Below, piece by piece: positions 1 to 64,000 of a stretch of 64,000 bases of DNA. The DNA is from Myxococcota bacterium (GTDB taxonomy: Bacteria > Myxococcota > XYA12-FULL-58-9 > JALHOP01): contig JALHOP010000005.1 in assembly GCA_022842935.1 (NCBI GenBank), positions 337,307 through 401,306 of the forward strand, given 5' to 3'. Both the position numbers and the translations under genes were made by a program. Below the pieces are notes generated by a model. It was not told the origin of the DNA and did no database searches. It saw nothing but the letters and a program-made list of their open reading frames with translations. Each line of letters starts with the position of its first letter. Position 1 is the stretch's first letter.

Positions 1-925
1 CGGGGGTCGCCATCAAGACGATGTCGGCGCTCTGCGGCGTGCCGATCTTGTGCAGGCGTGCCGTCTGGTCATGCACGACCTCCTGCAACTCTTTGCCCGC
101 TTCAGGGGCCTGTAGTCCGCTATAGAGGAATCCAGAGCTGTCGGGAAGCCACTCGACGGTGCCGGTCTTCGTCCAGGTGATGACCTCGGGCAACTTTTGG
201 CCGCTCACCGCATCGAAGATGTGCCAGGTTGACCAGTCCGAACCGTTATCGTTGAGCGCGTAAGCTACCTTCGTGCCGTCAGGGCTCACGTGCCAGGCGC
301 TGACATGCATAGTGCCGGTGGGGTCGAGCGCGACCGGGTTTACCACCTGGCGGACCGCGCCGTGCTTGTCCTTCACGTAAAGCGAGGCCTGGTCTTCTCC
401 GCTTTTTCGTTCGGTGAAGTAGGTGTGGTCCTTCACCTTGCGCTCGCGCGACTTCTCTCCGACCGCGAAGCTCTGCTCGAGCCAATCGGCGACGAGCTTG
501 CGGGCCGGTAGCCGCTCCATGTGGGCGCGCGTAAAGGCGTTCTGCTCGTTCACCCACGCATCACGTTTGGCTCCGGCGGTCTCGAGCCACCGGTAAGGGT
601 CCATGACCTTCACGCCATGGTAGTCGTCCACCACATCACCACGCTCCGTCTTCGGGTAGCTCCCCTCGAGAGCGACCTGAGCTCCCAGCTGGGCGAGCAG
701 CACCTTGCGATCGAGGGCGGCAGCTGCCCCGGTGAACCCAGCGCCCATACGCTGCTGATGTTTCACCTTCTTGTTCTTGCCGTGCTTCTTGCCAGGGACC
801 TCGACGCTATCGTGGGGGCGGAGCAGACGCGCACCCTTGGTCCGGGAAGTCTCGATACGCGCGGCGGTGGACGGAAAAGAGCGTAGAGCGGGGTATGACC
901 CCGACGAGCGGCGTGTGGATTGCAT
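1..925 (-). CDS. Prolyl oligopeptidase family protein (S9), C-terminal part cut off by the window edge
   Basis: This is the N-terminal ~308 residues of a serine peptidase of family S9, which cleaves short peptides after proline. Translating the minus strand gives the family hallmark MDPYRWLE near residue 110, preceded by DDYHGVKV. Further on are beta-propeller motifs such as AWHVSPDGTKVAYALN and GSDWSTWHIFD, and LHKIGTPQSADIV close to the edge. The catalytic hydrolase domain lies beyond base 1, so activity cannot be judged. The start is uncertain. ATG at 925 adds a Lys/Arg-rich leader of about 60 residues, while ATG at 748 (MGAGFTG) gives a length nearer the family norm. Neither has a strong ribosome site, and no convincing signal peptide is visible. 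The gene follows ychF on the same strand after about 91 bases. Confidence 0.85.
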   Translation of the reverse strand, partial: MQSTRRSSGSYPALRSFPSTAARIETSRTKGARLLRPHDSVEVPGKKHGKNKKVKHQQRMGAGFTGAAAALDRKVLLAQLGAQVALEGSYPKTERGDVVDDYHGVKVMDPYRWLETAGAKRDAWVNEQNAFTRAHMERLPARKLVADWLEQSFAVGEKSRERKVKDHTYFTERKSGEDQASLYVKDKHGAVRQVVNPVALDPTGTMHVSAWHVSPDGTKVAYALNDNGSDWSTWHIFDAVSGQKLPEVITWTKTGTVEWLPDSSGFLYSGLQAPEAGKELQEVVHDQTARLHKIGTPQSADIVLMATP

Positions 926-1016
926 GACGACCTTGGTGGGATTGCCCGGTGGAAATCGGGCGGTCGAGGTTATCGACGCCGTTCGCCAGGTGTTTCGCGC
1001 ACGGGTGTCAGCGCGA

Positions 1017-2126
1017 TCAAACGTTGAAGCGGAAGTGCATCACGTCGCCGTCCCGCACCACGTACTCCTTGCCCTCGACGCGCATCTTGCCGGCGCTCTT
1101 GACGGCCGCTTCGGTCTTGAGCTCGACGAGGTCTTCCCAGCGCATGACCTCGGCCTTGATGAAGCCGCGCTCGAAGTCGGTGTGAATGACGCCGGCGGCG
1201 CCGGGTGCCTTTGTGCCCTCGCGGATGGTCCACGCTCGGGTCTCTTGGGGACCGGCCGTCAGGTACGTGATGAGGCCAAGCACGCGGTAGCCCTCGCGAA
1301 TAATCTTGTGCAGGCCCGGCTCGGTGAGACCCATCGACCCGAGGTATTCGGCGCGGTCGGCGTCGGGGAGCTGCGAGACCTCGGCCTCGATGGCGGCGCT
1401 GATGGGAATGACGGGCGCGCCCTCGGCCTTGGCGAGCTCGGTGAGCTTTTGGAAGTAGGGCACGGTCTCGGGCTTGGTGACCGTGCTCTCGGAGAGATTG
1501 GCGACGTAGATGATGGGCTTGCCGGTGAGCAGGAAGAGCTCGCGGACGAGCTTTTTGCCCTCGTCGTCGATGGCGAGACCACGCGCGGCCGCGCCAGTGT
1601 TCAAGTGTTTCTGGAGCGCCTCGAGCCGCGCCATCTCGGAGCGAGCCTCGTCACCTTGTTTGCCGCCGGCCTTCACCAATTTGTTGGTGCGCTCCATGCG
1701 CTTTTCGACGGTGGCGAGGTCCGCCAAGGCGAGCTCGGTGTTGATGGTCTGGACGTCTCGGATGGGGTCGATGGATCCATCGACGTGAACGATGTTGGTG
1801 TCGTCAAAGCAGCGCACGACGTGCGCTATCGCGTCCACCTGACGGATGTGCGACAGGAACTGGTTGCCAAGACCTTCGCCCTTCGATGCGCCCTTTACGA
1901 GCCCGGCTATATCGACGAACTCGAGGCTCGTCGGCACGAGCTTCACCGACTTGTAGATCACGGAGAGCTTGGCCAAGCGCTCGTCGGGGACGGGCACCAC
2001 ACCAACATTGGGCTCGATGGTGCAGAACGGAAAGTTCGCGGCTTCGGCGCCGGCGGCCGAAAGCGCGTTGAAGAGGGTCGACTTACCGACGTTGGGAAGG
2101 CCGACGATGCCGATGTTGATGGCCAA
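1017..2126 (-). CDS. ychF: Redox-regulated ATPase/GTPase YchF (OLA1 family)
   Basis: YchF is a ribosome-associated P-loop NTPase of the Obg family that prefers ATP and acts in translation and stress responses. The G1 motif GLPNVGKST is near the N-terminus, followed by FCTIEPNVG and the switch-II sequence [17 protein letters not shown]. The C-terminal TGS domain ends with [16 protein letters not shown], the expected C-terminus. I chose the TTG at 2126 ([10 protein letters not shown]) because GGAG lies six bases upstream and family members start at this point. An in-frame ATG at 2168 would add 14 atypical residues. The length of 369 residues is normal. It is a housekeeping gene, possibly cotranscribed with the peptidase downstream. 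Confidence 0.96.
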
Positions 2127-2245
2127 GGGGGGCTCCAGATCGAGAGGGCGCGGTACACCACTCGCCATGGCTCGTCGTCAAGCGTTGACGCGGAGACGAT
2201 TTGCGCTTTGCTTGCTGGCCGAGAACCCGAAGGAGGGGAAACAAT

Positions 2246-2476
2246 ATGATGAAGATCTCCGCACTTGCGCTCGTTGCCATGCTCCCAGTCGCGTGTTCGA
2301 GCACGAACACCAACGTCCCGAGCCGGGGCCGCCAGTCCGACAACCCGGTCGAGCGCATCCGCGATCGTACGAACACCAACGCCCCGCCGAGCGCGAACGA
2401 CAACGCACCGATCAACAGCATCGAAGTCGAGCGCATAAGAGACCGCACCAACACAAACGTTAGTGAGCCTGAATGA
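2246..2476 (+). CDS. Small repeat-containing lipoprotein, function unknown
   Basis: This is a 76-residue protein. It begins with a lipoprotein signal (MMKISALALVAMLPVAC) whose predicted lipidated cysteine is residue 17. The -3 position is Pro, so the lipobox is not perfect. The mature part is polar, with no hydrophobic segment. It carries two copies of VERIRDRTNTN and a partial third, SSTNTNV, just after the cysteine. The start is fixed by an AGGAGG ribosome site at 2231-2236, ten bases before an ATG-ATG pair. It diverges from ychF, so the 119 bases between them should hold both promoters. I recognise no family. A short, disordered surface or periplasmic lipoprotein is the most that can be said. 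Confidence 0.75.
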   Translation: MMKISALALVAMLPVACSSTNTNVPSRGRQSDNPVERIRDRTNTNAPPSANDNAPINSIEVERIRDRTNTNVSEPE

Positions 2477-2563
2477 CATGATGGCAGGCAGGGTTAGGGG
2501 GACGGACGGGAGACGTTGCCGATAACGATCAGGTACCGTTGCGTTCGACGCTTGGAGCCAACC

Positions 2564-3067
2564 ATGACCGCCGTTCCTCCTGCCAGTGCCCGACCAGCAG
2601 CTCCGCCAGCGGCCCCCCAGGCGGCGCCGCCAGAGGTTGCGGCTCCCCGTGCAGCCCAACAGGCGCCCGCAGCGGCCCCGACTGACGATCGGAGCCAGCA
2701 GGTGGCGAGCCGCGTCGGCGGGAGCCTGCTTACGGGAGCGTTGTTCGTTGGCGCCGGTCTCGCGATAGCGTTTGCTCCGTTTCTGGCGCCCCTCTTTGTG
2801 ATCGCCGGCTGTGTGGCGGGCGCGGACTGGCTTGCCGATCTTGCAGGCTTTAGTCCGGTTAAGGCGTTCACCGGCAAGTCGCTCGGCGGCTGGGTTGCGA
2901 CCCCATTCATGGCGCGCCCAGACGCGCCAGAGGCGTCGGGCGTGAATCCGCGACGTGGCCCCGTGGCGCGGCCTCGCGCGCCCGCAGAGACCCCGACCGA
3001 GCGGCGCCGTGAGGAACCGGCCCTCCCGGCTCCGGCTCCCGTACCTGTACCAGTCCCGACGTCGTAA
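2564..3067 (+). CDS. Ala/Pro-rich protein with a membrane hairpin, unknown family (paralogue of next gene)
   Basis: The protein has 167 residues and three parts. The first is an Ala/Pro-rich disordered N-terminus of about 45 residues. The second is a long hydrophobic hairpin (ALFVGAGLAIAFAPF, then LAPLFVIAGCVAGADWL). The third is a polar C-terminus ending in Pro/Val-rich repeats. The ATG at 2564 is preceded by GGAG with six bases of spacing. An upstream in-frame ATG at 2516 lacks a ribosome site. From the hairpin onward the order GxLLxG, PF, ADxLxDxA, TGxS, NPRR is shared with the next gene, so the two look like diverged tandem duplicates. There is no signal peptide, and the protein probably sits in the inner membrane. 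No known family is recognised. Confidence 0.7.
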   Translation: MTAVPPASARPAAPPAAPQAAPPEVAAPRAAQQAPAAAPTDDRSQQVASRVGGSLLTGALFVGAGLAIAFAPFLAPLFVIAGCVAGADWLADLAGFSPVKAFTGKSLGGWVATPFMARPDAPEASGVNPRRGPVARPRAPAETPTERRREEPALPAPAPVPVPVPTS

Positions 3068-3230
3068 GGTTCTTTCTTCCGTCACGGACCATCCACGAGG
3101 CGACGGGGCTGTTGTGCGTCATTGCCCCAGAGTGACGCCATGTCAGGGTCCTTCAGAGAAGAAGCGGCAACAGCTCCCAACGCCCACCGATAACTGTGGC
3201 GTAACCCGTTAACCGAAACAGGGGATTTTC

Positions 3231-3512
3231 ATGCCTCCAGTTGGTGGAATGCCGCAGGTCGAGCCGTCGCGTCACTTCTTGGGCAATCTGTTGCAAGGGG
3301 TGGTTGGCTTCTTCGCCATGGCCATCCCTTTTGTTGGGCTGCCGATTGGCGCGTACCTCATGGCGGATGCCCTTTGCGACGTCGCGAGCCGGCGGAGCAT
3401 CTGGGGCCTTCTCACGGGAAGCGATAGCCGTTCGTTTGGCGCCCAGATTATGGAAGGCCTCTGGCCGACCAACCCGCGCCGCGCTGGTTATCAGATGCGC
3501 GCTCCAGCCTAA
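3231..3512 (+). CDS. Small two-helix membrane protein, unknown family (paralogue of previous gene)
   Basis: This 93-residue protein has a hydrophobic hairpin at about residues 20-50 (LLQGVVGFFAMAIPFVG, then LPIGAYLMADALCDVA). A short amphipathic tail ends in WPTNPRRAGY. Compared with the gene just upstream it keeps LLxG, PF, ADxLxDxA, the LTGSDS/FTGKS segment and the terminal NPRR, but it lacks the Ala/Pro-rich N-terminus and C-terminal extension. An AGGGG ribosome site lies seven bases before the ATG. The 163 bases before it show no terminator, so the two genes may share a message. The function is unknown. Confidence 0.7.
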   Translation: MPPVGGMPQVEPSRHFLGNLLQGVVGFFAMAIPFVGLPIGAYLMADALCDVASRRSIWGLLTGSDSRSFGAQIMEGLWPTNPRRAGYQMRAPA

Positions 3513-3530
3513 CGAAGCCGTCGCAGCGCG

Positions 3531-3992
3531 TTGTTACACATCGTTCTCTTTCAGCCCGAGATCCCCCAGAACACCGGGAATGTCGGGCGTATGTGCGCGG
3601 TGACACGAGCGCGGCTGCACCTCGTGCACCCGCTTGGCTTCGAGGTCACCGACAAACATCTGAAGCGCGCTGGTATGGACTACTGGCGCTCTCTGGATGT
3701 GCACCACCACGAAGACTGGCGGGCGTTCCGCGATAGCAGACTTGGCCCCAGGCGCCTTTGGCTCTTCACGACCAAGGCCGAGCAGACCCACTGGGATGTC
3801 CGCTTCGCCGACGAGGATGGACTCGTCTTCGGGCGTGAGACGAGTGGCGCTCCCGATTGGCTTCACGAGGAGCTGTCAGCGACCCGGGTGACCATCCCGC
3901 GCTTCAACGCCGAGATGCGCTCCCTCAATTTGTCCACTGCCGTGGGGGTCGCGGCCTATGAGGCGCTGCGGCAACTGCACCACATCCGATAG
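3531..3992 (+). CDS. trmL: tRNA (cytidine(34)-2'-O)-methyltransferase TrmL
   Basis: TrmL is a SPOUT-class enzyme that uses S-adenosylmethionine to 2'-O-methylate the wobble base of tRNA-Leu species. The protein has 153 residues, typical of the family. It starts at a TTG codon, where LHIVLFQPEIPQNTGNVGR aligns with the N-terminus of known TrmL proteins. Also visible are VHPLGFEVTDKHLKRAGMDY, the SAM-binding knot segment VFGRETSGAP, and IPRFNAEMRSLNLSTAVGV. The ribosome site is weak. It lies 18 bases after the preceding small membrane-protein gene and about 180 bases before the large oxoglutarate dehydrogenase gene. It is probably a housekeeping gene with no functional link to either. Confidence 0.95.
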   Translation: MLHIVLFQPEIPQNTGNVGRMCAVTRARLHLVHPLGFEVTDKHLKRAGMDYWRSLDVHHHEDWRAFRDSRLGPRRLWLFTTKAEQTHWDVRFADEDGLVFGRETSGAPDWLHEELSATRVTIPRFNAEMRSLNLSTAVGVAAYEALRQLHHIR

Positions 3993-4173
3993 CCTTCGGC
4001 GACGCCAATGGGTCCGTGAGAAAAGGCTTCTAGAACAGGCTGTTGCGCAGTCCGTACGAAATGCGCGGAGGGGATCGCTCGCTCCTTTGCCTATGCCGCG
4101 CCGAGTCGTTATGGTCGCTCGGTTCGAGCCACCACCCTGCGCGGCCTGCATGCCGCCTCCCTAGAGAAGGTTC

Positions 4174-7100
4174 ATGAGTAGCTTTGGTGCAAATTCCGGT
4201 TTCGTCGATGAGCTCTACGCGCGGTACCTCGAAGATCCGCAGTCGGTCGGGGAGTCCTGGCAGGAGTTCTTCGCGGACTACAAACCGGCCGGCGGCAACC
4301 CAGCGCCGCGCGCCTCAGCGCCCTCGAACGGCGCACATTCGCAGCTTCCAGCCGCGACCATCGTCGCGCCCGCGACCGGTCCTGTTGTCTCCTCCGGTGC
4401 CGCTGCCAGCGTCGTCCCGACCGGGCATGTGCCCGCGATAGCGACCAAGGCGCCCCCGCAGGCTTCGCTGCCCCAGAGCGAGCACCCCGATGCCGAGCCT
4501 CTCAAGGGGATCGCCGCCAAGATCGCCGAGAACATGGTGATGAGCCTGCACGTGCCGACGGCCACCAGCGTGCGCTCTATCCCCGTGAAGCTCCTCGAAG
4601 AGAACCGCAAGCTCATCAACGCCCACCAGGCGGCGACAAGTGGCGCCAAGGTCTCGTTCACCCACGTCGTCGCGTATGCGCTATTGCGGGCGATGGAAAA
4701 ACATCCCGGCATGAACGACGGCTATGTCGAGCGTGACGGCAAACCGCACCGCGTGCATCGCAAGGTGATCAATCTCGGCCTTGCCATCGACCTCGAGCGC
4801 AAGGGCGAGCGTGTCTTGCTCGTGCCGAACATCAAAGACGCCGGTCGCCTGAGCTTCCTCGAGTTCGTCGCAGCGTATGACGACATCGTGGCCCGCGCGC
4901 GCAACAACAAGCTCGCCGTCGACGAGTTCCAGGGCACGACCGTCAGCATCACGAACCCCGGCATGATTGGCACGCAGCTGTCGGTGCCGCGCCTCATGGA
5001 GGGGCAGTCGGCAATCTTCGGTATCGGCAACATCGGCTTCCCCGCCGAGTATGCCGGTATGTCCAACCAGGTGATCAGCGAGCTTGGCCTCTCGCGCACG
5101 ATGACGATCACGAGCACCTACGACCACCGCGTCATCCAGGGAGCCGAGTCAGGTGGCTTCTGCCGCGACGTCGAGAAGCTCTTGCTGGGTGAAGACCGAT
5201 TTTACGTGCGGATCTTCGATGAGCTCGATGTGCCTTACGAGCCGCTCGCGTGGGCCGGTGACCAGAACGTCGAGGTCTTCGGCGGCCGCGACATGGACGC
5301 TATCCGCAAGCAGGCGCATGTGCTTCAGCTCATCCGTGCGCACCGCGTTCGCGGACACCTGTACGCACATCTCGACCCGCTCTCTATAGAGGCGCCGCAG
5401 CTTCACCCCGAGCTCGAGATGTCGAAGTACGGCCTCACTGTCTGGGACCTCGACCGCCAGTTCATGGCAGGCGAGCTGGCCGGCTCGAACGCGCCGATGC
5501 CGCTGCGCGACATCATGGAGACGTTGCGCGAGACGTACTGCCGCCACATCGGCGTCGAGTACATGCACATCCCGTACGTCGAGCAGCGTGACTGGCTGCA
5601 GGCGCGGATGGAGTCGTCGCGCAACGCCACCCCGTTCACTCCCGAGGAACAGCAGCGCATCTTGAAGAAGCTCAACGCAGCCGAGGCGTTCGAGCGCTTC
5701 CTGCACACCACCTACGTTGGGCAAAAGCGCTTCTCGCTCGAGGGTGGTGAGACGCTCATCCCCATGCTCGATTTCCTTCTCGAGGACGCGGGACGGGTGG
5801 GGGTTACGGCCGCGGTCATTGGCATGGCGCACCGCGGACGGCTCAATGTCTTGGTCAACACCGTTGGCAAGAAGCACGAAAACGTCTTCCGCGAATTCGA
5901 AGGCGAGATGGACCCGGGCATCGCCCATGGCTCCGGCGACGTGAAGTATCACCTCGGCGCCGAGGGCAAACACGTCACCGACAACGGCGACGAAGTTCGC
6001 GTGCTCGTTGCTAGCAACCCGTCACACCTCGAGGCCGTCAACCCCGTTGTCGAGGGCATGGTGCGAGCCATGCAAGACATCGCCGGCGACGTGAAGCGTG
6101 AGAAGACCATCCCGGTTCTCATCCACGGCGATGCCGCTTTCGCGGGGCAGGGCGTCGTGGTCGAGACCCTCGGAATGTCGCAGCTCAACGGCTACCGCAC
6201 CGGCGGCACCGTGCACATCGTCGTGAACAACCAGATTGGCTTCACCACGGGAGCCAAAGACGCGCGCTCGTCGCTCTACTCCACGGATGTCGCCAAAGCG
6301 GTCCACGCGCCAATTTTTCACGTCAATGGTGACAATCCCGAAGACGCGGTGCGTGTCATGCGCCTCGCATTCGCCTTCCGGCATCAGTTCAAGCGCGACG
6401 TCGTCATCGATCTCGTCTGCTACCGTCGCTGGGGCCACAACGAAGGCGACGACCCGTCGTACACGCAGCCGCTGGTGTACCAGCGCATCGAAAATCATCG
6501 CTCGGTTCGAAAAATCTACACCGAGCAACTCTTGCGTCGCGGTGACCTCGATGCGCAGTCGGCCGAGAAGGCGCTCGACGACTTCCGCGTTCAGCTCCAG
6601 GGCATCCACGACGCCGTCAAACAGGCGCAGCAACCCAAACCCCAGTCAGTCGCGCGTGACCGCGAAGATGAGCGAGGCGTTGGCGTCGAGGCCGACGTCG
6701 AAGGGACCGCCGCATCGGCGGAGACCCTCGAGACCGTTCTCGGCGGCCTCGACCGGCCCGTCGAGGGGTTCGAACCGCATCCGAAGTTGGTCAAGCAGCT
6801 GGCCAAGCGTCGCGAGCGCTACGATAGTGGCAAGATCGATTGGGCCTTGGGTGAGACTCTCGCCTTCGGCTCGCTCGTCCTCGAGGGTAACGCTGTCCGC
6901 TTGAGCGGTGAAGACACGGGACGCGGCACCTTCAGCCAACGCCACTGCATCCTCTACGATCACCGCACTGGGTCGCCGTACATCCCGTTGAACAACCTGC
7001 AGCAGGGCCAGGCGAACTTCTCTTGTTACGACTCCTTGCTCTCGGAGTTCGGAGTTTTGGGCTTCGACTACGGCTACTCGGTCAATTTCCCGAAAGCGCT

Positions 7101-7962
7101 GGTCATGTGGGAGGCCCAGTTCGGTGACTTCGTGAATGGCGCTCAGGTCATCATCGACCAGTTCATTTCGAGCGGCGAGCAGAAGTGGAATCAGAAATCG
7201 TCGGTCGTGATGCTTTTGCCGCATGGTTACGAGGGTCAAGGGCCAGAACATTCCAGCGCCCGCATCGAGCGCTTCCTGCAGCTCGCGGCGGCTGGCAACT
7301 GGCGCGTCTGTTATCCGACGACGCCCGCGCAGTACTTCCACCTCTTGCGTCGCCAGGTCCGCAGCGAGCAGCGCAAGCCGTGTGTAGTGTTCACGCCGAA
7401 GTCCCTCTTGCGCCACCCCGATGCAGTGTCCGCCAAAGAAGAGCTTCTCTCTGGCAACTACATGACGGTCATCGGCGATGCGTCCATCAGCGACCCGTCG
7501 GCGGTCACGCGTGTCATTATTTGCAGCGGCAAAATCTACTATGACCTCGATACCGCCCGCCGCGAGAGGAAACTCGCGAACGTCGCTATCGTGCGCCTCG
7601 AGCAGTATTACCCCTTCCCGGCAGAACAGCTCCGCGCCCAGCTCGAGACGTATGCCAACGCGACCGAGGTGCTCTGGGTTCAGGAAGAACCGCGGAACAT
7701 GGGGGCTTGGGATTTCGTCGACGAGCGACTCTTGGCGCTGCTCTACCAGGGCCAGACGTTGCGTTACGTTGGCCGCGCATCGGGGTCGTCGCCGGCAACC
7801 GGCTCATCCAAGCGCCACGCCGCCGAACAGGCCGCGGTGGTTGCCGAGGCTCTCGAAGGCGAAGGCAAGCCTGCCTTAGCTCACGGCCAAAAGGTCATCG
7901 AGACACGCGACAAACAGCCGCAGCCGCAACCAGCGCAGCAGCCGACTCGGGCCGCTGGGTAA
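4174..7962 (+). CDS. kgd: Fused 2-oxoglutarate decarboxylase/dehydrogenase E1 and succinyltransferase E2 (KGD type)
   Basis: This 1262-residue multifunctional enzyme supplies the E1 (thiamine diphosphate) and E2 acyltransferase activities of the 2-oxoglutarate dehydrogenase step of the TCA cycle. The domain order is an E1 N-terminal segment (FVDELYARYLEDPQSV), an Ala/Pro linker at about 35-105, an E2 catalytic domain with the DHR active-site motif at 317-319, and then E1. E1 shows MAHRGRLN at 551-558, the ThDP/Mg segment beginning GDAAFAGQG at 652, and RRWGHNEGDDPSYTQP. There is no lipoyl domain. This is the architecture of mycobacterial Kgd, in which another E2 protein supplies the lipoyl arm. 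No dihydrolipoyl dehydrogenase or lipoyl E2 gene lies nearby. The Rieske oxygenase gene starts ten bases after its stop codon. Confidence 0.95.
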   Translation: MSSFGANSGFVDELYARYLEDPQSVGESWQEFFADYKPAGGNPAPRASAPSNGAHSQLPAATIVAPATGPVVSSGAAASVVPTGHVPAIATKAPPQASLPQSEHPDAEPLKGIAAKIAENMVMSLHVPTATSVRSIPVKLLEENRKLINAHQAATSGAKVSFTHVVAYALLRAMEKHPGMNDGYVERDGKPHRVHRKVINLGLAIDLERKGERVLLVPNIKDAGRLSFLEFVAAYDDIVARARNNKLAVDEFQGTTVSITNPGMIGTQLSVPRLMEGQSAIFGIGNIGFPAEYAGMSNQVISELGLSRTMTITSTYDHRVIQGAESGGFCRDVEKLLLGEDRFYVRIFDELDVPYEPLAWAGDQNVEVFGGRDMDAIRKQAHVLQLIRAHRVRGHLYAHLDPLSIEAPQLHPELEMSKYGLTVWDLDRQFMAGELAGSNAPMPLRDIMETLRETYCRHIGVEYMHIPYVEQRDWLQARMESSRNATPFTPEEQQRILKKLNAAEAFERFLHTTYVGQKRFSLEGGETLIPMLDFLLEDAGRVGVTAAVIGMAHRGRLNVLVNTVGKKHENVFREFEGEMDPGIAHGSGDVKYHLGAEGKHVTDNGDEVRVLVASNPSHLEAVNPVVEGMVRAMQDIAGDVKREKTIPVLIHGDAAFAGQGVVVETLGMSQLNGYRTGGTVHIVVNNQIGFTTGAKDARSSLYSTDVAKAVHAPIFHVNGDNPEDAVRVMRLAFAFRHQFKRDVVIDLVCYRRWGHNEGDDPSYTQPLVYQRIENHRSVRKIYTEQLLRRGDLDAQSAEKALDDFRVQLQGIHDAVKQAQQPKPQSVARDREDERGVGVEADVEGTAASAETLETVLGGLDRPVEGFEPHPKLVKQLAKRRERYDSGKIDWALGETLAFGSLVLEGNAVRLSGEDTGRGTFSQRHCILYDHRTGSPYIPLNNLQQGQANFSCYDSLLSEFGVLGFDYGYSVNFPKALVMWEAQFGDFVNGAQVIIDQFISSGEQKWNQKSSVVMLLPHGYEGQGPEHSSARIERFLQLAAAGNWRVCYPTTPAQYFHLLRRQVRSEQRKPCVVFTPKSLLRHPDAVSAKEELLSGNYMTVIGDASISDPSAVTRVIICSGKIYYDLDTARRERKLANVAIVRLEQYYPFPAEQLRAQLETYANATEVLWVQEEPRNMGAWDFVDERLLALLYQGQTLRYVGRASGSSPATGSSKRHAAEQAAVVAEALEGEGKPALAHGQKVIETRDKQPQPQPAQQPTRAAG

Positions 7963-7972
7963 CGAAGACTTC

Positions 7973-9022
7973 GTGAGCACTGCCGGGCGCTACTCCGTCG
8001 TTCACGTGCGTCGCGCCTGGTACGTGCTGTGCGAATCCGCAGACCTGCGTGAACGTCCGCTCAAGCGGTCTCTCTTCGACGTGCCTCTGGCGGTCTTCCG
8101 TGGGGCGGCCGGCGAGCCTGTCGTGCTCGTCGACCGGTGTGCGCACCGGAACGTTCCGATCTCGGGTGGTCGCGTGGTGCACGGCGAGATCGAATGCCCC
8201 TACCATGGCTGGCGGTTCGATCGCGAAGGCGTTTGCAGAAGTGTGCCTGCGTTAGTCGATGACACGGGCTCCGCGAAAGCGCGTCGGGTGACGCGATACC
8301 ACGCTGTCGAGCGCCAGGGCCTTGTGTGGGCATGGGGCGATCCCGAAAACCCGCCAGAGGGTGCCGAGCCGTATGTCATTCCGCACCTTGCGGACAATCG
8401 CTATGGGGTCGTGCGCTACAGCGCGAGCTTCGACGCGACCCTGCATGCCACAGCCGAGAACATCCTGGACGTGCCGCATACGGCGTTTTTGCACCGAGGA
8501 CTGTTTCGCGGGGGTGACAAGCGCAACGTCATCACCGCGAAACTGCGACGCGATGCGCGATCCGTAGAAGCGGACTACATTGGCGAGCCACGCCCGTCCG
8601 GCCTAATTGGCCGCTTGCTCGCTCCGCAGGGCGGCACCGTACGCCATGTCGATCGCTTCATGCTGCCCTCTATTGCCCAGGTGGAATATGCCCTGGGCGA
8701 GAGCAGCCACGTTCTGATCACCAACTTGCTCACGCCCGTGTCTGATTTCGTTACCAGCATGTTCGCCATCGTGAGCTACCGACTACCCATTGGCGGCAAG
8801 CTCGTGGGGCGCGTGCTCGAGCCCCTGGCGAGACGCATCGTCCAGCAGGATGTCGAGGTGCTCGCCGAGCAGACGCGCAACGTCAAAAAGTTCGGCGGCG
8901 AGCGCTTCGTGTCGACCGATGTCGATCTCTTGGGCGCGCACATGCTGCGTTTGCTCCGACACGCCGAACGTGGCGAAACGCAAGAGGCCGGCGAGCTCGG
9001 CTCGGTTCGCCTCGAGGTCTGA
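7973..9022 (+). CDS. Rieske non-heme iron oxygenase, substrate unknown
   Basis: This is a 349-residue oxygenase component of the Rieske type, which uses O2 and electrons from a reductase to hydroxylate or demethylate a substrate. The [2Fe-2S] motif is complete: Cys56-x-His58, sixteen residues, Cys75-x2-His78. The mononuclear iron site reads ENILDVPHTAFLH, with the ligands His169 and His174 in the usual Asn-x2-Asp-x2-His-x4-His spacing. It starts at GTG, ten bases after kgd, and is followed after one base by a quaternary-amine type ABC transporter. The context suggests a small imported or membrane-derived substrate such as a methylated amine, but this is inference. No ferredoxin or reductase gene is beside it. 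Confidence 0.9.
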   Translation: MSTAGRYSVVHVRRAWYVLCESADLRERPLKRSLFDVPLAVFRGAAGEPVVLVDRCAHRNVPISGGRVVHGEIECPYHGWRFDREGVCRSVPALVDDTGSAKARRVTRYHAVERQGLVWAWGDPENPPEGAEPYVIPHLADNRYGVVRYSASFDATLHATAENILDVPHTAFLHRGLFRGGDKRNVITAKLRRDARSVEADYIGEPRPSGLIGRLLAPQGGTVRHVDRFMLPSIAQVEYALGESSHVLITNLLTPVSDFVTSMFAIVSYRLPIGGKLVGRVLEPLARRIVQQDVEVLAEQTRNVKKFGGERFVSTDVDLLGAHMLRLLRHAERGETQEAGELGSVRLEV

Positions 9023-9023
9023 C

Positions 9024-9776
9024 GTGCTCGAGCTCAAGGATGTCGAGAAACGCTACGCGGGCGTCGTCGCGCTGGAACGGCTATCCATGACGCTCGCGCG
9101 CGGTGCGTCGCTCGCTATCGTCGGGACCAGCGGCTCAGGCAAGTCGACTCTTCTGCGCTTGGTGAACGGCATCATCTGGCCCGACAATGGGAGTGTCCAC
9201 ATCGAAGGCGAACTGCTCTCGGCCGCGACGGCGCGACGCCTGCGCCAGCGCATGGGATACGTCATCCAAGACGGCGGCTTGTTCCCGCACCTTACCGCGC
9301 GCGAGAATCTCGTGTTGCTCCCGCGCCATCTCGGCTGGGACGCGCAGCGGACCGCGGTTCGCACCAACGAGCTTGCCGAATTGATGCGTCTACGGCCGGA
9401 GATGCTCGACCGCTATCCCGCACAGCTCTCCGGCGGCCAGAAACAGCGCGTCGGCCTGATGCGGGCGCTCTTCTTGTCACCGGGCCTTCTGCTCCTCGAT
9501 GAGCCCCTCGGTGCTCTCGACCCCACCACACGCGTGAGCCTGCAAGACGAGCTACGTTCGATCTTCGATGTTGTGCGCTGCACGGTGCTGCTCGTGACAC
9601 ACGACTTCGCGGAGGCAGGCGCGCTCGCCAGCGAGATCATGGTCATGCATCGTGGCGCCGTCCAGCAGCGCGGCACGCTCGCTGATATCTTGACGCGGCC
9701 GGCGACCGAAAAAGTTGCTGGCATGGTTCAGGCAGAGCGAAGGCGCTTGGACGTGCTCATCGGGGCTTCGTCGTGA
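9024..9776 (+). CDS. ABC transporter ATP-binding protein, glycine betaine/choline (OpuC/OsmV) type
   Basis: This is the 250-residue ATPase subunit of an osmoprotectant-class importer. All ABC motifs are intact: Walker A GTSGSGKST, Q-loop VIQDGGLFPHLT, signature LSGGQKQRVG, Walker B LLLLDEPLGALD and the switch histidine in THDFAEA. The GTG start at 9024 leaves one base after the Rieske stop and gives a normal N-terminus (VLELKDVEKRYAGVVALERL). It overlaps the permease gene by four bases (GTGA), a sign of translational coupling. The C-terminal CBS domains found in OpuAA/ProV-like ATPases are absent, so it lacks that form of ionic-strength sensing. The subfamily is judged from the partner gene. 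Confidence 0.92.
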   Translation: MLELKDVEKRYAGVVALERLSMTLARGASLAIVGTSGSGKSTLLRLVNGIIWPDNGSVHIEGELLSAATARRLRQRMGYVIQDGGLFPHLTARENLVLLPRHLGWDAQRTAVRTNELAELMRLRPEMLDRYPAQLSGGQKQRVGLMRALFLSPGLLLLDEPLGALDPTTRVSLQDELRSIFDVVRCTVLLVTHDFAEAGALASEIMVMHRGAVQQRGTLADILTRPATEKVAGMVQAERRRLDVLIGASS

Positions 9777-11209
9777 TCCCGCTTCTCGCGATGTTGCTCG
9801 CGGCACCCGGTCCCATACGGGTCGGGTCGAAGGCGTTTACGGAGTCGGTCATCATTGGCGAATTGGCGCGCCAGACCCTCGAGGTTCATGGCGTGGCCGC
9901 GTCACACCAGCGTGAGCTCGGCGGCACGGCGATCGCGTGGAGGGCGCTCTTGGGCGGGGAAATCGACGTCTACCCAGAGTACAGCGGCACCATCACGCAG
10001 GAGCTCGTGCCTGGCGCCGCAGACGTCGAATCCGCGCTGGCCAAACATGGTGTCGTCGTCATCGCGGACTTGGGGTTCGACGATAGCTACGGTCTTGGTG
10101 TGCGCGCCGATCTGCCAATGCGGACGATCTCCGACTTGCGTGACGCAAGCGGACTGCGCGTCGGCTTGTCCAATGAGTTTCTGGATCGGCAAGATGGGTG
10201 GCGTGGGCTAGCTCGAGCCTACGATTTGGGTCGGCTCCAGGTGCGCGGCCTACAGCACGCCCTGGCCTACACGGCGCTCGAGCAGGGAACTCTCGATGTC
10301 ACCGACGTTTACACGACCGATGCCGAGATTGCGCGCATTGGCGTCCGCGTGCTGGAAGATGACAAGCACTACTTCCCGCGCTATCGCGCGCTGCTGCTCG
10401 CGCGCGGCGATTTGTCAGCTGAGGCACGCGATGTGCTCGCCAAGCTCGGTGGCCGCATCGACGTCGAGAGCATGCGGAGGCTGAATGCCCGTGCCGCGAT
10501 CGACCATGTGAGTGAGGACCGCGCCGCGAGCGAGCTCGTCCAGAGCATGTTCAGCGTCATGACGCAGCAAGCGCAGCCCACGCTGTGGTCGCGATTCGTG
10601 TCGAATCTGAAGGCGCACCTCGGCTTGACGGCGGTGTCGCTGCTCGCAGCGATCCTCGTCGGTGTGCCGCTCGGTGTCTTGGCGGCGAAGGCTCGTCGGA
10701 TCGGCGGCAGTATCGTCGGGCTCACGGGTGTCTTGCAGACGGTTCCCTCGCTTGCGCTGCTCGTGTTCATGATTCCGCTCTTTGGTATTGGCTACCTGCC
10801 TGCGGTGGTGGCCCTATTCGTTTACAGCCTGCTGCCTATCGTTCAGAACACCTACGTGGGTGTGCACGACTTGCCATTGCCGCTGCATGAATCGGCGGTG
10901 GCGCTTGGCTTGGGACCGCTCGTGCGAACACTGCGTATCGAGCTACCACTCGCTATGCCGTCGATCGTCGCAGGTGTTCGCACGTCGGCGGTCATCAACG
11001 TTGGTACAGCGACCCTCGGCGCGCTGATTGGCGCCGGTGGGTTCGGGCAGCCGATCTTGACGGGTATTCGCTTGAGTAATGTGGCGCTCGTGCTCGAGGG
11101 CGCGGTTCCCGCGGCGCTCCTCGCGATGACCGCGCAGGGCTTGCTCACGCTCGCTGAACGGTGGCTCGTCCCGCGGGGATTGCGGCTCGCGGCGGAGGCG
11201 CGCGAATGA
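9773..11209 (+). CDS. Fused substrate-binding protein and permease of a glycine betaine/choline-type ABC importer
   Basis: One 478-residue chain joins two transporter parts. Residues ~15-265 are an OpuAC-like binding domain: VGSKAFTESVIIGEL at the start, then the ELGGTAIAWRAL and DVYPEYSGTITQEL segments typical of the choline/betaine class. Residues ~275-478 are an OpuBB-like permease, with LTAVSLLAAILVGVPLGVL, the EAA-loop-like region HESAVALGLGPLVRTLRIEL and GAGGFGQPI. The binding domain precedes the membrane domain, whereas in well-known fusions such as lactococcal OpuA it follows it. The short hydrophobic N-terminus (MIPLLAMLLAAPG) probably directs the binding domain to the periplasm. The gene overlaps both neighbours by four bases. 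Confidence 0.92.
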   Translation: MIPLLAMLLAAPGPIRVGSKAFTESVIIGELARQTLEVHGVAASHQRELGGTAIAWRALLGGEIDVYPEYSGTITQELVPGAADVESALAKHGVVVIADLGFDDSYGLGVRADLPMRTISDLRDASGLRVGLSNEFLDRQDGWRGLARAYDLGRLQVRGLQHALAYTALEQGTLDVTDVYTTDAEIARIGVRVLEDDKHYFPRYRALLLARGDLSAEARDVLAKLGGRIDVESMRRLNARAAIDHVSEDRAASELVQSMFSVMTQQAQPTLWSRFVSNLKAHLGLTAVSLLAAILVGVPLGVLAAKARRIGGSIVGLTGVLQTVPSLALLVFMIPLFGIGYLPAVVALFVYSLLPIVQNTYVGVHDLPLPLHESAVALGLGPLVRTLRIELPLAMPSIVAGVRTSAVINVGTATLGALIGAGGFGQPILTGIRLSNVALVLEGAVPAALLAMTAQGLLTLAERWLVPRGLRLAAEARE

Positions 11210-11643
11210 GAGTTGTCTTGCAAAGGGTGCGCTCGGGTTCCGTGACGGTTGAGGGTGAGGTTGTCGGCCGGGTGGGTATCGGCTACGTCGCGCTCGTCGG
11301 CATCGCGAAGGGCGACCGCGAAGAAGCCGTCGACGGCATGGCGCAGAAGGTCGCCCAGCTGCGTGTGTTCGCGGATGACGCTGGCAAGATGAACCGCTCG
11401 GTCCTCGATGTTGGCGGCGGCTGTCTCGTCATCTCGCAGTTCACGTTGATCGCGGATACGACCCGTGGGCGAAGGCCGTTCTTCGGCGAGGCCGAGGCCC
11501 CGGAGCGGGCGCGCGCGATGTGCGACCGTTTTGCCGAGGCGCTACGAGCCCTGGGCGTGAAGGTCGAGACAGGTCGCTTCGCCGCCGACATGCTCGTCGA
11601 GCTTGCCAACGACGGCCCCGTGACTATCGTGCTCGACGGCTAG
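11206..11643 (+). CDS. dtd: D-aminoacyl-tRNA deacylase
   Basis: Dtd hydrolyses D-aminoacyl-tRNAs and also glycyl-tRNA-Ala, keeping D-amino acids and mischarged glycine out of translation. The 145-residue protein begins MRVVLQRVRSGSVTVEGE. It has both active-site signatures: SQFTL in CLVISQFTLIAD, and the cross-subunit Gly-cisPro motif in NDGPVTIVLD at the C-terminus. The ATG at 11206 overlaps the stop of the permease gene (ATGA), and GGAGG lies upstream. It is the last gene of the plus-strand run. A GGCAC-TGT-GTGCC hairpin at 11681-11693 lies beyond it, but it has no T-tract, so termination there is doubtful. Confidence 0.96.
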   Translation: MRVVLQRVRSGSVTVEGEVVGRVGIGYVALVGIAKGDREEAVDGMAQKVAQLRVFADDAGKMNRSVLDVGGGCLVISQFTLIADTTRGRRPFFGEAEAPERARAMCDRFAEALRALGVKVETGRFAADMLVELANDGPVTIVLDG

Positions 11644-11713
11644 CTGGCCTGTCGTGCAGTCGAGGGAGCCCAGGCCCTGCGGCACTGTGTGCCATAGCCG
11701 ACCGGTGTGCCTG

Positions 11714-12445
11714 TCAGAGATCGTCGCAGGGCGTTCCCAAACGGATGTTATTGTAAACGCCCAGCTCGTTGTAGATGAGAAGCATGTTCTCTTCGATGGG
11801 AACGTCGGTGAGCTTCGACCGTTTGTTGCCTCGGAGCCATTCGGTCGTAGCCGGGTGAGACGTGACGAGCCGCAGGTCACCCGATGGCGTCGAGAAGATG
11901 TCGCCGACCGTGTCGTGAACGACGTTCTTGAGCTCCATCTTTTTCATATTCCCACGCGGGCCAACGTAAACGTGAAAGGCGCGTTGATTGTCGGGAAAGC
12001 GGCCGCGCTCGACGAAGTAGTAGTTGCCCCGGTCGTCGCGCGCCAATACGTAGGGCTCGAAGGCCTGAGGTAAGCGCTTGAAGACCGCTTTAACGAGCAG
12101 GGCGCGGGCGTGGTCGTCGTCGAGATGGGTCATGTCGGTGACGCGCCGACCACAAGTCACGGTCAGCCCAGCCTCCGTCGTGGTGATCTTGGTCTGCTCC
12201 ATGCGCCCGTAGCGCTGATCGCGCAGGGTCCTGACGATTCGATCACGTTCGACGCTCATGCCCCATGGCGTGGTCGCGAAGAATCTCTCTCCGTCGCCAT
12301 AGTAGACATGCTCGAGCTCCTTGGTGGCGACGAGGTAGTGACCGTTGCCATCGCTGAACACCTTCATCGTGGCCAGATGTTCCGAGACATCGAGCAGCTC
12401 GGGGTCGATAGCCGCCGCGATCAACGCGATTACGACCGTTGTCAT
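11714..12445 (-). CDS. Exported protein of unknown function
   Basis: This is a 243-residue protein with a short hydrophobic N-terminus (MTTVVIALIAAAIDP) that could be a signal peptide. A soluble domain follows with no further hydrophobic helix. The centre contains repeated beta-type stretches such as GHYLVATKELEHVYYGDGERF, VLARDDRGNYYFVERG and FHVYVGPRGNMKKMEL, so an all-beta fold is plausible. The ATG at 12445 is chosen because a hydrophobic leader follows it and GAGAT precedes it. The frame stays open upstream, but with arginine-rich, unlikely sequence. The gene is convergent with dtd and lies about 50 bases after ybaK on the same strand. I recognise no family. Confidence 0.7.
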   Translation of the reverse strand: MTTVVIALIAAAIDPELLDVSEHLATMKVFSDGNGHYLVATKELEHVYYGDGERFFATTPWGMSVERDRIVRTLRDQRYGRMEQTKITTTEAGLTVTCGRRVTDMTHLDDDHARALLVKAVFKRLPQAFEPYVLARDDRGNYYFVERGRFPDNQRAFHVYVGPRGNMKKMELKNVVHDTVGDIFSTPSGDLRLVTSHPATTEWLRGNKRSKLTDVPIEENMLLIYNELGVYNNIRLGTPCDDL

Positions 12446-12497
12446 GATCTCAACATAACATGCGCCGCCATCACGCCACAGAGCCGCGCGCCGCGAC

Positions 12498-12977
12498 TCA
12501 GACGGCCTTCGGGCGGGAGATCTCCGCGAGCGTTGCCTCACACGCACGCACGTAGTCGTCGGGCTTGATGATGATCTGGGTGCCTCGTACGCCTGCGGAG
12601 ACGCTGATGGCGTCGAAGAGAATGACCGTTTCGTCGACGAAAACGGGATAGGCCTTCTTCGCCGCGAAGACAGTGACGCCGCCGCGAATATACCCAGTGA
12701 GCGGCTGCACTTCTTTCAAGGCCACGGTATCGGCCTTGCTGTTGCCGCTCGCCTTGGCGACGAGCTTGCGGTCGAGCTCGAAGCTCCCGGGAATGACGGC
12801 GAAGAAAACTCCGGTGGTGTCGCCGCGGACGACGAGCGTCTTGAAGGTGGCCTCTGGCGCCATGCCCACCTTGCGCGCCACCGTCTCCGCAGACAGGTCG
12901 TCTTCGTCCACCTCATAGCTGCGCAGTGTGTAAGCGATTCCCTTCACGTCGAGGGCACGCATGGCATTCGTCTTCAT
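12498..12977 (-). CDS. ybaK: Cys-tRNA(Pro)/Cys-tRNA(Cys) deacylase, YbaK type
   Basis: YbaK-family proteins hydrolyse Cys-tRNA-Pro made by error by prolyl-tRNA synthetase. This 159-residue protein starts [21 protein letters not shown], the family N-terminus. It carries the conserved [20 protein letters not shown] and the basic-rich region [15 protein letters not shown] that surrounds the active-site lysine. Next comes [14 protein letters not shown], where most members have GYxxGGxSPfG. The final [14 protein letters not shown] is also typical. The start codon overlaps the stop of the upstream glycosyltransferase gene by four bases. The subgroup assignment (YbaK rather than ProX) rests on overall similarity. 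Confidence 0.93.
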
Positions 12978-14338
12978 GGAGCAGGCTCACAGTCTATCGC
13001 GTTTTTGGGGGAGCGGCGTCCGTTGCCCCGAGGATTGAGCCAGACCAGGACGCGATCGACGATGTCGCCGGTGAAGACGCGCGGCGGGGTGCAAACGAGG
13101 CCTGGCGTTGGCAGCTCCGGCTGCGGCCGGTCGGCGCTGACAACGATCCGTATTGGCACGGCCGGCGGCGACGCGGTGAAGGCGTCTGTCAGCTTGCCTG
13201 CGTCATCGAAGCGCTCGAGCGGACGACCACCCGCATAAAGGGCGGGCACTTCGTATCCACCTACGATGGCGATGCGTTCGGCCTTTCCCGCGCTGCGGAG
13301 CGGATCGATGATGTTGTGCTGTCCATCGGAGAGGGTCGCGACGGCCAGTCCAAGGGCGTTCACGCTCCAAAAGACCCGCCGTACGCCCGCGCGTGCCTCC
13401 GTCAAGGCGACGCCCATGAGGACAAATGCGAGCGGCAGCACTGAGAATACAAAGCGCTCCTCCTTGTGAGGAACGAGAGAGTGGACCACGACGAAGACGG
13501 TTAGGCTGCTCGCGACGAGGGTGTCAGCGCGCGCGGCGCGCCAAAGTGGCTTGGCAAGCCACATGGTCAACGGTGGCAGCGTTAGGAGCACCAGAAACAC
13601 GGCATAGGTGAACCAAGGCGCCTTGCCAAAGCGCGAGGAGTGTTCCGCGTTGAACGCGACGTAGTCGGTGAGGGTCGCGAGGAACCTGCCGTGGGACCCT
13701 AGGTCTATAAGTCCTTGCATAAGCAGAGTGCCGAGCCCGCCGAGCGCCATCGCTGCAACGTCTCTGAAGCGACGCTGCGTGATGAGCCACGCTGTGGCTG
13801 TGAGTGCGACGATGCCGACCTGGAAACGCAACATGCAGGCGGCGCCAAGAAGAAGACCCGCGACAATGCCGCGTCGGGGCGCTCGGGTCGCGACCAGCCC
13901 CCAGACAAGCGGAGGAATCGCCGCCATTTCGATCAAGGCGCGGGTCGATAGGCGCGGCACCAGTGCCTCGCAAGCCATGAGCCACGCGGCCGTACGGCCC
14001 GCGCTTTCGCCGAAGCGCGATGTGGTCAGGCGATAGACGCCGGGAATGGCAAGGAGTGAGAAGAGCCCGAGCGCGAGATAGACACTGCGCGTGAGCCAAC
14101 TCGGATCGTCGACACCGAGGCTGTGGGCGCCACGCATCACCATGGCGAGGACGCGGCTGAATACCACTGAACGGATTGCGGAGGCGGGCGCGGTTTCCCC
14201 GGTCGTGGCTTCGCGCCATGCTGGCTCCAAAGCGTACCGATAATCGTCGCTTGCAAAGAAGCCGTAGCCCAGAAGCGCGGCGATGATCCGCAGGACCGCC
14301 CCCGCCATGAGTGGCTCGAGCCACGGTGGCCGCTTCAT
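12974..14338 (-). CDS. ALG9-like mannosyltransferase family (GT22) membrane protein
   Basis: This is a 454-residue polytopic membrane protein with about ten hydrophobic segments. The first loop after helix 1 has FFASDDYRYALEPAW, matching the acidic D-D/E-x-YxxEP loop of GT-C glycosyltransferases. A later loop has VPHKEERFVFSVLPL, the HKExRF signature of the ALG9/PIG-B (GT22) family. GT22 enzymes transfer mannose from a polyprenyl phosphate sugar on the outer side of the membrane, and here a bacterial surface glycan or lipid is the likely acceptor. The soluble C-terminal ~100 residues are not conserved to my knowledge. The gene overlaps both neighbours by four bases, so it is cotranscribed with a metallophosphoesterase and ybaK. 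Donor and acceptor are unknown. Confidence 0.85.
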   Translation of the reverse strand: MKRPPWLEPLMAGAVLRIIAALLGYGFFASDDYRYALEPAWREATTGETAPASAIRSVVFSRVLAMVMRGAHSLGVDDPSWLTRSVYLALGLFSLLAIPGVYRLTTSRFGESAGRTAAWLMACEALVPRLSTRALIEMAAIPPLVWGLVATRAPRRGIVAGLLLGAACMLRFQVGIVALTATAWLITQRRFRDVAAMALGGLGTLLMQGLIDLGSHGRFLATLTDYVAFNAEHSSRFGKAPWFTYAVFLVLLTLPPLTMWLAKPLWRAARADTLVASSLTVFVVVHSLVPHKEERFVFSVLPLAFVLMGVALTEARAGVRRVFWSVNALGLAVATLSDGQHNIIDPLRSAGKAERIAIVGGYEVPALYAGGRPLERFDDAGKLTDAFTASPPAVPIRIVVSADRPQPELPTPGLVCTPPRVFTGDIVDRVLVWLNPRGNGRRSPKNAIDCEPAP

Positions 14339-15210
14339 CTGTGGAACATCGGGGGCACATCCGCGTCCGCTGGGGCGGTTGGCGGACCCGGCAAGATTTC
14401 ACGTAGGTAGCTCGCGAGCCCGCGCTCGTTGTCCCATTGCTTGGCCATGCCGAGCGATACTTCTTCGAAGCGCACTCCATCGCGCCATTCGGTGCAACGA
14501 ATGTGCAGGTGACCGTAGACCACGCATGCGACCGAGAAGCGCTTGTGCCAGTGGCGGGTGCGGGTCGTGCCGCACCACAGTGAGAAGCGTTCGATGAAGC
14601 GTAGTCGCACGAGCTCGCGTACGAGGGGGAAGTGCCCTGCGATGACGAGCGAGGCGTCGCGGCTCGCGTGACGGAGGCGCTCTTCGGTCATCTCGCAGCG
14701 CGCCGCGCACCAGGCTTGCCGGCTTTCGAATGGGTCAGGACGCAGATAAATCTCGTCGGCGCTGACGACGTTGCTGTCCGTCGCCCACTGCACGGCATCC
14801 GCTTCTGCAACGTCGTCCGGACGAAACGAGTAGTCGAACAGCGTGAAGATGGGTGCGATGCGGATTGGGCCCTGCGTGTAGCCCGTCGGACCAGGCCACA
14901 ACGGGTAGGGGTCCTCCGGAGTGACGACGCTATATCGACGAGCAAGCGCGACGAGCGCGTCGTACTTGGCGACGCCACGCAGCGGAGTGTCGTTCTCGTT
15001 GGTCGACCAGAGCTCGTGATTGCCCGGCGTCCAGATGACCCGCGCGAACCTCTCGGTGAGCACGCGCCAAGCGTGTTCGATATGCTCGAGCCGCTCAGCG
15101 ACATCCCCCGCGACAAGCAACCAATCGTCGGGATGCGGCGCCAGAGCCTCGAGCGCCGCGCGGTTGGTCGCGACGCCGAGGTGCAGATCGCTAATGGCGA
15201 GGAGCTTCAC
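14335..15210 (-). CDS. Calcineurin-like metallophosphoesterase
   Basis: This 291-residue phosphoesterase has a dinuclear metal centre, and all five signature blocks are present in order: DLHLG (residues ~8-12), GDVAE, GNHELW, GHFP and GHLH. The insert between GNHELW and GHFP is long (about 100 residues) and rich in aromatic and charged residues, so it probably shapes the substrate pocket. There is no signal peptide, so the enzyme should be cytoplasmic. It is the first gene of a coupled minus-strand set with the GT22 enzyme and YbaK (four-base overlaps). The substrate cannot be read from the sequence. Cyclic nucleotides, phospholipid head groups and nucleotide sugars all fit the family. Confidence 0.93.
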   Translation of the reverse strand: MKLLAISDLHLGVATNRAALEALAPHPDDWLLVAGDVAERLEHIEHAWRVLTERFARVIWTPGNHELWSTNENDTPLRGVAKYDALVALARRYSVVTPEDPYPLWPGPTGYTQGPIRIAPIFTLFDYSFRPDDVAEADAVQWATDSNVVSADEIYLRPDPFESRQAWCAARCEMTEERLRHASRDASLVIAGHFPLVRELVRLRFIERFSLWCGTTRTRHWHKRFSVACVVYGHLHIRCTEWRDGVRFEEVSLGMAKQWDNERGLASYLREILPGPPTAPADADVPPMFHR

Positions 15211-15297
15211 GTTCTCCTCATTACGACACGCCGACGGGCCGAGCCTAGACCAGGTCAGTAGGCTGCGTGGCTCTCACGTGGGAGCCACGCGCGGCGG

Positions 15298-15645
15298 CTA
15301 ATACGCAGACTCGACCACGAAGACCACCGAAACGGCGAGGCCGTTCGCAAGCTTCACGGTCGCTGGGTTGTTGCCGCTTGGCAGGGTCGCCATGAAGACG
15401 CGGTACTGGTCGACGGGAACGCCGCGGCCACGCGATGCCACATGAGAGACGGCGTAAGTCTTGCCCGCGACGCTCACCGACTTCGGCTCTGCCGCCCAGG
15501 GGCCGGACAACACGGTCAAGTGTGGCCCGTCCGCGATAACGCCGTTCGGCCCGGGAAAGAAGTTTTGGTGGACAGGGATGACACGTGGTTGCGTGGCAGC
15601 GGCGGGCTGCGCGGTCGCGGCTGCGTGGATGCGCGAGATCAACAT
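15298..15645 (-). CDS. Small protein of unknown family, second of a tandem pair
   Basis: This is a 115-residue protein without a signal peptide or membrane helix. After a 20-residue Ala/Thr/Gln-rich lead comes VIPVHQNFFPGP, then PWAAEPKSVSVAGKTYAV, and the C-terminus PATVKLANGLAVSVVFVV. All three blocks recur in the gene just upstream (39 bases away), so the pair is a tandem duplication. The alternating hydrophobic pattern suggests a small beta-sandwich. AGAGG lies eight bases before the ATG. I know of no named family with the VHQNxFPGP block. A structural or binding role is more likely than catalysis because the only conserved polar residues are His, Gln and Asn in that block. Confidence 0.72.
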   Translation of the reverse strand: MLISRIHAAATAQPAAATQPRVIPVHQNFFPGPNGVIADGPHLTVLSGPWAAEPKSVSVAGKTYAVSHVASRGRGVPVDQYRVFMATLPSGNNPATVKLANGLAVSVVFVVESAY

Positions 15646-15684
15646 GGGCGGCCTCTGAATATGGTGGGTTTCGGAAGACGTGAG

Positions 15685-16011
15685 TTAGTCGTGGACCGAG
15701 CGAACGTTGAGGACGACCTTGACCTCGACGCCGTTCGCGAGCTTGACGGTTGCGCTGTGCAAGCCATCCGGAAGGGTCGGGATGGTGACGGTGTATTGCG
15801 TGCCGCGCGCGGTGGGTAGAGCGGCGACGCCGAGCGCCTTGCCGTCGATGACCAGCGACTTGGGAGCGGCGGCCCAGCCAGCCCCCAGGCTCACCGTCGT
15901 ACTGAGCTTCTTGCCGGGACCGGGAAAGAGGTTCTGGTGGACGTTGATGGTACGGACAACGATGGAACTGGCGGCAAACGCTGCAGACGCCTGCACACGT
16001 GCGGTATTCAT
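15685..16011 (-). CDS. Small protein of unknown family, first of a tandem pair
   Basis: This 108-residue protein is homologous to the following gene. It has INVHQNLFPGPGKKL, GWAAAPKSLVIDGKALGV, TIPTLPDGLHSATVKLANG and a final VEVKVVLNV strand. The N-terminal MNTARVQASAAFAASSIVV is mildly hydrophobic but lacks the charge and cleavage pattern of a classic signal peptide. Both copies have one central HQN block and a C-terminal TLPxGxxxATVKLANG block, which looks like a carbohydrate- or peptide-binding beta-fold edge. It sits about 110 bases before phoR on the same strand, with no terminator visible, so regulation by phosphate is possible but unproven. Confidence 0.72.
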   Translation of the reverse strand: MNTARVQASAAFAASSIVVRTINVHQNLFPGPGKKLSTTVSLGAGWAAAPKSLVIDGKALGVAALPTARGTQYTVTIPTLPDGLHSATVKLANGVEVKVVLNVRSVHD

Positions 16012-16120
16012 GGCTCGTAACCTGTTTGTTGCTGTTGGTGGGATTTAGAGAAACAGGGAGGAGCCTCAATCGTCGTCGGATTGATGCGCAGCGTTGCGTG
16101 AATCGGAGAGCAGACCGCGA

Positions 16121-17911
16121 TCAGTTTGCGGCGATGAGCTGCGGTGGAGACTCGTCGGGCAGAGGTGCGGCAGCCGCATTCTCCGCCAACAGCTCGACCC
16201 AGAAGACGGAGCCGCGCGGATTGCCGGCGTCCACGCCGACCTGGCCTCGCATCGCCTCGGTGAGGTGCTTGACGATGGCAAGCCCGAGTCCGGTGCCGCC
16301 CATGGCGCGGGAGCGACCTTCGTCGACCCGGTAGAAGCGCTCGAAGATGCGCGTGCGGTGGCGTGGCTCGATGCCCGGACCGTCGTCGGCGACCTCGATG
16401 CGCACGCCGTCCTCGATTGCCTTGGCGCGTACGATGATGGTCCCGCCGCTGGGCGTGTACTTCACCGCGTTGTCGACGAGGTTCATCAAGACCTGGTCGA
16501 GCGCGCGCGGGTCCGCGAGGGCGCGCATCGTGACGTCTCCCTCGGTACGGAGGGTCAAATTCTTTTGCTCCGCTGCGATGGCGACCGACTCGACGGCCCG
16601 GTCCATGGCAGAGCGCACTGCCACGGGGCCCGGCTCGAGCTTGTATGCGCCCGCTTCGATGCGCGAGATGTCGAGAAGGTCCGCCACAAGCTGAGACAAG
16701 CGCTCGGCGCTTCGAGAGAGCGCATCGAGAAACTTTGGCGCTTGATTGGGATCCGCCAGGGCGCCATCGATGAGCGTCTCGACGTTTGCGCGGATGATGC
16801 TGACGGGCGTGCGCAGCTCGTGCGAGACGTTGGCGACGAAGTCACGGCGGATGGTCTCGAGACGGCGCAGGTCCGTGACGTCGTGCAGCACGATGACGAG
16901 ACCGCCGGTGGCGCGCAGTGGGGTTGCGCGTGCCATGACGCGTTTGGGCTTGGGGCCGTGGAGCTCGAATTCGGTGCCGTGCGAGACTTTGTCTTGGGCA
17001 TCCTTCACGAGGTCGATGAGGGCTGGCGCTCGTACGACTTCGACGAGTGTGCGGCCGCTGGGCGGCGAGGTGAGCCGCAACAAGGACAGCGCCGCCTTGT
17101 TCACGAGGGTGATGCGCTCCTCGGAGTCGAGCGCGATGACGGCCTCGCTCATGCTCTCGAGGGTGGCTTCGAAGCGGTTGCGTTCCTGTGCGAGGACGCC
17201 AACTGTACGCTCGAGCTCCTCTGCCAGCTGATTGAACGAGCCGGCGATGCCGCCGAGCTCGTCCGTTCCGTGGACGGACAAGCGGCGTCCAGTTGGCCCC
17301 GAGAAGACGTTGCGGGCGCTCTCGACCAGGTTGCGCAGGGCCCTAGACATGAGGTGCGAGGCGAGGGTGCTCATGAATACGGCAACCAGGATGCTTGCGA
17401 GCGAAGCGAAGACGATGAGTCCGCGCAAGCGGCCGACAGCGCCCTCGATCTCGGCGGCAGGCATGGCGATGCGGATCACGCAGGGTCCACTGTCGCAGTC
17501 AGCACGGACCGCCACGTAGATCATCTCGCGTCGCGCTGTCGCGGACCGCCGCTGAGACCGCCCGTTGCCCTCGGCGAGGGCGACACGGACCTCGGGCCGG
17601 TCCGCATGGTTCTCCAGCGTTTCGGGGTCGACCACCGAGTCGCCGAGCACCCGACCGTCGTCGGCAATGATGGTGACGCGCGCCGTGGTTGCTTCGCCGA
17701 GCTCGCGACTCAGCGTCTTGAGATCGATGTCCGCCGGCGCGCGTTCGAGGAGCATGCGTGCGGTGTTGGCCGAGGCGCGCAGATCTTCGTCGAGCCGGGC
17801 GCGATACCATCCGCGCGTCTCGCGCTCGAGGATGACGGAGCTCGTCCCGCCGATGATGAGAATCAACGCGATGGAGACGCCGAACAGTTTTCCGCGGATG
17901 CCGAATTTCAA
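16121..17911 (-). CDS. phoR: PhoR-like membrane sensor histidine kinase
   Basis: This is the 596-residue sensor of the adjacent PhoB-like regulator. There is a membrane helix at about 10-28 and a periplasmic domain of some 120 residues (two cysteines, ADCDSGPC). A second helix lies near residue 165 (LIVFASLASILVAVFM), followed by HAMP and then PAS (residues ~245-345). The HisKA box is NVSHELRTP with the phosphoacceptor His364. The ATPase domain shows NLVDNAVKYTP, DDGPGI, FERFYRVDEGR and GGTGLGLAIVK. All catalytic boxes are intact. E. coli PhoR lacks a large periplasmic domain, so this is the Gram-positive/myxobacterial type. The gene follows phoB after 18 bases, and the Pho box in front of phoB supports the phosphate assignment. 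Confidence 0.92.
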   Translation of the reverse strand: MKFGIRGKLFGVSIALILIIGGTSSVILERETRGWYRARLDEDLRASANTARMLLERAPADIDLKTLSRELGEATTARVTIIADDGRVLGDSVVDPETLENHADRPEVRVALAEGNGRSQRRSATARREMIYVAVRADCDSGPCVIRIAMPAAEIEGAVGRLRGLIVFASLASILVAVFMSTLASHLMSRALRNLVESARNVFSGPTGRRLSVHGTDELGGIAGSFNQLAEELERTVGVLAQERNRFEATLESMSEAVIALDSEERITLVNKAALSLLRLTSPPSGRTLVEVVRAPALIDLVKDAQDKVSHGTEFELHGPKPKRVMARATPLRATGGLVIVLHDVTDLRRLETIRRDFVANVSHELRTPVSIIRANVETLIDGALADPNQAPKFLDALSRSAERLSQLVADLLDISRIEAGAYKLEPGPVAVRSAMDRAVESVAIAAEQKNLTLRTEGDVTMRALADPRALDQVLMNLVDNAVKYTPSGGTIIVRAKAIEDGVRIEVADDGPGIEPRHRTRIFERFYRVDEGRSRAMGGTGLGLAIVKHLTEAMRGQVGVDAGNPRGSVFWVELLAENAAAAPLPDESPPQLIAAN

Positions 17912-17929
17912 GGCACGCGCTCTCCTCGC

Positions 17930-18640
17930 TTAGTTTTCCGCCGAAACCTCATCGGGCCGTTGCCGGAACCGATAACCCACCCCGCGCAGGGTTTCCACAT
18001 AGTGGCCCGCAGCACCGAGCTTCTCTCGCAAGCGCTTCACATGCGTATCGACGGTGCGCGTGGTGACCTCGGCGTCGATACCCCATACGTCGGAGAGCAG
18101 GGTGTCGCGTGTCTGCACGCGGCCCTTGCGGGCGAGTAGTGTCGTCAGCAATCGGAACTCGAGGGCCGTCAGCCTGATCTCTTCGTCTGCTACCCAGACA
18201 CGGTGACCCGGGGAGTCGACGCGCAGGTCGCCAAAGCGGAGCTCGGTCTCTTTGGGCTCATCGGCCGCGACCCGGCGGAGGATGGCGCGTACACGCAACA
18301 TCAGCTCTCGGACGCTGAAGGGCTTGGCTACGAAATCGTCGGCCCCGACCTCGAAGCCGACCACGCGGTCGATCTCGTCGTTTTTGGCGGTCAGCATGAG
18401 GACCGGTATACCCTTGGTGCGCTCGTCGGCGCGCAGCCTGCGGCACACCTCGGTGCCCGGCACGTCGGGCAACATGAGGTCGAGGACGACGAGGTCAGGG
18501 AGAGGCTCCTGGCCAGCGAGGTTGAGCGCGCTCGTGCCGTTGAGCGCCGTGCGGGTCTGAAAGCCCTCACGCTGGAAGTTGTATTCGAGCGTATTGGCCA
18601 GGTCCTGTTCGTCTTCGACTACCAAGATCAATGCCGACAT
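17930..18640 (-). CDS. phoB: PhoB-like response regulator (OmpR family)
   Basis: This 236-residue regulator has an N-terminal receiver domain (residues 1-120) with acidic pocket E9/D10, phosphoacceptor Asp54 in VVLDLMLPD, conserved Thr in MLTAKND and Lys in FVAKPFS. A winged-helix DNA-binding domain of the OmpR class follows (LTALEFRLLTTLL, and VDTHVKRLREKLG for the recognition helix). The ATG at 18640 has GGGAGG immediately upstream. The open frame continues further upstream, but with unlikely sequence. The first gene of the phoBR pair, it has a Pho-box-like site 58-75 bases before its start, which indicates autoregulation. Under phosphate limitation it would switch on high-affinity phosphate uptake genes, none of which lies in this window. 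Confidence 0.93.
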   Translation of the reverse strand: MSALILVVEDEQDLANTLEYNFQREGFQTRTALNGTSALNLAGQEPLPDLVVLDLMLPDVPGTEVCRRLRADERTKGIPVLMLTAKNDEIDRVVGFEVGADDFVAKPFSVRELMLRVRAILRRVAADEPKETELRFGDLRVDSPGHRVWVADEEIRLTALEFRLLTTLLARKGRVQTRDTLLSDVWGIDAEVTTRTVDTHVKRLREKLGAAGHYVETLRGVGYRFRQRPDEVSAEN

Positions 18641-18697
18641 GCAGCCTCCCGGAAGGCGCCTTGCGAGCCCATCCTGCGCTCCAAGTGCCCTCCCGCG

Positions 18698-18715
18698 GTG
18701 ACGCCTTTGTGACAG
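18698..18715 (-). promoter_or_regulatory. Pho box upstream of phoB
   Basis: Read toward phoB the site is CTGTCAC-AAAG-GCGTCAC, two direct 7-base repeats separated by a 4-base A-rich spacer. That is the 7-4-7 layout of the PhoB binding site (CTGTCAT, AT-rich spacer, CTGTCAY). It lies 58-75 bases before the phoB start codon, where an activator site would overlap the -35 region. A further CTGTCAC on the plus strand at 18748-18754, pointing the other way, could be a half-site for the divergent gene. The assignment rests on pattern matching to the known consensus. Confidence 0.6.
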
Positions 18716-18793
18716 CCGGACAACGTCTTGGGACGCTGCGATCGGCTCTGTCACATTGCAGACGCTGTCTTATAGGGCATGTGCACTCATTGA

Positions 18794-18855
18794 GGAAGAC
18801 GGCTGACTAGCCGGGCCTGTCGCGAACTGGGTAAGTTCGCCGAGAGCCGTCTTTC
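18794..18855 (+). promoter_or_regulatory. Strong nested hairpin in the leader of the gene at 18880
   Basis: A perfect outer stem pairs 18796-18804 (AAGACGGCT) with 18845-18853 (AGCCGTCTT). It extends by a G-T and a G-C pair to 18794/18855. Inside it a second perfect stem pairs 18822-18828 (GCGAACT) with 18834-18840 (AGTTCGC) around the loop GGGTA. A competing small hairpin, GGCT-GACT-AGCC, lies at 18801-18812 and shares four bases of the outer stem. The ribosome site of the downstream gene begins about 14 bases after the structure. It may be a translational or attenuation control element. Alternatively, it could stop minus-strand transcripts leaving purA, although no long T-run follows on either strand. 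Confidence 0.5.
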
Positions 18856-18879
18856 CCGGTGATCGCGAGAAGGAGCCCC

Positions 18880-19311
18880 ATGACTGGTCCCATTGGTCCC
18901 CTCGGCCAAGTTCGTTCGCCGAACGGAAGCTCGAACGTTGTCCGAACGCAGGGCGTTGGCGGCTGGCAGGCCGACAGTACGGTTGGTGACCCCGCGAATG
19001 CCCCAACTGTGGGCAAAAATATGCTCCGCCGGGAGAGCGGAAGTCAGGAGATTGCTCGGCAACTCGGGGTCGGCGAGGCCCAGCTCGGTGGAGCCACGGT
19101 CCACAACGAAGCTGGAGGCAGGCGGCGCGTCGATATTCCAATGACCCGTGACGTCCCCGAAGCGACCCGTCAGCGCCTCGAGGACCAGTTCAACCAGCGC
19201 TACCAACAGCTGATCCAGGGGCTCCATACGCGCACCCCCGACAACTCCCCCGCGCTCGATCAGTGGCTGAATACGCGCTTTCGGTTCGTTCCGCCGACTC
19301 CGACGAGCTAG
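18880..19311 (+). CDS. Small polar protein of unknown family
   Basis: This is a 143-residue soluble protein without a signal peptide. The first ~45 residues are Gly/Pro/Asn/Ser-rich and probably disordered (MTGPIGPLGQVRSPNGSS). The remainder has two amphipathic helices (SQEIARQLGVGEAQLGG, then TRQRLEDQFNQRYQQLIQGL) and ends in a Phe/Arg-rich stretch, FRFVPPTPTS. An AGAAGGAG ribosome site lies just before the ATG at 18880. This favours it over the longer antisense frame here, which has no such site. It is transcribed away from phoB and toward the end of purA. The structured leader and the outward-facing CTGTCAC site hint at regulation. I recognise no family. Confidence 0.68.
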   Translation: MTGPIGPLGQVRSPNGSSNVVRTQGVGGWQADSTVGDPANAPTVGKNMLRRESGSQEIARQLGVGEAQLGGATVHNEAGGRRRVDIPMTRDVPEATRQRLEDQFNQRYQQLIQGLHTRTPDNSPALDQWLNTRFRFVPPTPTS

Positions 19312-19330
19312 CGCCCATCGAGCGAACGAA

Positions 19331-20617
<1,287 letters not shown>

Positions 20618-21925
20618 CTACCGTTCGGCAATGCCAGCGCGCTTGAACAGCGCGTCGACGTGCTTGAAATAATGGTCGAGAGAAAAGGCGCGGTCGATGG
20701 TGGCAGGCGACAGGGCCTTTACGGCGTCCTCGTCCGCCAAAGCGGAACGAAAGTCGCTTGCCTGATTTTCCCAGACGCGCATGGCCGCCCGTTGCACCGC
20801 AGCGTAGGCGACCTGGCGCTCGAGGCCGGCGTCGAGCAGCACACCAAGGACGCTCTGGCTGAAGACGAGCCCGCGTGTGGAGTCGAGGTTCTGCTTCATG
20901 CGCTCGGGGTAAACACGTAAGCCGTCGATGAGCTCGGTCATCTTCAGCACCATGTAATGCGCAAGGTGGAAGGCATCGGGAAAAGCCACGCGCTCGACGG
21001 ACGAGTGGCTGATGTCGCGTTCGTGCCAGAGCGCGACGTCTTCGGCTCCGGCGACCATGTAGCCGCGCAACAGACGCGCCATGCCGGCGACACGCTCGCT
21101 CGTGATCGGGTTGCGCTTGTGCGGCATCGCGGACGAGCCGGTCTGCCCCGTGGCGAAGGGCTCCTCTGCCTCACGCACCTCGGTGCGCTGCATGGCGCGG
21201 ATGTCGACAGCGAAACGCTCGAGGCCACCGCCGAGGACCGCGAGGATACCGAAGATGAACGCGTGACGGTCCCTGGGCACGACTTGCGTCGCCACGGGCT
21301 CGGGCCAGAGGTCGAGGTTCTCGAGAATGACGCGCTCGAGCTCGGGGTCGCTCTGGCTGAAGGTGCCAACCGCGCCCGACATCTTGCCGTGTGCCGCTTC
21401 CATGCGTGCGACGCGGAGGCGTTCGAGGTGCCGTTGAATCTCCGCATACCAGCCCGCCAGGCGCACCCCAAAGGTCGTCGGCTCGGCGTGCACACCGTGG
21501 GTGCGACCAACGCAAGGCGTGAGCTTGTGCTCGCGGGCGCGGCGGGCAATGACGAGGCCGAGCTCCTTCACTGCGTCGACCAGGACCTCTAGGGACTCAC
21601 TGACCGCCATGGCGAGCGCCGTGTCGACGACGTCACTCGACGTGAGACCGCGGTGGAGGTGACGCCGAGCGGGCTCACCGACGATCTCGCCAAGCGCGCG
21701 CACGAAGGCGACGACGTCGTGGTTGGTGATCTTTTCGAGCTCGCGGACCCGGTCCGGGGAAGGCGCTTTGGCCTTGTCGCGGATGGTCTGCATTTCGTCT
21801 TGCGGGATCTGTCCGCGCGCTGCCCACGCCTCGCTGGCGGCGACCTCGACGCGCGTCCAGCGCTCCATTTGCGCGGCCTCGCCCCAGATGCGTCGCATGG
21901 CTTCGGTTTCGTAGCGGCTGATCAT
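20618..21925 (-). CDS. purB: Adenylosuccinate lyase
   Basis: PurB releases fumarate twice in purine synthesis, from SAICAR to give AICAR and from adenylosuccinate to give AMP. The 435-residue protein shows the superfamily signature GSSAMPHKRNPITSERV (the flexible catalytic loop) and the catalytic-histidine segment RTHGVHAEPTTFGVR. GLTSSDVVDTALAM and SHSSVERVAFPDA are further conserved blocks. Its ATG overlaps the purD stop by four bases. Because it serves both branches, its place between purD and purA is logical. In B. subtilis purB sits near the front of the pur operon instead. Confidence 0.98.
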   Translation of the reverse strand: MISRYETEAMRRIWGEAAQMERWTRVEVAASEAWAARGQIPQDEMQTIRDKAKAPSPDRVRELEKITNHDVVAFVRALGEIVGEPARRHLHRGLTSSDVVDTALAMAVSESLEVLVDAVKELGLVIARRAREHKLTPCVGRTHGVHAEPTTFGVRLAGWYAEIQRHLERLRVARMEAAHGKMSGAVGTFSQSDPELERVILENLDLWPEPVATQVVPRDRHAFIFGILAVLGGGLERFAVDIRAMQRTEVREAEEPFATGQTGSSAMPHKRNPITSERVAGMARLLRGYMVAGAEDVALWHERDISHSSVERVAFPDAFHLAHYMVLKMTELIDGLRVYPERMKQNLDSTRGLVFSQSVLGVLLDAGLERQVAYAAVQRAAMRVWENQASDFRSALADEDAVKALSPATIDRAFSLDHYFKHVDALFKRAGIAER

Positions 21926-23181
21926 GTATCACCCTGCGCGATGTCGCGGCGGTAGTGCTTGCCTGCGAAGTGCACCATGTCGACGCCGGCGTAGGCGCGA
22001 GCGCGGGCCTCCCGTAACGTGGTGGCCGAAGCGACCACCGCCGCGACTCGACCGCCGTTGGTGACCAGCACGTCGCCGTCTTGTCTGGTGCCCGCGTGGT
22101 CGAGCCAGCGATCGGCGGTCGCGAGCGCAGGATCAACGGTGATGGGGTCGCCTTTGCGCGGCTCCCCCGGGTACCCCTCGGCGCTGATGACGACCGCGAC
22201 GGTCGTCCGGTGATCGACGACCAGCTTGAAGTCTGCGAGCTTGCCGGCCGCAGTTGCGAGACACAGACGTGTCAGTTCGCCGCGCCCAAGCCGGGGCAAG
22301 ATGGCCTGGGCCTCAGGGTCGCCGAGCCGAGCGTTGAACTCGAGTAACTTGATTTCGCCGGTCGGCGCGATCATGACGCCTGCGTAGAGAAAGCCAACGT
22401 AAGGTGTCTCGCGGCGCTTGAGCTCGCGCACGACGGGCAAGACAATTTCGTCGCGGACATGCTGCTCACGCCGGCCGTCGAGAACGGGGTTGGGGCTCAC
22501 GGCGCCCATGCCCCCGGTGTTCGGGCCGCGGTCGTTGTCATCGATGCGTTTGTGGTCCCGAGCGTGGGGCAGGGCAACCAGGTTTTCGCCATCGCAAGCG
22601 TAAAAAAGCGAGGCTTCGACGCCGGCGAGTCGCTCTTCGAGCACGACGGTGCGGCCAGCTTCACCAAGGCTGCCCCCGAGATAGTCGCGCGCGGCTGCGA
22701 CGCAGTCCTCGCGGGTATCCGGGAGCACGACGCCCTTGCCGGCACAAAGGCCGTCTGCCTTGACAACGGGTAGCCCTGGCATGTCCGCCATCGCGGTGGC
22801 TAGCTCGTCGGTTCTCCGTACGACACGGAAAATCGGCGAGTCGACCTCCGCGGCGTAGGCGATCTCGCGCATGAATGCTTTGGAGCCCTCGAGCTGAGCC
22901 GCCGCGCGGCTTGGACCGCAGCAGGGGATGTTGGCGGCCTGGAGAGCATCGGCGAGGCCCGCGACCAGCGCCGCTTCGGGGCCGGGTACGACGAGGTCGA
23001 CGCGCTCATCGCGGGCGAGCGCGACCAGCCCCTCGACGTCGTCGACCTTCACCGCCACGCAGCGGGCGTGCGACGCGATACCCGGATTGCCTGGCGCGGC
23101 GACGAGTGTCGCTCCATCGTTGGCGAGCGCTCTGCAGATGGCGTGCTCGCGCCCGCCTTGTCCGACCACCAGGATTTTCAC
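21922..23181 (-). CDS. purD: Phosphoribosylamine-glycine ligase
   Basis: PurD (GAR synthetase) makes glycinamide ribonucleotide from phosphoribosylamine, glycine and ATP. The GTG at 23181 starts KILVVGQGGREHAICRAL, the standard N-terminus, with AGAAGG six bases upstream. An ATG further upstream adds 12 unlikely residues. ATP-grasp features include SKAFMREIAYAAEVD, VVKADGLCAGKGVVLP and TGGMGAVSPNPVLD. LLEFNARLGDPEAQ supplies the metal ligands. The length is 419 residues, as expected. A 122-base space separates it from purH, the only sizeable break in the cluster, so purD-purB-purA may have an extra promoter. Confidence 0.97.
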   Translation of the reverse strand: MKILVVGQGGREHAICRALANDGATLVAAPGNPGIASHARCVAVKVDDVEGLVALARDERVDLVVPGPEAALVAGLADALQAANIPCCGPSRAAAQLEGSKAFMREIAYAAEVDSPIFRVVRRTDELATAMADMPGLPVVKADGLCAGKGVVLPDTREDCVAAARDYLGGSLGEAGRTVVLEERLAGVEASLFYACDGENLVALPHARDHKRIDDNDRGPNTGGMGAVSPNPVLDGRREQHVRDEIVLPVVRELKRRETPYVGFLYAGVMIAPTGEIKLLEFNARLGDPEAQAILPRLGRGELTRLCLATAAGKLADFKLVVDHRTTVAVVISAEGYPGEPRKGDPITVDPALATADRWLDHAGTRQDGDVLVTNGGRVAAVVASATTLREARARAYAGVDMVHFAGKHYRRDIAQGDT

Positions 23182-23230
23182 TGCTGCCTTCTTAAAGCCG
23201 CCGCCCGGAAGGTACAACAGGGCGCGGCGA

Positions 23231-23245
23231 CTAGAGCGTGTCTAG
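23231..23245. promoter_or_regulatory. Short inverted repeat in the purH-purD gap
   Basis: CTAGA and TCTAG flank a 5-base centre (GCGTG) in the only intergenic space of the purine cluster, about 50-64 bases before the purD start. The arms are perfect but only five bases long. The site could be an operator, or could belong to an internal promoter driving purD-purB-purA. It could also be chance. No T-tract follows, so it is not an intrinsic terminator. Confidence 0.25.
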
Positions 23246-23303
23246 ATGTGTTCCAAAGCCGGGGCAGTTCGACCACATCGAGCCGAAACGACGACTTCCT
23301 CGG

Positions 23304-24929
23304 TCAATGCTTGAAGTGCCGCCGGCTGGTGAAGACCATTGCAATACCCGCGGCGTCGCACGCCGCGATCGAATCCGCGTCGCGCTTCGAGCCTCCGGGC
23401 TGAATGATTGCGGCGATGCCCGCCTTCTCGGCGAGCTTCACCACGTCGTCGAACGGGAAGAACGCGTCCGAACCAAGGAAGGCGCCCTTGGATGCCTCAC
23501 CCGCCTTGCGCATGGCCTGCTCCATGGCGTCCACACGACTCATGAAGCCCGCGCCGGCGCCCAGCAGATGGCGGTGCTTCGTGATTGCGACGGCGTTCGA
23601 CTTGAGGAGCATCGCGGCACGCATCGCGAAGGCGAGCTCGTCCTGCCAGCCTGGGTCGAGAGCGCGCTTGGTGACGGTCTTCCAGGTATGCGGCAGCGCC
23701 AAACCAGGATCGACGTTCTCGACCAGCATGCCGCCGCCGATGCGGTGGGCGTGCCAGGCCGGCTCTGGCGACCCAATTGGCACCTCGAAGAGCCGCAGAT
23801 CGGCTTTCTTCTCGAGCTCGGCGCGCGCGTCTGGCGCGAAGCCCGGGGCTACGATGCATTCGACGAAGAGCTTGGCGTCTTTGATGGCGGACACAGTCCC
23901 CATTTCGACGATGGTGTTGAAGCCGATGATGCCACCAAACGCCGATACCGGGTCGCCAGCGAGTGCCCGTGTGAACGCCTCGGGTTGGCTCGAAGCCTCG
24001 GCGAGCCCGCAGGGGTTGGTGTGCTTGACGATGGCGCACCCGGTGCCAGCGAGCTGAAAGGCCGCACGGTAGGCGGCGTCCATGTCGAGGTAGTTGTTGT
24101 ACGAGAGCTGCTTGCCAGACAGCACGCTGCCGCAGGCGACGCCGTTGCTCTCCCCCGTGGCGCGGTAGAGGGCACCGCCTTGGTGCGGGTTCTCTCCGTA
24201 GCGCAAGACCTCGACGCGATCGAAGATCGCGAGCCGTTCGGGGAGCGGTGGCGGTGCGTTGAGGTTGGGAATGCGCATCTCGGTGGTGACGAGCTTACTG
24301 TCGGCGATGTCTTTGGCGTACCACTCGGCGATAGACAGGTCGTATTTGGCGATGACCTGGAAGGCCTTGGCGGCGAGCTCGCGGCGGACGTCGGATGGGA
24401 CGAGGCCAGCGCGTGAGACGAGATCGACGACGCGGCTGTAGTCTGCGGGGTCGACGAGCACCGTGACCCCGCCCCCTTCGTTCTTGGCTGCCGCGCGAAC
24501 CAAGGTCGGGCCGCCAATGTCGACGTTCTCGACCATCTCGTGGCGCTGCGCGTTGCGCGCGAGCGCTTGCTCGAAGGGGTAAAGATTGCAGACGACGAGG
24601 TCAATCGGGGGATACCCGTTGTCCTTGAGGTCCTTTTCGTGTTCGGCGAGGCGCCGGTCCGCGAGGATGCCAGCGTGGATCTTCGGATGCAGCGTCTTCA
24701 CGCGGCCATCGAGGACCTCCTTGGCTCCGGTGAACTTCTCGATGCGTGTCACCTTCACACCGGCTTCCTCGAGAGCGGCGGCGGTGCCGCCGGAGGCGAG
24801 GATCTCGACCTTCTGCGCAGCGAGGCCCTTGGCAAGCTCGACGAGGCCGGTCTTGTCGAACACCGAGAGGAGGGCGCGACGGACGACGCCTTCAGCCGGC
24901 TTGAGGTTTGCGGTGGCATCGACTCGCAT
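23304..24929 (-). CDS. purH: Bifunctional AICAR transformylase/IMP cyclohydrolase
   Basis: PurH carries out the last two steps to IMP. The N-terminal ~200 residues are the cyclohydrolase domain (RRALLSVFDKTGLVELAKGL, GRVKTLHPKIHAGILADRR, YPFEQALARN). The rest is the formyltransferase domain, with the active-site block IVKHTNPCGLAEASSQ, FGGIIGFN, the substrate-binding SDAFFPFDDVVKLA and AIIQPGGSKRDADSI. At 541 residues it is slightly longer than the usual 510-530. The ATG at 24929 abuts the purN stop codon with no gap, and some N-terminal residues before RRALLSVF are extra to the family core. The product acts after PurB in the pathway. Confidence 0.98.
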   Translation of the reverse strand: MRVDATANLKPAEGVVRRALLSVFDKTGLVELAKGLAAQKVEILASGGTAAALEEAGVKVTRIEKFTGAKEVLDGRVKTLHPKIHAGILADRRLAEHEKDLKDNGYPPIDLVVCNLYPFEQALARNAQRHEMVENVDIGGPTLVRAAAKNEGGGVTVLVDPADYSRVVDLVSRAGLVPSDVRRELAAKAFQVIAKYDLSIAEWYAKDIADSKLVTTEMRIPNLNAPPPLPERLAIFDRVEVLRYGENPHQGGALYRATGESNGVACGSVLSGKQLSYNNYLDMDAAYRAAFQLAGTGCAIVKHTNPCGLAEASSQPEAFTRALAGDPVSAFGGIIGFNTIVEMGTVSAIKDAKLFVECIVAPGFAPDARAELEKKADLRLFEVPIGSPEPAWHAHRIGGGMLVENVDPGLALPHTWKTVTKRALDPGWQDELAFAMRAAMLLKSNAVAITKHRHLLGAGAGFMSRVDAMEQAMRKAGEASKGAFLGSDAFFPFDDVVKLAEKAGIAAIIQPGGSKRDADSIAACDAAGIAMVFTSRRHFKH

Positions 24930-25532
24930 CTAGGTCTCCACGGGTTTGGTCAAACGTTCGACGAACAGGCGCACCGCGCGCGGATAGATGACGTGCTCGA
25001 CCTCGTTCAGGATACGCTGCGCAAGCCCCTCTGGACCCTCGTCACCACGCACCTCGATGGAGCCTTGGAGCACGACGGGGCCGGTGTCGACGCCACCGTC
25101 GACGAAATGTACGGTCGCGCCAACGACGCTACGACCGGCTTGCCACTGTCTTTCGGCTCCGTGCAGTCCGGGAAACTCGGGCAAGAGCGAAGGGTGGATG
25201 TTCAGAATGCGTCCGCCAAAGCGGCCAAGAAACCAAGGGCTCAAGATACGCATATAGCCCGCCAGAAGAAGATGCTCAGCGCCGGTCTTCTCTAGGACCG
25301 TGAGCAACGCCCCTTCGTGGGCCTCACGGGTCAATCCCTTGCTGACCACGACGTGCCCGGGGACTCCATGTTCTCTTGCGCGTTCGAGCACTCCGGCGCC
25401 CTCGACGTTGCTGACCAACGCCACCACCTCGCCGGCGATGAAGTTGCGCTTGAAGGCGCGCATCAGCGCGTCGGCGTTCGAGCCGCGGCCAGAAGCCAGG
25501 ATGGCGAACCGAGGGCGACTAGGTTCGCGCAT
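24930..25532 (-). CDS. purN: Phosphoribosylglycinamide formyltransferase
   Basis: PurN transfers a formyl group from 10-formyltetrahydrofolate to GAR. The 200-residue protein has the N-terminal FAILASGRGSNADALM and the catalytic segment ILNIHPSLLPEFPGLHG (Asn and His). GATVHFVDGGVDTGPVV supplies the catalytic Asp. The ATG at 25532 lies within the end of purM (14-base overlap) and gives the normal length. A longer upstream extension in this frame would run deep into purM and is unlikely. It ends directly against purH. No formate-dependent PurT is seen in the window, so this is the expected GAR transformylase. Confidence 0.97.
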   Translation of the reverse strand: MREPSRPRFAILASGRGSNADALMRAFKRNFIAGEVVALVSNVEGAGVLERAREHGVPGHVVVSKGLTREAHEGALLTVLEKTGAEHLLLAGYMRILSPWFLGRFGGRILNIHPSLLPEFPGLHGAERQWQAGRSVVGATVHFVDGGVDTGPVVLQGSIEVRGDEGPEGLAQRILNEVEHVIYPRAVRLFVERLTKPVET

Positions 25533-26685
25533 ACCCGAGCTCGACTCCGTGGGGCCCGGCATGAACGGCGCCGACCTCGAGCCAACCCTGGTGACCCGCG
25601 AGGGACCTGGGCGCGGCGAGCGCGGAGCGCAGGTGCTCGGCGTCGTCAGGGCCAACCACGATGCAGTACCCTACGCCCATATTGAAGGTGCTCGCCATTT
25701 CGGTCCAGGCGACGTTGCCGGTCTTTTGCACGAGGCCGAAGATTGCGGGCATGTGATAGCGCTCGGGGTCGACGACGATACGCACGTCGTTTTTGGTCAG
25801 CTTGCCGAGACGCCCCAACAGGCCTCCGCCGGTGATGTGGGCGCTGGCTTTCACCTTCACGTGCTGCATGATGTCGAGCACAGGCCGCACGTAGAGGCGC
25901 GTTGGTGTAAGTAGCTCCTCGCCGAGCGTCCGCTCGAGCGCACCCACATGGTCGGTGAGCCGCAGCCCTCCCATGTCGATTAACGCCTTGCGAGCGAGCG
26001 ACAGTCCGTTGGAGTGGATGCCACTCGAGGTGAGCGCGAAGATGACGTCCCCGGCCTTCACGGAGGTAGCGTCGGGGAGCCGGGCCTCGTCGGCAATGCC
26101 AACCGCGAAACCCGCGAGGTCGAAGTCGCCCGGCGGATACAACCCAGGCATCTCCGCCGTTTCGCCGCCGAGCAGCACGCAACCGACCTCGCGACACGCG
26201 TTCGCGATGCCACGGACGATGGGTGTCAGCTCGGATGGATCGAGCTTGCCCGTCGCGATGTAGTCGAGAAAGAATATGGGCCGCGAACCCGACGGGAGGA
26301 GATCGTTGACGTTCATGGCGACCAGGTCTTGGCCGAGACCTTCGTAGCTCTTCATGTCACGTGCGACGAGGAGCTTGGTGCCGACGCCATCGCACGCGGC
26401 CGAGATGAGCGGCCGCGCCATACCCGAGAAATCGGGTCGATAGAGCCCAGCGTACGCCGTCGTGTGGGTCACGACACCCGCATCGTGTGTGCCTTTGGCG
26501 AGCGACGCGATGCCCTCGACGAACGCGTCGGCCGCCGCGATGTCGACACCCGCGCGCTTGTACGAGAGGCTACCAGCTGCTTCGTCACGTTCTTTGGCTC
26601 GGCTGCGGTCATGGGGCTCCTCGGAGCCTTCCACGTGATGCATGCCGCTTGCTTCGGGCGACATTCCTTCGGGGCGCTGAGTCAT
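25519..26685 (-). CDS. purM: Phosphoribosylformylglycinamidine cyclo-ligase (AIR synthetase)
   Basis: PurM closes the imidazole ring of FGAM using ATP. Conserved blocks are SYKRAGVDIAAADAFVEGI, ISAACDGVGTKLLVA, the Mg/ATP segment MNVNDLLPSGSRPIFFLDY, LLGGETAEMPG, SSGIHSNGLSLAR, HITGGGL and FNMGVGYCIVV. The ATG at 26685 overlaps the purF stop by four bases (ATGA), and I chose it for this coupling. It gives 388 residues with a polar N-terminal extension of about 35 residues. Later ATGs at 26664 and 26643 would give shorter versions. The extension has several His, Glu and Lys residues and no obvious role. Confidence 0.96.
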   Translation of the reverse strand: MTQRPEGMSPEASGMHHVEGSEEPHDRSRAKERDEAAGSLSYKRAGVDIAAADAFVEGIASLAKGTHDAGVVTHTTAYAGLYRPDFSGMARPLISAACDGVGTKLLVARDMKSYEGLGQDLVAMNVNDLLPSGSRPIFFLDYIATGKLDPSELTPIVRGIANACREVGCVLLGGETAEMPGLYPPGDFDLAGFAVGIADEARLPDATSVKAGDVIFALTSSGIHSNGLSLARKALIDMGGLRLTDHVGALERTLGEELLTPTRLYVRPVLDIMQHVKVKASAHITGGGLLGRLGKLTKNDVRIVVDPERYHMPAIFGLVQKTGNVAWTEMASTFNMGVGYCIVVGPDDAEHLRSALAAPRSLAGHQGWLEVGAVHAGPHGVELGYART

Positions 26686-28118
26686 ACGGGGTACGTCCCG
26701 GTCATGCAGCCAAAACAGAACTCCGCGCGTTTCGTCGCGTTTTTCAAGCCATCGAGCGACAGATAACGCAGGTTGTCGGCTCCAACCGCGCGACGCACTC
26801 CGTCCACGTCGACATGGCGGTTGATGACGAGCTCCTCGCGGTCGGGGGTATCGATGCCGAGATAACAAGGCCATGACAGGGGCGGCGATGCGATGCGCAT
26901 CCAAACCTCGGCCGCACCCGCGTCACGCACCATCTGTACGATGAGGCGCGAGGTGTTGCCGCGAACGATGGAGTCGTCCATGAGAACGACGCGCTTGCCG
27001 CGCACCGCGTCCTTGATGACGGACAGCTTCAGGCGAATGCTGTGCGAACGCGAGTCCTGGTCCGGCAGGATGAATGTGCGGCCCACGTAGTGGCTGCGGA
27101 TGATAGCCTGCTCGAGGGGAATCCCACTCTTGCGGGCATAGCCGATGGCAGACGGGAAGCCGGAGTCGGGGACCGGAACGACGATGTCCGGCAACACGTC
27201 CATCCCTGCGGCCTGGTCTTCGATGGCGAGTTGTTCGCCCATGCGGAGGCGGGCTTGGTGGGCGTTCTGCCCGAAGACTTCGCTGTTCGGACGCGCAAAG
27301 TAAACGAGCTCGAAGACACACGGCGCAGGGCGTGCTGCCGGCAAGAGCTGCGTCGAGCGCACGCCCTCGTGACTGATCTCGATAAGCTCGCCCGGATTGA
27401 TCTCGCGCACATACCTCGCGTCGACGGCTTCTAGGGCGCAAGTCTCGCTCGCGACGACCCAGCCGTCGCGGTGTTCACCGAGCACCAACGGCCGTACGCC
27501 GTAGATGTCGCGCAATGCGTAGAGGCGGCCGTCGCAAAGCATGGTGAGCGAGTATGCGCCGAGCATCTTCTCGGACGCGACACGCAAAGCATCGGGGAAG
27601 CTCGCCGCCTTGGACCGAGCGAGGAGGTGAACCATGAGCTCGGTATCCATCGACGTCGACAGTAGAGAGCCGGCCTCTTCGAGCTCGGCCGCGAGGGCGT
27701 CTTGATTTTTGAGATTGCCGTTGTGCGCTACAGCGAACTGCCCATACGGCGTGTGCGCGGTGAACGGCTGGATGTTCTCGGCGCGGTCCATGGTGACCGT
27801 CGAGTAACGGACGTGCCCAATGGCGCGGTCGCCCGGGAGCTCTTTGGTCTTGTGGACGGGGAGGGCTTCGACGACCAAGCCGCGCCCCTTGAGGTGATGC
27901 AGCCTGCCACTCGTCTTGCCCGATCCGTCTGTCGTCTTCTGGGCGCCCTGGGGTTGCTGAGAGAACGTGCAGATGCCTGCCGCCTCTTGGCCTCGGTGCT
28001 GCAACGCAAACAGCGCGCGATGCACGAGCTCGGCGGCCGCCCCACCGCGGCGCCAGACTGCGACCACACCACAGTCTTCACCGGCCTTGCGAAAGGGGAC
28101 GTCGACGGCCTCGATCAA
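26682..28118 (-). CDS. purF: Amidophosphoribosyltransferase
   Basis: PurF commits PRPP and glutamine to purine synthesis. The N-terminal glutaminase cysteine is Cys16 in GEDCGVVAV, preceded by a 15-residue propeptide that must be cleaved, as in the B. subtilis-type enzyme. HVRYSTVTM, NGNLKN and the DTEL-like STSMDTELM block complete the Ntn site. The PRPP motif is VVLMDDSIVRGNTS. The cysteines in EFCFGCMTGTYPV near the C-terminus fit the Fe-S class. An unusual polar insert of about 25 residues (from FSQQPQGAQKT to SGRLHHLKG) interrupts the glutaminase domain after the GICTF strand. The gene overlaps purL and purM by four bases each. Confidence 0.98.
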   Translation of the reverse strand: MIEAVDVPFRKAGEDCGVVAVWRRGGAAAELVHRALFALQHRGQEAAGICTFSQQPQGAQKTTDGSGKTSGRLHHLKGRGLVVEALPVHKTKELPGDRAIGHVRYSTVTMDRAENIQPFTAHTPYGQFAVAHNGNLKNQDALAAELEEAGSLLSTSMDTELMVHLLARSKAASFPDALRVASEKMLGAYSLTMLCDGRLYALRDIYGVRPLVLGEHRDGWVVASETCALEAVDARYVREINPGELIEISHEGVRSTQLLPAARPAPCVFELVYFARPNSEVFGQNAHQARLRMGEQLAIEDQAAGMDVLPDIVVPVPDSGFPSAIGYARKSGIPLEQAIIRSHYVGRTFILPDQDSRSHSIRLKLSVIKDAVRGKRVVLMDDSIVRGNTSRLIVQMVRDAGAAEVWMRIASPPLSWPCYLGIDTPDREELVINRHVDVDGVRRAVGADNLRYLSLDGLKNATKRAEFCFGCMTGTYPV

Positions 28119-30307
28119 GCGGCACCCCGTTCGTTGGCGGTGAAAGCCTTTCGTAGGGCGTCGACGCTGATGTCGAGAACCGACGACTCACCGGTCTTGA
28201 TGCTGAGGCGATTGCCGCCGCTCGAGCCAAGACGCATGGCGGCGACGCCGCAGGTCTTGGCCATGGCGAGGAAGGCGTCGGCAAAGCGGGGGGCGACGCC
28301 CACCCAAGCCACGCCCGAGGTTTCGCCGAAGAAGTGCCAATCGAGGCGGCCTTCGAAGGTCCAGCTGATCGTCGCGCCCATGCGACCCCGCACGCAGCCC
28401 TTGGCCAGGGCGGTCAGCAGGCCCCCAGCGCCTGCGTCCTTGGCGAAGCTCACCATACCGCGACGAATCGCGTCGACGAGGAGGTTGGCCAAGCGCTTGT
28501 CGGCGGCGAGGTCAACGCTGACGTTGCTACCAGCGAGCTGACCGCTGGCGATGCGCCCGTATGCCGACGTCATCGGCGTCGCGAGCGGTGTGCCGCAGAG
28601 AATCAGGGCGAGGTCGGCGGCGAGCTCGCCACGGGGGACACGGCTCACGTCGTCGACCACACCGATGGCACCAACCATCGGAGAGGGCGGGATGGCGCCC
28701 TCGGCGGTCGCATTGTAGAGCGAGACATTGCCCCCAGTGACCGGAATTCCGAGCGCCTTGAGGCCGTCAGCGAGGCCGCGGATGGTCTCGGTGAGCCGCC
28801 GGTTCTCCACCGGGTCCGACGGTGGACCGTGATTGATGCCGTCGGTGATCGCCATGATGGGGGCACCGACGCAGGCGAGGTTGCGCGTCGCTTCGCCGAG
28901 GGCAGCAAGTGCCCCCCTGTAGGGGTCGACCGCGCACAGCTCGCCGCGACCCGTGATGGTGAGCGCGAAGCCGCGCGCCGAGCCCGGCAGCTTCATGACG
29001 GCGGCGTCGGCCTCACCCGGGCCGCGCACCGTTCGGTTTCCTACCGTGTGGTCATAGTGGTCGTAGAGGTTCGTGAGGTCGGCGATACCAGGCTCCGACA
29101 GCATCCGCAGGAGCGGCTTACCTAGATCTTTCGGGGGCGAGAACTCGGCGTATTCAGCGACCGGCGGCAGGGCCGCGGCCTCGGGCCAGTTCAACTTGGG
29201 TGCACCGTCGGCAACGAGCGCCGCGGGAAGATCGACGACGACGCTGCCCTGCGACAGAGCCCGAAACTGTCCGCCCGCGACCACCTTGCCGACGACCGCA
29301 GCATGCACCCCGTAGTGTTCGAAGTGTTTAACCGCTTCTGCCGCTTTCGCGGCCTCAACGACGAAGAGAAAGCGCTCTTGAGATTCGGAGACGAGCACCT
29401 CGAAGGGCTCCATGCCGTCTTCGCGAAGGGGAACCGCATCGAGGTCCAGATCGATGCCGACGCCACCCAGAGCGGCCATCTCGGAAGCCGCGCACGTGAG
29501 GCCGCAAGCCCCCATGTCCTGGCAAGCGACGAGGCCCAACTCGGGTCCGAACGACAGGCACGCTTCCATGAGCTTCTTGCCGGTGAAGGGGTCGCCGACC
29601 TGGACGTGGCTGCGCTTTTCGGTCGTGTCCTCTCCAAGCTCGACGGAAGCGAACGCGGCCCCGAGAATGCCATCCCGGCCGGTCGACGCGCCTGCGTAGA
29701 CGACGGCGTTACCGACGCCCTGGGCGCGTGCCGTGCGCATTCCGTCATGGCGGACGAGACCAGCCGCCATCGCGTTGACCAAGGGGTTTCCCTCATAGCG
29801 CGTGTCGTAGACCGTTTTGCCGCCGACGTTGGGGAGGCCGATGGCGTTGCCGTAACCCGCGATCCCAGCGACGACGCCCTGGGCAATGTGGCGACTCTTC
29901 GCGTCGTGCGGCGGCCCGAAACAAAGCGAGTCCATGACCAGGCATGGACGCGCGCCTTGCGCGATCACGTCCCGCAAGATGCCACCGACGCCGGTCGCCG
30001 CGCCCTGGTAGGGCTCGACCGCACTCGGGTGATTGTGTGACTCGATTTTGAAGGCGACTGCCCAACCCTCGCCGACGTCGACGGCACCAGCGTGTGAACC
30101 TGGACCGGCGAGGAGGTAGGGAGCCTCGCGTGGCATCATGGCGAGCCGCGAGCGGGAGCTCTTGTAGGAGCAGTGTTCGCTCCACATGCCGGCGAAGACG
30201 GCGAGCTCCGGGAGGCTGGGCTCACGACCCAACTGTTTCTCGATGTGATCGAGCTCGTGCGGCTTCAAGCCCATGTTGATGCCAGCGTTGTGCAGGTCCG
30301 GCTTCAT
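28115..30307 (-). CDS. purL: Phosphoribosylformylglycinamidine synthase subunit PurL (small type)
   Basis: PurL is the ATP-dependent synthetase subunit of FGAM synthase. At 730 residues it is the short form that works with separate PurQ and PurS, both encoded just upstream, rather than the fused form of about 1300 residues. Diagnostic blocks are ELAVFAGMWSEHCSYKSSR, FKIESHNHPSAVEPYQGAATGVGG, GGKTVYDTRYEGNP, MQDMGA-like ACQDMGACGLTCA, DSDGDG-free GPGEADAAVMKLPGSARG and DAGAGGLLTALA. The start overlaps purQ and the stop overlaps purF by four bases. The subunits thus overlap in the order S, Q, L, which suits balanced synthesis of the complex. Confidence 0.98.
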   Translation of the reverse strand: MKPDLHNAGINMGLKPHELDHIEKQLGREPSLPELAVFAGMWSEHCSYKSSRSRLAMMPREAPYLLAGPGSHAGAVDVGEGWAVAFKIESHNHPSAVEPYQGAATGVGGILRDVIAQGARPCLVMDSLCFGPPHDAKSRHIAQGVVAGIAGYGNAIGLPNVGGKTVYDTRYEGNPLVNAMAAGLVRHDGMRTARAQGVGNAVVYAGASTGRDGILGAAFASVELGEDTTEKRSHVQVGDPFTGKKLMEACLSFGPELGLVACQDMGACGLTCAASEMAALGGVGIDLDLDAVPLREDGMEPFEVLVSESQERFLFVVEAAKAAEAVKHFEHYGVHAAVVGKVVAGGQFRALSQGSVVVDLPAALVADGAPKLNWPEAAALPPVAEYAEFSPPKDLGKPLLRMLSEPGIADLTNLYDHYDHTVGNRTVRGPGEADAAVMKLPGSARGFALTITGRGELCAVDPYRGALAALGEATRNLACVGAPIMAITDGINHGPPSDPVENRRLTETIRGLADGLKALGIPVTGGNVSLYNATAEGAIPPSPMVGAIGVVDDVSRVPRGELAADLALILCGTPLATPMTSAYGRIASGQLAGSNVSVDLAADKRLANLLVDAIRRGMVSFAKDAGAGGLLTALAKGCVRGRMGATISWTFEGRLDWHFFGETSGVAWVGVAPRFADAFLAMAKTCGVAAMRLGSSGGNRLSIKTGESSVLDISVDALRKAFTANERGAA

Positions 30308-30984
30308 GCGAGTCCCTGCGCAACCGCGTCGTGGGCGCTCTCGAAGATCAGCGCGCCATCATTGCTGCCAATGTGCGGATCGGTTGCGCGGTCGGGGTGC
30401 GGCATGACGCCGAAGACGCGGCCGGTGCTATCGAGCATGGCGGCGGTGTTGCCAATCGAGCCGTTCATGTTTCGGTCGTACACGAAGGGCACGTTGTCCG
30501 CGATAGCGTCCCAGCCGTCGGGGTGATAGTAGTTGCCTTCGCCGTGCGCCATTGGCCAGCGCAGCTTCATCCCCCGCGGCACGCGCGTGAGCCAAGGCGA
30601 CTTCTGTTTGGTCTCTCGTGCTTCGACTGTAACCCACTTGTGCTTGAAGCCCGGGGGGTTGTTGTAGGTAAGCGCGCCTGGGAGGAGCCCGGCCTCGACC
30701 AGAATCTGAAACCCGTTACAGACACCGATGACCAGTCCGCCCTTGGCGACGAACTCGGGCAGGGCGCGCATTGCCGGCGCGTAGCGGGCGAGCATCCCCG
30801 CTCGCCAATAGTCGCCGTACGAGAATCCGCCAGGGACGCCAACGACCTTCGTGTCCGCCGGAGCGGTCTCGCGGGAGTCGACATAGACTGGCGCGAAACC
30901 AGCCCGCTCGAACGATTCGGCGATGTCGCGGTCGCCGTTGGACCCTGGGAAGACGATAACCGCCGCTTTGGGACGCGGGTTCAC
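30304..30984 (-). CDS. purQ: Phosphoribosylformylglycinamidine synthase glutaminase subunit PurQ
   Basis: PurQ is the class-I glutamine amidotransferase subunit that feeds ammonia to PurL. The 226-residue protein has VIVFPGSNGDRDIAESFER at the N-terminus and the oxyanion strand VGVPGGFSYGDYWRAGML. The nucleophile Cys lies in VIGVCNGFQILVEAGLLPG, the middle block is MAHGEGNYYHPD, and the catalytic His lies in GVMPHPDRATDP. All catalytic residues are present. It overlaps purS upstream and purL downstream by four bases each. Confidence 0.98.
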   Translation of the reverse strand: MNPRPKAAVIVFPGSNGDRDIAESFERAGFAPVYVDSRETAPADTKVVGVPGGFSYGDYWRAGMLARYAPAMRALPEFVAKGGLVIGVCNGFQILVEAGLLPGALTYNNPPGFKHKWVTVEARETKQKSPWLTRVPRGMKLRWPMAHGEGNYYHPDGWDAIADNVPFVYDRNMNGSIGNTAAMLDSTGRVFGVMPHPDRATDPHIGSNDGALIFESAHDAVAQGLA

Positions 30985-31235
30985 GCCCCCTCCACCCGAG
31001 CCGTGTAGGTCTCGAGGTTGGGGTTTACGAGCAGGCGTTTACAAAGGTCGTCGACGATGCGCTTGGCTTCGTCGGTGCTCCGCGCATCGACGTCCATGGA
31101 CAAATAGCGGCCCACTTGATGGACCTTGACGCCCTTCACCTCGAGACCCTTGACGGCGCCGTCGACGGCCTCACCCTGCGGGTCCCGTACTCCCGCTTTG
31201 GGCTTGACGATGAGCTCGATCTTGTAGGTCGCCAT
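30981..31235 (-). CDS. purS: Phosphoribosylformylglycinamidine synthase subunit PurS
   Basis: PurS is the 84-residue third subunit of the three-part FGAM synthase. It is thought to form a dimer that bridges PurL and PurQ during ammonia channelling. It begins MATYKIELIVKPKAGVRDP and includes GEAVDGAVKGLEVKGVKVHQ and the last helix DEAKRIVDDLCKRLLVNP, all typical. It shares one base with the end of purC and four with purQ. Its presence confirms that the short PurL downstream is of the multi-subunit type. Confidence 0.97.
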   Translation of the reverse strand: MATYKIELIVKPKAGVRDPQGEAVDGAVKGLEVKGVKVHQVGRYLSMDVDARSTDEAKRIVDDLCKRLLVNPNLETYTARVEGA

Positions 31236-31942
31236 CAGGAAGCCTTCAGAATGCGCATGAGCCGCGCGTGGACCTCGCGATAACCCTCGAGGAGGTCGCC
31301 CTTGCCCTGGCGAAAGCGATCCTTGTCGAGCATGCCGGCGCCGTCCATGTCGCGAAAGCGGCAGGTGTCTGGGCTGATCTCATCAGCGAGGATGAGCTTG
31401 CCGTCGGGCGTTTTACCGAACTCGAACTTCATGTCGAAGAGCTCAATGCGGGCCTTGCTGAACAGGCCACGCAGCTCGCTCGCTATCTGCAGCGCGAGCT
31501 TACGCAGCTCGACAACCTCGCCGGGTGTCGCGAGCTTCAAGAGCCGGATGTGGTCATCGTTGATGATGGGGTCACCCAAATCGTCGCGCTTGTAATAGAG
31601 CTCGACGATCGGCGGGTCGCAGACCGTGCCGTCTGCCAGTCCCGTCCTCTTCTGCAGAGACCCCGCCACTTGGAAGCGGACCACCACCTCGAGCGGAAAC
31701 ATGGCCGCGCGTTTGACGATCAAGGTGCGCTCGTCGACCCGCCGCAGGTGTTGGGTGGGGAAACCCTTGCCTTCCAGGTAGTTGAACAGCAACTCGCTGA
31801 TGTTGCTGTTCAGGGCGCCTTTGCCTGGAAAAATCTCGTGTTTCTGGCCGTTGAACGCCGTGGCGTCGTCCTTGAAGACGACCTCGACCTCACGCTCAGA
31901 CAGCGGGCGCATCCGCTTCGCCTTGCCCTCGTACACCTGCAC
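31235..31942 (-). CDS. purC: SAICAR synthetase
   Basis: PurC joins aspartate to CAIR with ATP. The GTG at 31942 starts QVYEGKAKRMRPL, the family N-terminus, with GAGAGGAG eight bases upstream. It gives 235 residues, the normal size. An ATG further upstream would add 17 residues unlike the family. Key blocks are FKDDATAFNGQKHEIFPGKG, FNYLEGKGFPTQH, VVVRFQVAGSLQKRTGL, LYYKRDDLGDPIINDDH, the DMKFEFGKTPDGKLILADE segment and SPDTCRFRD. It is the first gene of the cluster, facing a divergent gene at 32087 across 144 bases that must hold the main promoter. PurE and PurK, which supply CAIR, are not in the window. Confidence 0.97.
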   Translation of the reverse strand: MQVYEGKAKRMRPLSEREVEVVFKDDATAFNGQKHEIFPGKGALNSNISELLFNYLEGKGFPTQHLRRVDERTLIVKRAAMFPLEVVVRFQVAGSLQKRTGLADGTVCDPPIVELYYKRDDLGDPIINDDHIRLLKLATPGEVVELRKLALQIASELRGLFSKARIELFDMKFEFGKTPDGKLILADEISPDTCRFRDMDGAGMLDKDRFRQGKGDLLEGYREVHARLMRILKAS

Positions 31943-32086
31943 CGGCGCGCTCCTCTCGGCTCGTGGGGAACCACTCAAGAGGTGCGGGACCATGCAGCCA
32001 CACGCCGCGGGGTGTCAAGGCGGCGGGCCGGGGTTGGCGCAACTTTGGGCCCTTCGAACCGATATTTCCGCACACGAACCCGGACC

Positions 32087-32761
32087 ATGGGGATTGCTTT
32101 GCAGATCGTTCGTCTCCGCGCCGACGCCAATCTCGACACCGTCACCGCAGCCCTGCGCTCATTGAACACCATGAAGAACGCGAGCACGCGCTTCGCGGTC
32201 GTCAAGGCCGCCGTGGGGGAGGGTGAAGAGCGCGCCTTTCTCGTCGAGGCTCATCACAAGAAAGACAAAGACGTCGACCTGCTCGCGACTGCAGGCAAGG
32301 ACAAGCAGATCATTCTTTCGACCAAAGACGCTGCGGGGAACGAGGTGCGGGTGACCGGGAAGGTCTACGCGCATGTTCACGGTGGCAATCCCATCGCGGC
32401 GCGGTGGCTGGATGTCGGCGCCGCTGCCGGGATCCTCAGCGCTGGGTGGGTTGGCCTCGTCACAGCGCTTGGCGGCTCCTTGCCGCTCAACTCCTCGCCG
32501 GGCCCCGTGTTCGTGGGCATCATGGGTGCTCTTGCCACATTCGGCGCGGTCTCCGCGTTCCGGCAGGCCATCGTTCGTTTGGACGGAGCCGACTGGGCGC
32601 GCGTCACGGTCGACAGCTTGAGCGAAGGCAAACCGGTCCCGGTCGAGATCCATGGCGTCGAGCAGGCACCGACCCCTGTCGCCGCACTGCCGCCTCCGTC
32701 CGAATCGCCTTTCGTCGTCCCGCCGGTGTCGCTGCCCGTTCGCGACAAGGTCAACGCGTAG
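32087..32761 (+). CDS. Membrane protein of unknown function
   Basis: The protein has 224 residues. The N-terminal ~100 are mixed polar, with TMKNASTRFAVVKAAVGEG and AFLVEAHHKKDKDVDLLATA. Two hydrophobic segments follow (WLDVGAAAGILSAGWVGLVTA, then FVGIMGALATFGAVSAF), then a charged strand region and a Pro-rich tail (TPVAALPPPSESPFVVPP). The ATG at 32087 is the first sensible start after the purC promoter gap. The ribosome site is weak (CCCGGACC). It diverges from the purine cluster and converges on the SNF2 gene 18 bases beyond. It was not assigned to a family. The fold resembles an inner-membrane hairpin with a cytoplasmic N-domain. Confidence 0.68.
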   Translation: MGIALQIVRLRADANLDTVTAALRSLNTMKNASTRFAVVKAAVGEGEERAFLVEAHHKKDKDVDLLATAGKDKQIILSTKDAAGNEVRVTGKVYAHVHGGNPIAARWLDVGAAAGILSAGWVGLVTALGGSLPLNSSPGPVFVGIMGALATFGAVSAFRQAIVRLDGADWARVTVDSLSEGKPVPVEIHGVEQAPTPVAALPPPSESPFVVPPVSLPVRDKVNA

Positions 32762-32779
32762 GAGCGGTGGTAACCTTGG

Positions 32780-35593
32780 CTAGCCGATCAGCGCGAGCAC
32801 TTCGTCTGGCGTGATGCGCTTACCGATGGCGCCGCCTTCGCTCGACAGCAAGTCTTTCGCTAGGGCTTCTTTGCTCTTGGCGAGCTCGACGACGCGCTCT
32901 TCGATAGACCGTGCGCAGACCAGCTTGTAGACGGTCACCTGCTGCTGCTGACCCAAACGGTGGGTCCGGTCGGTTGCCTGCTGCTCGACTGCCGGGTTCC
33001 ACCAGGGGTCGTAGTGCATCACGGTGTCGGCGCGGGTCAGGGTGAGGCCGGTGCCGCCGGCCCTGAGCGACACGATGATGACAGGGGGGCCAGCGGGGTC
33101 CTGGAAGCTCGCAACCACTTTGTCGCGGTTGCGTGTGCCGCCGTGCAACCACAGAGGGTCGACCCCAAGACGCTTCACCACGTCGATGAGACGCTTCTGC
33201 ATCTCGACGAATTGACTGAAGACGACGATGGTGCGCGACGAGTCCAGCGCCTCGCGCATGAGCTCCTCGAAGAGCTCGAGCTTTGCCGACGGAGGTACGC
33301 GCGCGCCGGGTGGCGCGGGTAAGAGCGATGGGTCGCAGCAGATCTGGCGCAGACGCGTGAGGGCCGCGAGAATATCGAGGTGAGCACGCTCGATTCCTAC
33401 TTGCTCGATCTTCTTCTGAACGCTTTCGCGTAGCTCTCCTGCGACGTGATCGTAGAGCGCGCGCTGCACCGGGTTCATGTCGCAGCGCACGACCGACTCG
33501 ACCTTAGGGGGGAGCTCTTTTGCTACTTCGCTCTTCAGTCGGCGCAGAACCAGCGGCTGAACGCGCGTCCGCAATAGCGACAGCGCATCCCCTTCGGCGC
33601 GCGAGATTGGTCGAGCATAGCGCTTACGGAAGGAGCGTACGCTGCCGAGAAAGCCCGGAGCGAGGAAGTCGAAGATCGCCCACAGGTCATCGGGCCGGTT
33701 CTCGACCGGCGTGCCGGTCAGAGCGAGGCGTCGCTCGCTCTTCAATCGGCGGATAGCGCGGGCGTTTTGACTGGCGGAATTCTTAGCCGACTGCGCTTCG
33801 TCGAGGATCACATAGCGGAACGAGTGGTTCGCCAAGAGCTCGGCGTCTCGGCGCAAAACACCGTAGCTCGTCACCACGAGATCACAGGTGGCGACGTCGA
33901 CCGCCTGCCGCGTCTTGGGTGGGCCGTGCCACAGGACGGTCTTGAGATTGGGGGCGAAACGGGCCGCTTCGTCGCGCCACACAGTGACCACCGAAGTCGG
34001 CGCCACGACGAGGGAAGGCTTCACGCCCTCGGTTTCGCGGACCTTCATGAGCAGCGCCAGCGCTTGCATGGTCTTTCCGAGACCCATGTCGTCGGCGAGG
34101 ATGCCGGTGAGACGATGACGGTGCAGCATGGCGAGCCAATCGAGGCCGCGCGCCTGATAGTCACGTAAAACGCCTGCGAGACTCGCTGGCGGTTCGATGT
34201 GCGGGGGGGCGTGCGAGGCCGAGAGCTCGTCGAGCCATGCTTGCGTCGCTTCGTCGGCAATCGCGAGCGAAGCCTCATCGCCGATGGCTCGCAGGATGCC
34301 GACGCAAAGGGGGCTCACCAAAGCGCGGTCGGCGGTGGCGCCCAGGTCCTCGAGCAGACGCAGGGACCGGCGGAAACGCGCCGACGGGGCGACAAATGAA
34401 CCGTCAGAGAGCTGAACGTACTTCTTGCCCGACGCGAGCCAGCCGAGGAGTTCCTTCATGCTGACGAGAGCCTGAACTGTCTGCTCATCACTATGGGTCG
34501 GCTGCGTTGCGTCGCGGACTTGCTCGATGCCGAGGCGCACGTCGATGAGGCCGCGATCTTCGAGGAGCTGCAAGCGAGCGCGGACGTTGAGGTCGCGCCG
34601 GAAGACCGGCATCGCCCCGTCGCGCACGACGTCCCAGCCCGGCGGGAACGCGTCGCCCATGGGGTCGAGGACGTGCAGCGCTTGTTCGCCGCCCGCGATG
34701 AACACGTGCTCGTTCTTGTCGTAGCGAAAGCCGAGCTCGCGCAGGAGCTTTCTCGCGCTCTCTTCGACTACGAGGTCGCGCTCGACGAGCCCTTGAGCCC
34801 CGGGTTGCGTGGGGACGACGTGGACACTTACCGGCCGTTGGCCTTCGACCAGCACCAGCTCGCCGCCGTAGTCGGCGTCGATACGCACACGGATGACCGG
34901 CTCGGCGTCGGTCGTCGCCGCGACAATCGTCGCGATGAAGCGCCTCGGAGGCTCACGGCGGACGGCCAAGCGCACGAGGTCTTCGGCGGGGACGCCGACC
35001 TTGGTGAGCTCGCGAACGAGATTGTCGCGCGCCTGCGGCGAGAGCTCGACGTCGAGCACCATGGTTGGCTCGCGCGCCCAACGAGCGAGCTCCCAGGGAG
35101 AAGGAGAGGCGATCGGGTAGGCGAGATTTCCGCGCAGGAAGAACGCCTGGCTCCCCGCGAGTAGTCTGCCATCGCGTACATCGAGGATGCTCCCATCGGG
35201 TTGCGCGAGGCCTAGTGCGGCCAGAAGTTGGGAGCCTCCAGAGGGCTCGACGCGGACACGTACAGAGAGCTCGTGGTCGGCGATGCGGAGGTTCGAGCCG
35301 TCGACCCGGGTTTGGCGCTGCACGAGCAGCGGCAAGACGCGCGCCAGCGAGGCGTCGGGAAGGTGGCCGAAAGTCTGACCAGAACGCAGCTCGCGGACGA
35401 TGGCCTGATCGAGCGCCTGCAGCTGGGGCTGCATGCGTTTGGTATCGGAGTCGCTTAGCGTTTCACCGCCGTCGATGGTCTGCGGCACCACGATGCCACC
35501 AGAGCCGCGCCCCAAAACAGTGAGGCGGTACGCAAGGCGGATGGGGGTGTCGTCGCGGCGTCCTTCACCCGGCGCCTGGCTGCTCGAAGACAT
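32780..35593 (-). CDS. SNF2-family DEAD/DEAH-box helicase
   Basis: This 937-residue DNA-dependent ATPase is of the Swi2/Snf2 superfamily, as in bacterial proteins often placed with HepA/RapA relatives. Residues ~1-450 form an N-terminal domain that is poorly conserved. The helicase core follows: Walker A DDMGLGKTM with Lys507, motif Ia VVAPTSVV, the DEAQ box at 598-601, motif III LTGTPVENR, and the second RecA domain with VVFSQFVEMQ, LHGGTRN, SLRAGGTGLTLT and ATDRTHRLGQQQ. The last block is the family's arginine-finger motif. The start at 35593 (MSSSSQAPGEG) is preferred, because a longer frame would overlap fabG. It lies convergent to 32087 and divergent from fabG. The substrate is unknown; remodelling of protein-DNA or polymerase-DNA complexes is likely. 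Confidence 0.94.
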   Translation of the reverse strand: MSSSSQAPGEGRRDDTPIRLAYRLTVLGRGSGGIVVPQTIDGGETLSDSDTKRMQPQLQALDQAIVRELRSGQTFGHLPDASLARVLPLLVQRQTRVDGSNLRIADHELSVRVRVEPSGGSQLLAALGLAQPDGSILDVRDGRLLAGSQAFFLRGNLAYPIASPSPWELARWAREPTMVLDVELSPQARDNLVRELTKVGVPAEDLVRLAVRREPPRRFIATIVAATTDAEPVIRVRIDADYGGELVLVEGQRPVSVHVVPTQPGAQGLVERDLVVEESARKLLRELGFRYDKNEHVFIAGGEQALHVLDPMGDAFPPGWDVVRDGAMPVFRRDLNVRARLQLLEDRGLIDVRLGIEQVRDATQPTHSDEQTVQALVSMKELLGWLASGKKYVQLSDGSFVAPSARFRRSLRLLEDLGATADRALVSPLCVGILRAIGDEASLAIADEATQAWLDELSASHAPPHIEPPASLAGVLRDYQARGLDWLAMLHRHRLTGILADDMGLGKTMQALALLMKVRETEGVKPSLVVAPTSVVTVWRDEAARFAPNLKTVLWHGPPKTRQAVDVATCDLVVTSYGVLRRDAELLANHSFRYVILDEAQSAKNSASQNARAIRRLKSERRLALTGTPVENRPDDLWAIFDFLAPGFLGSVRSFRKRYARPISRAEGDALSLLRTRVQPLVLRRLKSEVAKELPPKVESVVRCDMNPVQRALYDHVAGELRESVQKKIEQVGIERAHLDILAALTRLRQICCDPSLLPAPPGARVPPSAKLELFEELMREALDSSRTIVVFSQFVEMQKRLIDVVKRLGVDPLWLHGGTRNRDKVVASFQDPAGPPVIIVSLRAGGTGLTLTRADTVMHYDPWWNPAVEQQATDRTHRLGQQQQVTVYKLVCARSIEERVVELAKSKEALAKDLLSSEGGAIGKRITPDEVLALIG

Positions 35594-35678
35594 TCGGCCA
35601 AAATAACACGAAGTCGCCGTTCTGGAAGGGGCCCGAAGACGAATTGCGTCCGATGGCCCCAACGTCTTAGACATCCGC

Positions 35679-36401
35679 ATGGCATTGGCAATCGTGACCG
35701 GCGCAAGCCGTGGCATCGGCAAGGCAATCGCGCTCGACCTCGCGCGCCACGGTTACGACATTATCCTGATCTTCAATGCTCGCGCCGACGCGGCAAACGA
35801 GGTCGCCGAGGCAATCCGGGCGCTTGGCCGGGTCGCCCACATCGCTCAGGTCGACGTCGGCAAGCTGGGCGAGGCCGACGCGACCGTGACCGAGCTGGTC
35901 AAGACGCATGGCTGTCCCGACGCACTCGTCAACAACGCGGGCATCACCCGCGACGGACTGTTCGCGATGATGAGCCAGGACAGCTGGGATGCCGTCGTGC
36001 AAACCAACCTTGGCGGCTTCTTCGCTGTCACGCGGCCGATCGTCCGACAGATGATCCGCAAGCGCTCGGGCCGTATCGTCAACATCGCCTCGATCAGCGG
36101 GGAACGCGGCAATGGTGGGCAGGTCAACTACTCCGCCAGCAAGGCGGGCCTTATCGGCGCGACCAAAGCACTGGCGCTCGAAGTTGCGAGCCGCGGCATC
36201 ACGGTCAACGCCGTCTCTCCGGGCTTCATCACCACCGACATGACCGCAGATCTTGCCGTCGATAAGGTCGTTCCGCTCATCCCCATGGGACGTGCAGGCA
36301 CGCCCGAGGAGGTGGCGGCTGCGGTGACCTTCTTGTGTTCGCCGGCCGCGAGCTACATCACGGGCCAGGTGATTAGCGTCAATGGCGGTCTCCTCACCTG
36401 A
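35679..36401 (+). CDS. fabG: 3-oxoacyl-ACP reductase FabG-type short-chain dehydrogenase
   Basis: This 240-residue NAD(P)-dependent reductase belongs to the classical SDR family. The nucleotide loop is [10 protein letters not shown] at the N-terminus. NNAG supports the cofactor site, the catalytic Ser lies in [14 protein letters not shown] and the Tyr-Lys pair in [19 protein letters not shown] and the C-terminal [12 protein letters not shown] match FabG rather than generic SDRs. The reaction would be reduction of 3-oxoacyl-ACP in fatty-acid elongation. No other fab genes are adjacent, so a role in another beta-keto reduction (such as polyketide or polyhydroxyalkanoate metabolism) is possible. 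The miaA start lies seven bases after its stop codon. Confidence 0.9.
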
Positions 36402-36408
36402 GGGCAGC

Positions 36409-37317
36409 ATGCTCGCCGTCGTTGGCGCCACAGCGTCCGGGAAAAGCAGCGTTGCCATGCGCCTCGCCGAGCTACGCGGTGCCGAGATCATCTCGTGTGA
36501 TTCGGTACAGGTGTATCGGGGCTTCGCCGTGGGGTGCGCAAAGCCCAGTCAAGCCGAGCAGGCACGGGTGCGGCACCATCTCATCGACGTCGTCGACTGG
36601 AACGAAGAGTTCGATGCCCAGCGGTACTGTTCACTTGCCAACGAGGCTCTGGCGGCGGTCCGGCAAAGCGGACGCGCGGCGATTCTTTGCGGCGGCACCG
36701 GCCTCTATCTGCGCGCTTTTCGCTACGGCCTCATCGACGCGCCTGAGCGCGACCTCGCGCTGCGGGAACGCTTGTACGCCGAGGAGAATAGTAAGCCCGG
36801 CACGCTCTACGACCGCCTTCAGGCGCTCGACCCCGTCAGCGCCCGGCGTATCGAGCCCAGAAACCTCGTGCACGTGGTTCGGGCGCTCGAGATCCACGCC
36901 ACGACGGGCGAATTGCCCAGCGCCCTGCGTGCCAAACACGGGTTTCACGACGAACGCGTGCCGATGCACGTGGTCGCGATCGATTGGCCGCGTGAGACGC
37001 TTCGCCGTCGCATTGCAGAGCGCGTGAACGGGATGCTCGAGCAGGGCCTCGTCGAGGAGGTGCAGGGATTGCGGGCACAGGGGGTGCCGTCGACCTGTCG
37101 GCCGATGCGCGCGGTCGGCTACCGCGAGGTATGCGCCATGCTTGACGGAGCGCTCCCTGCCGCTGAGCTCGCACGCCGCATCAGTCAGGCGACCTGGGAG
37201 TATGCCCGCCGTCAATACACCTGGCTGCGCCGGGAAAAGGGCGTCATCTGGCTCCCCGTGGAGGGCGATCTCTCAGAAATCGTTGAGAAAATCGGAGCGG
37301 AATGGGAACGGTTCTGA
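36409..37317 (+). CDS. miaA: tRNA dimethylallyltransferase
   Basis: MiaA transfers an isopentenyl group to A37 of tRNAs that read UNN codons. The P-loop is VVGATASGKSS, followed by DSVQVYRGF, GGTGLYLRAF, RRIEPRNLVHVVRALEI and the C-terminal RRQYTWLRRE. The ATG at 36409 (MLAVVGAT) has GAGGG a few bases upstream and places the P-loop near the N-terminus, as usual. An ATG at 36382 would overlap fabG by 20 bases and is less likely. The chain is 302 residues. The gene is in a plus-strand run with fabG, though the link is only positional. Confidence 0.95.
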   Translation: MLAVVGATASGKSSVAMRLAELRGAEIISCDSVQVYRGFAVGCAKPSQAEQARVRHHLIDVVDWNEEFDAQRYCSLANEALAAVRQSGRAAILCGGTGLYLRAFRYGLIDAPERDLALRERLYAEENSKPGTLYDRLQALDPVSARRIEPRNLVHVVRALEIHATTGELPSALRAKHGFHDERVPMHVVAIDWPRETLRRRIAERVNGMLEQGLVEEVQGLRAQGVPSTCRPMRAVGYREVCAMLDGALPAAELARRISQATWEYARRQYTWLRREKGVIWLPVEGDLSEIVEKIGAEWERF

Positions 37318-37348
37318 TAACCAGTCTGAGGGTTGAGGGTTAATGTAG

Positions 37349-38575
37349 GTGGTGGTGTTGCCGGTCACATCTCAAGCTCCCGCTGTGGATCGCGACCTGC
37401 CGCCACCGGGTGGAGACCACGAGCATACGCACGCTCGGGTCATCCCGGCGTTGGCTGTCGTACCTCGGGACCCGGTCACTGTGACCCGCATTGCGGGTGG
37501 CGATGCGCCGCCGCTGCTTCGTGGCCTCTACGTGCCGCCCGGCCGGCGTGAGGCACCGGCCGCGCGTGTCGAGGAGCCGCCCGCGGAGCGGCCTGCGCCG
37601 CCGCAGGTGCGGCCGCGCGACCCGGTTCAGCAGGTGCAGCCCGCACCTGACCCTGCGCCAGACCGTCAAGCGCTGCTCACGCGATTGCGCGGGGCTGGCT
37701 TCGTTCCCATGGGCACCGAAGCATCCGTGCAGCGCTGGCGTCTCGACGACGCGACCGCGCTTGGCTATCCGGGTGCGGTCAACGTCCTCGTCCCCCCGAC
37801 ATTCGATCGCGCGGCACCGGCTCACGTCTATCTGCACGGCTTCATGCTCGATGGGGGCGGTAGTCTCGAACGGCAGGTGTTTGGTCGAACCGACCAACGC
37901 TCGTTTCCAACCATGCTGGCCGGGAGTGGAACGCGGGGCGTTGCCATCCTGCCAGAAAGTCCCGGCAACAATACGCTCTTCAATTCCCAGTGGAGTGGGG
38001 CCGATGGCCGGCGGCGTTTCGACGTGTTCATGCGCAACATGGCACGCACCACGGTGGGCGCCGACCGCTTCACGGGGGCAAGCCTGTCGACCCATAGCGG
38101 CTCTGGGCTACTCGCCGACAGACTCGTATTGGAAACGACGTTTGGACGCGAGGTTGTCCGCTATCGCGGTCATTTTGACGACGGCTACGGTACGCGCGAT
38201 TGGATGGCGCGCTACAACGCCGACCGCGCGATTGCCGCCCGCGGAGGCACTGTCGTTTCCTTGGCGCGCGCGCCGAGCTTCGCCGACCACATCGGCGAGG
38301 GCGCAAACCACATGAACGCCGCCGCCTGGTTCGAGCGGACCGGGCAGCAGCCCACCTTCGAAACCCGTGCCTACGAGGTCCGGCTCCCCAGCGGCGCGGT
38401 CGTCGAACGTTTCGACACCCATGTCACGGCCTCGCAGCTCCTACCGACCAGGCCGATGAGCGACTTCCTCGGGCCCACGCTCCCTGGCCGCGTGACCCGC
38501 TTCAATGTGACCACGCGTAGCCATTGGGAGACCATCAACGGCTGGCAGACGCTCCTACGCATGACCAACCCGTGA
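37349..38575 (+). CDS. Putative alpha/beta-hydrolase-like protein with a proline-rich N-terminal extension
   Basis: This 408-residue soluble protein has no signal peptide. Residues 1-115 are Pro/Arg/Ala-rich and probably disordered. The remainder has an alpha/beta-hydrolase-like layout: VNVLVPPTF and HVYLHGFMLDGGGS (possible oxyanion turn), VAILPESPGNNTLFN, an elbow-like GASLSTHSGSGLL, then FDDGYG (possible acid) and EGANHMNAA (possible His). The elbow lacks a Gly at the -2 position, so catalysis is not assured. Three consecutive GTG codons from 37349 serve as possible starts. A GAGGG stretch lies upstream. Two strands near the C-terminus (ETRAYEVRLPSGAVVERFD) suggest an added beta domain. 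I do not recognise the family. Confidence 0.62.
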   Translation: MVVLPVTSQAPAVDRDLPPPGGDHEHTHARVIPALAVVPRDPVTVTRIAGGDAPPLLRGLYVPPGRREAPAARVEEPPAERPAPPQVRPRDPVQQVQPAPDPAPDRQALLTRLRGAGFVPMGTEASVQRWRLDDATALGYPGAVNVLVPPTFDRAAPAHVYLHGFMLDGGGSLERQVFGRTDQRSFPTMLAGSGTRGVAILPESPGNNTLFNSQWSGADGRRRFDVFMRNMARTTVGADRFTGASLSTHSGSGLLADRLVLETTFGREVVRYRGHFDDGYGTRDWMARYNADRAIAARGGTVVSLARAPSFADHIGEGANHMNAAAWFERTGQQPTFETRAYEVRLPSGAVVERFDTHVTASQLLPTRPMSDFLGPTLPGRVTRFNVTTRSHWETINGWQTLLRMTNP

Positions 38576-38621
38576 GCCGCCGCTTGCCAGACCGGGCGCT
38601 TCGCGGCATGCATCGTCGTCC

Positions 38622-39722
38622 ATGCAGCTGGTCAACGACGCCTATTTGACGCTAACGCCGTACGTGCCCGGCAAGCCGGTCACCGAGACCGAGCGTGAGC
38701 TCGGCATCACCGGCGTCATCAAGCTCGCTTCCAACGAAAACGCTCTGGGGCCTTCCCCGAAAGCGGTCGAGGCGATGCGCGCCGCGCTCGCTGGGGTTCA
38801 TGACTACCCCGACGGTAGCGCCTTTTATCTGAAGAAGGCGCTCGCTGAGTCGTTTGCCGTGACCGAACGGCACATCATCATGGGTAATGGCGGCGACGAG
38901 CTCATCGACGCGGTCATTCGTGCCTGTGTTCGGCCGGGAGAGACGCTGCTCTACGCCGACCCCTCGTTCATCTCGTACAAGCTGCGGGCGCAGCAGGCCG
39001 GCGTTGGCATCCGCAGCGTGCCTCTAAAGGAGCACCGCTACGACCTTCCCGCGATGGCGAAGGCCGTCGATGCGACCACCAAGCTCGTCTTCATCGCCAA
39101 CCCCAACAACCCGACTGGCACCTACGTCACCGCTACGGAGCTCGACGCGTTCCTCACCGCGATCCCCAACGACGTGGTGGTGGTTCTCGACGAGGCTTAT
39201 GTCGAATACGTGCGTGCCAAAGATTATCCGAACAGCCTCCCGATTCTGAAGCAACGCCCGCGTACGATGGTGCTACGCACGTTCTCGAAGGCGTACGGTC
39301 TTGCGGGGGTTCGTGTCGGCTACGGTGTCGGCGACCCCGACCTCGTTGGTTACCTCGAGCGCGGCAGGGGCCCCTTCAACGTGGGCTTGCTGGGCCAGGT
39401 CGCCGCATTGGCTGCTTTGGCGGATAAAGACCACGTTCAGCGCACCGTCGACAACAACACGCGCGAGATGGAACGCGTGGTGCCGGCGCTGCGCGCAATG
39501 CGCTGTGGGGGGAAGCCGCTCGAGGTCACCGAGTCCCAAGCCAATTTCGTCATGGTCGACACACACGCCAGCGGACCGAAAACTTTCGAAGCCTTGCTCA
39601 AGCAGGGCATTATCGTGCGTCCTCTCGCCAACTATGGCCTGAACACGCAGGTAAGAATCACGCTGGGTACTCCTGAACAGAACGACCGCATGCTCGCTGC
39701 AATGCGCCGCGTGTTAGGATAG
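38622..39722 (+). CDS. hisC: Histidinol-phosphate (or aromatic) aminotransferase
   Basis: This 366-residue fold-type I PLP enzyme has the PLP lysine at Lys223 in RTFSKAYGLAGVRVGYG. Other class-II aminotransferase blocks are KLASNENALGPSPKAVEAM, HDYPDGSAF, IMGNGGDELID, FIANPNNPTGTYV and VVLDEAYVEY. The family is the HisC type. It sits beside aroA and cmk rather than with histidine genes, so it may act on aromatic keto acids or imidazole acetol phosphate. Clusters such as hisC-tyrA-aroA make an aromatic role plausible. The preceding gene ends 46 bases upstream, and the stop is seven bases before aroA. Confidence 0.9.
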   Translation: MQLVNDAYLTLTPYVPGKPVTETERELGITGVIKLASNENALGPSPKAVEAMRAALAGVHDYPDGSAFYLKKALAESFAVTERHIIMGNGGDELIDAVIRACVRPGETLLYADPSFISYKLRAQQAGVGIRSVPLKEHRYDLPAMAKAVDATTKLVFIANPNNPTGTYVTATELDAFLTAIPNDVVVVLDEAYVEYVRAKDYPNSLPILKQRPRTMVLRTFSKAYGLAGVRVGYGVGDPDLVGYLERGRGPFNVGLLGQVAALAALADKDHVQRTVDNNTREMERVVPALRAMRCGGKPLEVTESQANFVMVDTHASGPKTFEALLKQGIIVRPLANYGLNTQVRITLGTPEQNDRMLAAMRRVLG

Positions 39723-39729
39723 TCGGACC

Positions 39730-41064
39730 ATGCGTTTGTCGATCCATGGTGGGGCACCGTTGGTCGGCAGCGTCCGCGTGCCTGCGGACAAGTCCCTCAC
39801 GCATCGCGCTCTCATCTTTTCGGCCCTCGCCAAAGGGCAAAGCGTGGTGACAGCCAGAGGCGCTGGCGAGGACAACCTCTCCACGGCACGCGTGCTACGC
39901 GACTTGGGTGTGACGATTGTCCGCGATGGCGACACGTTCACCATCGAAGGCGTCGGGCCGCAGGGCTTGAAGCCTCCCTCGCAGCCCCTCGATTGCGGCA
40001 ACAGCGGCACGACGATGCGCTTGATGGCCGGTGTACTCGCGGGGGCAGGGGTCACCGCGACACTCGTCGGCGACGGCTCGCTCATGAAGCGACCCATGGG
40101 GCGGGTTTGCAAACCGCTGCGGCAGCTCGGCGCCGAGATACGCGGTAGCATGAGTGGCGAAAAGGAGCTCGCGCCCATCGCCATCGGTCCGGGACGGATG
40201 CAAGACGGCATGATTCGTCTCGACGTCGCGAGCGCCCAAGTGAAGAGCGCCTTACTGCTTGCGGGCCTCGTGTCCGAGCGCAAGGTGACGGTTCACGAGC
40301 CCTCGCTATCGCGCGACCATACCGAGCGCTTACTCTCGGCCATGGGCGCCAATATCGTCAGTCTCACCAACGCAGGGGTCCCGGGCGTCCGCTGTGGGCC
40401 GAGTGAGCTCACCCCGATTCAGCTCGAGGTGCCGGGTGACTTCTCGTCGGCTGCGTTCGTGTTGTCTGCATCGGCCCTCATCCCGGGCTCGCGTGTCACG
40501 GTTCGCGATGTCGGAGTGAACGGGACACGCACGGGCCTCCTCGAGATCATGGAAGAGCTGCGCGTGCAGGTGCGGGTCTCCAAGTGGCGGGAGCTTACGG
40601 GTGAACCGGTGGCTGACGTCGTTGCCCAGGCGAGTGAGCTCGACGCGCGTCAGGCGGGTGACCGTCCAACCGTGGTCGCGGGCGAGGTCGTGCCTCGGCT
40701 CATCGACGAGCTCGTCGTCATCTCGGCGCTAGCGGCGCGTGCACGGGGCCGGGTCGAAGTGCGTGACGCGCATGAGCTGCGCGTCAAGGAGAGCGACCGT
40801 ATCGCGGAGGTCGTGCGCCTGCTCGCGGCTTTCGGCGTCGTCGTCGAGGGCAAGCGCGACGGGTTCATCATTGACGGGCCGCAGCCCCTCAAGGCGGCTC
40901 ACGTCGATGTCTCGAGTGATCACAGGGTCGCGCTCACCGCAGCGGTGCTGGCGCTCGCGGCACCGGGTATCTCTATCCTCGAAGGGTTCGACGTTGCCGC
41001 GGTCTCCTTTCCGACGTTTGTGGCCGACATGCGCTCGCTCGGGGCTCGAATCGACATCGCATGA
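39730..41064 (+). CDS. aroA: 5-enolpyruvylshikimate-3-phosphate synthase
   Basis: AroA condenses shikimate-3-phosphate with phosphoenolpyruvate in aromatic amino-acid synthesis. The 444-residue protein has VRVPADKSLTHRALIFSALA, LDCGNSGTTMRLMAGVLAG, SLMKRPMGRV, ASAQVKSALLLAGL, PGDFSSAAFVLSAS and HELRVKESDRIAEV. This last block is the active-site KESDR. The short form of the N-terminal motif and AQVKSALLLAG match the class that includes glyphosate-tolerant enzymes, but class assignment needs an alignment. Its stop overlaps the cmk start by four bases. Confidence 0.97.
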   Translation: MRLSIHGGAPLVGSVRVPADKSLTHRALIFSALAKGQSVVTARGAGEDNLSTARVLRDLGVTIVRDGDTFTIEGVGPQGLKPPSQPLDCGNSGTTMRLMAGVLAGAGVTATLVGDGSLMKRPMGRVCKPLRQLGAEIRGSMSGEKELAPIAIGPGRMQDGMIRLDVASAQVKSALLLAGLVSERKVTVHEPSLSRDHTERLLSAMGANIVSLTNAGVPGVRCGPSELTPIQLEVPGDFSSAAFVLSASALIPGSRVTVRDVGVNGTRTGLLEIMEELRVQVRVSKWRELTGEPVADVVAQASELDARQAGDRPTVVAGEVVPRLIDELVVISALAARARGRVEVRDAHELRVKESDRIAEVVRLLAAFGVVVEGKRDGFIIDGPQPLKAAHVDVSSDHRVALTAAVLALAAPGISILEGFDVAAVSFPTFVADMRSLGARIDIA

Positions 41065-41729
41065 GCATCACGGTTGCCATTGATGGTCCCGCCGGGGCGG
41101 GGAAGAGCACCGTCGCCAAAGCCGTTGCGGCGGCCCTCAGCTACCGGCTCGTCGATACGGGCGCCATCTACCGCAGCGTTGCCTTGCTCGCACAACGACA
41201 GAAGATGTCGCTTGACGATGACAAGAGCCTCGAGACCATCGTGCGTGGCCTCGACATCGACTTCACCATGGTCGATGGGGTCAATCGTGTGTTTCTGCGC
41301 GGTGAAGATGTGACCGACGCTATCCGCACGCCCGAGGTTTCTCGCGACGCGAGCCTTGTCTCGACCCGCCCGAGCGTGCGCCAGGGTCTGCTCGCACTTC
41401 AACGGCGCCTGGCTGGGCACGGCGGCGCGGTCCTCGAAGGACGCGATATTGGTACCGTCGTGTGCCCAAACGCGCCTGTGAAGATCTATCTCGACGCCGA
41501 CCCTGGCGAGCGCGCGCGGCGCCGTCTCGAGGAGCTGCGCGGCAAGGGCAAAGACGTCACGCACGAGGCTGTCCTGAGCGATATGGTTGCCCGCGACGCT
41601 CAGGACATGGGTCGAGAACACGCGCCATTGAAGGCTGCCGACGACGCCATTCACCTCGATAGCACCGCGCTTACCCCTGAAGAGGTCCTCGAGCGCATCG
41701 TCGCCGCGGTTCGCCAAGCCGGCGGCTGA
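41061..41729 (+). CDS. cmk: Cytidylate kinase
   Basis: Cmk phosphorylates CMP and dCMP. The 222-residue protein opens with VAIDGPAGAGKSTVAKAVA (Walker A), then YRLVDTGAIYRSVALLA and DVTDAIRTPEVSRDASLVS. GAVLEGRDIGTVVCPNAPVKIYLD contains the LID-adjacent RDIGT motif. The ending RRLEELRGKGKDVTHEAV and DSTALTPEEVLERI are also normal. It is coupled to aroA by a four-base overlap. The aroA-cmk pair is common in proteobacteria, where rpsA usually follows. Here an SCP2-domain gene follows after 66 bases. Confidence 0.97.
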   Translation: MSITVAIDGPAGAGKSTVAKAVAAALSYRLVDTGAIYRSVALLAQRQKMSLDDDKSLETIVRGLDIDFTMVDGVNRVFLRGEDVTDAIRTPEVSRDASLVSTRPSVRQGLLALQRRLAGHGGAVLEGRDIGTVVCPNAPVKIYLDADPGERARRRLEELRGKGKDVTHEAVLSDMVARDAQDMGREHAPLKAADDAIHLDSTALTPEEVLERIVAAVRQAGG

Positions 41730-41795
41730 TTGACCCTGCCCGAAGGCGAGTGCTAGTCCGACCGGCACAGCGCAACTCGAACACCGGAGTCCGTG

Positions 41796-42125
41796 ATGCC
41801 CGTCTCTTCCGCCAGCGAGATCCTCGAGAAGAACATCCCCGAGCGCTTGAAGGCCAAGCCCGACCTCGCCGGGAAGATCAACGCCATCTACAAGTTCATC
41901 GTGAACGGCGATGGCGGTGGCACCTGGGTTGTCGACCTCAAGCAACCGGGCGGCGTCGTAACGAAGGGTGACGGCGAAGCGAACTGCACGATCACCGTGG
42001 GCGCTCAGGACTTCGTCGACATCGTCAACGGGAAAACCAACGCGCAGATGGCCTTCATGACCGGCAAGCTCAAGGTCGCCGGCGACATGGGCCTCGCCAT
42101 GAAGCTGTCGCAGCTGCTCGGCTAA
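41796..42125 (+). CDS. SCP2 sterol-binding domain protein
   Basis: This 109-residue protein consists of a single SCP2 (sterol carrier protein 2) fold, which binds lipids or acyl-CoAs in a hydrophobic tunnel. Diagnostic strands are INAIYKFIVNGDGGGTWVVD, GGVVTKGDGEANCTITVGA, DFVDIVNGKTNAQMAFMTG and KLKVAGDMGLAMKLSQLLG. CGGAG lies before ATG 41796, and a GTG directly ahead of it is a less likely start. It has no signal peptide and is cytoplasmic. The next gene starts at the base after its stop, so it is cotranscribed with the SAM hydroxide adenosyltransferase. The ligand cannot be read from the sequence. Confidence 0.92.
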   Translation: MPVSSASEILEKNIPERLKAKPDLAGKINAIYKFIVNGDGGGTWVVDLKQPGGVVTKGDGEANCTITVGAQDFVDIVNGKTNAQMAFMTGKLKVAGDMGLAMKLSQLLG

Positions 42126-42884
42126 GTGAAGCGCGCAATCATCGCGCTGACCACCGACTTTGGTGTCGGTTCGCCGTACGTCGCGCAGATGAAGGGCGTT
42201 CTCTTGTCCGCTTCGACGGACCTCGTCGTTGTCGATGTCGCTCATGATCTGCCCGCCTACGACGTGCGCGCGGCGGAGCTGTCGTTGCGCGGTACCGCGT
42301 TCGCGTTTCCGGTGGGCGCGGTTCACCTCGTTGTGGTCGACCCTGGTGTTGGCGGAGCGCGCCGCTGTATCGCCGTTTTGTCCCGTGGGTGCTACTTCGT
42401 CGGTCCCGATAACGGTGTGCTCGGCGCCATCGCCAGCGCGAAAGACGCCGTGACCGTCGTTCTCGACCGACCCGCGCTCCACCGCGCCCCCACGGCGCCC
42501 ACGTTTCATGGCCGCGACATCTTCGCGCCAGTGGCCGTGGAGCTCGCGCTAGGTGTGCCGCTCACGGACGTCGGAACGCAGATCACCGACCCGGCCCCGT
42601 CGAGCTTGCCCGCCCCCGTGCCGCGCGGTGCCGCCATCCACGGGACAACCTTGGGCAGCGACCGTTTTGGCAATTTGACCACCAACATCCCGTCCAGCTG
42701 GCTCGGCGAGGTCGAGGTTCTTGGCAGGCGTTTGCGTGTTGTTCGAACCTATGCCGAGGCGCCGGCCGGTGAGCTCGTCGCTCTGGCCGGCTCCGATGGG
42801 TACGTCGAGTTGGCCAAGCGCGAGGCGTCCGCCGCCGAGGAGCTGGGAGCCCATGGCACCGAAGTCGTCTGCCGACGAGCCTGA
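42126..42884 (+). CDS. SAM hydroxide adenosyltransferase (DUF62 family)
   Basis: The DUF62 family hydrolyses S-adenosylmethionine to adenosine and methionine using hydroxide, and it is related to fluorinases and chlorinases. The 252-residue protein has ALTTDFGVGSPYVAQMKGVLL, VVDVAHDLPAYDVRAAELSL, LVVVDPGVGGARR, VGPDNGVLGAI, TFHGRDIFAPVAVELA and the C-terminal FGNLTTNIPSSWL. It begins with GTG directly after the SCP2 stop codon. The next gene starts inside it with a 32-base overlap. The biological role is still unsettled for the family; a salvage or SAM-homeostasis function is the usual view. Confidence 0.93.
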   Translation: MKRAIIALTTDFGVGSPYVAQMKGVLLSASTDLVVVDVAHDLPAYDVRAAELSLRGTAFAFPVGAVHLVVVDPGVGGARRCIAVLSRGCYFVGPDNGVLGAIASAKDAVTVVLDRPALHRAPTAPTFHGRDIFAPVAVELALGVPLTDVGTQITDPAPSSLPAPVPRGAAIHGTTLGSDRFGNLTTNIPSSWLGEVEVLGRRLRVVRTYAEAPAGELVALAGSDGYVELAKREASAAEELGAHGTEVVCRRA

Positions 42885-44052
42885 TCTCACGCTCACCATT
42901 CGCGGGCTTACCTCGAGCGGCGACGGCGTTGCGCGTCTTGTCGATGGTCGGGTCGTTTTCGTGCGTGGTGCGTTGCCAGGTGACGAGATCCGCGTGCGCG
43001 TCGTCGACGCGCAGGAGCGACTGGTGAAGGCCACCGTGGTGAGCTACGTGACGCCATCGCCTCACCGGATCGCAAGCACGTGCCAACGCGCGCGTTGTGG
43101 CGGCTGCATCCTGCGCGACTACGACATTCGCGCCCAACGGGAGGCCAAGGTCGATCAGGTGCTGCAGTCCATGAGCCGCATTGCCAAGATCGACGCCAAA
43201 CCCGTTTTTGGCGGAATGCACGCCGGCGAGCACCCGTGGCGCTATCGGCATCGCGCGCGCTTGCACGCACGCTATGACGGACAGTGGCGCCTGGGATACC
43301 ACGCAAGGAGCTCGCACGAGCTGGTCGATCTCGAGTCCTGCCCGGTTCTCTGGCCAGAGCTCGAGGCTGCGGCGCGCGAGCTCGCCGCATGGCTCGCGAA
43401 CCAGCCACGCTCATTGGGGCTTCGCGAGGTCGAGATCGCTTACTCACGGCTCGATGCGCGGGCCGGGGTGTCGTTCATCGGCGCCCAGCAAGTCGACGGG
43501 GCGCCTTTTGGCGACGCGCCCGCTCGCTACGACCACCTGGGCGCTTTCGCCTTGCGCTTCACTGCTGGTGTGTTCACCCAGGCGAACCCCGAAGTGAACC
43601 AACTTCTGGTCTCCGCCGTTTGCGATGCGGTACGCGGTGAACGGGTCCTCGAGTTGCACAGTGGCATCGGCAACTTCTCGCTGCCGCTCGCCGCCAAGGG
43701 CTTCCACGTGCGCGCCGTCGAGCAGAACGCCGCATCGAGTGAGCTCGCCAAAGCGAACGCGATAGGATTCTCTGTCGAGGTCGTGACAGCCTCGGACAGC
43801 AACGCCGTAGCGGACGCAGAACGATACGATACGGTCCTGCTCGACCCCCCGCGCACTGGCGCGCGTACGGTTGCCGCGGCTCTTGCGGTGCGGGGACCAG
43901 CCCGCGTTGTCTACGTCGCGTGCGATCCGGCGACCCTTGCGCGGGATGTGCGCCTGCTCGCCGACGGTGGATACCAGCTCGAGAGCCTGTCCACCTTCGA
44001 TATGTTCCCGCAGACTCCGCACGTCGAGACGCTGGCGGTGCTTACCCGATGA
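42853..44052 (+). CDS. TrmA/RlmD-family RNA (uracil-5)-methyltransferase with a [4Fe-4S] cluster
   Basis: The protein methylates a uracil at C5 in rRNA or tRNA using SAM. The N-terminal ~60 residues form a TRAM domain (RGLTSSGDGVARLVDGRVVF). The [4Fe-4S] ligands are Cys77, Cys82, Cys85 and Cys163. The SAM-binding loop is VLELHSGIGNFSLPLA, the DPPRTG motif follows, and the nucleophile is Cys357 in VYVACDPATLARD. At 399 residues it is a little shorter than RlmD. ATG 42853 is supported by GGGAG upstream. It cannot be decided between 23S U1939/U747 and tRNA U54 activity from sequence alone. Confidence 0.93.
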   Translation: MAPKSSADEPDLTLTIRGLTSSGDGVARLVDGRVVFVRGALPGDEIRVRVVDAQERLVKATVVSYVTPSPHRIASTCQRARCGGCILRDYDIRAQREAKVDQVLQSMSRIAKIDAKPVFGGMHAGEHPWRYRHRARLHARYDGQWRLGYHARSSHELVDLESCPVLWPELEAAARELAAWLANQPRSLGLREVEIAYSRLDARAGVSFIGAQQVDGAPFGDAPARYDHLGAFALRFTAGVFTQANPEVNQLLVSAVCDAVRGERVLELHSGIGNFSLPLAAKGFHVRAVEQNAASSELAKANAIGFSVEVVTASDSNAVADAERYDTVLLDPPRTGARTVAAALAVRGPARVVYVACDPATLARDVRLLADGGYQLESLSTFDMFPQTPHVETLAVLTR

Positions 44053-44396
44053 AACGCGTGGCGCGATTCATCCCGGCAGCCCTGTGGGGCTCCCTCATCT
44101 TCGTGCTCTCCTCGCGGCCGCGCCTGCCCGATTTGCCCATCACTTTCGACGGCATCGACAAGGCGGCGCATGCACTGTTTTTCGGGATTCTCTGCGCCTG
44201 GGTGGTGTTTGGGGTTGGGCATCGCGGGCGGGCGGCACTGCTCGTTGGGGTCTTCGTGACGTCCCTCTATGGTGCCTTCGACGAGGTTCATCAGATGTTC
44301 GTACCTGGCCGCTCGCCGGATATCCTCGACTGGATCGCCGACACCGTTGGCGCCGTGCTCGCAGCAACCGCTATTCGCCTCTGGAGACCTCGATGA
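44049..44396 (+). CDS. VanZ-like membrane protein
   Basis: This 115-residue inner-membrane protein has four predicted helices. It begins MKRVARFIPAALWGSLIFVLSS, and helix 2 (DKAAHALFFGILCAWVVF) contains the conserved D-K-A-x-H pair. GAFDEVHQMFVPGRSPDILDWIADTVGA carries the characteristic DExHQ and PGR-x2-D-x2-D motif. VanZ-family proteins were first seen in vancomycin resistance clusters, where VanZ gives low teicoplanin resistance, but most members have no proven role. The ATG overlaps the stop of the upstream methyltransferase gene (ATGA), and the next gene overlaps its end by four bases. Confidence 0.92.
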   Translation: MKRVARFIPAALWGSLIFVLSSRPRLPDLPITFDGIDKAAHALFFGILCAWVVFGVGHRGRAALLVGVFVTSLYGAFDEVHQMFVPGRSPDILDWIADTVGAVLAATAIRLWRPR

Positions 44397-44911
44397 TCAC
44401 AACGTTTCAGGGCATCGCACCGCGACTCGGTCGCGACGTTTTCGTCGCGTCCTCCGCCGACGTGATCGGCCAGGTCACCCTCGGGGACGACGTGAGTATC
44501 TGGTACGGCTGCGTCTTGCGCGGTGATGTCGGCACCATCGCAGTTGGCCCGCGCACGAACGTGCAGGACCTCTCCGTTGTTCACGTAACGTCTGGCGTGG
44601 CCAACACGACCATCGGCGCCGACGTCACTGTCGGCCATCGAGCCATCTTGCATGGCTGCACCGTGCACGACCTCGCGCTCATCGGTATGGGGGCGATCGT
44701 CCTGGATGGCGCGGTGGTGGAGAGTGAATGCCTGGTCGGGGCGGGTTCGTTGGTCAGCCCGGGGATGCGCATTCCGCGCGGCTCACTCGCCCTTGGATCC
44801 CCAGCTAAAGTCGTGCGGCAGCTTCGCGAGGCTGAGCTAGCCATGCTGCGCGCGTCGGCGGCGCACTATGTGAACCTCGCTCGGGAACACCACGCACTGG
44901 CGAAGGTCTAG
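44393..44911 (+). CDS. Gamma-class carbonic anhydrase-like protein
   Basis: This 172-residue left-handed beta-helix protein is of the YrdA/gamma-carbonic anhydrase group. The hexapeptide repeats are visible in DVIGQVTLGDDVSIWYGCVLRGDVG. The three zinc-binding His positions fit VVHVTSG, VGHRAILHG and HGCTV, and IGMGAIVLDGAVVE follows. The ATG at 44393 has GGAG upstream and overlaps the VanZ gene. Carbonic anhydrase activity in this group is often cryptic, and some members have other metal or CoA-linked roles. It is the last gene in the plus-strand run. Confidence 0.92.
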   Translation: MITTFQGIAPRLGRDVFVASSADVIGQVTLGDDVSIWYGCVLRGDVGTIAVGPRTNVQDLSVVHVTSGVANTTIGADVTVGHRAILHGCTVHDLALIGMGAIVLDGAVVESECLVGAGSLVSPGMRIPRGSLALGSPAKVVRQLREAELAMLRASAAHYVNLAREHHALAKV

Positions 44912-44940
44912 CGACCCCTGTTCCAACCGGAGCGGCGGGG

Positions 44941-45438
44941 CTAGGGTTCGGCGACGTTCGGATCCCGCAGAAGCTGAACGACGTCCGCTACGGCGGGCGC
45001 TATCGTCGTTCTCACGTCGATGATGCGGGTCGCCGCCCCGCGATAGCCAGCGTACATCGCGGCCAGGCTTTCGTAGGCATGCGCGATACCGTCGTCTTGG
45101 CTGCAACGGGCGCGCGCGGTGCTCATGCGCTCGCTGAAGGTCGAATCCCACGCTTGCCAGTGCGCCCTCGCATCGACGCGCGGTTTCGGCGGCTGAGCGA
45201 CGTTGGTGACCTCTTGTTCGAGCTCGTCGCGCAGCGCCACCAACGTGCGCACGCAATAACCTCGCGCTTCAGCGCTGAATGCACCCGCGTCGAGGGAGGG
45301 TGGTTTGCCGTAGAGAGCAAGAAACACGCTCGTCAAAACGGTGATGAGGATGTAACTCACCACGATGGTGAAGAGCGACGCGACCACCAGGCGGCCGGTT
45401 CTGCGAAAGGGCGGGCTCGGTGCCGCAGCGTCGGTCAT
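44941..45438 (-). CDS. Membrane-anchored protein of unknown function
   Basis: The protein has 165 residues with one transmembrane helix near the N-terminus (LVVASLFTIVVSYILITVLTSV). The remaining ~115 residues form a helical domain with three Cys/Arg/Glu-rich helices (including ARGYCVRTLVALRDELEQEV and AHAYESLAAMYAGYRGAATR), expected to lie in the periplasm. It is the last gene of the kinase/sigma-54 operon and begins nine bases after the lipoprotein gene. Two cysteines, in GYCVRT and ARCSQD, could form a disulfide. The family is unknown; a role in the same signalling or secretion process is inferred from position only. Confidence 0.7.
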   Translation of the reverse strand: MTDAAAPSPPFRRTGRLVVASLFTIVVSYILITVLTSVFLALYGKPPSLDAGAFSAEARGYCVRTLVALRDELEQEVTNVAQPPKPRVDARAHWQAWDSTFSERMSTARARCSQDDGIAHAYESLAAMYAGYRGAATRIIDVRTTIAPAVADVVQLLRDPNVAEP

Positions 45439-45447
45439 GGCGTCCTT

Positions 45448-47037
45448 CTACTGAGCGAAGGACGGCGATGGCAACGGGACGGCGAACTCGCCAGTGATCG
45501 TCGAGGTGGCGACCCCCAAAAGGACCGGTTCGTCTCCGCCCAGGTTCGCATAGAAGAGGAGCGCGGCCTGCTGGAGGAGGCCCCCCTCGGCCGTGAACAG
45601 CTTTCCGAAGACGAAGTTTGCGGCATAGAGCCCAATATCGTGGTTGGGCGACACCTGGTCGACGCGGACGAGCTCGCGGTAGCGCGGCTCGCGGCTGTCA
45701 GAAGCGGGCTTGACGGTCACGTCGAACTCCGCCGCGCCACCATCGGCTGTTGGCCCCTGCGTATCGACCGCGAGCATATAAGCCCCATCGCTCGTGGTCG
45801 TGGCGGTCACGTCGCGCTCCGCCTTGATGTTGCGCAAGCGGAACGTCACCAAGGCGTTTGGGACGGGAGCCCCGACGGCGCTGTAAACGATGCCGCTCAC
45901 CTCGGCCTTGGGCGGCGCGACCAGGGTGAGCGTCGGGGCGCTTGCGCCCTCGCTGATCGTGAGGGTGCTCCGGACGAGGCCGACCGGCGCCGTTCGCTTG
46001 GGAAGGACGACCACGTTGTACGTGCCGGCGCGTAGCGCCAAGGTCGCGCCGCCTCCCGTGTTGGTCGCTGTCGTGAGCGCGACGGTCCCTGAGCCAACTT
46101 GTCCGCTGATGAGGACTGTCGCGTCTGCGACCGCAGTACCCGCGTCGTCGGTGACGCTGAGGGGAACGTTGACGAGCGCGCTGACCCCGAGTTGCAGATC
46201 GCCCAAGGTGTCGCCCGTCAGCGTGAGATTGCCGATGGAGAGGGTCGGCACGTTGACATTGCTGCCGCTCTTGATGTCGGCCACGAAAACCGTCGCTCCT
46301 TCGGGCAAGAGCACGGCAAAACCACCGTCGCTGCCAGTTTCAACGGTGGCAGACGTGTATTCGGCGCCGCCAATGCTGGTCCGGAGGGTCACCTCAGCGC
46401 CCGCAGCGCCGGTTGTGTCGTTGAGGCTATAGCGGAGCCGTCCTCTGACGCTCACGAGCGCTGCGTCGTTCGGGTAGGCCACGTCGAGGCGAGCTCCCGG
46501 GGCAATCTCGATCCCGCAGGAGCCGTCGTTTGGAAGGATGAGTGGTGGACGCGCCAGCGCCGACTCTGCTGGCGTCATGACGATGCGATAGCGGCCAGGA
46601 ACGAGAGCGATGGTGACCGCGTCATTGACGACTTCGCCGTCATAGGCGAGGACGGCGTCCGTGGCGGTGGGCCGGCAGTTGCCGTCGACGACGCTGTACG
46701 CTTGGACTGTGCCGGAGAACGGCTCGCCGACGTGACGGATCACGCCCCCAACTTGGACGGTCGGGGCGAGGTAGAGATCCTGCGACCCTGAGGCGACGTC
46801 GAACACGCGTGACAAGCGTTGACGCAAGGCGCCGGAGTTGTTGCGCGGCTGGATGTCGATGTCGACCGTGCCGAGCCCTGCGCCTGCCTCGACACAGGTG
46901 CCAAGGAAACACGCACCCGCGCCGCACTCGTCGTTGGCGAAGCACTCCGCCCGCGGCGTCGCATCCGCCGCGCTGTTCCCGCAGCCGGCCGCAAGCCCCA
47001 AGAGGACCGTCGCCATGTAGTTGACCAGGTTACGCAT
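45448..47037 (-). CDS. Large lipoprotein with Cys-rich head and repeated carboxypeptidase-regulatory-like domains
   Basis: The protein has 529 residues. The lipobox is LAAGC with lipidated Cys19, reached from ATG 47037, which overlaps the upstream stop by one base. After it comes a Cys-rich segment (CFANDECGAGACFLGTC) of a type common on myxobacterial surface proteins. The rest is several beta-sandwich repeats. Patterns such as AVLISGQVGSGTVALTTATN, GATLALRAGTYNVVVLPKR and VSGIVYSAVGAPVPNALVTF resemble the CarboxypepD_reg fold. It is probably displayed on the outer membrane. The neighbours suggest the lipoproteins are outputs or inputs of the kinase/sigma-54 pathway. Function is unknown. Confidence 0.8.
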   Translation of the reverse strand: MRNLVNYMATVLLGLAAGCGNSAADATPRAECFANDECGAGACFLGTCVEAGAGLGTVDIDIQPRNNSGALRQRLSRVFDVASGSQDLYLAPTVQVGGVIRHVGEPFSGTVQAYSVVDGNCRPTATDAVLAYDGEVVNDAVTIALVPGRYRIVMTPAESALARPPLILPNDGSCGIEIAPGARLDVAYPNDAALVSVRGRLRYSLNDTTGAAGAEVTLRTSIGGAEYTSATVETGSDGGFAVLLPEGATVFVADIKSGSNVNVPTLSIGNLTLTGDTLGDLQLGVSALVNVPLSVTDDAGTAVADATVLISGQVGSGTVALTTATNTGGGATLALRAGTYNVVVLPKRTAPVGLVRSTLTISEGASAPTLTLVAPPKAEVSGIVYSAVGAPVPNALVTFRLRNIKAERDVTATTTSDGAYMLAVDTQGPTADGGAAEFDVTVKPASDSREPRYRELVRVDQVSPNHDIGLYAANFVFGKLFTAEGGLLQQAALLFYANLGGDEPVLLGVATSTITGEFAVPLPSPSFAQ

Positions 47038-47582
47038 CAGTTGCACTCGATAGGGTACACGGCCCAAGAATAGGTTGCTGTCAGGCCGCTTTCGAGGACG
47101 ACGCGACCGACGACGGTGGGCTCGTCGTCGATCGAGTCGTTGAACTCACGGTCCGAAACATAGAGCTCGATGACGTGCACGTCGCTCGGCCGCTCGAGGA
47201 GGATGGGGTTGTTGGCTGTAACGCTCTCCTGTGCGACGCGTCCGCGACCGGGGGTCGGAGGCGCTTCACCGATGCGCGTGTCGAGGATGTCTTCGGGGTC
47301 GCGGCGAAAGTAGTCGATGAAGAAGCGGTAGTAGAGTGTGTCACGTAGGTTGTCGTCGCCGATATTGGCGAGGAACAGCGTCGGCAGGCCGTTGCAGTTG
47401 AGGGTAATCGGTTCGCCGTCGAAATTCGGTAAGACCGGCTCGATGAACGGCGGGCGGTTCGCGTCCAGGCCCTCCTCGTCGATGGGCGGCGGCAGCACGC
47501 ACGCCGTCCCGATTGTGGCGCATAACAACATCGACACCACCAGCAGCTTAGACGAGCACGGGGCGTGCCAATTCAAGGGCAT
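47037..47582 (-). CDS. Lipoprotein of unknown function
   Basis: This is a 181-residue protein from ATG 47582, which shares one base with the stop of the sigma-54 activator gene; CGGAG lies close upstream. The signal LLVVSMLLCATIGTAC gives a possible lipidation site at Cys28. The mature part is acidic, with a Pro-rich start (VLPPPIDEEG), LYYRFFIDYFRRDPEDILDT and a beta-rich C-terminal half (VHVIELYVSDREF). Cys residues in LNCNGLP and the last IECN could pair. The next lipoprotein gene overlaps its stop. I know of no family. Confidence 0.78.
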   Translation of the reverse strand: MPLNWHAPCSSKLLVVSMLLCATIGTACVLPPPIDEEGLDANRPPFIEPVLPNFDGEPITLNCNGLPTLFLANIGDDNLRDTLYYRFFIDYFRRDPEDILDTRIGEAPPTPGRGRVAQESVTANNPILLERPSDVHVIELYVSDREFNDSIDDEPTVVGRVVLESGLTATYSWAVYPIECN

Positions 47583-49402
47583 CACTCCGACGGAGCTTCG
47601 CCGTCTTCGCGCTCGAGGTGGCGGAAGATGGTGCGGGGGTCGACACCCAAGTCGTGAGCCGTCTTGGTGCGATTGCCGTTGTTCCGCGCCAGGACGTCGT
47701 TGATGTACTGCCGCTGGAAGTCTTCCTTGGCCTGCGCGAGTGGTACCACGGGCGCAAGATCTGCGTCGGAGAGCTCCATGTCCTCGGGGGCGAGTTGCAC
47801 GCGCTCCGCCATGATGACGGCCTTCTTGATGCGATTCTCGAGCTGCCGGATGTTTCCCGGCCAATGATACTTCTTCATGAGCATCACGGACTGGGGCGAG
47901 AAGCCTTTCACCTTCGAGGTGTACTCTTCGGTGTATCGGCGCAAAAAGTAGCGCGCGATGAGCATCAGATCTTCGCCGCGGTCGCGAAGTGGCGGCAGGT
48001 GAATGCCCACGACGTTCAAGCGATAGTAGAGGTCCTCGCGAAACCCACCGCGCTTGATCTCGTCCTCGAGATGCTTGTTGGTTGCCGCGACGATGCGAAT
48101 GTCGACCGCTTCGGGCTTGGTGTCGCCGACCTTGGTGACCACTTTTTCTTGCAGCGCCCGCAGGAGCTTCACCTGAAGGGACACCGGCATCTCGCCGATT
48201 TCGTCCAGAAACAGGGTGCCTTTGTTGGCCGCCTGGAAGCGGCCATCCCGCGTCTGCACCGCACCTGTGAAGGCGCCGCGCACGTGACCGAAGAGCTCGC
48301 TCTCGAGGAGATTTTCGGGAATGGCGCCGCAGTTGACGACAATGAACGCCTTTCCCTTGCGGTCCGAGCGCTCATGGATCTCACGCGCGATGAGTTCCTT
48401 GCCGGTCCCTGTCTCACCGGTGATCAGAACGCTGACGTCGGTGGGGGCCACCTTGCGGATCTTGCGGAAGACATCCTGCATCCGCTCCGACGTACCGACG
48501 ATCTCGCCGAAGCGCTTCTCCTCGAGCGCTTGCCGTAGCTGCGCGTTGTTCGTGCGCAGGTTGTCGAGGAGCATGGCGTTGCGGATGAGCAGCGAAGCCT
48601 GCGCCGCGAAAACGGTCACGACCTCGAGCATGTGTGGCTCGAAGAGGTTCACGACTTTGTTCGAGCCCAGATAGATGAGCCCGAAGAGCTCGCCCGCCTC
48701 CGTGAGAGGGACGCACATGACCGACAGCAGACGCAGGTTCACGACGGAAGCGCTCGCCTTGAACTCGGCGTCATTGACCGCGTCGCTGACGATCACCGGC
48801 TGCTGCTCGCGCACGACCTTGGCGATGATGCTGTCCGAAAGCTCGGTGATGACCGCGCTGGATTCGCCGTGGTCGATGTTGCGTGCCACTTTGATCTGCC
48901 AGGCGCCGTCCTCGAACAGCACGAGGAAGCCGCGGTCGGCCCGGGTGAGCTCGACCACCTTATCCATCAACGTGGTGAGCAAACCGCCAAGCTCGCGGCT
49001 TCGTAGCAGCTTCTCGCTGAACGCTACGACCTCGCGGTAACCGAATATCTCGTTTTTCGGATCGACTCCGCGCGGCTCGTCCGCGTTAACGGAATCATGC
49101 AGCGCAAAGCCCAGCCGCGTCTCACCGAACTCGAGAACGTCGCCCTCGCGAAGCCGCACGCGCTTTTCTTTCTTGCCGTTGACGACGATGGGGCGGCCGC
49201 GCCCGAGGGAAGCAACGACGTAGGCGTCGTCCTCACGTAGGATGTGCGCGTGGTCGGGGAAGAGGTCGTCTCCCGTGACCTGTACGTCAGCTGTCGGGTC
49301 GGTGCCGATGCGCGTGATGTTCTTGTAGAGCGGGATGCGCTGGTCACCCGCGCCTTGCTCTTTCAGCAGAATCAGGACCGCCACGGCCGTTTGCCTTATC
49401 AA
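47582..49402 (-). CDS. Sigma-54-dependent activator with FHA, GAF, AAA+ and Fis-type HTH domains
   Basis: This is a 606-residue enhancer-binding protein. Residues ~15-105 form an FHA fold, ~140-275 a GAF domain, ~305-540 the AAA+ domain and ~565-605 an HTH. AAA+ motifs are Walker A GETGTGKE (Gly329), the sigma-54 contact loop GAFTGA at 376-381, Walker B GTLFLDEIGEM and YHWPGNIRQLENR. The HTH is NRTKTAHDLGVDPRTIFRHL. The FHA core departs from consensus: the GR, SR-x-H and NG positions read GT, FP-x-H and GR, so pThr binding is doubtful. It is cotranscribed with a Ser/Thr kinase two genes upstream. The gene overlaps the next genes on each side. Confidence 0.95.
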   Translation of the reverse strand: MIRQTAVAVLILLKEQGAGDQRIPLYKNITRIGTDPTADVQVTGDDLFPDHAHILREDDAYVVASLGRGRPIVVNGKKEKRVRLREGDVLEFGETRLGFALHDSVNADEPRGVDPKNEIFGYREVVAFSEKLLRSRELGGLLTTLMDKVVELTRADRGFLVLFEDGAWQIKVARNIDHGESSAVITELSDSIIAKVVREQQPVIVSDAVNDAEFKASASVVNLRLLSVMCVPLTEAGELFGLIYLGSNKVVNLFEPHMLEVVTVFAAQASLLIRNAMLLDNLRTNNAQLRQALEEKRFGEIVGTSERMQDVFRKIRKVAPTDVSVLITGETGTGKELIAREIHERSDRKGKAFIVVNCGAIPENLLESELFGHVRGAFTGAVQTRDGRFQAANKGTLFLDEIGEMPVSLQVKLLRALQEKVVTKVGDTKPEAVDIRIVAATNKHLEDEIKRGGFREDLYYRLNVVGIHLPPLRDRGEDLMLIARYFLRRYTEEYTSKVKGFSPQSVMLMKKYHWPGNIRQLENRIKKAVIMAERVQLAPEDMELSDADLAPVVPLAQAKEDFQRQYINDVLARNNGNRTKTAHDLGVDPRTIFRHLEREDGEAPSE

Positions 49403-50280
49403 AACGTCAGTTGAAACAACAAGCCGCCGCTGGGACGCGCCAGGACGGACGGATCGTAGCGTGGTGCCTCCAGCGCCGAGGACACCGGAGAGACCTGGGT
49501 GCGTGGAGCAATGGCGGGCGTTACCTGCAAGCGCGCGTGGTACACGCCGATGCCCCAGGTCAGCGCAAACAGTGACAGAGACGCATACTGCGTGATCTGC
49601 AGGCCTCGCACCAAGCCATGGTCTCCAGAGGGATAGTCGTCACCGATGCCGTAGGTGGCGTAAAGATAGGCGGCGATGTTGAGGCCTAGGAGTACGGCCT
49701 CGGTGAGCGCGAAGAATAGGCCCATCGATGCATCACCGTTCTCGAATTGCCCGACGCCGAACGGCAGAAAGCTCGTCACACCGCGGGCGCCCGTCGTTGG
49801 CGGTATGCTCGCTTCGATGCGTCGAACCGCCGATGCGTTTCCGCTCTGCTCGGCGCGGCGCAATCGGATGACATCGAGTTGTGGCTTTGCCTGCTCGCGG
49901 ATGCGCTCGAACTCGTCGATGATGGGGGGTGGGATCGAGAACGGATCGAGCTGGTAGTCGGGGTCGATGTACAGAAGCTTCTCGAGCTCCTCCCGCATAT
50001 CGACGGGGCGGCTCAACAGGTAGTACGAGAGCCCGAGATATTTGCGGGCCTCGATGACCTGGCTGTCCGACACCAGGCGCATTGGATAGAGCAGGGCGCG
50101 CAGCTGATCGATGGCGGCACCGTAGTTGCCATAGGCGTACTCGTTGATGGCGCGGCGCAGCAGCTCATCGGCGCTCGAGCGCTCTGCGTTGTCCATTTTG
50201 GCGGGCACGGTCATGCCGTTCCCGGGCGGTTGCTGCGCCGTGGGAGCCGTGAGCAGGAGAGCCGCGACCAGCGCCAACAT
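49399..50280 (-). CDS. TPR-like periplasmic/membrane protein of unknown function
   Basis: This 293-residue protein has a signal-like N-terminus (MLALVAALLLTAPTAQQ). Residues ~40-120 contain tetratricopeptide-like helices (LLRRAINEYAYGNYGAAIDQ and ARKYLGLSYYLLS). A charged helical stretch follows, then two hydrophobic segments (MGLFFALTEAVLLGLNIAAY and YASLSLFALTWGIGVYHA) and an SSALEAPRYDPSVLARPSG tail ending in Phe. It lies between the Ser/Thr kinase and the sigma-54 activator, four bases overlapping the latter. The TPR part could recruit partners to the membrane. The family is not recognised. Confidence 0.75.
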   Translation of the reverse strand: MLALVAALLLTAPTAQQPPGNGMTVPAKMDNAERSSADELLRRAINEYAYGNYGAAIDQLRALLYPMRLVSDSQVIEARKYLGLSYYLLSRPVDMREELEKLLYIDPDYQLDPFSIPPPIIDEFERIREQAKPQLDVIRLRRAEQSGNASAVRRIEASIPPTTGARGVTSFLPFGVGQFENGDASMGLFFALTEAVLLGLNIAAYLYATYGIGDDYPSGDHGLVRGLQITQYASLSLFALTWGIGVYHARLQVTPAIAPRTQVSPVSSALEAPRYDPSVLARPSGGLLFQLTF

Positions 50281-50293
50281 GAGTCCTGAAGGG

Positions 50294-52201
50294 TTACAGC
50301 TGGTCGAGCTTCACATCAAGCCTTCGTTCCTGACCGGGCTTGAAGTCGACCACCTTGCGCCATTCGAGATCGCCGCGTCGAACGACCACCTCGAGCGACT
50401 GCGACCCAGCGCCTAAGGGAAGTGGAACGAAGATGGGCTCGTTGCGGGTCTGAGCGTTCACGAGCCAGGTGCGGCCAGCGACCTCGACGGTGGCGCCGTC
50501 GGGCGCCTTGTCGACGAAGAGCTTGGCAGGCAAAGGCTGCAAGCGCACGACGACGAGCTGTGCCGGGTTCACATCGTCGACCGAGACGTTCATTTCGCTC
50601 TCGTAGGCCAGCGGATTGGTGAAGCGAAGACGGTGGGTGCCGTGGGTAAGGTCGAGCGTGAAGGGGCCGATGCGGTCACGGACGACAGGCTCGGCTCCAT
50701 CGTCGACATATGCGGTCACCACGTTGACAGCGTTGAAGCGCACAGGGCGCATCGGGGTTGGCTTGACTGGCACCGGGTCGGCGGGCGGATCGCGCGGAAG
50801 CTTGGGGTCGTCCGGCGGGTTAGCGGGGCTCGCCACGGGTGGCTGCTTGGTGGGAGTCGCCTTCGCGGGTTGCGTGCGGTCCGAGATAGCGGATGTCGCT
50901 GTGTCCCTGGCAGTGGCGTCCTGATTGCGATTGTCGGTGATTGCCGGGTCGGCGATCGGCAAGCGCGCATCGGGGCTCGGATCTTGGCTCTCGGCGATTG
51001 GCGCTCGGCTCTCCGAAGTCGACTCACGGGTCTCGCCGACCCGCCGCGGCTCTTCTTGCTCCGTCTTCCAAGACATGGCCCCGTACGCGACTCCGGCGAG
51101 CAGCATCGCCACCAAGGTCGCGACCGCTCCTGCGCGCGCGGCCTTGAGGAGCGAGACCCGGCGTCCGAGCCGGCGCAGGAGCTTTCGCACCTCGGCGTCG
51201 TGTGGCTTGCTCGCGAGCACTCGGTCGAAGTGCTCCATGGCAACGCCATGTTGACCGCGCGCGAGCGTTTCTTTGCCGAGCTCGACGTAGCGCGTCGTGA
51301 CCCGCTCTTCGAGTTGCTCGCAGTAGTCTCGGGGCTCGGCGAGGAGCTTCGGTAACTCGACTTCCCAATCGAGTCCAAGCGCTCGGAGTTGAGCGTCGAT
51401 GGCGTCGCGAAGCTCGCCTGCGTTGGCGTAGCGCTGCTCGGGTAGGCGCTTCAAGCATCGCACGAGGATGCGGCTGAGCCCGGCGTGGGTTCGCGGATTG
51501 TTCTGCTGTGGCAGTGGGTACTCGCCAGCCGCGATGCGCTTGAGCAACGCGTGCGGCGAGGGTGCTTCGAATGGGAGGCGGCCGACCACCAGGTAGTAGA
51601 GCATGGCCCCGAACGAGAAAATGTCAGCGCGCTCGTCGGTCGCGTAGCCTTCGATGTACTCTGGCGCCATGTAGGCGGGTGAGCCCAAGAGAGTCCCCGT
51701 CATGGTCATCGCCTGATTGTCGAGGATGCGCGCGATCCCGAAATCTGTGAGCTTGAGCTCGCCCGTACGGCCGAGAAGGATGTTCTCGGGCTTGAGGTCG
51801 CGATGGACGACGCCTCCCTTGTGGGCGGCGTCGAGCGCGTCAGCGATTGGTCGTGCGAGGAGCAGCGCAGCCTCGGGGCAAGAGAGCGGACGGTCGCGTA
51901 CGACATCCGCCAGAGCGGACCCAGTGACGAGCTCCATGACGATGTAGCTGGTCGAGGCTTTCTCGCCGGAGTAGTCGAAGATCTCGATGATGTTGGGGTG
52001 GCGAAGCCGCGCGACCGCCACCGCCTCGCGATGAAACCTCTCGCGGGCTTCTGGTTGCTCGGCCAGAAACGTGTGCATGACCTTGATGGCGACGTCACGC
52101 TTGAGCTGCGTGTCGTGCGCTCGGTACACGACGCTCATACCGCCGTGACCGATCTCGGCGGTGAGCTCGTATTTTGCGAGGCGCGTGCCGACGAGGCTCA
52201 T
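50294..52201 (-). CDS. Eukaryote-like Ser/Thr protein kinase with a transmembrane helix and C-terminal PEGA-like domain
   Basis: This is a 635-residue Hanks-type kinase. Residues 1-275 hold the kinase domain: GHGGMSVVY glycine loop, Lys40, HRDLKPEN with Asp135, TDFGIA and GSPAYMAPE. All catalytic residues are intact. A membrane helix lies near 360-380 (AVATLVAMLLAGVAYGAM). A long Pro/Thr/Asp-rich linker follows, and then a beta-rich extracytoplasmic domain with LFVDKAPDGATVEVAGRTWL, like PEGA repeats. ATG 52201 with GAGG upstream is preferred to GTG 52216. It is the first gene of a six-gene operon that also encodes an FHA-GAF sigma-54 activator. A terminator lies 40 bases upstream of its start, belonging to the preceding gene. 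Confidence 0.95.
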   Translation of the reverse strand: MSLVGTRLAKYELTAEIGHGGMSVVYRAHDTQLKRDVAIKVMHTFLAEQPEARERFHREAVAVARLRHPNIIEIFDYSGEKASTSYIVMELVTGSALADVVRDRPLSCPEAALLLARPIADALDAAHKGGVVHRDLKPENILLGRTGELKLTDFGIARILDNQAMTMTGTLLGSPAYMAPEYIEGYATDERADIFSFGAMLYYLVVGRLPFEAPSPHALLKRIAAGEYPLPQQNNPRTHAGLSRILVRCLKRLPEQRYANAGELRDAIDAQLRALGLDWEVELPKLLAEPRDYCEQLEERVTTRYVELGKETLARGQHGVAMEHFDRVLASKPHDAEVRKLLRRLGRRVSLLKAARAGAVATLVAMLLAGVAYGAMSWKTEQEEPRRVGETRESTSESRAPIAESQDPSPDARLPIADPAITDNRNQDATARDTATSAISDRTQPAKATPTKQPPVASPANPPDDPKLPRDPPADPVPVKPTPMRPVRFNAVNVVTAYVDDGAEPVVRDRIGPFTLDLTHGTHRLRFTNPLAYESEMNVSVDDVNPAQLVVVRLQPLPAKLFVDKAPDGATVEVAGRTWLVNAQTRNEPIFVPLPLGAGSQSLEVVVRRGDLEWRKVVDFKPGQERRLDVKLDQL

Positions 52202-52240
52202 ACCTACCTCGTACACTCAACTGCGGTCGTCGAAAACAGC

Positions 52241-52278
52241 AAAGCCCGCGCCGGAGGAGAAACTCCAGCGCGGGCTTT
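52241..52278 (-). terminator. Rho-independent terminator of the FadL-OmpA gene
   Basis: The 11-base arms AAAGCCCGCGC at 52241-52251 and GCGCGGGCTTT at 52268-52278 are perfectly complementary. An inner GGAG/CTCC pair lengthens the stem. In the minus direction the stem is followed by GCTGTTTTC. It lies 13 bases after the fused FadL-OmpA gene and about 40 bases before the kinase gene, so it cuts the lipid-uptake unit from the kinase operon. This is the clearest intrinsic terminator in the window. Confidence 0.88.
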
Positions 52279-52291
52279 GGGAAAAACTCAA

Positions 52292-54334
52292 CTAGTTGTG
52301 CAGGATACGGAACTCGATACGGCGGTTGGCCGCTTGGCCGTCCTTCGTCGCGTTGTCCGCAACCGGTTTGTCGGAGCCGTAGCCGATCGCCGTCATGCGG
52401 TCAGCCGCGACACCCTTACCGGCTAGGTACTTCTTCACGGAGTCAGCGCGACCCTGCGAGAGCACCAGGTTCTTCTCTGCGTTACCCACGTTGTCGGTGT
52501 GGCCTGCGATCTCGAGCTTGAGATCCGGGTACTCGATCAAGGTCTTCGCGATGCCGTCGAGCGTCGCGTAGCTGTCCTTGGTGAGACGCGAGCTCGCGGT
52601 GGCGAACTTCACGCCCTCGAGCTTGCCGTTGAACTTGGCGACCGCGGCGGGCAACTCGTCGGGGCAACCGTCCGTGTCCTGGAAGCCGTTCATCGTTTCT
52701 GGCTCCTTCGGGCAGGTGTCGGCGGCGCCGGCGATGCTGTCGCCGTCGGGATCCGGGTTCGGGCAGCCGTTCGGCATGTCGCCGGCTTCTTGCGGGCAAG
52801 CGTCCGCGTCACCCACGACGCCGTCCTTGTCCGGATCCGGAGGCGGGCAGCCATCGGGCGCGACACCGGTCACGCCGGGGCACTTGTCGACGTTGTCCAT
52901 CACGCCGTCGTTGTCCGCGTCGACTGGAACCGGGCAGCCGGTTCCGTCGTTGCCGGCCACGGTCGGGCAAGCATCGTTGGCATCGGGCACGCCGTCGCTG
53001 TCGCTATCGCGGAGCGGGGTGTCGGTGACGGTGGGCTCCGCGGCAGGCTTACCACCGCAGCTGTCTTCGTTGCCGAACGCCATGCCGACGCTCAAGGCGG
53101 CGACCCATGCGCTGGTACGGAATGTGCCAACCACCGGCTGACGCGCCGACGGAGCGTCCAGGGTCTCACGCGACTTGGGCAGCAGGTACCAACCGCCAGC
53201 GTCCACCCAGAAGTGGCAGGACGGACGTACCGTCACACCAGCGGTGACGATGTTGCGCACGATGTCGGGCAACGTGTGGTCGAGCGACTCGCGCGGAATC
53301 GGGGTTGGGTCATACTCGTAGCCGACGCGTGGTACGACGACTCCGAGGTCGAGTTCGACGCCGGTGCGAACGCCCCAACGGTCTTCGTACTGGCGCACCG
53401 AGGTCGAGGTCGAGCCATCGGGGAAGGTGAAGAGCAGGCGCTCGAAGTCCGACCAGTCGTTCCAGATGGCGTCGGCTTCGATTTCGAGCATGTTGGCGAT
53501 CTTGTAGGCACCGCCGATGATCACCTGCTGCGGAATATCGACGCCGTCGACGTTGCCGGTGCCGTCCGGCGGCAGAAGACCGCGCACCGGCGCTGGGGCG
53601 TCGAAGTCGACGTTGTCGGTACCGGTAAGGCGAGTGCGGATCGGCAGCTGATAACGCGCGCCGAGCGACAGGCCAGGGATGAACTCGGGACGGTACAAGA
53701 CGCCGAAGTGTCCGCCAACGCGGAAGTCGGTTCCGTCGAGGGCGACACTGCCGTAGCTGTTGTTACCGAATGCGATGTCGCGCGTTAGGTAGGCAGAGGC
53801 GTGTACGAGGTCGAGCGTCGCTCCGATCGACAGGCCCTTGATACCGAGCGTCGAGAAGTCGAGCGATGCGGTCGGCTGAAACCACAGCGTTCGCAAGCTC
53901 TGCTCACGCACGACGGTACGGCCCGGCGAGTTTTCTCCCCACCGCACGGTCGCGCCGTACGAGGAGTTGAAGCCGAGACCCAGTGCGAGGAACGGCAAGA
54001 CCTTGCCGCCCAAATACGCATGAGGCGCCGGCAGAACGCCAACGTCGTCATACGTGCGCGGTCCGCCGCCCTCGGGCACGAAGCTGTAGCTCGGGGAGAT
54101 GAGCGACGCACCGAGATAGAGCTGGAACTTGCCGTCGAGGGTCGCGAGACCTGCCGGGTTGTACCAGATGGTCGAGGCGTCACCGGGGCTCGCAACGACA
54201 GCGTTGGAGCGACCGGTGGCGCGGGCGCCCTGGTTGCTCAAGTAGAAGCCCGCAGCCTGCGCGATGCTCGAGGAGAGCATGACGACGCTGGCCAGGATGC
54301 CGACGGAAATCTTTTTAAACATAGTCAATTTCAT
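52292..54334 (-). CDS. FadL-type outer-membrane barrel fused to TSP3 repeats and an OmpA peptidoglycan-binding domain
   Basis: This 680-residue protein joins three parts. A signal peptide (MFKKISVGILASVVMLSSS) precedes a FadL/TodX-like barrel, ~27-430, with the family motif SPGDASTIWYNPAGLA. At ~440-555 are four thrombospondin type-3 repeats (for example DSDSDGVPDANDACP), each a calcium site. At ~565-680 is an OmpA C-domain with LEIAGHTDNVG and ANRRIEF. FadL carries long-chain fatty acids across the outer membrane, and the OmpA part would anchor it to the cell wall. ATG 54334 has AGGAAG seven bases upstream. An ATG at 54349 overlaps the preceding stop and is an alternative. It is coupled to the lipase gene upstream. 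Confidence 0.93.
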   Translation of the reverse strand: MKLTMFKKISVGILASVVMLSSSIAQAAGFYLSNQGARATGRSNAVVASPGDASTIWYNPAGLATLDGKFQLYLGASLISPSYSFVPEGGGPRTYDDVGVLPAPHAYLGGKVLPFLALGLGFNSSYGATVRWGENSPGRTVVREQSLRTLWFQPTASLDFSTLGIKGLSIGATLDLVHASAYLTRDIAFGNNSYGSVALDGTDFRVGGHFGVLYRPEFIPGLSLGARYQLPIRTRLTGTDNVDFDAPAPVRGLLPPDGTGNVDGVDIPQQVIIGGAYKIANMLEIEADAIWNDWSDFERLLFTFPDGSTSTSVRQYEDRWGVRTGVELDLGVVVPRVGYEYDPTPIPRESLDHTLPDIVRNIVTAGVTVRPSCHFWVDAGGWYLLPKSRETLDAPSARQPVVGTFRTSAWVAALSVGMAFGNEDSCGGKPAAEPTVTDTPLRDSDSDGVPDANDACPTVAGNDGTGCPVPVDADNDGVMDNVDKCPGVTGVAPDGCPPPDPDKDGVVGDADACPQEAGDMPNGCPNPDPDGDSIAGAADTCPKEPETMNGFQDTDGCPDELPAAVAKFNGKLEGVKFATASSRLTKDSYATLDGIAKTLIEYPDLKLEIAGHTDNVGNAEKNLVLSQGRADSVKKYLAGKGVAADRMTAIGYGSDKPVADNATKDGQAANRRIEFRILHN

Positions 54335-54348
54335 CGTGGGCTTCCTCA

Positions 54349-56658
54349 TTACTCGGCGGCCGCAGCGGCTGCGGCGAGTTGGGTTGCCAAGAAGGTGAAT
54401 GCGTCAGTCTGCATCTGAGCCGTCGCTGCTTGGCCCTGGGGCGTCGCTGCGGCGGGCTGCAAGAGCGAACCGTGGCCATAGGTGACTGTGTCGCTGCTGT
54501 AGTTCAACCAAGCAGCGGCCGTCGCAGAGTCGGCAAGACCGGCGCTCGGGGAGAACGGCGGCACTGTCGGCGTCGTCGCGTCAGTCGCGCTGGCGAACCC
54601 GAGGAGGCGGCCGATGATGGCGGTCGACTCGTTCGGTACTACCGCGTCACCTTCGACTTGCTGCACGAGCACGTGCAGGTCACCAGCTGCCACGCGGCCA
54701 CCGATGACGTCGAGGAAGTTCACGCCGTCGCATGGATCGGCGATCCAGCGGGTGGCCGCTGCGAACGAGCGGTAGGCCGGCTCGGACGCCACAGCGATGG
54801 GGAGCGCCGTATTGGTCTGAACGCAAAGCGCGTCGACCTCGTTGAACGAGTTGTCTGGCTGCAGCCAGAGCTTGCCTTGCAACGTGCCGTTGTTGATCAA
54901 CGCGTCGATGAGCGGGCACTTGATGCGGTTGCTGTCGGTGTTCTCGAGGATGGTCGTGAGACTCACGCCGCCGACGTTGAACACGGCCGCCTTGAAGCCA
55001 CCCTGCATGGCCACAGGTAGCGTTCCGATGATGGCGCCGAGCGACTGGCCGATATAGCCGACCGCGTCGGCGTTGATCGCGAAGCCGTTGCAGTTCGCGA
55101 CGCCGTCGGGGGCGGCGCACTCGTTGGTCATGGCGGCGATGAGGCTCATGATGTCGAGCGCGCCCTGACGGAACCCGTCACGCGTCGCCGGGAGGTTCGA
55201 GCTCAAGATTGGCGCGAAGCACGCAGGGCTGAGCGTCGGGTCAGCAGCGCCCGCGTCGCTTGGGTCCTGGCAGGCCGAGCCGGTCGGGAAGATTTGCACC
55301 GCGCGCGAGCCGTGGAGCGGCCAGTCGATGGCGACCGTCGCGATGCCGAGGCCAGCGAGCTGGCCCGCGATGGCGAGCAAGTCGCCCTTCGAACGGGTGA
55401 TGCCATGCGCGAAGACCACCAGCGGATAGCCGGTAGCAGGCGCCGGAGTTGCCGGCCGCACTGCGAGGATCTCGAGCGGATCCCCCGGTTGCTCGGTGGG
55501 ATTGAGGGGGTTGCTCCACGGACCGGGAACCGGGTCGGTGAGCGCGCCAGTGTTGGGGCCGGCGACCTGGAAGTTCGGAGCGTCGAGGGCGCCGCCGAAG
55601 ACGTTGCCGATGGCCGCGCAAGGCAGCTGGGTGCAGATGCCAGCGCCCAAATTGGCCTCGTAGAATTGCTCGACGGTGGCGCCTGCGGGCGCTCCTGCGA
55701 TCGGGCCGAACGGGCCAGCGAGAGCGGCATTTTCGGTCACGAACGCGGCCGGGCCGGCGCCAGCCGGGTCAAGAGGCGCCTCGACGGTCTGCGTCTTGAA
55801 AGACCACGCGATGAGAATGTCGTCGCGCGTGACCTCTTCACCGGTGACGGTGTCGAGCGCGACGTCGACGTAGGGAAGGAACGTCTGGTTGAGACCGAAC
55901 AGCCGCTGGATACCAGCCAGCGACTCAATGGTGTCGGCCACGCCGTTGGCGTTCGCGTCGCGCGGGTCGAACTGGTCGAGCGGCGTGTTGTTGAACACGA
56001 CATCGCTCGTCGTCAGCACGCCGTTTTCATCCTGATCGAAGATGCTGACCGGAGCGGCGAGCTGGCGGCTGAAGAACCAGGTCGTCGACGGCTGGAACTC
56101 TTCACCGTCAGTCGAGGTCACGCCCTGCAGGACGGCCACGGTGTAGACGGAGTCGTCGTCGAGCGGTACCACCGGCGTTACGGTGATCGCTTCGATGACG
56201 TTGGCCGCGCCGCACGTCGGCAGGGCCTCATCGTAACGAATGGTCTGGAAGCGCCCAACCTGGGCCGGTACTGCTACGGCGTCCGTCGGATCGGCCACCC
56301 GCTTCACCAGGAACACGCGCCCTGCGGTGCTCGCCAGGTCGACCTGCGCCGTGAAGGTCGCGAAGACCGCTGGCAGCCAGGTGCCCGCGCCGTCGAGCGT
56401 GTTGAGCACGCCTTCGCGCAGGCCCTGCGCCCCGGTCGATTCGCCGCACGTCGCCGGCAGCGTGTTCAACCCGGTCGTAGGCGACAGAAGGAGAACGTTC
56501 GGGAATGGAATGATGCTGTTCGACGGGTCGAAATCCTGGATCTGCGGTGAGCTCACCAGCAGTTCGGCGGTCTCGGTCTCATCGACCTCGGCTTGGTCCA
56601 AGCAACCGGCCGCGATAGCGGTCATTGCGAGGACTACGGGGATGCGAAAACGCATCAT
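54349..56658 (-). CDS. VolA/Pla-1-type extracellular lipase lipoprotein
   Basis: This 769-residue lipoprotein (lipobox IAAGC, Cys19) has the bacterial lipase N-terminal domain: FDPSNSIIPFPNVLLLSP is the family's signature, followed by several all-beta modules. The alpha/beta-hydrolase core has VVFAHGITRSKGD (oxyanion, His418), the nucleophile Ser539 in GYIGQSLGAIIG, the probable Asp671 in VEGDAVVPN and His729 in TYGHGSL. The family includes Vibrio VolA, a surface lysophospholipase. In VolA the operon partner is FadL; here the FadL fusion gene follows with a TAATG overlap. The expected substrate is exogenous lysophospholipid or another acyl ester. GGAG precedes the paired ATGs at the start. 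Confidence 0.9.
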   Translation of the reverse strand: MMRFRIPVVLAMTAIAAGCLDQAEVDETETAELLVSSPQIQDFDPSNSIIPFPNVLLLSPTTGLNTLPATCGESTGAQGLREGVLNTLDGAGTWLPAVFATFTAQVDLASTAGRVFLVKRVADPTDAVAVPAQVGRFQTIRYDEALPTCGAANVIEAITVTPVVPLDDDSVYTVAVLQGVTSTDGEEFQPSTTWFFSRQLAAPVSIFDQDENGVLTTSDVVFNNTPLDQFDPRDANANGVADTIESLAGIQRLFGLNQTFLPYVDVALDTVTGEEVTRDDILIAWSFKTQTVEAPLDPAGAGPAAFVTENAALAGPFGPIAGAPAGATVEQFYEANLGAGICTQLPCAAIGNVFGGALDAPNFQVAGPNTGALTDPVPGPWSNPLNPTEQPGDPLEILAVRPATPAPATGYPLVVFAHGITRSKGDLLAIAGQLAGLGIATVAIDWPLHGSRAVQIFPTGSACQDPSDAGAADPTLSPACFAPILSSNLPATRDGFRQGALDIMSLIAAMTNECAAPDGVANCNGFAINADAVGYIGQSLGAIIGTLPVAMQGGFKAAVFNVGGVSLTTILENTDSNRIKCPLIDALINNGTLQGKLWLQPDNSFNEVDALCVQTNTALPIAVASEPAYRSFAAATRWIADPCDGVNFLDVIGGRVAAGDLHVLVQQVEGDAVVPNESTAIIGRLLGFASATDATTPTVPPFSPSAGLADSATAAAWLNYSSDTVTYGHGSLLQPAAATPQGQAATAQMQTDAFTFLATQLAAAAAAAE

Positions 56659-56717
56659 GGCTCTCCTTGGCCGGCGAAAACAGCCGAGCCGGTCTCGGTT
56701 GCATCGCGCGGGTCGTT

Positions 56718-56729
56718 ACGTGCGCACGT
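56718..56729. promoter_or_regulatory. 12-base perfect palindrome in the lipase/acyl-CoA synthetase divergent region
   Basis: ACGTGCGCACGT is a perfect palindrome placed 60-71 bases before the lipase start and about 176 bases before the acyl-CoA ligase start. A second inverted repeat, CCGAG-CCGGT-CTCGG, lies at 56684-56698, and GCGATCGC lies at 56814-56821. The 246-base space is the only region that can hold both divergent promoters. Palindromes of this sort are typical operators of TetR-type fatty-acid regulators, but no such regulator is encoded in the window. Confidence 0.35.
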
Positions 56730-56904
56730 CGGTAAGGCGTTTTCGAGCGCGGGTCAATCTCGATGTGATGCAAACAGGGACTTTTGTTGCCAAAATCGTA
56801 AAAGTGCGACATTGCGATCGCGGTTTTGGGAATTCACCCCCCGCGTGGTGGGTTCCACTCGCGACTTGCAGAGCCTGCCGACCTAGAGCTAGAGAGCCCA
56901 CCTC

Positions 56905-58722
56905 ATGGCCCGTACTACAATCCTTGATTTGTTCGTCGACAATGCCGAGCAGCACGCAACGAAGGTCGCAGCGCTCGTCAAGCGCGACGGTCGCTACGAA
57001 GAGCGCACCTGGAAGCAGCTCTACGACGAGGCCATGCGTGCCTCGACTGGCTTGCTTGCCCAGGGCGTCAAGCTCGGCGACCGCGTCCATATCGTCTCGA
57101 ATACGCGTCTCGAGTGGGTCATTCTCGACATGGCGATCGTGCACGCCGGCGGCATCACGGTTCCGGTCTACCCATCGTCTCTCGCCGAGGAGTGTGGCTA
57201 CATCGCGCAGAACAGCGGCGCCGTGCTCGCGTTCGTCGAAGACGAGAAGCAGACCGAGAAGATGCTGGCTGAGCGCAAGAATATGCCAGAGCTGCGCCGG
57301 GTCGTGCAGATGACCGGGGCTGTGCCGGCGAGCGCCGACGGTTGGGTCATCACGTACGACGCATTCATCAAACAAGGTGGCGACGTCGATAAGGTCAAGG
57401 CCGAGCTCGAGACGCGGCGCAAGTCGCTTCAGAAGGACTCGCCCTTCACACTCATCTACACGTCCGGCACCACGGGCAAGCCGAAGGGCGTCGTTCTTAC
57501 CCATGACGCGATGGCCTACGAGGCCGAGGCGGTGCAAGCGATCAACGTGCTCCGCGAAAGCGACATCCAGCTGTTCTTCTTGCCGCTGTCGCACTCGTTC
57601 GGTCGCGTCCTCGAAGCCGCTTGGCTGTCGTGCCGCTACATCATGGCCTTCGCCGAAAACATGCAGACGATTCGCGAGAATCTCGGTGAAGTGCGGCCGA
57701 CGATCATGTGCGGTGTTCCGCGCGTGTTCGAGAAATTCTTCAGCGCGGTGGTCCAGAAGGGGACGGCGCCGGGTGGCCTCAAGGCGAAGCTGTTCAACGC
57801 CGCCGTCGAGCTCTCGCAGAAGAACGGTGAGGCCGAGAAGGAAGGACGTTCACTGGGACTACGGGACGGCATCAGGTTCGCGGTCCTCAAGAAGCTTGTC
57901 TTCTCGAAGGTAGGCAAGGGCCTGAGCGAGCTGCTCGGCGGGCGTATGCGCATCCTGGTCTCGGGCGGCGCTCCCTTGTCGCCGAAGATCAACTGGTTCT
58001 TCCGAGACGCCGGTATCGAGATCCTCGAAGGCTACGGCCTCACTGAGACGTCTGCGGCAAGCTTCGTGAATCGTCCTGGCCAGAACAGCATCGGCTCGGT
58101 CGGCCTGCCTCTACCCGGCACGGAAGTGAAGATCGCCTCCGACGGCGAGATCCTCATCAAGGGCCGTGGCGTGATGAAGGAGTACTGGAACAATCCGTCC
58201 GCTACTGCGGAGGTTCTGAAAGACGGCTGGTTCTCGACTGGCGACATCGGAATGATCGAGCCCGGCGGTACGCTCCGGATTACCGACCGCAAGAAGGACA
58301 TCATCGTCACGGCGGGCGGCAAGAATGTTGCCCCGCAGAACATCGAGAACGTCCTCAAGACCCACAAGCTCATCTCGCAGGCCGTCGTCCACGGGGACAA
58401 GCGCAAGTATCTGACTGCGGTCGTCACGCTCGACCCCGATGTGCTCAAGACCGTCGCCAAAGAGGAAGGTCTGGGCAACGGCTCGGTCGAAGAGCTCAGC
58501 AAGCGCCCTGAGATCGAAAAGATGGTCGACGCTTGGATCACCGAGGTGAACAAGCAGCTGGCGAGCTATGAGAGCATCAAGCGCTTCGCCATTCTCGACC
58601 ACGATTTTTCGGTCGAAAGCGGTGAGATGACGCCCTCGCTCAAGATCAAGCGTAAGGTCGTCAACGAACGCTACAAGAAGCTCTTCGACTCGATGTACGA
58701 GGGTGCTGGCGGCGGCGACTGA
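56905..58722 (+). CDS. Long-chain fatty-acid-CoA ligase (AMP-forming)
   Basis: The 605-residue enzyme activates fatty acids to acyl-CoA through an acyl-adenylate. The P-loop-like motif is LIYTSGTTGKPKG. Then come FLPLSHSFGRV, GYGLTETSA, GWFSTGDIG, and the hinge/ATP motif ITDRKKDIIVTAGGKNVAPQN; a late MTPSLKIKRKVV carries the catalytic Lys (LKIKRK). The pattern places it with the FadD15/long-chain subgroup. It is transcribed away from the VolA-like lipase and the FadL fusion, so released and imported acids could be activated in the same cell. The following lipoprotein gene overlaps the stop by one base. Confidence 0.95.
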   Translation: MARTTILDLFVDNAEQHATKVAALVKRDGRYEERTWKQLYDEAMRASTGLLAQGVKLGDRVHIVSNTRLEWVILDMAIVHAGGITVPVYPSSLAEECGYIAQNSGAVLAFVEDEKQTEKMLAERKNMPELRRVVQMTGAVPASADGWVITYDAFIKQGGDVDKVKAELETRRKSLQKDSPFTLIYTSGTTGKPKGVVLTHDAMAYEAEAVQAINVLRESDIQLFFLPLSHSFGRVLEAAWLSCRYIMAFAENMQTIRENLGEVRPTIMCGVPRVFEKFFSAVVQKGTAPGGLKAKLFNAAVELSQKNGEAEKEGRSLGLRDGIRFAVLKKLVFSKVGKGLSELLGGRMRILVSGGAPLSPKINWFFRDAGIEILEGYGLTETSAASFVNRPGQNSIGSVGLPLPGTEVKIASDGEILIKGRGVMKEYWNNPSATAEVLKDGWFSTGDIGMIEPGGTLRITDRKKDIIVTAGGKNVAPQNIENVLKTHKLISQAVVHGDKRKYLTAVVTLDPDVLKTVAKEEGLGNGSVEELSKRPEIEKMVDAWITEVNKQLASYESIKRFAILDHDFSVESGEMTPSLKIKRKVVNERYKKLFDSMYEGAGGGD

Positions 58723-59804
58723 TGTCGCGTGTCCGTTTTGGTGGCGCGCTGGCCGTGGCCTTCGCGGTCGGCTGCGCTGCCAAAGTTCAAGTGCGGCCAA
58801 CGCCGTTCAAGGACAGCGATGCCTTCAAGAAGGTCCGTAAAGACGCCCTCGGTTTTCTGGACTACGACTTCAATGGTGACGGTATCGCCGACGCGGTCGT
58901 GGTGACGCGTGACGGGCAGGGGATGCGTCCGCAGGTTTTCGTGCAGACCCCGAGTGAAAACGGTGGCGTCTGGTCGCAAGCGTGCGCTGGGCCCGTGCTC
59001 GCTGGCGAAGAGCTCGACACCTTGCGTTGGGTGAAACCCGCTGAGCGTTTGCTCCTCTTGGTCGTCGCAAGCACCGACAATCCCGATACGCTGCAGCAGT
59101 CGTTCGCGTTGCTGCCCGCTAACCAGCCCTGCACCGCCGTGTTCCAGGAGCAAGTCAATCTGCAGAAGCCAGGCTATGAGGTGGTCAGCCCAGGAGAGGT
59201 CCCGGCCGGGGTGCTCGTCGACGACGCTGGCATGGTGCACGTCATCGATCGCGCACAGATGGTGCAGCTCCGCGGCGCTTCCGGAGAAGTCGAGGTGCTC
59301 AAATCGGTGCGTGAGCGCGTCTTGTCGGACGATGGGGTGCGTATCGTCGTCGACGAGAGGCCACGCGGCTTCGTCGCTCCGCGCGGGGTCCGAGTCTCCT
59401 GGCGTCGCGACGCCCCCTCGGCAAGCGAGGACTTGTCTGTCTTGACCGACGAAGACCGCGCTACCTCGTTCGTCGCCTTGGCGGGCGACGAGGGGGTGCT
59501 AGAGATCGACAGCGGCGATCGCCCGATGGTCATCCTCGACGTTGCGCACGGCTGCGGCGTTGGCACTGGGGCACTGACGCTTTCTCCGGAATCCGCTTCT
59601 GAAGACACCCACGTCGTCGGCAAAGCCCCGGACCCGCGGTCGTTCGTCCAAGGCGTGGGGCATCGCCCACGCCTTGCAGCGGGAGAGCGCAGAGACGTGC
59701 TCGTGTTGCGTGAGGCGGTGAGCAAGCTCGCATTGCGCGTCGGTCCCGTCGACGAAGCCCGTTGCTTGACTGATGTGCGAGCCTACGGCTTCCTTTCTCC
59801 CTGA
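58722..59804 (+). CDS. Lipoprotein with an FG-GAP/VCBS-like calcium loop, unknown function
   Basis: This 360-residue lipoprotein has Cys18 in AFAVGCAAK. After it is DALGFLDYDFNGDGIADAVV, the DxDxNGDGxxD loop typical of FG-GAP/VCBS beta-propeller repeats; only one such loop is obvious. The remaining ~270 residues appear to be beta sandwiches, with several Cys residues, including ACAGP, QPCTAV, HGCGVGTG and EARCLTD. The start shares one base with the stop of the acyl-CoA ligase gene (TGATG), a strong sign of cotranscription. It may be an envelope partner of the lipid-uptake locus. The family is not known. Confidence 0.78.
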   Translation: MSRVRFGGALAVAFAVGCAAKVQVRPTPFKDSDAFKKVRKDALGFLDYDFNGDGIADAVVVTRDGQGMRPQVFVQTPSENGGVWSQACAGPVLAGEELDTLRWVKPAERLLLLVVASTDNPDTLQQSFALLPANQPCTAVFQEQVNLQKPGYEVVSPGEVPAGVLVDDAGMVHVIDRAQMVQLRGASGEVEVLKSVRERVLSDDGVRIVVDERPRGFVAPRGVRVSWRRDAPSASEDLSVLTDEDRATSFVALAGDEGVLEIDSGDRPMVILDVAHGCGVGTGALTLSPESASEDTHVVGKAPDPRSFVQGVGHRPRLAAGERRDVLVLREAVSKLALRVGPVDEARCLTDVRAYGFLSP

Positions 59805-59849
59805 CCACGAGCCGGTAGCCCAAAGCCATCAAGCACTGTGTGGTCTCAT

Positions 59850-60938
59850 CTAAGGCCGCGGCTTCACGCGATCGGACCACGCAACAGCAGTGGCGTCTAC
59901 GCTGAGGATGTCGTGCTCGTGGCCGAGCGACTGGTTCTCGCTGACCAGGGCATCGGGATATGCATAGTCTTCAGCGTACGAGCCGTCATCGACGAGAGTG
60001 ACCGGCTCACCCTGCACCGGCCAAGCGAGCGTAGAAGTCTGCGGGCTCTGCACAGCGTGTTTCGCTCTTGAGCTCGACCACATTGTCGCGCTGCTTGCGG
60101 CAATGACCGTAAGCGCCCCGATGACCGTCGAAACTTGAGGTAGCTCGTGCAAGAAGATGACCCCCCAAAGCGCGGCAAAGACGACTTGGGCGTGGGTCAG
60201 GTTGATCGCACGAGCAGCGGTTTCCCGTCGGAGACCTTCTGTTTGGCAGACCTGCATGACGAACGTAATGAGACCCGCTGCAAGCAGGACCAGCCACTCG
60301 GACCCGGTAGGAACCACGAACTGGTTGACCACGAGTGGCAGGTTCACCGGTATGGCGACCAAGGGCAGATACAACATGATGATGACGTTATGCTCAGTGC
60401 GTCGCAGGTGACGCACGACCACGAAGGCGCTAGCGCTGGCGACGGCCCCGGTTGCCGCGATCAGCACGGTGACCCAGTCCGCTTCAGCGGTCGTGAGGCT
60501 AAATAGACCGCTAGGGCGCGTCATGAAGATCACGCCGAGCAGGCTCGCCGCCGCCGCGAACGACACGAGCCAACCGGGTCTCTCGCGGAGCGCGATTGCG
60601 GCGATGAGCGAGGTGAACAGAGGCGCAGCGTTCTGAATCACCAACGCTTCCGCCAGCGGCAAGTGCTGCACTGAATAGTGGAAGCAGGTGAGGGCGACTG
60701 CACCGAGGAGTCCACGCAGCAACAACCCGCCACGGTTGTGTCCGAGGAGGCTCAATCCCCTGCGTCGTGCGACGGCGATACTCGCCGCAGCCACCACGAG
60801 TGAGCTGGCAAGAAAGGTTTCATAGCTGGGGATGCGCGGGACCAGCTTGATGCAAAGGCTCATCAAGCTCCAGCCGAGCGCGCTCGCCAACATAAACCAA
60901 GCCCCCGAAGAGCTTCGCTCGGTGCTGCCGTGCTGCAT
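59850..60938 (-). CDS. EamA/DMT family membrane transporter with an extended C-terminus
   Basis: This 362-residue inner-membrane protein has ten hydrophobic helices in two EamA repeats, as in drug/metabolite exporters. Repeat one begins GAWFMLASALGWSLMSL and includes QHLPLAEALVIQNAAPLFTSL; repeat two includes ARAINLTHAQVVFAALWGV and IFLHELPQVSTVIGALTVI. About 70 residues follow the last helix, Ser/Asp/Glu-rich, with DDGSYAEDYAYPDA and SLGHEHDILSVDA. This tail is unusual for the family (about 290 residues). ATG 60938 is preferred; GTG 12 bases earlier is possible. The substrate is unknown. The gene converges on the lipoprotein gene 58722-59804. Confidence 0.88.
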   Translation of the reverse strand: MQHGSTERSSSGAWFMLASALGWSLMSLCIKLVPRIPSYETFLASSLVVAAASIAVARRRGLSLLGHNRGGLLLRGLLGAVALTCFHYSVQHLPLAEALVIQNAAPLFTSLIAAIALRERPGWLVSFAAAASLLGVIFMTRPSGLFSLTTAEADWVTVLIAATGAVASASAFVVVRHLRRTEHNVIIMLYLPLVAIPVNLPLVVNQFVVPTGSEWLVLLAAGLITFVMQVCQTEGLRRETAARAINLTHAQVVFAALWGVIFLHELPQVSTVIGALTVIAASSATMWSSSRAKHAVQSPQTSTLAWPVQGEPVTLVDDGSYAEDYAYPDALVSENQSLGHEHDILSVDATAVAWSDRVKPRP

Positions 60939-61312
60939 TGAGATTAACACTCTAGCCGAGAAAAACGGTACCGGCGAAAGTAACTCCCGGTCGTGATGAC
61001 ATGTGCGAGTTGCCAACCCAACCCGACTTTCGCGTGTAAGCGACGAGCCTTCTTGCGCCCATGTCGACGTGACGGCTGCGTTGCCGCGCTCAAGAGCGAT
61101 GCCTTGCCGCCAGCGGGTCAGCACTCCGCTATGGCCTACATGAGCACATAGCGCTATTCACTCGCGTTGATCTCGGCGGCCTTGACTCGCGTCTTGGGTG
61201 AGGGCCGGTAGGAGGCGGCGATCCAACAAGTCGCATGAATCATGGCGGTGCATCTGTGCTGTGTTAATGTCTGCTTTCACCAAACAGTTTCGTCCCTACT
61301 CGGAATCAACGC
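60939..61312. other. 374-base intergenic region between divergent genes
   Basis: This region between the DMT transporter (minus) and the TonB receptor (plus) should hold both promoters. Its base content is slightly lower in GC than the genes around it. An AGGAGG at 61210-61215 has no suitable start nearby. No long inverted repeat, RNA gene, Fur-box-like sequence or convincing ORF is visible. An in-frame 10-codon peptide at 61235-61267 is too far from the ribosome site to be believed. Confidence 0.5.
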
Positions 61313-63553
61313 GTGAGTCCTAACTTGGGTGCTCTTTCGTTATTTTCGCTTCGTGTGTCGTGGTCCGCTGCCATCGCGGCGGCCCTCGTGACGTCGTCCG
61401 CAGCGGCGCAAACCGAGCCCGTTGCCTCAGGCGCCGGCGACGCGTCGCCAATCGAGGGTGCCACCACGCTCGATACCGAAATATTGCTCAATGCACCGGT
61501 GATCACCGCGACTGGGCGTGAGCAATCGCGGGCTCTAGCGCCGGCGAACGTGGTCACCTGGGAGCGGGACGAGATTCATCGTCATGGCTGGACCTCGCTG
61601 GCAGACGTGCTTTCGAACACGCCGGGTTTGTATGTGACCGACGACTTGGTCCTGCCGCAGATTGGCGTGCGCGGGGTCGGCGGCGGCTTGCGCAGCGGCA
61701 CGCGTATCGTGCGCATCATGATCAACGGCGTGTTGGTGAACTTCCGCCCCGACCTCACCGCCTTTCTCGGCCAGGAGTACATTCCCTTCGAAACAGTCGA
61801 GCGCATCGAGATCGCCAAAGGTCCGTTGTCCGCGCTCTACGGCGCCAACGCTTTTCTTGCGACCGTCAATGTCATTACGCGTGTGCCACGAAACGGTGTC
61901 GAGGGAGAGGCCCACGGCAATTTGACGTTCATCAACGGCAACAGCGGATTCGGTTTTGGTGGGCGCGCCGGCTATGGCAGCAGTACGGCTCACTTCCAGC
62001 TCGCCTACAATCAGGCGACGTATGACCGGTCGGGCGTCACGCTCGATCGCACGTTTGGCAACCAAGATCCGGGAACGTCCGCGTTCTCATTCTTCGACGG
62101 CAGTCCCGATCCAGGTTTCCAACCGAATCCTAGCCGCGACGACAAGACGCGCCCAAAGACCCTCTACGGCTCGGCCGAGATTCGCTCGGAAGATTACGGC
62201 ATTTTCTCGCTCCAGGGGGGACTCCAGCTCCTCGACTCCGCCGCCGAGTTCCAGCCAAGCTCCGTGTTGACACACAGAAGTCGCGTCGCGCTACGCAACA
62301 ACTGGCTGTCCGCAGGCTATGTCTACGGCTACGGACGTGACATCACGCTGTCGTTCACGGCGGGTCTTTCGAGCGGCAAACCACTTGGCCGCGAGACGCT
62401 ATTCGCGACAGGCGTCGACGGCTTCCGATTCCAGCGGAACTTCGGATACACGGCCGTCGACATGGGCGGCGCGTTGGAGGCGAAGCTGCCGCTTCAGCTC
62501 GAGTCGAAGACCGGCGTCGACTTCAATTATGACCGTGAAGATGTTCTCTTCTTCACACAGTTCAACGTCGAGCAGCAGGGCACACGTCCACCCAACACCC
62601 CGACCGAGCGTATCGAAGAAGGCGCGGACCGGACGGTGACGATCTCGAACGTCGGTGTCTACACGCAGCTCGGTGGGAACCCGTTTTCGTCGATGCCGGA
62701 CCTCTATGTCTTGGGCAACATTCGCTACGACAAGCCGAATTTGTTCGACGGTCAGCTGACGTGGCGCGCTGGTATTGCCTACCAGTTCAGTCCTCGTGTC
62801 ACGAGCAAGCTCTTCATTGGGCGAGCCTTCGAGACGCCTTCGCCTGTCCAATTGTTCGCCCGCCCAGGCTTTGGATCGGCCTTCAACATCGTCGGCAACC
62901 GAACGATCAATGATACCGATCGCTTGCGCGTACAGAACGTGTTCAGCACAGAGCTGGCGACGACCGTCGCGATTACCAACACGGTCGTTATCGACACGTC
63001 CGTCTACTACCAGTCCATCGGTGACTTTGTTGAGTTCGAGCAGATCACCACGAACTTCACGGCGCGCAACCGCCCGCCGCGACGGTTTGTCGGCGGCGAG
63101 CTCGGTTTGCGCGGCAGCTCAAGCCGTTTGAGCACCTATGTGTTCGGTAGCGCGACCGCCCGTACATACGATGACGAGAACGGTCTTCAGCAATTCGGTT
63201 TTCGCCAGCCGCCGGAGCTTCCTGCCTACACGCTCTATGCGGGCACTACGCTGCGTTTGCCTGAGGCTTACATGGCGGTCGACATCACAGGTCGCCTGGT
63301 TGGATCGCGCGGAGCGTCCGACAGCAACATCATCTTGAACAACCGCGAACGTTACACGTTGCCCGCTTACGCGACGGTAGACCTCACCTTGACGTCTCTC
63401 GACTTGTTCATTTTCAGTGACAGCGCGGAGACGCGCATCACCGCCAACGTGAAAAATTTGCTAGACAATCGGTTCAACAATCCGGGCTACGGCGGCTTTG
63501 ACTTCCCGTCCGTGGGGCGGGTGTTTTTCTTCCGCCTGGCGCAAACGTTTTGA
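61313..63553 (+). CDS. TonB-dependent outer-membrane receptor
   Basis: This 746-residue receptor starts with GTG and has a signal peptide (AAIAAALVTSSAAAQ). A TonB-box-like segment (APVITATGREQS) precedes the plug domain (~55-170), with LADVLSNTPGLYVTDD, IGVRGVGGG, IMINGVLV, ERIEIAKGPLSALYGANAFLATVNVI. The barrel follows with alternating strands to the final VFFFRLAQTF, whose terminal Phe is typical of outer-membrane barrels. The ligand may be a siderophore, vitamin B12, a sugar or a lipid-derived molecule. It is followed after 36 bases by a periplasmic ligand-binding lipoprotein, suggesting a shared uptake or sensing task. Upstream, the weak CGGAA is the only ribosome site. Confidence 0.95.
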   Translation: MSPNLGALSLFSLRVSWSAAIAAALVTSSAAAQTEPVASGAGDASPIEGATTLDTEILLNAPVITATGREQSRALAPANVVTWERDEIHRHGWTSLADVLSNTPGLYVTDDLVLPQIGVRGVGGGLRSGTRIVRIMINGVLVNFRPDLTAFLGQEYIPFETVERIEIAKGPLSALYGANAFLATVNVITRVPRNGVEGEAHGNLTFINGNSGFGFGGRAGYGSSTAHFQLAYNQATYDRSGVTLDRTFGNQDPGTSAFSFFDGSPDPGFQPNPSRDDKTRPKTLYGSAEIRSEDYGIFSLQGGLQLLDSAAEFQPSSVLTHRSRVALRNNWLSAGYVYGYGRDITLSFTAGLSSGKPLGRETLFATGVDGFRFQRNFGYTAVDMGGALEAKLPLQLESKTGVDFNYDREDVLFFTQFNVEQQGTRPPNTPTERIEEGADRTVTISNVGVYTQLGGNPFSSMPDLYVLGNIRYDKPNLFDGQLTWRAGIAYQFSPRVTSKLFIGRAFETPSPVQLFARPGFGSAFNIVGNRTINDTDRLRVQNVFSTELATTVAITNTVVIDTSVYYQSIGDFVEFEQITTNFTARNRPPRRFVGGELGLRGSSSRLSTYVFGSATARTYDDENGLQQFGFRQPPELPAYTLYAGTTLRLPEAYMAVDITGRLVGSRGASDSNIILNNRERYTLPAYATVDLTLTSLDLFIFSDSAETRITANVKNLLDNRFNNPGYGGFDFPSVGRVFFFRLAQTF

Positions 63554-63589
63554 GCGAATGGTAAGGTTGGTTGACGGAGTGAGAAGCGC

Positions 63590-64000
63590 ATGATGCGTAG
63601 AGCTTTGGCTTTATTGGTCGTTGCCATGACGGTGTCGGCCTGCGGTGAGGCGGCTTTCGAGGGCGATGAGATCGTTCTCGGCGCGGTCGTCGACCAGACA
63701 GGTACTCAAGCTGAGTCCTCCTGGATTCAGGCGATGCAGATGGGCATTGACCAAATGAACGAGGCGCTCGAAGCCGAAGGTCAAAACGGCTTTCGATTTC
63801 GGCTACGCGTGCAAGACTCCGAGAACATCGTCGCCAAGGGTGTCGATCGCTCGCTGTTCTTGGTCCGCGACGAAGGCGCGCGGGTCATCGTGACCGACAC
63901 GACACAGGTCGTCGAAGGGGTGCTCTCGACGTTCTACGACGGCGATGCGAGCAATGACCTGAACGTGCCGGTCCAGTGTTCGAGCTGCACGAGTGGCAAC
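63590..64000 (+). CDS. Periplasmic ligand-binding lipoprotein, branched-chain amino acid ABC binding-protein type; 3' end beyond window
   Basis: The visible ~137 residues start MMRRALALLVVAMTVSAC, a lipoprotein signal with lipidated Cys18. Then EIVLGAVVDQTGTQAESSWI and the helix AMQMGIDQMNEALEAEG match the first lobe of type-I periplasmic binding proteins (the Leu/Ile/Val-binding, receptor ligand-binding fold), and FRLRVQDSENIVAKGVDRSL continues it. VPVQCSSCTSGN shows two close cysteines near the edge. It lies directly downstream of the TonB receptor. The rest of the gene and any permease partners lie outside the window. Confidence 0.85.
   Translation, partial: MMRRALALLVVAMTVSACGEAAFEGDEIVLGAVVDQTGTQAESSWIQAMQMGIDQMNEALEAEGQNGFRFRLRVQDSENIVAKGVDRSLFLVRDEGARVIVTDTTQVVEGVLSTFYDGDASNDLNVPVQCSSCTSGN

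Follow-up and report, generated by a model that had tools for sequence, protein, structure and literature searches.

A two-gene lipase-FadL operon in a Myxococcota bacterium, with a channel fused to a TSP3-OmpA tail

In Vibrio, VolA is a surface lysophospholipase, and volA is described in the original prediction as lying in an operon with fadL. VolA of Vibrio cholerae frees fatty acids that are imported by FadL (PMC12208996). Proteins of the FadL/OmpP1/TodX family (PF03349) share a barrel, an N-terminal hatch motif and a mature AGF start, and the canonical FadL stops at the barrel. OprF/OmpA-type proteins are built from a small barrel (OMP_b-brl) followed by TSP3 repeats and an OmpA domain. 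Addition of a periplasmic domain to FadL has a precedent in Treponema pallidum, whose FadL-like proteins carry a C-terminal periplasmic extension folded as an alpha-helical TPR bundle (PMC8407342). The window analyzed here, a stretch of 64,000 nucleotides from a Myxococcota bacterium, encodes a lipoprotein lipase that resembles VolA in its TIGR03502-type sequence and in being paired with a FadL channel. The channel has the barrel, hatch motif and AGF start of its family. Unlike the Vibrio partner and the canonical FadL, it runs for ~255 further residues, through TSP3 and then OmpA. This tail is the one seen in OprF/OmpA-type proteins, although the barrel is FadL instead of OMP_b-brl, and it differs from the Treponema pallidum extension, which is TPR and not OmpA.

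The features of the locus, numbered from the first letter of the window, are:

47582-52216: block of kinase, 293-aa protein and FHA regulator genes (counterpart in locus L170, 10976-15647)
52240-52279, minus strand: intrinsic-terminator-like hairpin at the end of the lipase-fadL operon (17-pair stem with 12 GC, -35 kcal/mol, T-containing tail)
52292-54334, minus strand: FadL-TSP3-OmpA fusion gene (probable start 54334; open reading frame opening at 54349, 685 aa)
54349-56658, minus strand: lipase gene, 769 aa, predicted lipoprotein (lipobox IAAGC|LDQ; TIGR03502 match)
56659-56904: divergent intergenic region between lipase and ligase, read from the sequence
56905-58722, plus strand: acyl-CoA ligase gene of the ANL superfamily, 605 aa (PF00501; linkage comparison)
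58722-59804, plus strand: lipoprotein gene with weak FG-GAP similarity, overlapping the ligase stop by 1 base

The original prediction had placed three open reading frames at 54349-56658 (minus), 52292-54349 (minus) and 56905-58722 (plus), with the lipase and ligase starting divergently across a gap of 246 bases, and both the frames and the gap were confirmed. It had also proposed translational coupling at TAATG. The lipase and fadL frames do touch at this sequence, but fadL translation more likely begins at the ATG at 54334, preceded by a Shine-Dalgarno-like GAGGAAG; close coupling of the two genes holds even with this start. Downstream of the pair lies a serine/threonine kinase gene, set apart by the hairpin, a terminator-like element that would close the lipase-fadL operon ahead of the kinase. 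Terminator-like sites numbered three against 3.4 expected by chance, and the argument for termination therefore rests on the strength of this stem. A search of the shared lipase/ligase intergenic region revealed no sigma-70-like promoter, which is weak evidence, and Rfam gave no RNA match in the region.

The lipase matched TIGR03502, the NCBIfam profile of the VolA/Pla-1 family phospholipases, with 138.1 bits (E=3.1e-40), far under the curated cut-off of 383.9 bits. Profile positions 6-210 and 441-789, the N- and C-terminal parts, were both matched within the single lipase frame. The bacterial lipase N-domain that had been predicted was borne out as a motif and not as a Pfam match: PFPN is conserved in the lipase alignment, whereas the window lipase was not hit by Lipase_bact_N (PF12262) at a threshold as loose as E<=1, and membership of PF12262 was rejected. 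The N-terminal part is recognized by TIGR03502 alone. Among 12 aligned homologues, PF12262 matches six and TIGR03502 matches all. The predicted catalytic triad is correctly indexed, and the alignment supports a Ser-Asp-His arrangement with the following codons:

54472-54474, minus strand: catalytic His729
54646-54648, minus strand: catalytic Asp671 (GDxVVPN)
55042-55044, minus strand: catalytic Ser539 (GQSLG)

Ser539 and Asp671 are invariant across the 12-sequence alignment, and a His was read by eye at or beside the 729 column in every row. Profile searching recovered solved relatives among esterases and platelet-activating factor acetylhydrolases; all three catalytic regions (Ser, Asp and His) align with the solved esterase 9bd4, and Asp671 aligns with the acid of the solved esterases. 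Lipobox Cys19 is nearly invariant in the same alignment. The predicted VolA/Pla-1 assignment is partly upheld, in that every aligned homologue matches TIGR03502, but the window score and the PF12262 miss set this protein apart from the VolA family. By profile and alignment, this divergent lipase is related to VolA/Pla-1 without scoring as a family member, and is very likely a catalytically active lipoprotein of the serine lipase/esterase type. Because the score lies under the cut-off and PF12262 fails, the substrate of VolA is not transferable to it.

The partnership with FadL extends well beyond the window. Lipase relatives were found in 45 of the 195 genomes of the phylum that were searched, and the pairing was counted over 39 related lipase frames of at least 1,300 bases each in the fetched neighborhoods. 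In 19 of these 39, the next gene downstream is a FadL gene on the same strand, and in one more FadL is convergent with the lipase; two further lipases, both truncated, also have a FadL partner. The cases of lipase with FadL span at least six families besides that of the window. The partner is present with most of the strongly matching lipases and absent with most of the weak ones, about half of the looser relatives being without an adjacent FadL. The count, the spread over families and the presence of the partner with most of the strong matches together point to the lipase-FadL operon as an old conserved unit. The lipoprotein lipase and FadL barrel were predicted to be tightly linked, and they are: the two genes make up one tight operon, and numerous related genomes have kept the pair. 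The convergent case is found in genome G194 (L034, 4178-8095).

The channel itself had been described as a FadL-type barrel. This is correct for a full-length barrel and overlooks an in-frame fusion to TSP3 and OmpA, arranged as follows:

53075-54280, minus strand: FadL (Toluene_X, PF03349) barrel, residues 24-425, with the N-terminal AGF...NPAG hatch motif seen in the alignment
52670-53014, minus strand: TSP3 (thrombospondin type 3) calcium-type repeats forming a linker, residues ~446-560 (PF02412, E=1.5e-7, three stretches)
52322-52606, minus strand: OmpA C-terminal domain of the peptidoglycan-binding type (GHTDNVG...SQGRAD), residues 582-676 (PF00691, E=1.6e-21)

The barrel covers profile positions 2-421 of 421 of PF03349 with 137.2 bits against a gathering cut-off of 29.7 (E=7.1e-40), and in a PDB search the known FadL structures 2r88, 2r89 and 2r8a match at E ~1.6e-4. 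The tail covers positions 2-98 of 98 of PF00691 with 76.9 bits against a cut-off of 27.2, and OmpA-family domains in the PDB match it with E down to 1.8e-37. In OmpA domains, Asp and Arg positions hold the peptide of peptidoglycan; the GHTD and SQGRAD motifs are both present in the channel. Since the tail comes after the last barrel strand, it should face the periplasm, where it would hold the channel to the wall. We compared 89 FadL frames from 88 loci, comprising two barrels of this genome, one of them the window's own, and the frames fetched from relatives. The window protein alone is OmpA-positive, and the TSP3-OmpA fusion was found in none of the 87-88 other fetched frames, which come from related genomes of the same phylum. 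The nearest channel relatives have either no tail or a proline-rich, low-complexity one. A scan of named genomes with the fusion protein returned only OmpA- or TSP3-type proteins, with no high-coverage FadL-OmpA match. Literature searches found no FadL-OmpA fusion, and a wall-fixed fatty-acid channel architecture is not described in the literature found. Elsewhere in the same genome, an OprF-like paralogue at G000:C2:433301-434041 (L142) has a tail 54% identical to that of the channel, which suggests such a protein as the source from which the TSP3-OmpA module was copied; this paralogue is probably related to the donor. The profile of TraB (NF033763), a protein of myxobacterial outer membrane exchange, also matches the TSP3-OmpA half (E=3.9e-46); identity as TraB was rejected, with 157 bits against a cut-off of 700 and a match confined to the tail.

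The assembly is a draft of 46 contigs and the genome holds many OmpA paralogues, circumstances in which a fusion could arise as an assembly artefact. However, one unbroken frame runs through the junction with even GC3 (0.81, 0.83 and 0.87), the synteny with the downstream kinase is conserved, and, in a comparison with 11 paralogues, no stretch of identical DNA is longer than 16 bases, so there is no repeat to cause a chimera. The unbroken frame, even GC3 and lack of a repeat make a repeat-driven chimera unlikely, and we regard an artefact as very improbable. The ligase was predicted to be an added third gene, which would make the locus a dedicated route of lipase, channel and ligase under a shared divergent promoter. 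It matches PF00501 (AMP-binding) at E=1.8e-75 and carries the YTSGTTGKPKG motif and a C-terminal Lys. G192, a genome from another family of the order, has the genes arranged alike (ligase 62% and lipase 39% identical to those of the window), but conservation there covers the entire block of lipoprotein, ligase, lipase, FadL, kinase and FHA regulator and not merely the three genes. This is the only other genome in which the ligase stands beside the pair; none of the remaining lipase-FadL loci has an orthologous ligase alongside. In G194, of the same order, ~230 bases separate the ligase from the kinase, a space that holds neither lipase nor FadL; the lipoprotein and regulator are in place, and the lipase and FadL sit on a different contig. 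G190 has a ligase orthologue (59%) without a lipase match. A three-gene route is accordingly quite unlikely; the three-gene locus as a unit was rejected by these linkage comparisons, and the ligase is a neighbor, by chance or lineage-specific, outside the conserved lipase-FadL unit. Its steady, conserved partner is the FG-GAP-like lipoprotein, which adjoins it in the window, G192 and G194. The kinase, 293-aa protein and FHA/sigma-54-type regulator form a conserved block that adjoins the ligase in both G192 and G194.

For the lipase-FadL pair, the reading we hold to be on balance probable is a two-gene envelope operon that takes up fatty acids from outside lipids, with a wall-tethered channel. 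The VolA/Pla-1-type lipoprotein serine hydrolase, probably at the outer-membrane surface, would cut acyl esters, with phospholipid, lysophospholipid or acylglycerol as candidate substrates, and the freed fatty acid would pass to the co-expressed FadL-type channel. The TSP3-OmpA tail, acquired by the channel in this lineage, should bind periplasmic peptidoglycan and keep the channel in place. By analogy with Vibrio VolA/FadL, the pair most likely hydrolyses lipids outside the cell and takes up the released acids. More tentatively, a surface lipase combined with a FadL bearing an OprF/OmpA-type anchor could make a stationary lipid-intake site, an idea to which we give some weight without leaning toward it. 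The same genome has 10-11 acyl-CoA dehydrogenase genes, which makes fatty-acid oxidation plausible; since these genes are present and the genome has just one other full-length relative of the ligase, activation of the imported acids may fall to the divergent ligase. Feeding on prey membranes, as originally proposed, is unsupported: in the transcriptome of Myxococcus xanthus co-cultured with prey, expression of the FadL-like genes MXAN_7040 and MXAN_6116, which may or may not be the orthologues, goes down (PMC9548883). That prey does not induce these genes also fits a role in envelope maintenance instead of feeding, in which the lipase clears misplaced or damaged outer-membrane lipids of the cell or its kin, the wall-tethered channel recycles the acids, and the OmpA tail, a structural tether, serves mainly envelope integrity. 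Known envelope-maintenance families give no match, however, and the lipase matches point to VolA/Pla-1, whose characterized member acts on outside lipids; we consider maintenance unlikely.

The lipase-FadL partnership is known from Vibrio, and the channel fusion is unusual. Our analysis carries the partnership into another phylum, Myxococcota, where the operon is conserved in many families, so that the idea of a surface lipase feeding a channel becomes testable beyond Vibrio, and it separates the conserved unit of lipase and FadL from a chance or lineage-specific neighbor, the ligase. A natural FadL joined to a domain of the peptidoglycan-binding type also offers a tool for asking if the place and mobility of the channel matter for lipid uptake.

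The only other FadL gene of the genome (G000:C9; L073, 5648-8637, minus strand) is directly followed by a gene for an alpha/beta-hydrolase lipoprotein. This hydrolase matches Abhydrolase_1 at E=3.5e-7, and its nucleophile elbow position reads ADGFGA, with no obvious Ser, suggesting that it may be inactive. Many of the related lipases (L052, L055, L059, L072 and similar) are ~1,000 aa long and have a second copy of the N-terminal P-x-PND motif region, so that the N-terminal domain looks duplicated in these relatives.

Follow-up and report, generated by a model that had tools for sequence, protein, structure and literature searches.

A FadL-type barrel joined to a TSP3 stalk and an OmpA domain beside a VolA-like lipase gene in a Myxococcota bacterium

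Outer-membrane channels of the FadL (fatty-acid-uptake) type are otherwise single free barrels. In canonical FadL, the substrate exits through the wall of the barrel (PMC12611786). In Vibrio cholerae, VolA (vca0863), encoded beside the FadL homologue vca0862 (PMC9496633), cleaves phospholipid at the cell surface; uptake of the fatty acids set free there proceeds through FadL and FadD (PMC9496633, PMC12208996, PMC11323476). Docking showed no suitable internal channel in vca0862 (PMC9496633), and a FadL paired with VolA may thus be something other than an ordinary importer. BamG of the Bacteroidota BAM, which is homologous to FadL, binds a surface lipoprotein and fills its lateral opening with its own N-terminus (PMC12611786, PMC12578637), and TraB of myxobacteria has an N-terminus that was without detectable homology when described (PMC3325183).

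Here we describe a gene whose product is a new architecture from known parts: both families are known, and their combination is absent from the other FadL genes examined. As in FadL, TodX and TbuX (PF03349), the protein has a predicted 14-stranded barrel, an N-terminal NPA hatch, an S3-kink region and a mature start of AGF; all solved members of that family, however, stop at the last strand, whereas the fusion protein adds four TSP3 repeats and an OmpA domain. The order of TSP3 followed by a peptidoglycan-binding domain recalls OprF/OmpA-type TSP3 proteins (Capnocytophaga-type 5wtl and the paralogue L177 of the same genome), but those carry an 8-stranded barrel and not a 14-stranded FadL channel. 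The locus resembles VolA-FadL-FadD of V. cholerae in that a gene for a surface-type lipoprotein phospholipase adjoins the FadL gene with an acyl-CoA ligase nearby; it differs in that the lipase is only distantly related to VolA, the FadL is predicted to be wall-anchored and the FadD-like gene is divergently adjacent. Like TraA/TraB, it is an overlapping gene pair for a surface protein and an OmpA-domain envelope protein, although the N-terminus of TraB is not FadL. With BamG it shares a FadL-family barrel associated with a surface lipoprotein; in BamG, by contrast, an N-terminal extension plugs the lateral gap, and no OmpA domain has been reported.

The fusion gene and its neighbours

The window (the whole stretch of 64,000 nucleotides analysed) contains the following features at this locus.

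50294..52216 (-), Ser/Thr protein kinase gene, a conserved downstream neighbour and the start of a separate unit
52240..52279 (-), intrinsic terminator-like hairpin 3' of the fusion gene, 17 pairs, z = -6.1 for the surrounding fold
52292..54334 (-), FadL-TSP3-OmpA fusion gene, 680 aa if begun at ATG 54334, 685 aa for the open frame that extends to ATG 54349
52298..52612 (-), OmpA C-terminal domain, predicted to bind peptidoglycan, with GHTD and LSxxRAD motifs (Pfam, motifs)
52652..53008 (-), four TSP3-type repeats starting at residues 448, 477, 505 and 533, and a linker ending in CPDE (Pfam, sequence)
53075..54127 (-), predicted 14-stranded FadL barrel, residues 75-425, with a break in strand 3 at 129-130 (model and alignment)
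54134..54253 (-), predicted N-terminal hatch with the NPA motif at residues 64-66 (alignment and model)
54254..54334 (-), predicted signal peptide, predicted cut ...AQA|AGF
54349..56658 (-), predicted VolA/Pla-1-like lipoprotein phospholipase gene, directly upstream of the fusion gene
56659..56904 (no strand), intergenic region between the divergent VolA-like and FadD-like genes, from the ORF coordinates
56905..58722 (+), FadD-like long-chain acyl-CoA ligase gene (PF00501), divergent from the VolA-like gene

The original prediction had put a FadL signature, four TSP3 repeats and an OmpA C-domain into one protein whose frame no stop or frameshift breaks. Our reading of the minus-strand frame 52292-54349 finds it open throughout, and families, fold prediction and relatives bear out the three parts. 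The fourth repeat is degenerate (DPDGDS). In Pfam, the 685-aa frame matches Toluene_X/FadL over residues 24-425 (E=7.1e-40, profile positions 2-421 of 421), TSP_3 (E=1.5e-7; 31.4 bits versus a cut-off of 25) and OmpA (PF00691) over residues 582-676 (E=1.6e-21; 76.9 bits versus a cut-off of 27.2); together with the structural scores given below, these values are far beyond chance. ATG 54334, the start in the original prediction, is the likelier one, because it has GAGGAAG upstream and opens a clean signal peptide, whereas ATG 54349 sits in a stop/start overlap (TAATG) where the stop of the VolA-like gene overlaps the possible start by one base. The predicted mature protein begins with AGF like E. 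coli FadL, and in the alignment to 1t16 its residue 33 corresponds to FadL residue 1.

Most relevant to the cargo are two neighbours absent from the original prediction: the VolA-like lipase and, divergent from it, the FadD-like gene. The sole NCBIfam match of the lipase is TIGR03502 (VolA/Pla-1) at E=3e-40, with 138.1 bits versus a curated cut-off of 383.9; we therefore name it VolA-like and not VolA, and its substrate and exact reaction are guesses. It carries a lipobox Cys19, a GQSLG motif with Ser539, Asp671 and a His near 729, and Cys19 and Ser539 are invariant in an alignment of six sequences of relatives. A search of 56659..56904 for a promoter-like site found none. The strong hairpin 3' of the fusion gene makes lipase and channel look like one two-gene unit. 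Beyond it, a trio encoding the Ser/Thr kinase, a hypothetical protein and an FHA-GAF-sigma54 activator (47582-52216, minus strand) adjoins the lipid locus in three genomes and perhaps regulates it.

The barrel and its probable cargo

Structure prediction with AlphaFold2 (7 sequences, mean pLDDT 64.5), read with DSSP, gives a barrel of 14 strands after a hatch with short helices, the very strand number and hatch by which the original prediction proposed to recognize a FadL channel. The stalk is without resolved structure in this model, which is the better one for the barrel; a wider alignment of 80 sequences modelled the second half of the barrel worse, probably because stalk and OmpA rows are misaligned there, and from that model we used the OmpA part and the N-terminal half. 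The barrel model superposes on E. coli FadL with Z 40.4 (2.4 A over 374 residues, VIA-align), and its 24 best PDB matches in Foldseek are all FadL, TodX, TbuX or CymD. Profile comparison likewise ranks E. coli FadL first (1e-55), followed by TbuX (2e-36) and TodX (4e-33); the profile alignment pairs FadL Arg157 with Arg190 and Asp348 with Asp347, and NPA is also matched. At the S3 kink, S100-N-Y-G of FadL aligns to S129-S130-Y131-G132, where strand 3 of the model is broken (129-130). NPA, Arg157, Asp348 and serine 100 have known roles in E. coli FadL, of which mutant structures have been solved. A profile match over the whole barrel, the modelled 14 strands and hatch, NPA and the S3-kink region thus place the protein in PF03349, and uptake of hydrophobic compounds is predicted for it. 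The even number of strands and the periplasmic N-terminus would put the C-terminus of the barrel in the periplasm, as an OmpA anchor requires.

Taken with the neighbouring genes, we consider it probable that this FadL-type channel works with the upstream VolA-like lipase in lipid scavenging and became tethered to peptidoglycan in this lineage. By analogy with V. cholerae, the VolA-like protein, as a putative surface lipoprotein, would release fatty acids from phospholipids or lysophospholipids at the cell surface; the barrel would import the freed acids and pass them sideways through the S3 gap into the outer membrane, and the divergent FadD-like ligase would trap them as acyl-CoA.

Two other readings of the barrel seem unlikely to us. 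The barrel might serve mainly to keep the VolA-like lipoprotein at the surface or to present it there, in the way BamG serves BamH; transport would then be lost or of secondary importance, and the OmpA domain would tether a lipase-display complex to the wall. BamG is the next structural match behind the transporters (Z about 30) and, being homologous to FadL itself, engages a surface lipoprotein while its own N-terminus fills the lateral opening (PMC12611786, PMC12578637); the layout is also comparable to TraA/TraB, in which the genes for an OmpA-domain envelope protein and a surface protein overlap, conservation of the VolA-FadL pairing is strong, and docking gave no clear channel for vca0862. 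However, the mature N-terminus is short and FadL-like (AGF) and lacks a BamG-type extension through the lateral gap, NPA and the channel residues are retained, and channel-type FadLs match better than BamG (Z 35-40 versus 30). We rejected identity with BamG-like proteins because the N-terminal extension is absent, and identity with TraB because NF033763 scores 157 bits versus a cut-off of 700, its best stretch (499-683) being mainly stalk and OmpA.

The second of these readings, which we find equally improbable, is that the channel imports another hydrophobic compound (an aromatic hydrocarbon, a terpene or an ester), like TodX, TbuX or CymD, and that the hydrolase cleaves its ester. All three proteins are close structural matches (Z 35-36), and the second FadL gene of this genome adjoins another alpha/beta hydrolase gene. 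Yet the profile favours E. coli FadL over TodX and TbuX, and the neighbours are VolA-like and FadD-like, with no hydrocarbon degradation gene seen adjoining the fusion gene.

The stalk and the wall anchor

The stalk follows the DxDxDG..D..D.CP pattern of TSP3 repeats (PF02412), with putative calcium binding. In the OmpA domain, which is closest to solved peptidoglycan-type OmpA domains, GHTD and LSQGRAD lie at places matching the Asp and Arg that bind diaminopimelate; the correspondence is by motif and not by structure, the two binding positions being those described in PMC5974059. The domain may therefore bind peptidoglycan. The same genome has 16 OmpA domains above cut-off, and at least seven of its proteins end in TSP3-OmpA, on N-terminal parts as unlike as the 8-stranded OMP_b-brl, PF13557-type barrels, unassigned N-termini and this FadL. 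Such modules are abundant in Myxococcota. In a tree of 29 OmpA domains, the domain of the fusion protein groups (100/99, with the bootstrap not settled and row L023 long) with OMP_b-brl-TSP3-OmpA proteins, among them the paralogue L177, an OmpA-type protein that bears the same stalk and domain on an 8-stranded barrel (54% identical). These relationships suggest that stalk and anchor probably came from an ordinary 8-stranded OmpA-type protein, whose TSP3 stalk and OmpA C-domain would have been gained at the 3' end of the FadL gene. Other larger barrels of this genome bear the same anchor: L185, L188 and L191 are PF13557-type (Phenol_MetA_deg) barrels with TSP3 and OmpA. In Myxococcota, the module thus shifts among unlike barrels, namely 8-stranded, PF13557-type and FadL.

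The abundance of the module in the phylum, its presence on PF13557-type barrels and the 8-stranded paralogue with the same stalk and domain would also suit an OmpA/OprF-like structural wall link in which the barrel was swapped, the role being envelope stability and transport incidental. We think this quite improbable, since the fusion lies at a conserved lipase-FadL locus rather than an ompA locus and retains the FadL residues.

Under the scavenging model that we favour, the channel would be held non-covalently to peptidoglycan through the OmpA C-domain, and the tether would probably serve to retain the scavenging unit in the envelope and at its place there, as an OmpA-like wall link with less loss in vesicles. 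Holding the uptake unit in place is more likely than guiding cargo through the periplasm, because the lateral-gate (S3-kink) region is kept and FadL releases its cargo sideways into the outer membrane; the suggestion in the original prediction that the stalk sets a fixed distance for periplasmic substrate delivery is accordingly rather unlikely. A bolder possibility, to which we give little credence, is that lipase, FadL barrel and wall anchor form one fixed surface lipid-harvesting complex, with the barrel positioning the VolA-like lipoprotein, as a FadL counterpart of the TraAB and BamG assemblies. A FadL tied to peptidoglycan in an operon with a presumed lipase would make it possible to ask directly if hydrophobic uptake depends on the channel being mobile or fixed, and if VolA-type lipases join FadL channels in a complex.

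The locus in relatives and the rarity of the fusion

The VolA-FadL pair is widespread in Myxococcota: a VolA-like gene lies beside FadL at 24 of the 29 closest FadL loci of the phylum. The best-matching relative (G004) has the identical order FadD, divergent from VolA-FadL-kinase-hypothetical-sigma54 regulator, at 38-72% identity (62% for the FadD-like ligase at the same place), and its FadL finishes with a Pro-rich tail and has neither stalk nor anchor.

The original prediction had left room for a known, widespread architecture, but the fusion was seen in no other FadL examined. Among the matches listed in 195 Myxococcota genomes searched with the barrel, a FadL with an OmpA tail occurred in this genome only; distant Myxococcaceae FadLs entered that comparison if within E 1e-10 of this barrel, and frames below about 620 residues are too short for stalk and anchor. 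None of the other barrel frames inspected (about 145, some loci overlapping) had an OmpA tail, and neither did 16 further long frames, nor a PF03349 search of 54 genomes with 17 further long frames. The same held for 80 named loci in Calditrichota, Bacteroidota, Acidobacteriota, Desulfobacterota and others, a sample of other phyla taken from a genome-collection scan with three sequences; a scan of the collection with the barrel of this protein alone gave no match. In the library of papers searched, none dealt with FadL-OmpA fusions.

Only one assembled genome has so far shown the fusion. Misassembly or a double chimera appears unlikely, since the relative whose FadL lacks the extension has the same neighbours on both sides, VolA-like upstream and kinase downstream. 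That an error of assembly or gene calling fused separate FadL and TSP3-OmpA genes, as low-complexity TSP3 repeats and the many such genes in this genome might allow, is extremely improbable, as the frame is intact, GC and GC3 are similar across the parts, and both flanks are syntenic with G004 and a further relative (G007), so that two joins would be needed.

Several minor observations accompany these results. In G007, the second gene downstream of FadL, behind the kinase gene, encodes a coiled-coil lipoprotein with an OmpA domain (L096:3747-4544); this may be coincidence, or it may hint that the locus goes along with wall anchoring, with a separate anchor possibly serving the unit. A contig labelled Acidimicrobiia (L098, JABDMN010000216.1) carries a VolA-like/FadL pair 37-39% identical to the present one; as a Gram-positive class would not be expected to hold an outer-membrane system, the contig may be mis-binned. 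The second FadL gene of the present genome (L183:4648-7637, contig C9) adjoins, besides its alpha/beta hydrolase (PF00561), a gene for a 1044-aa protein without a family match. Elsewhere in the window, positions 4174-7962 (+) encode a 2-oxoglutarate dehydrogenase E1 that also carries an E2-type acyltransferase domain in its single chain (PRK12270, 1770 bits), an arrangement best known from Actinobacteria.
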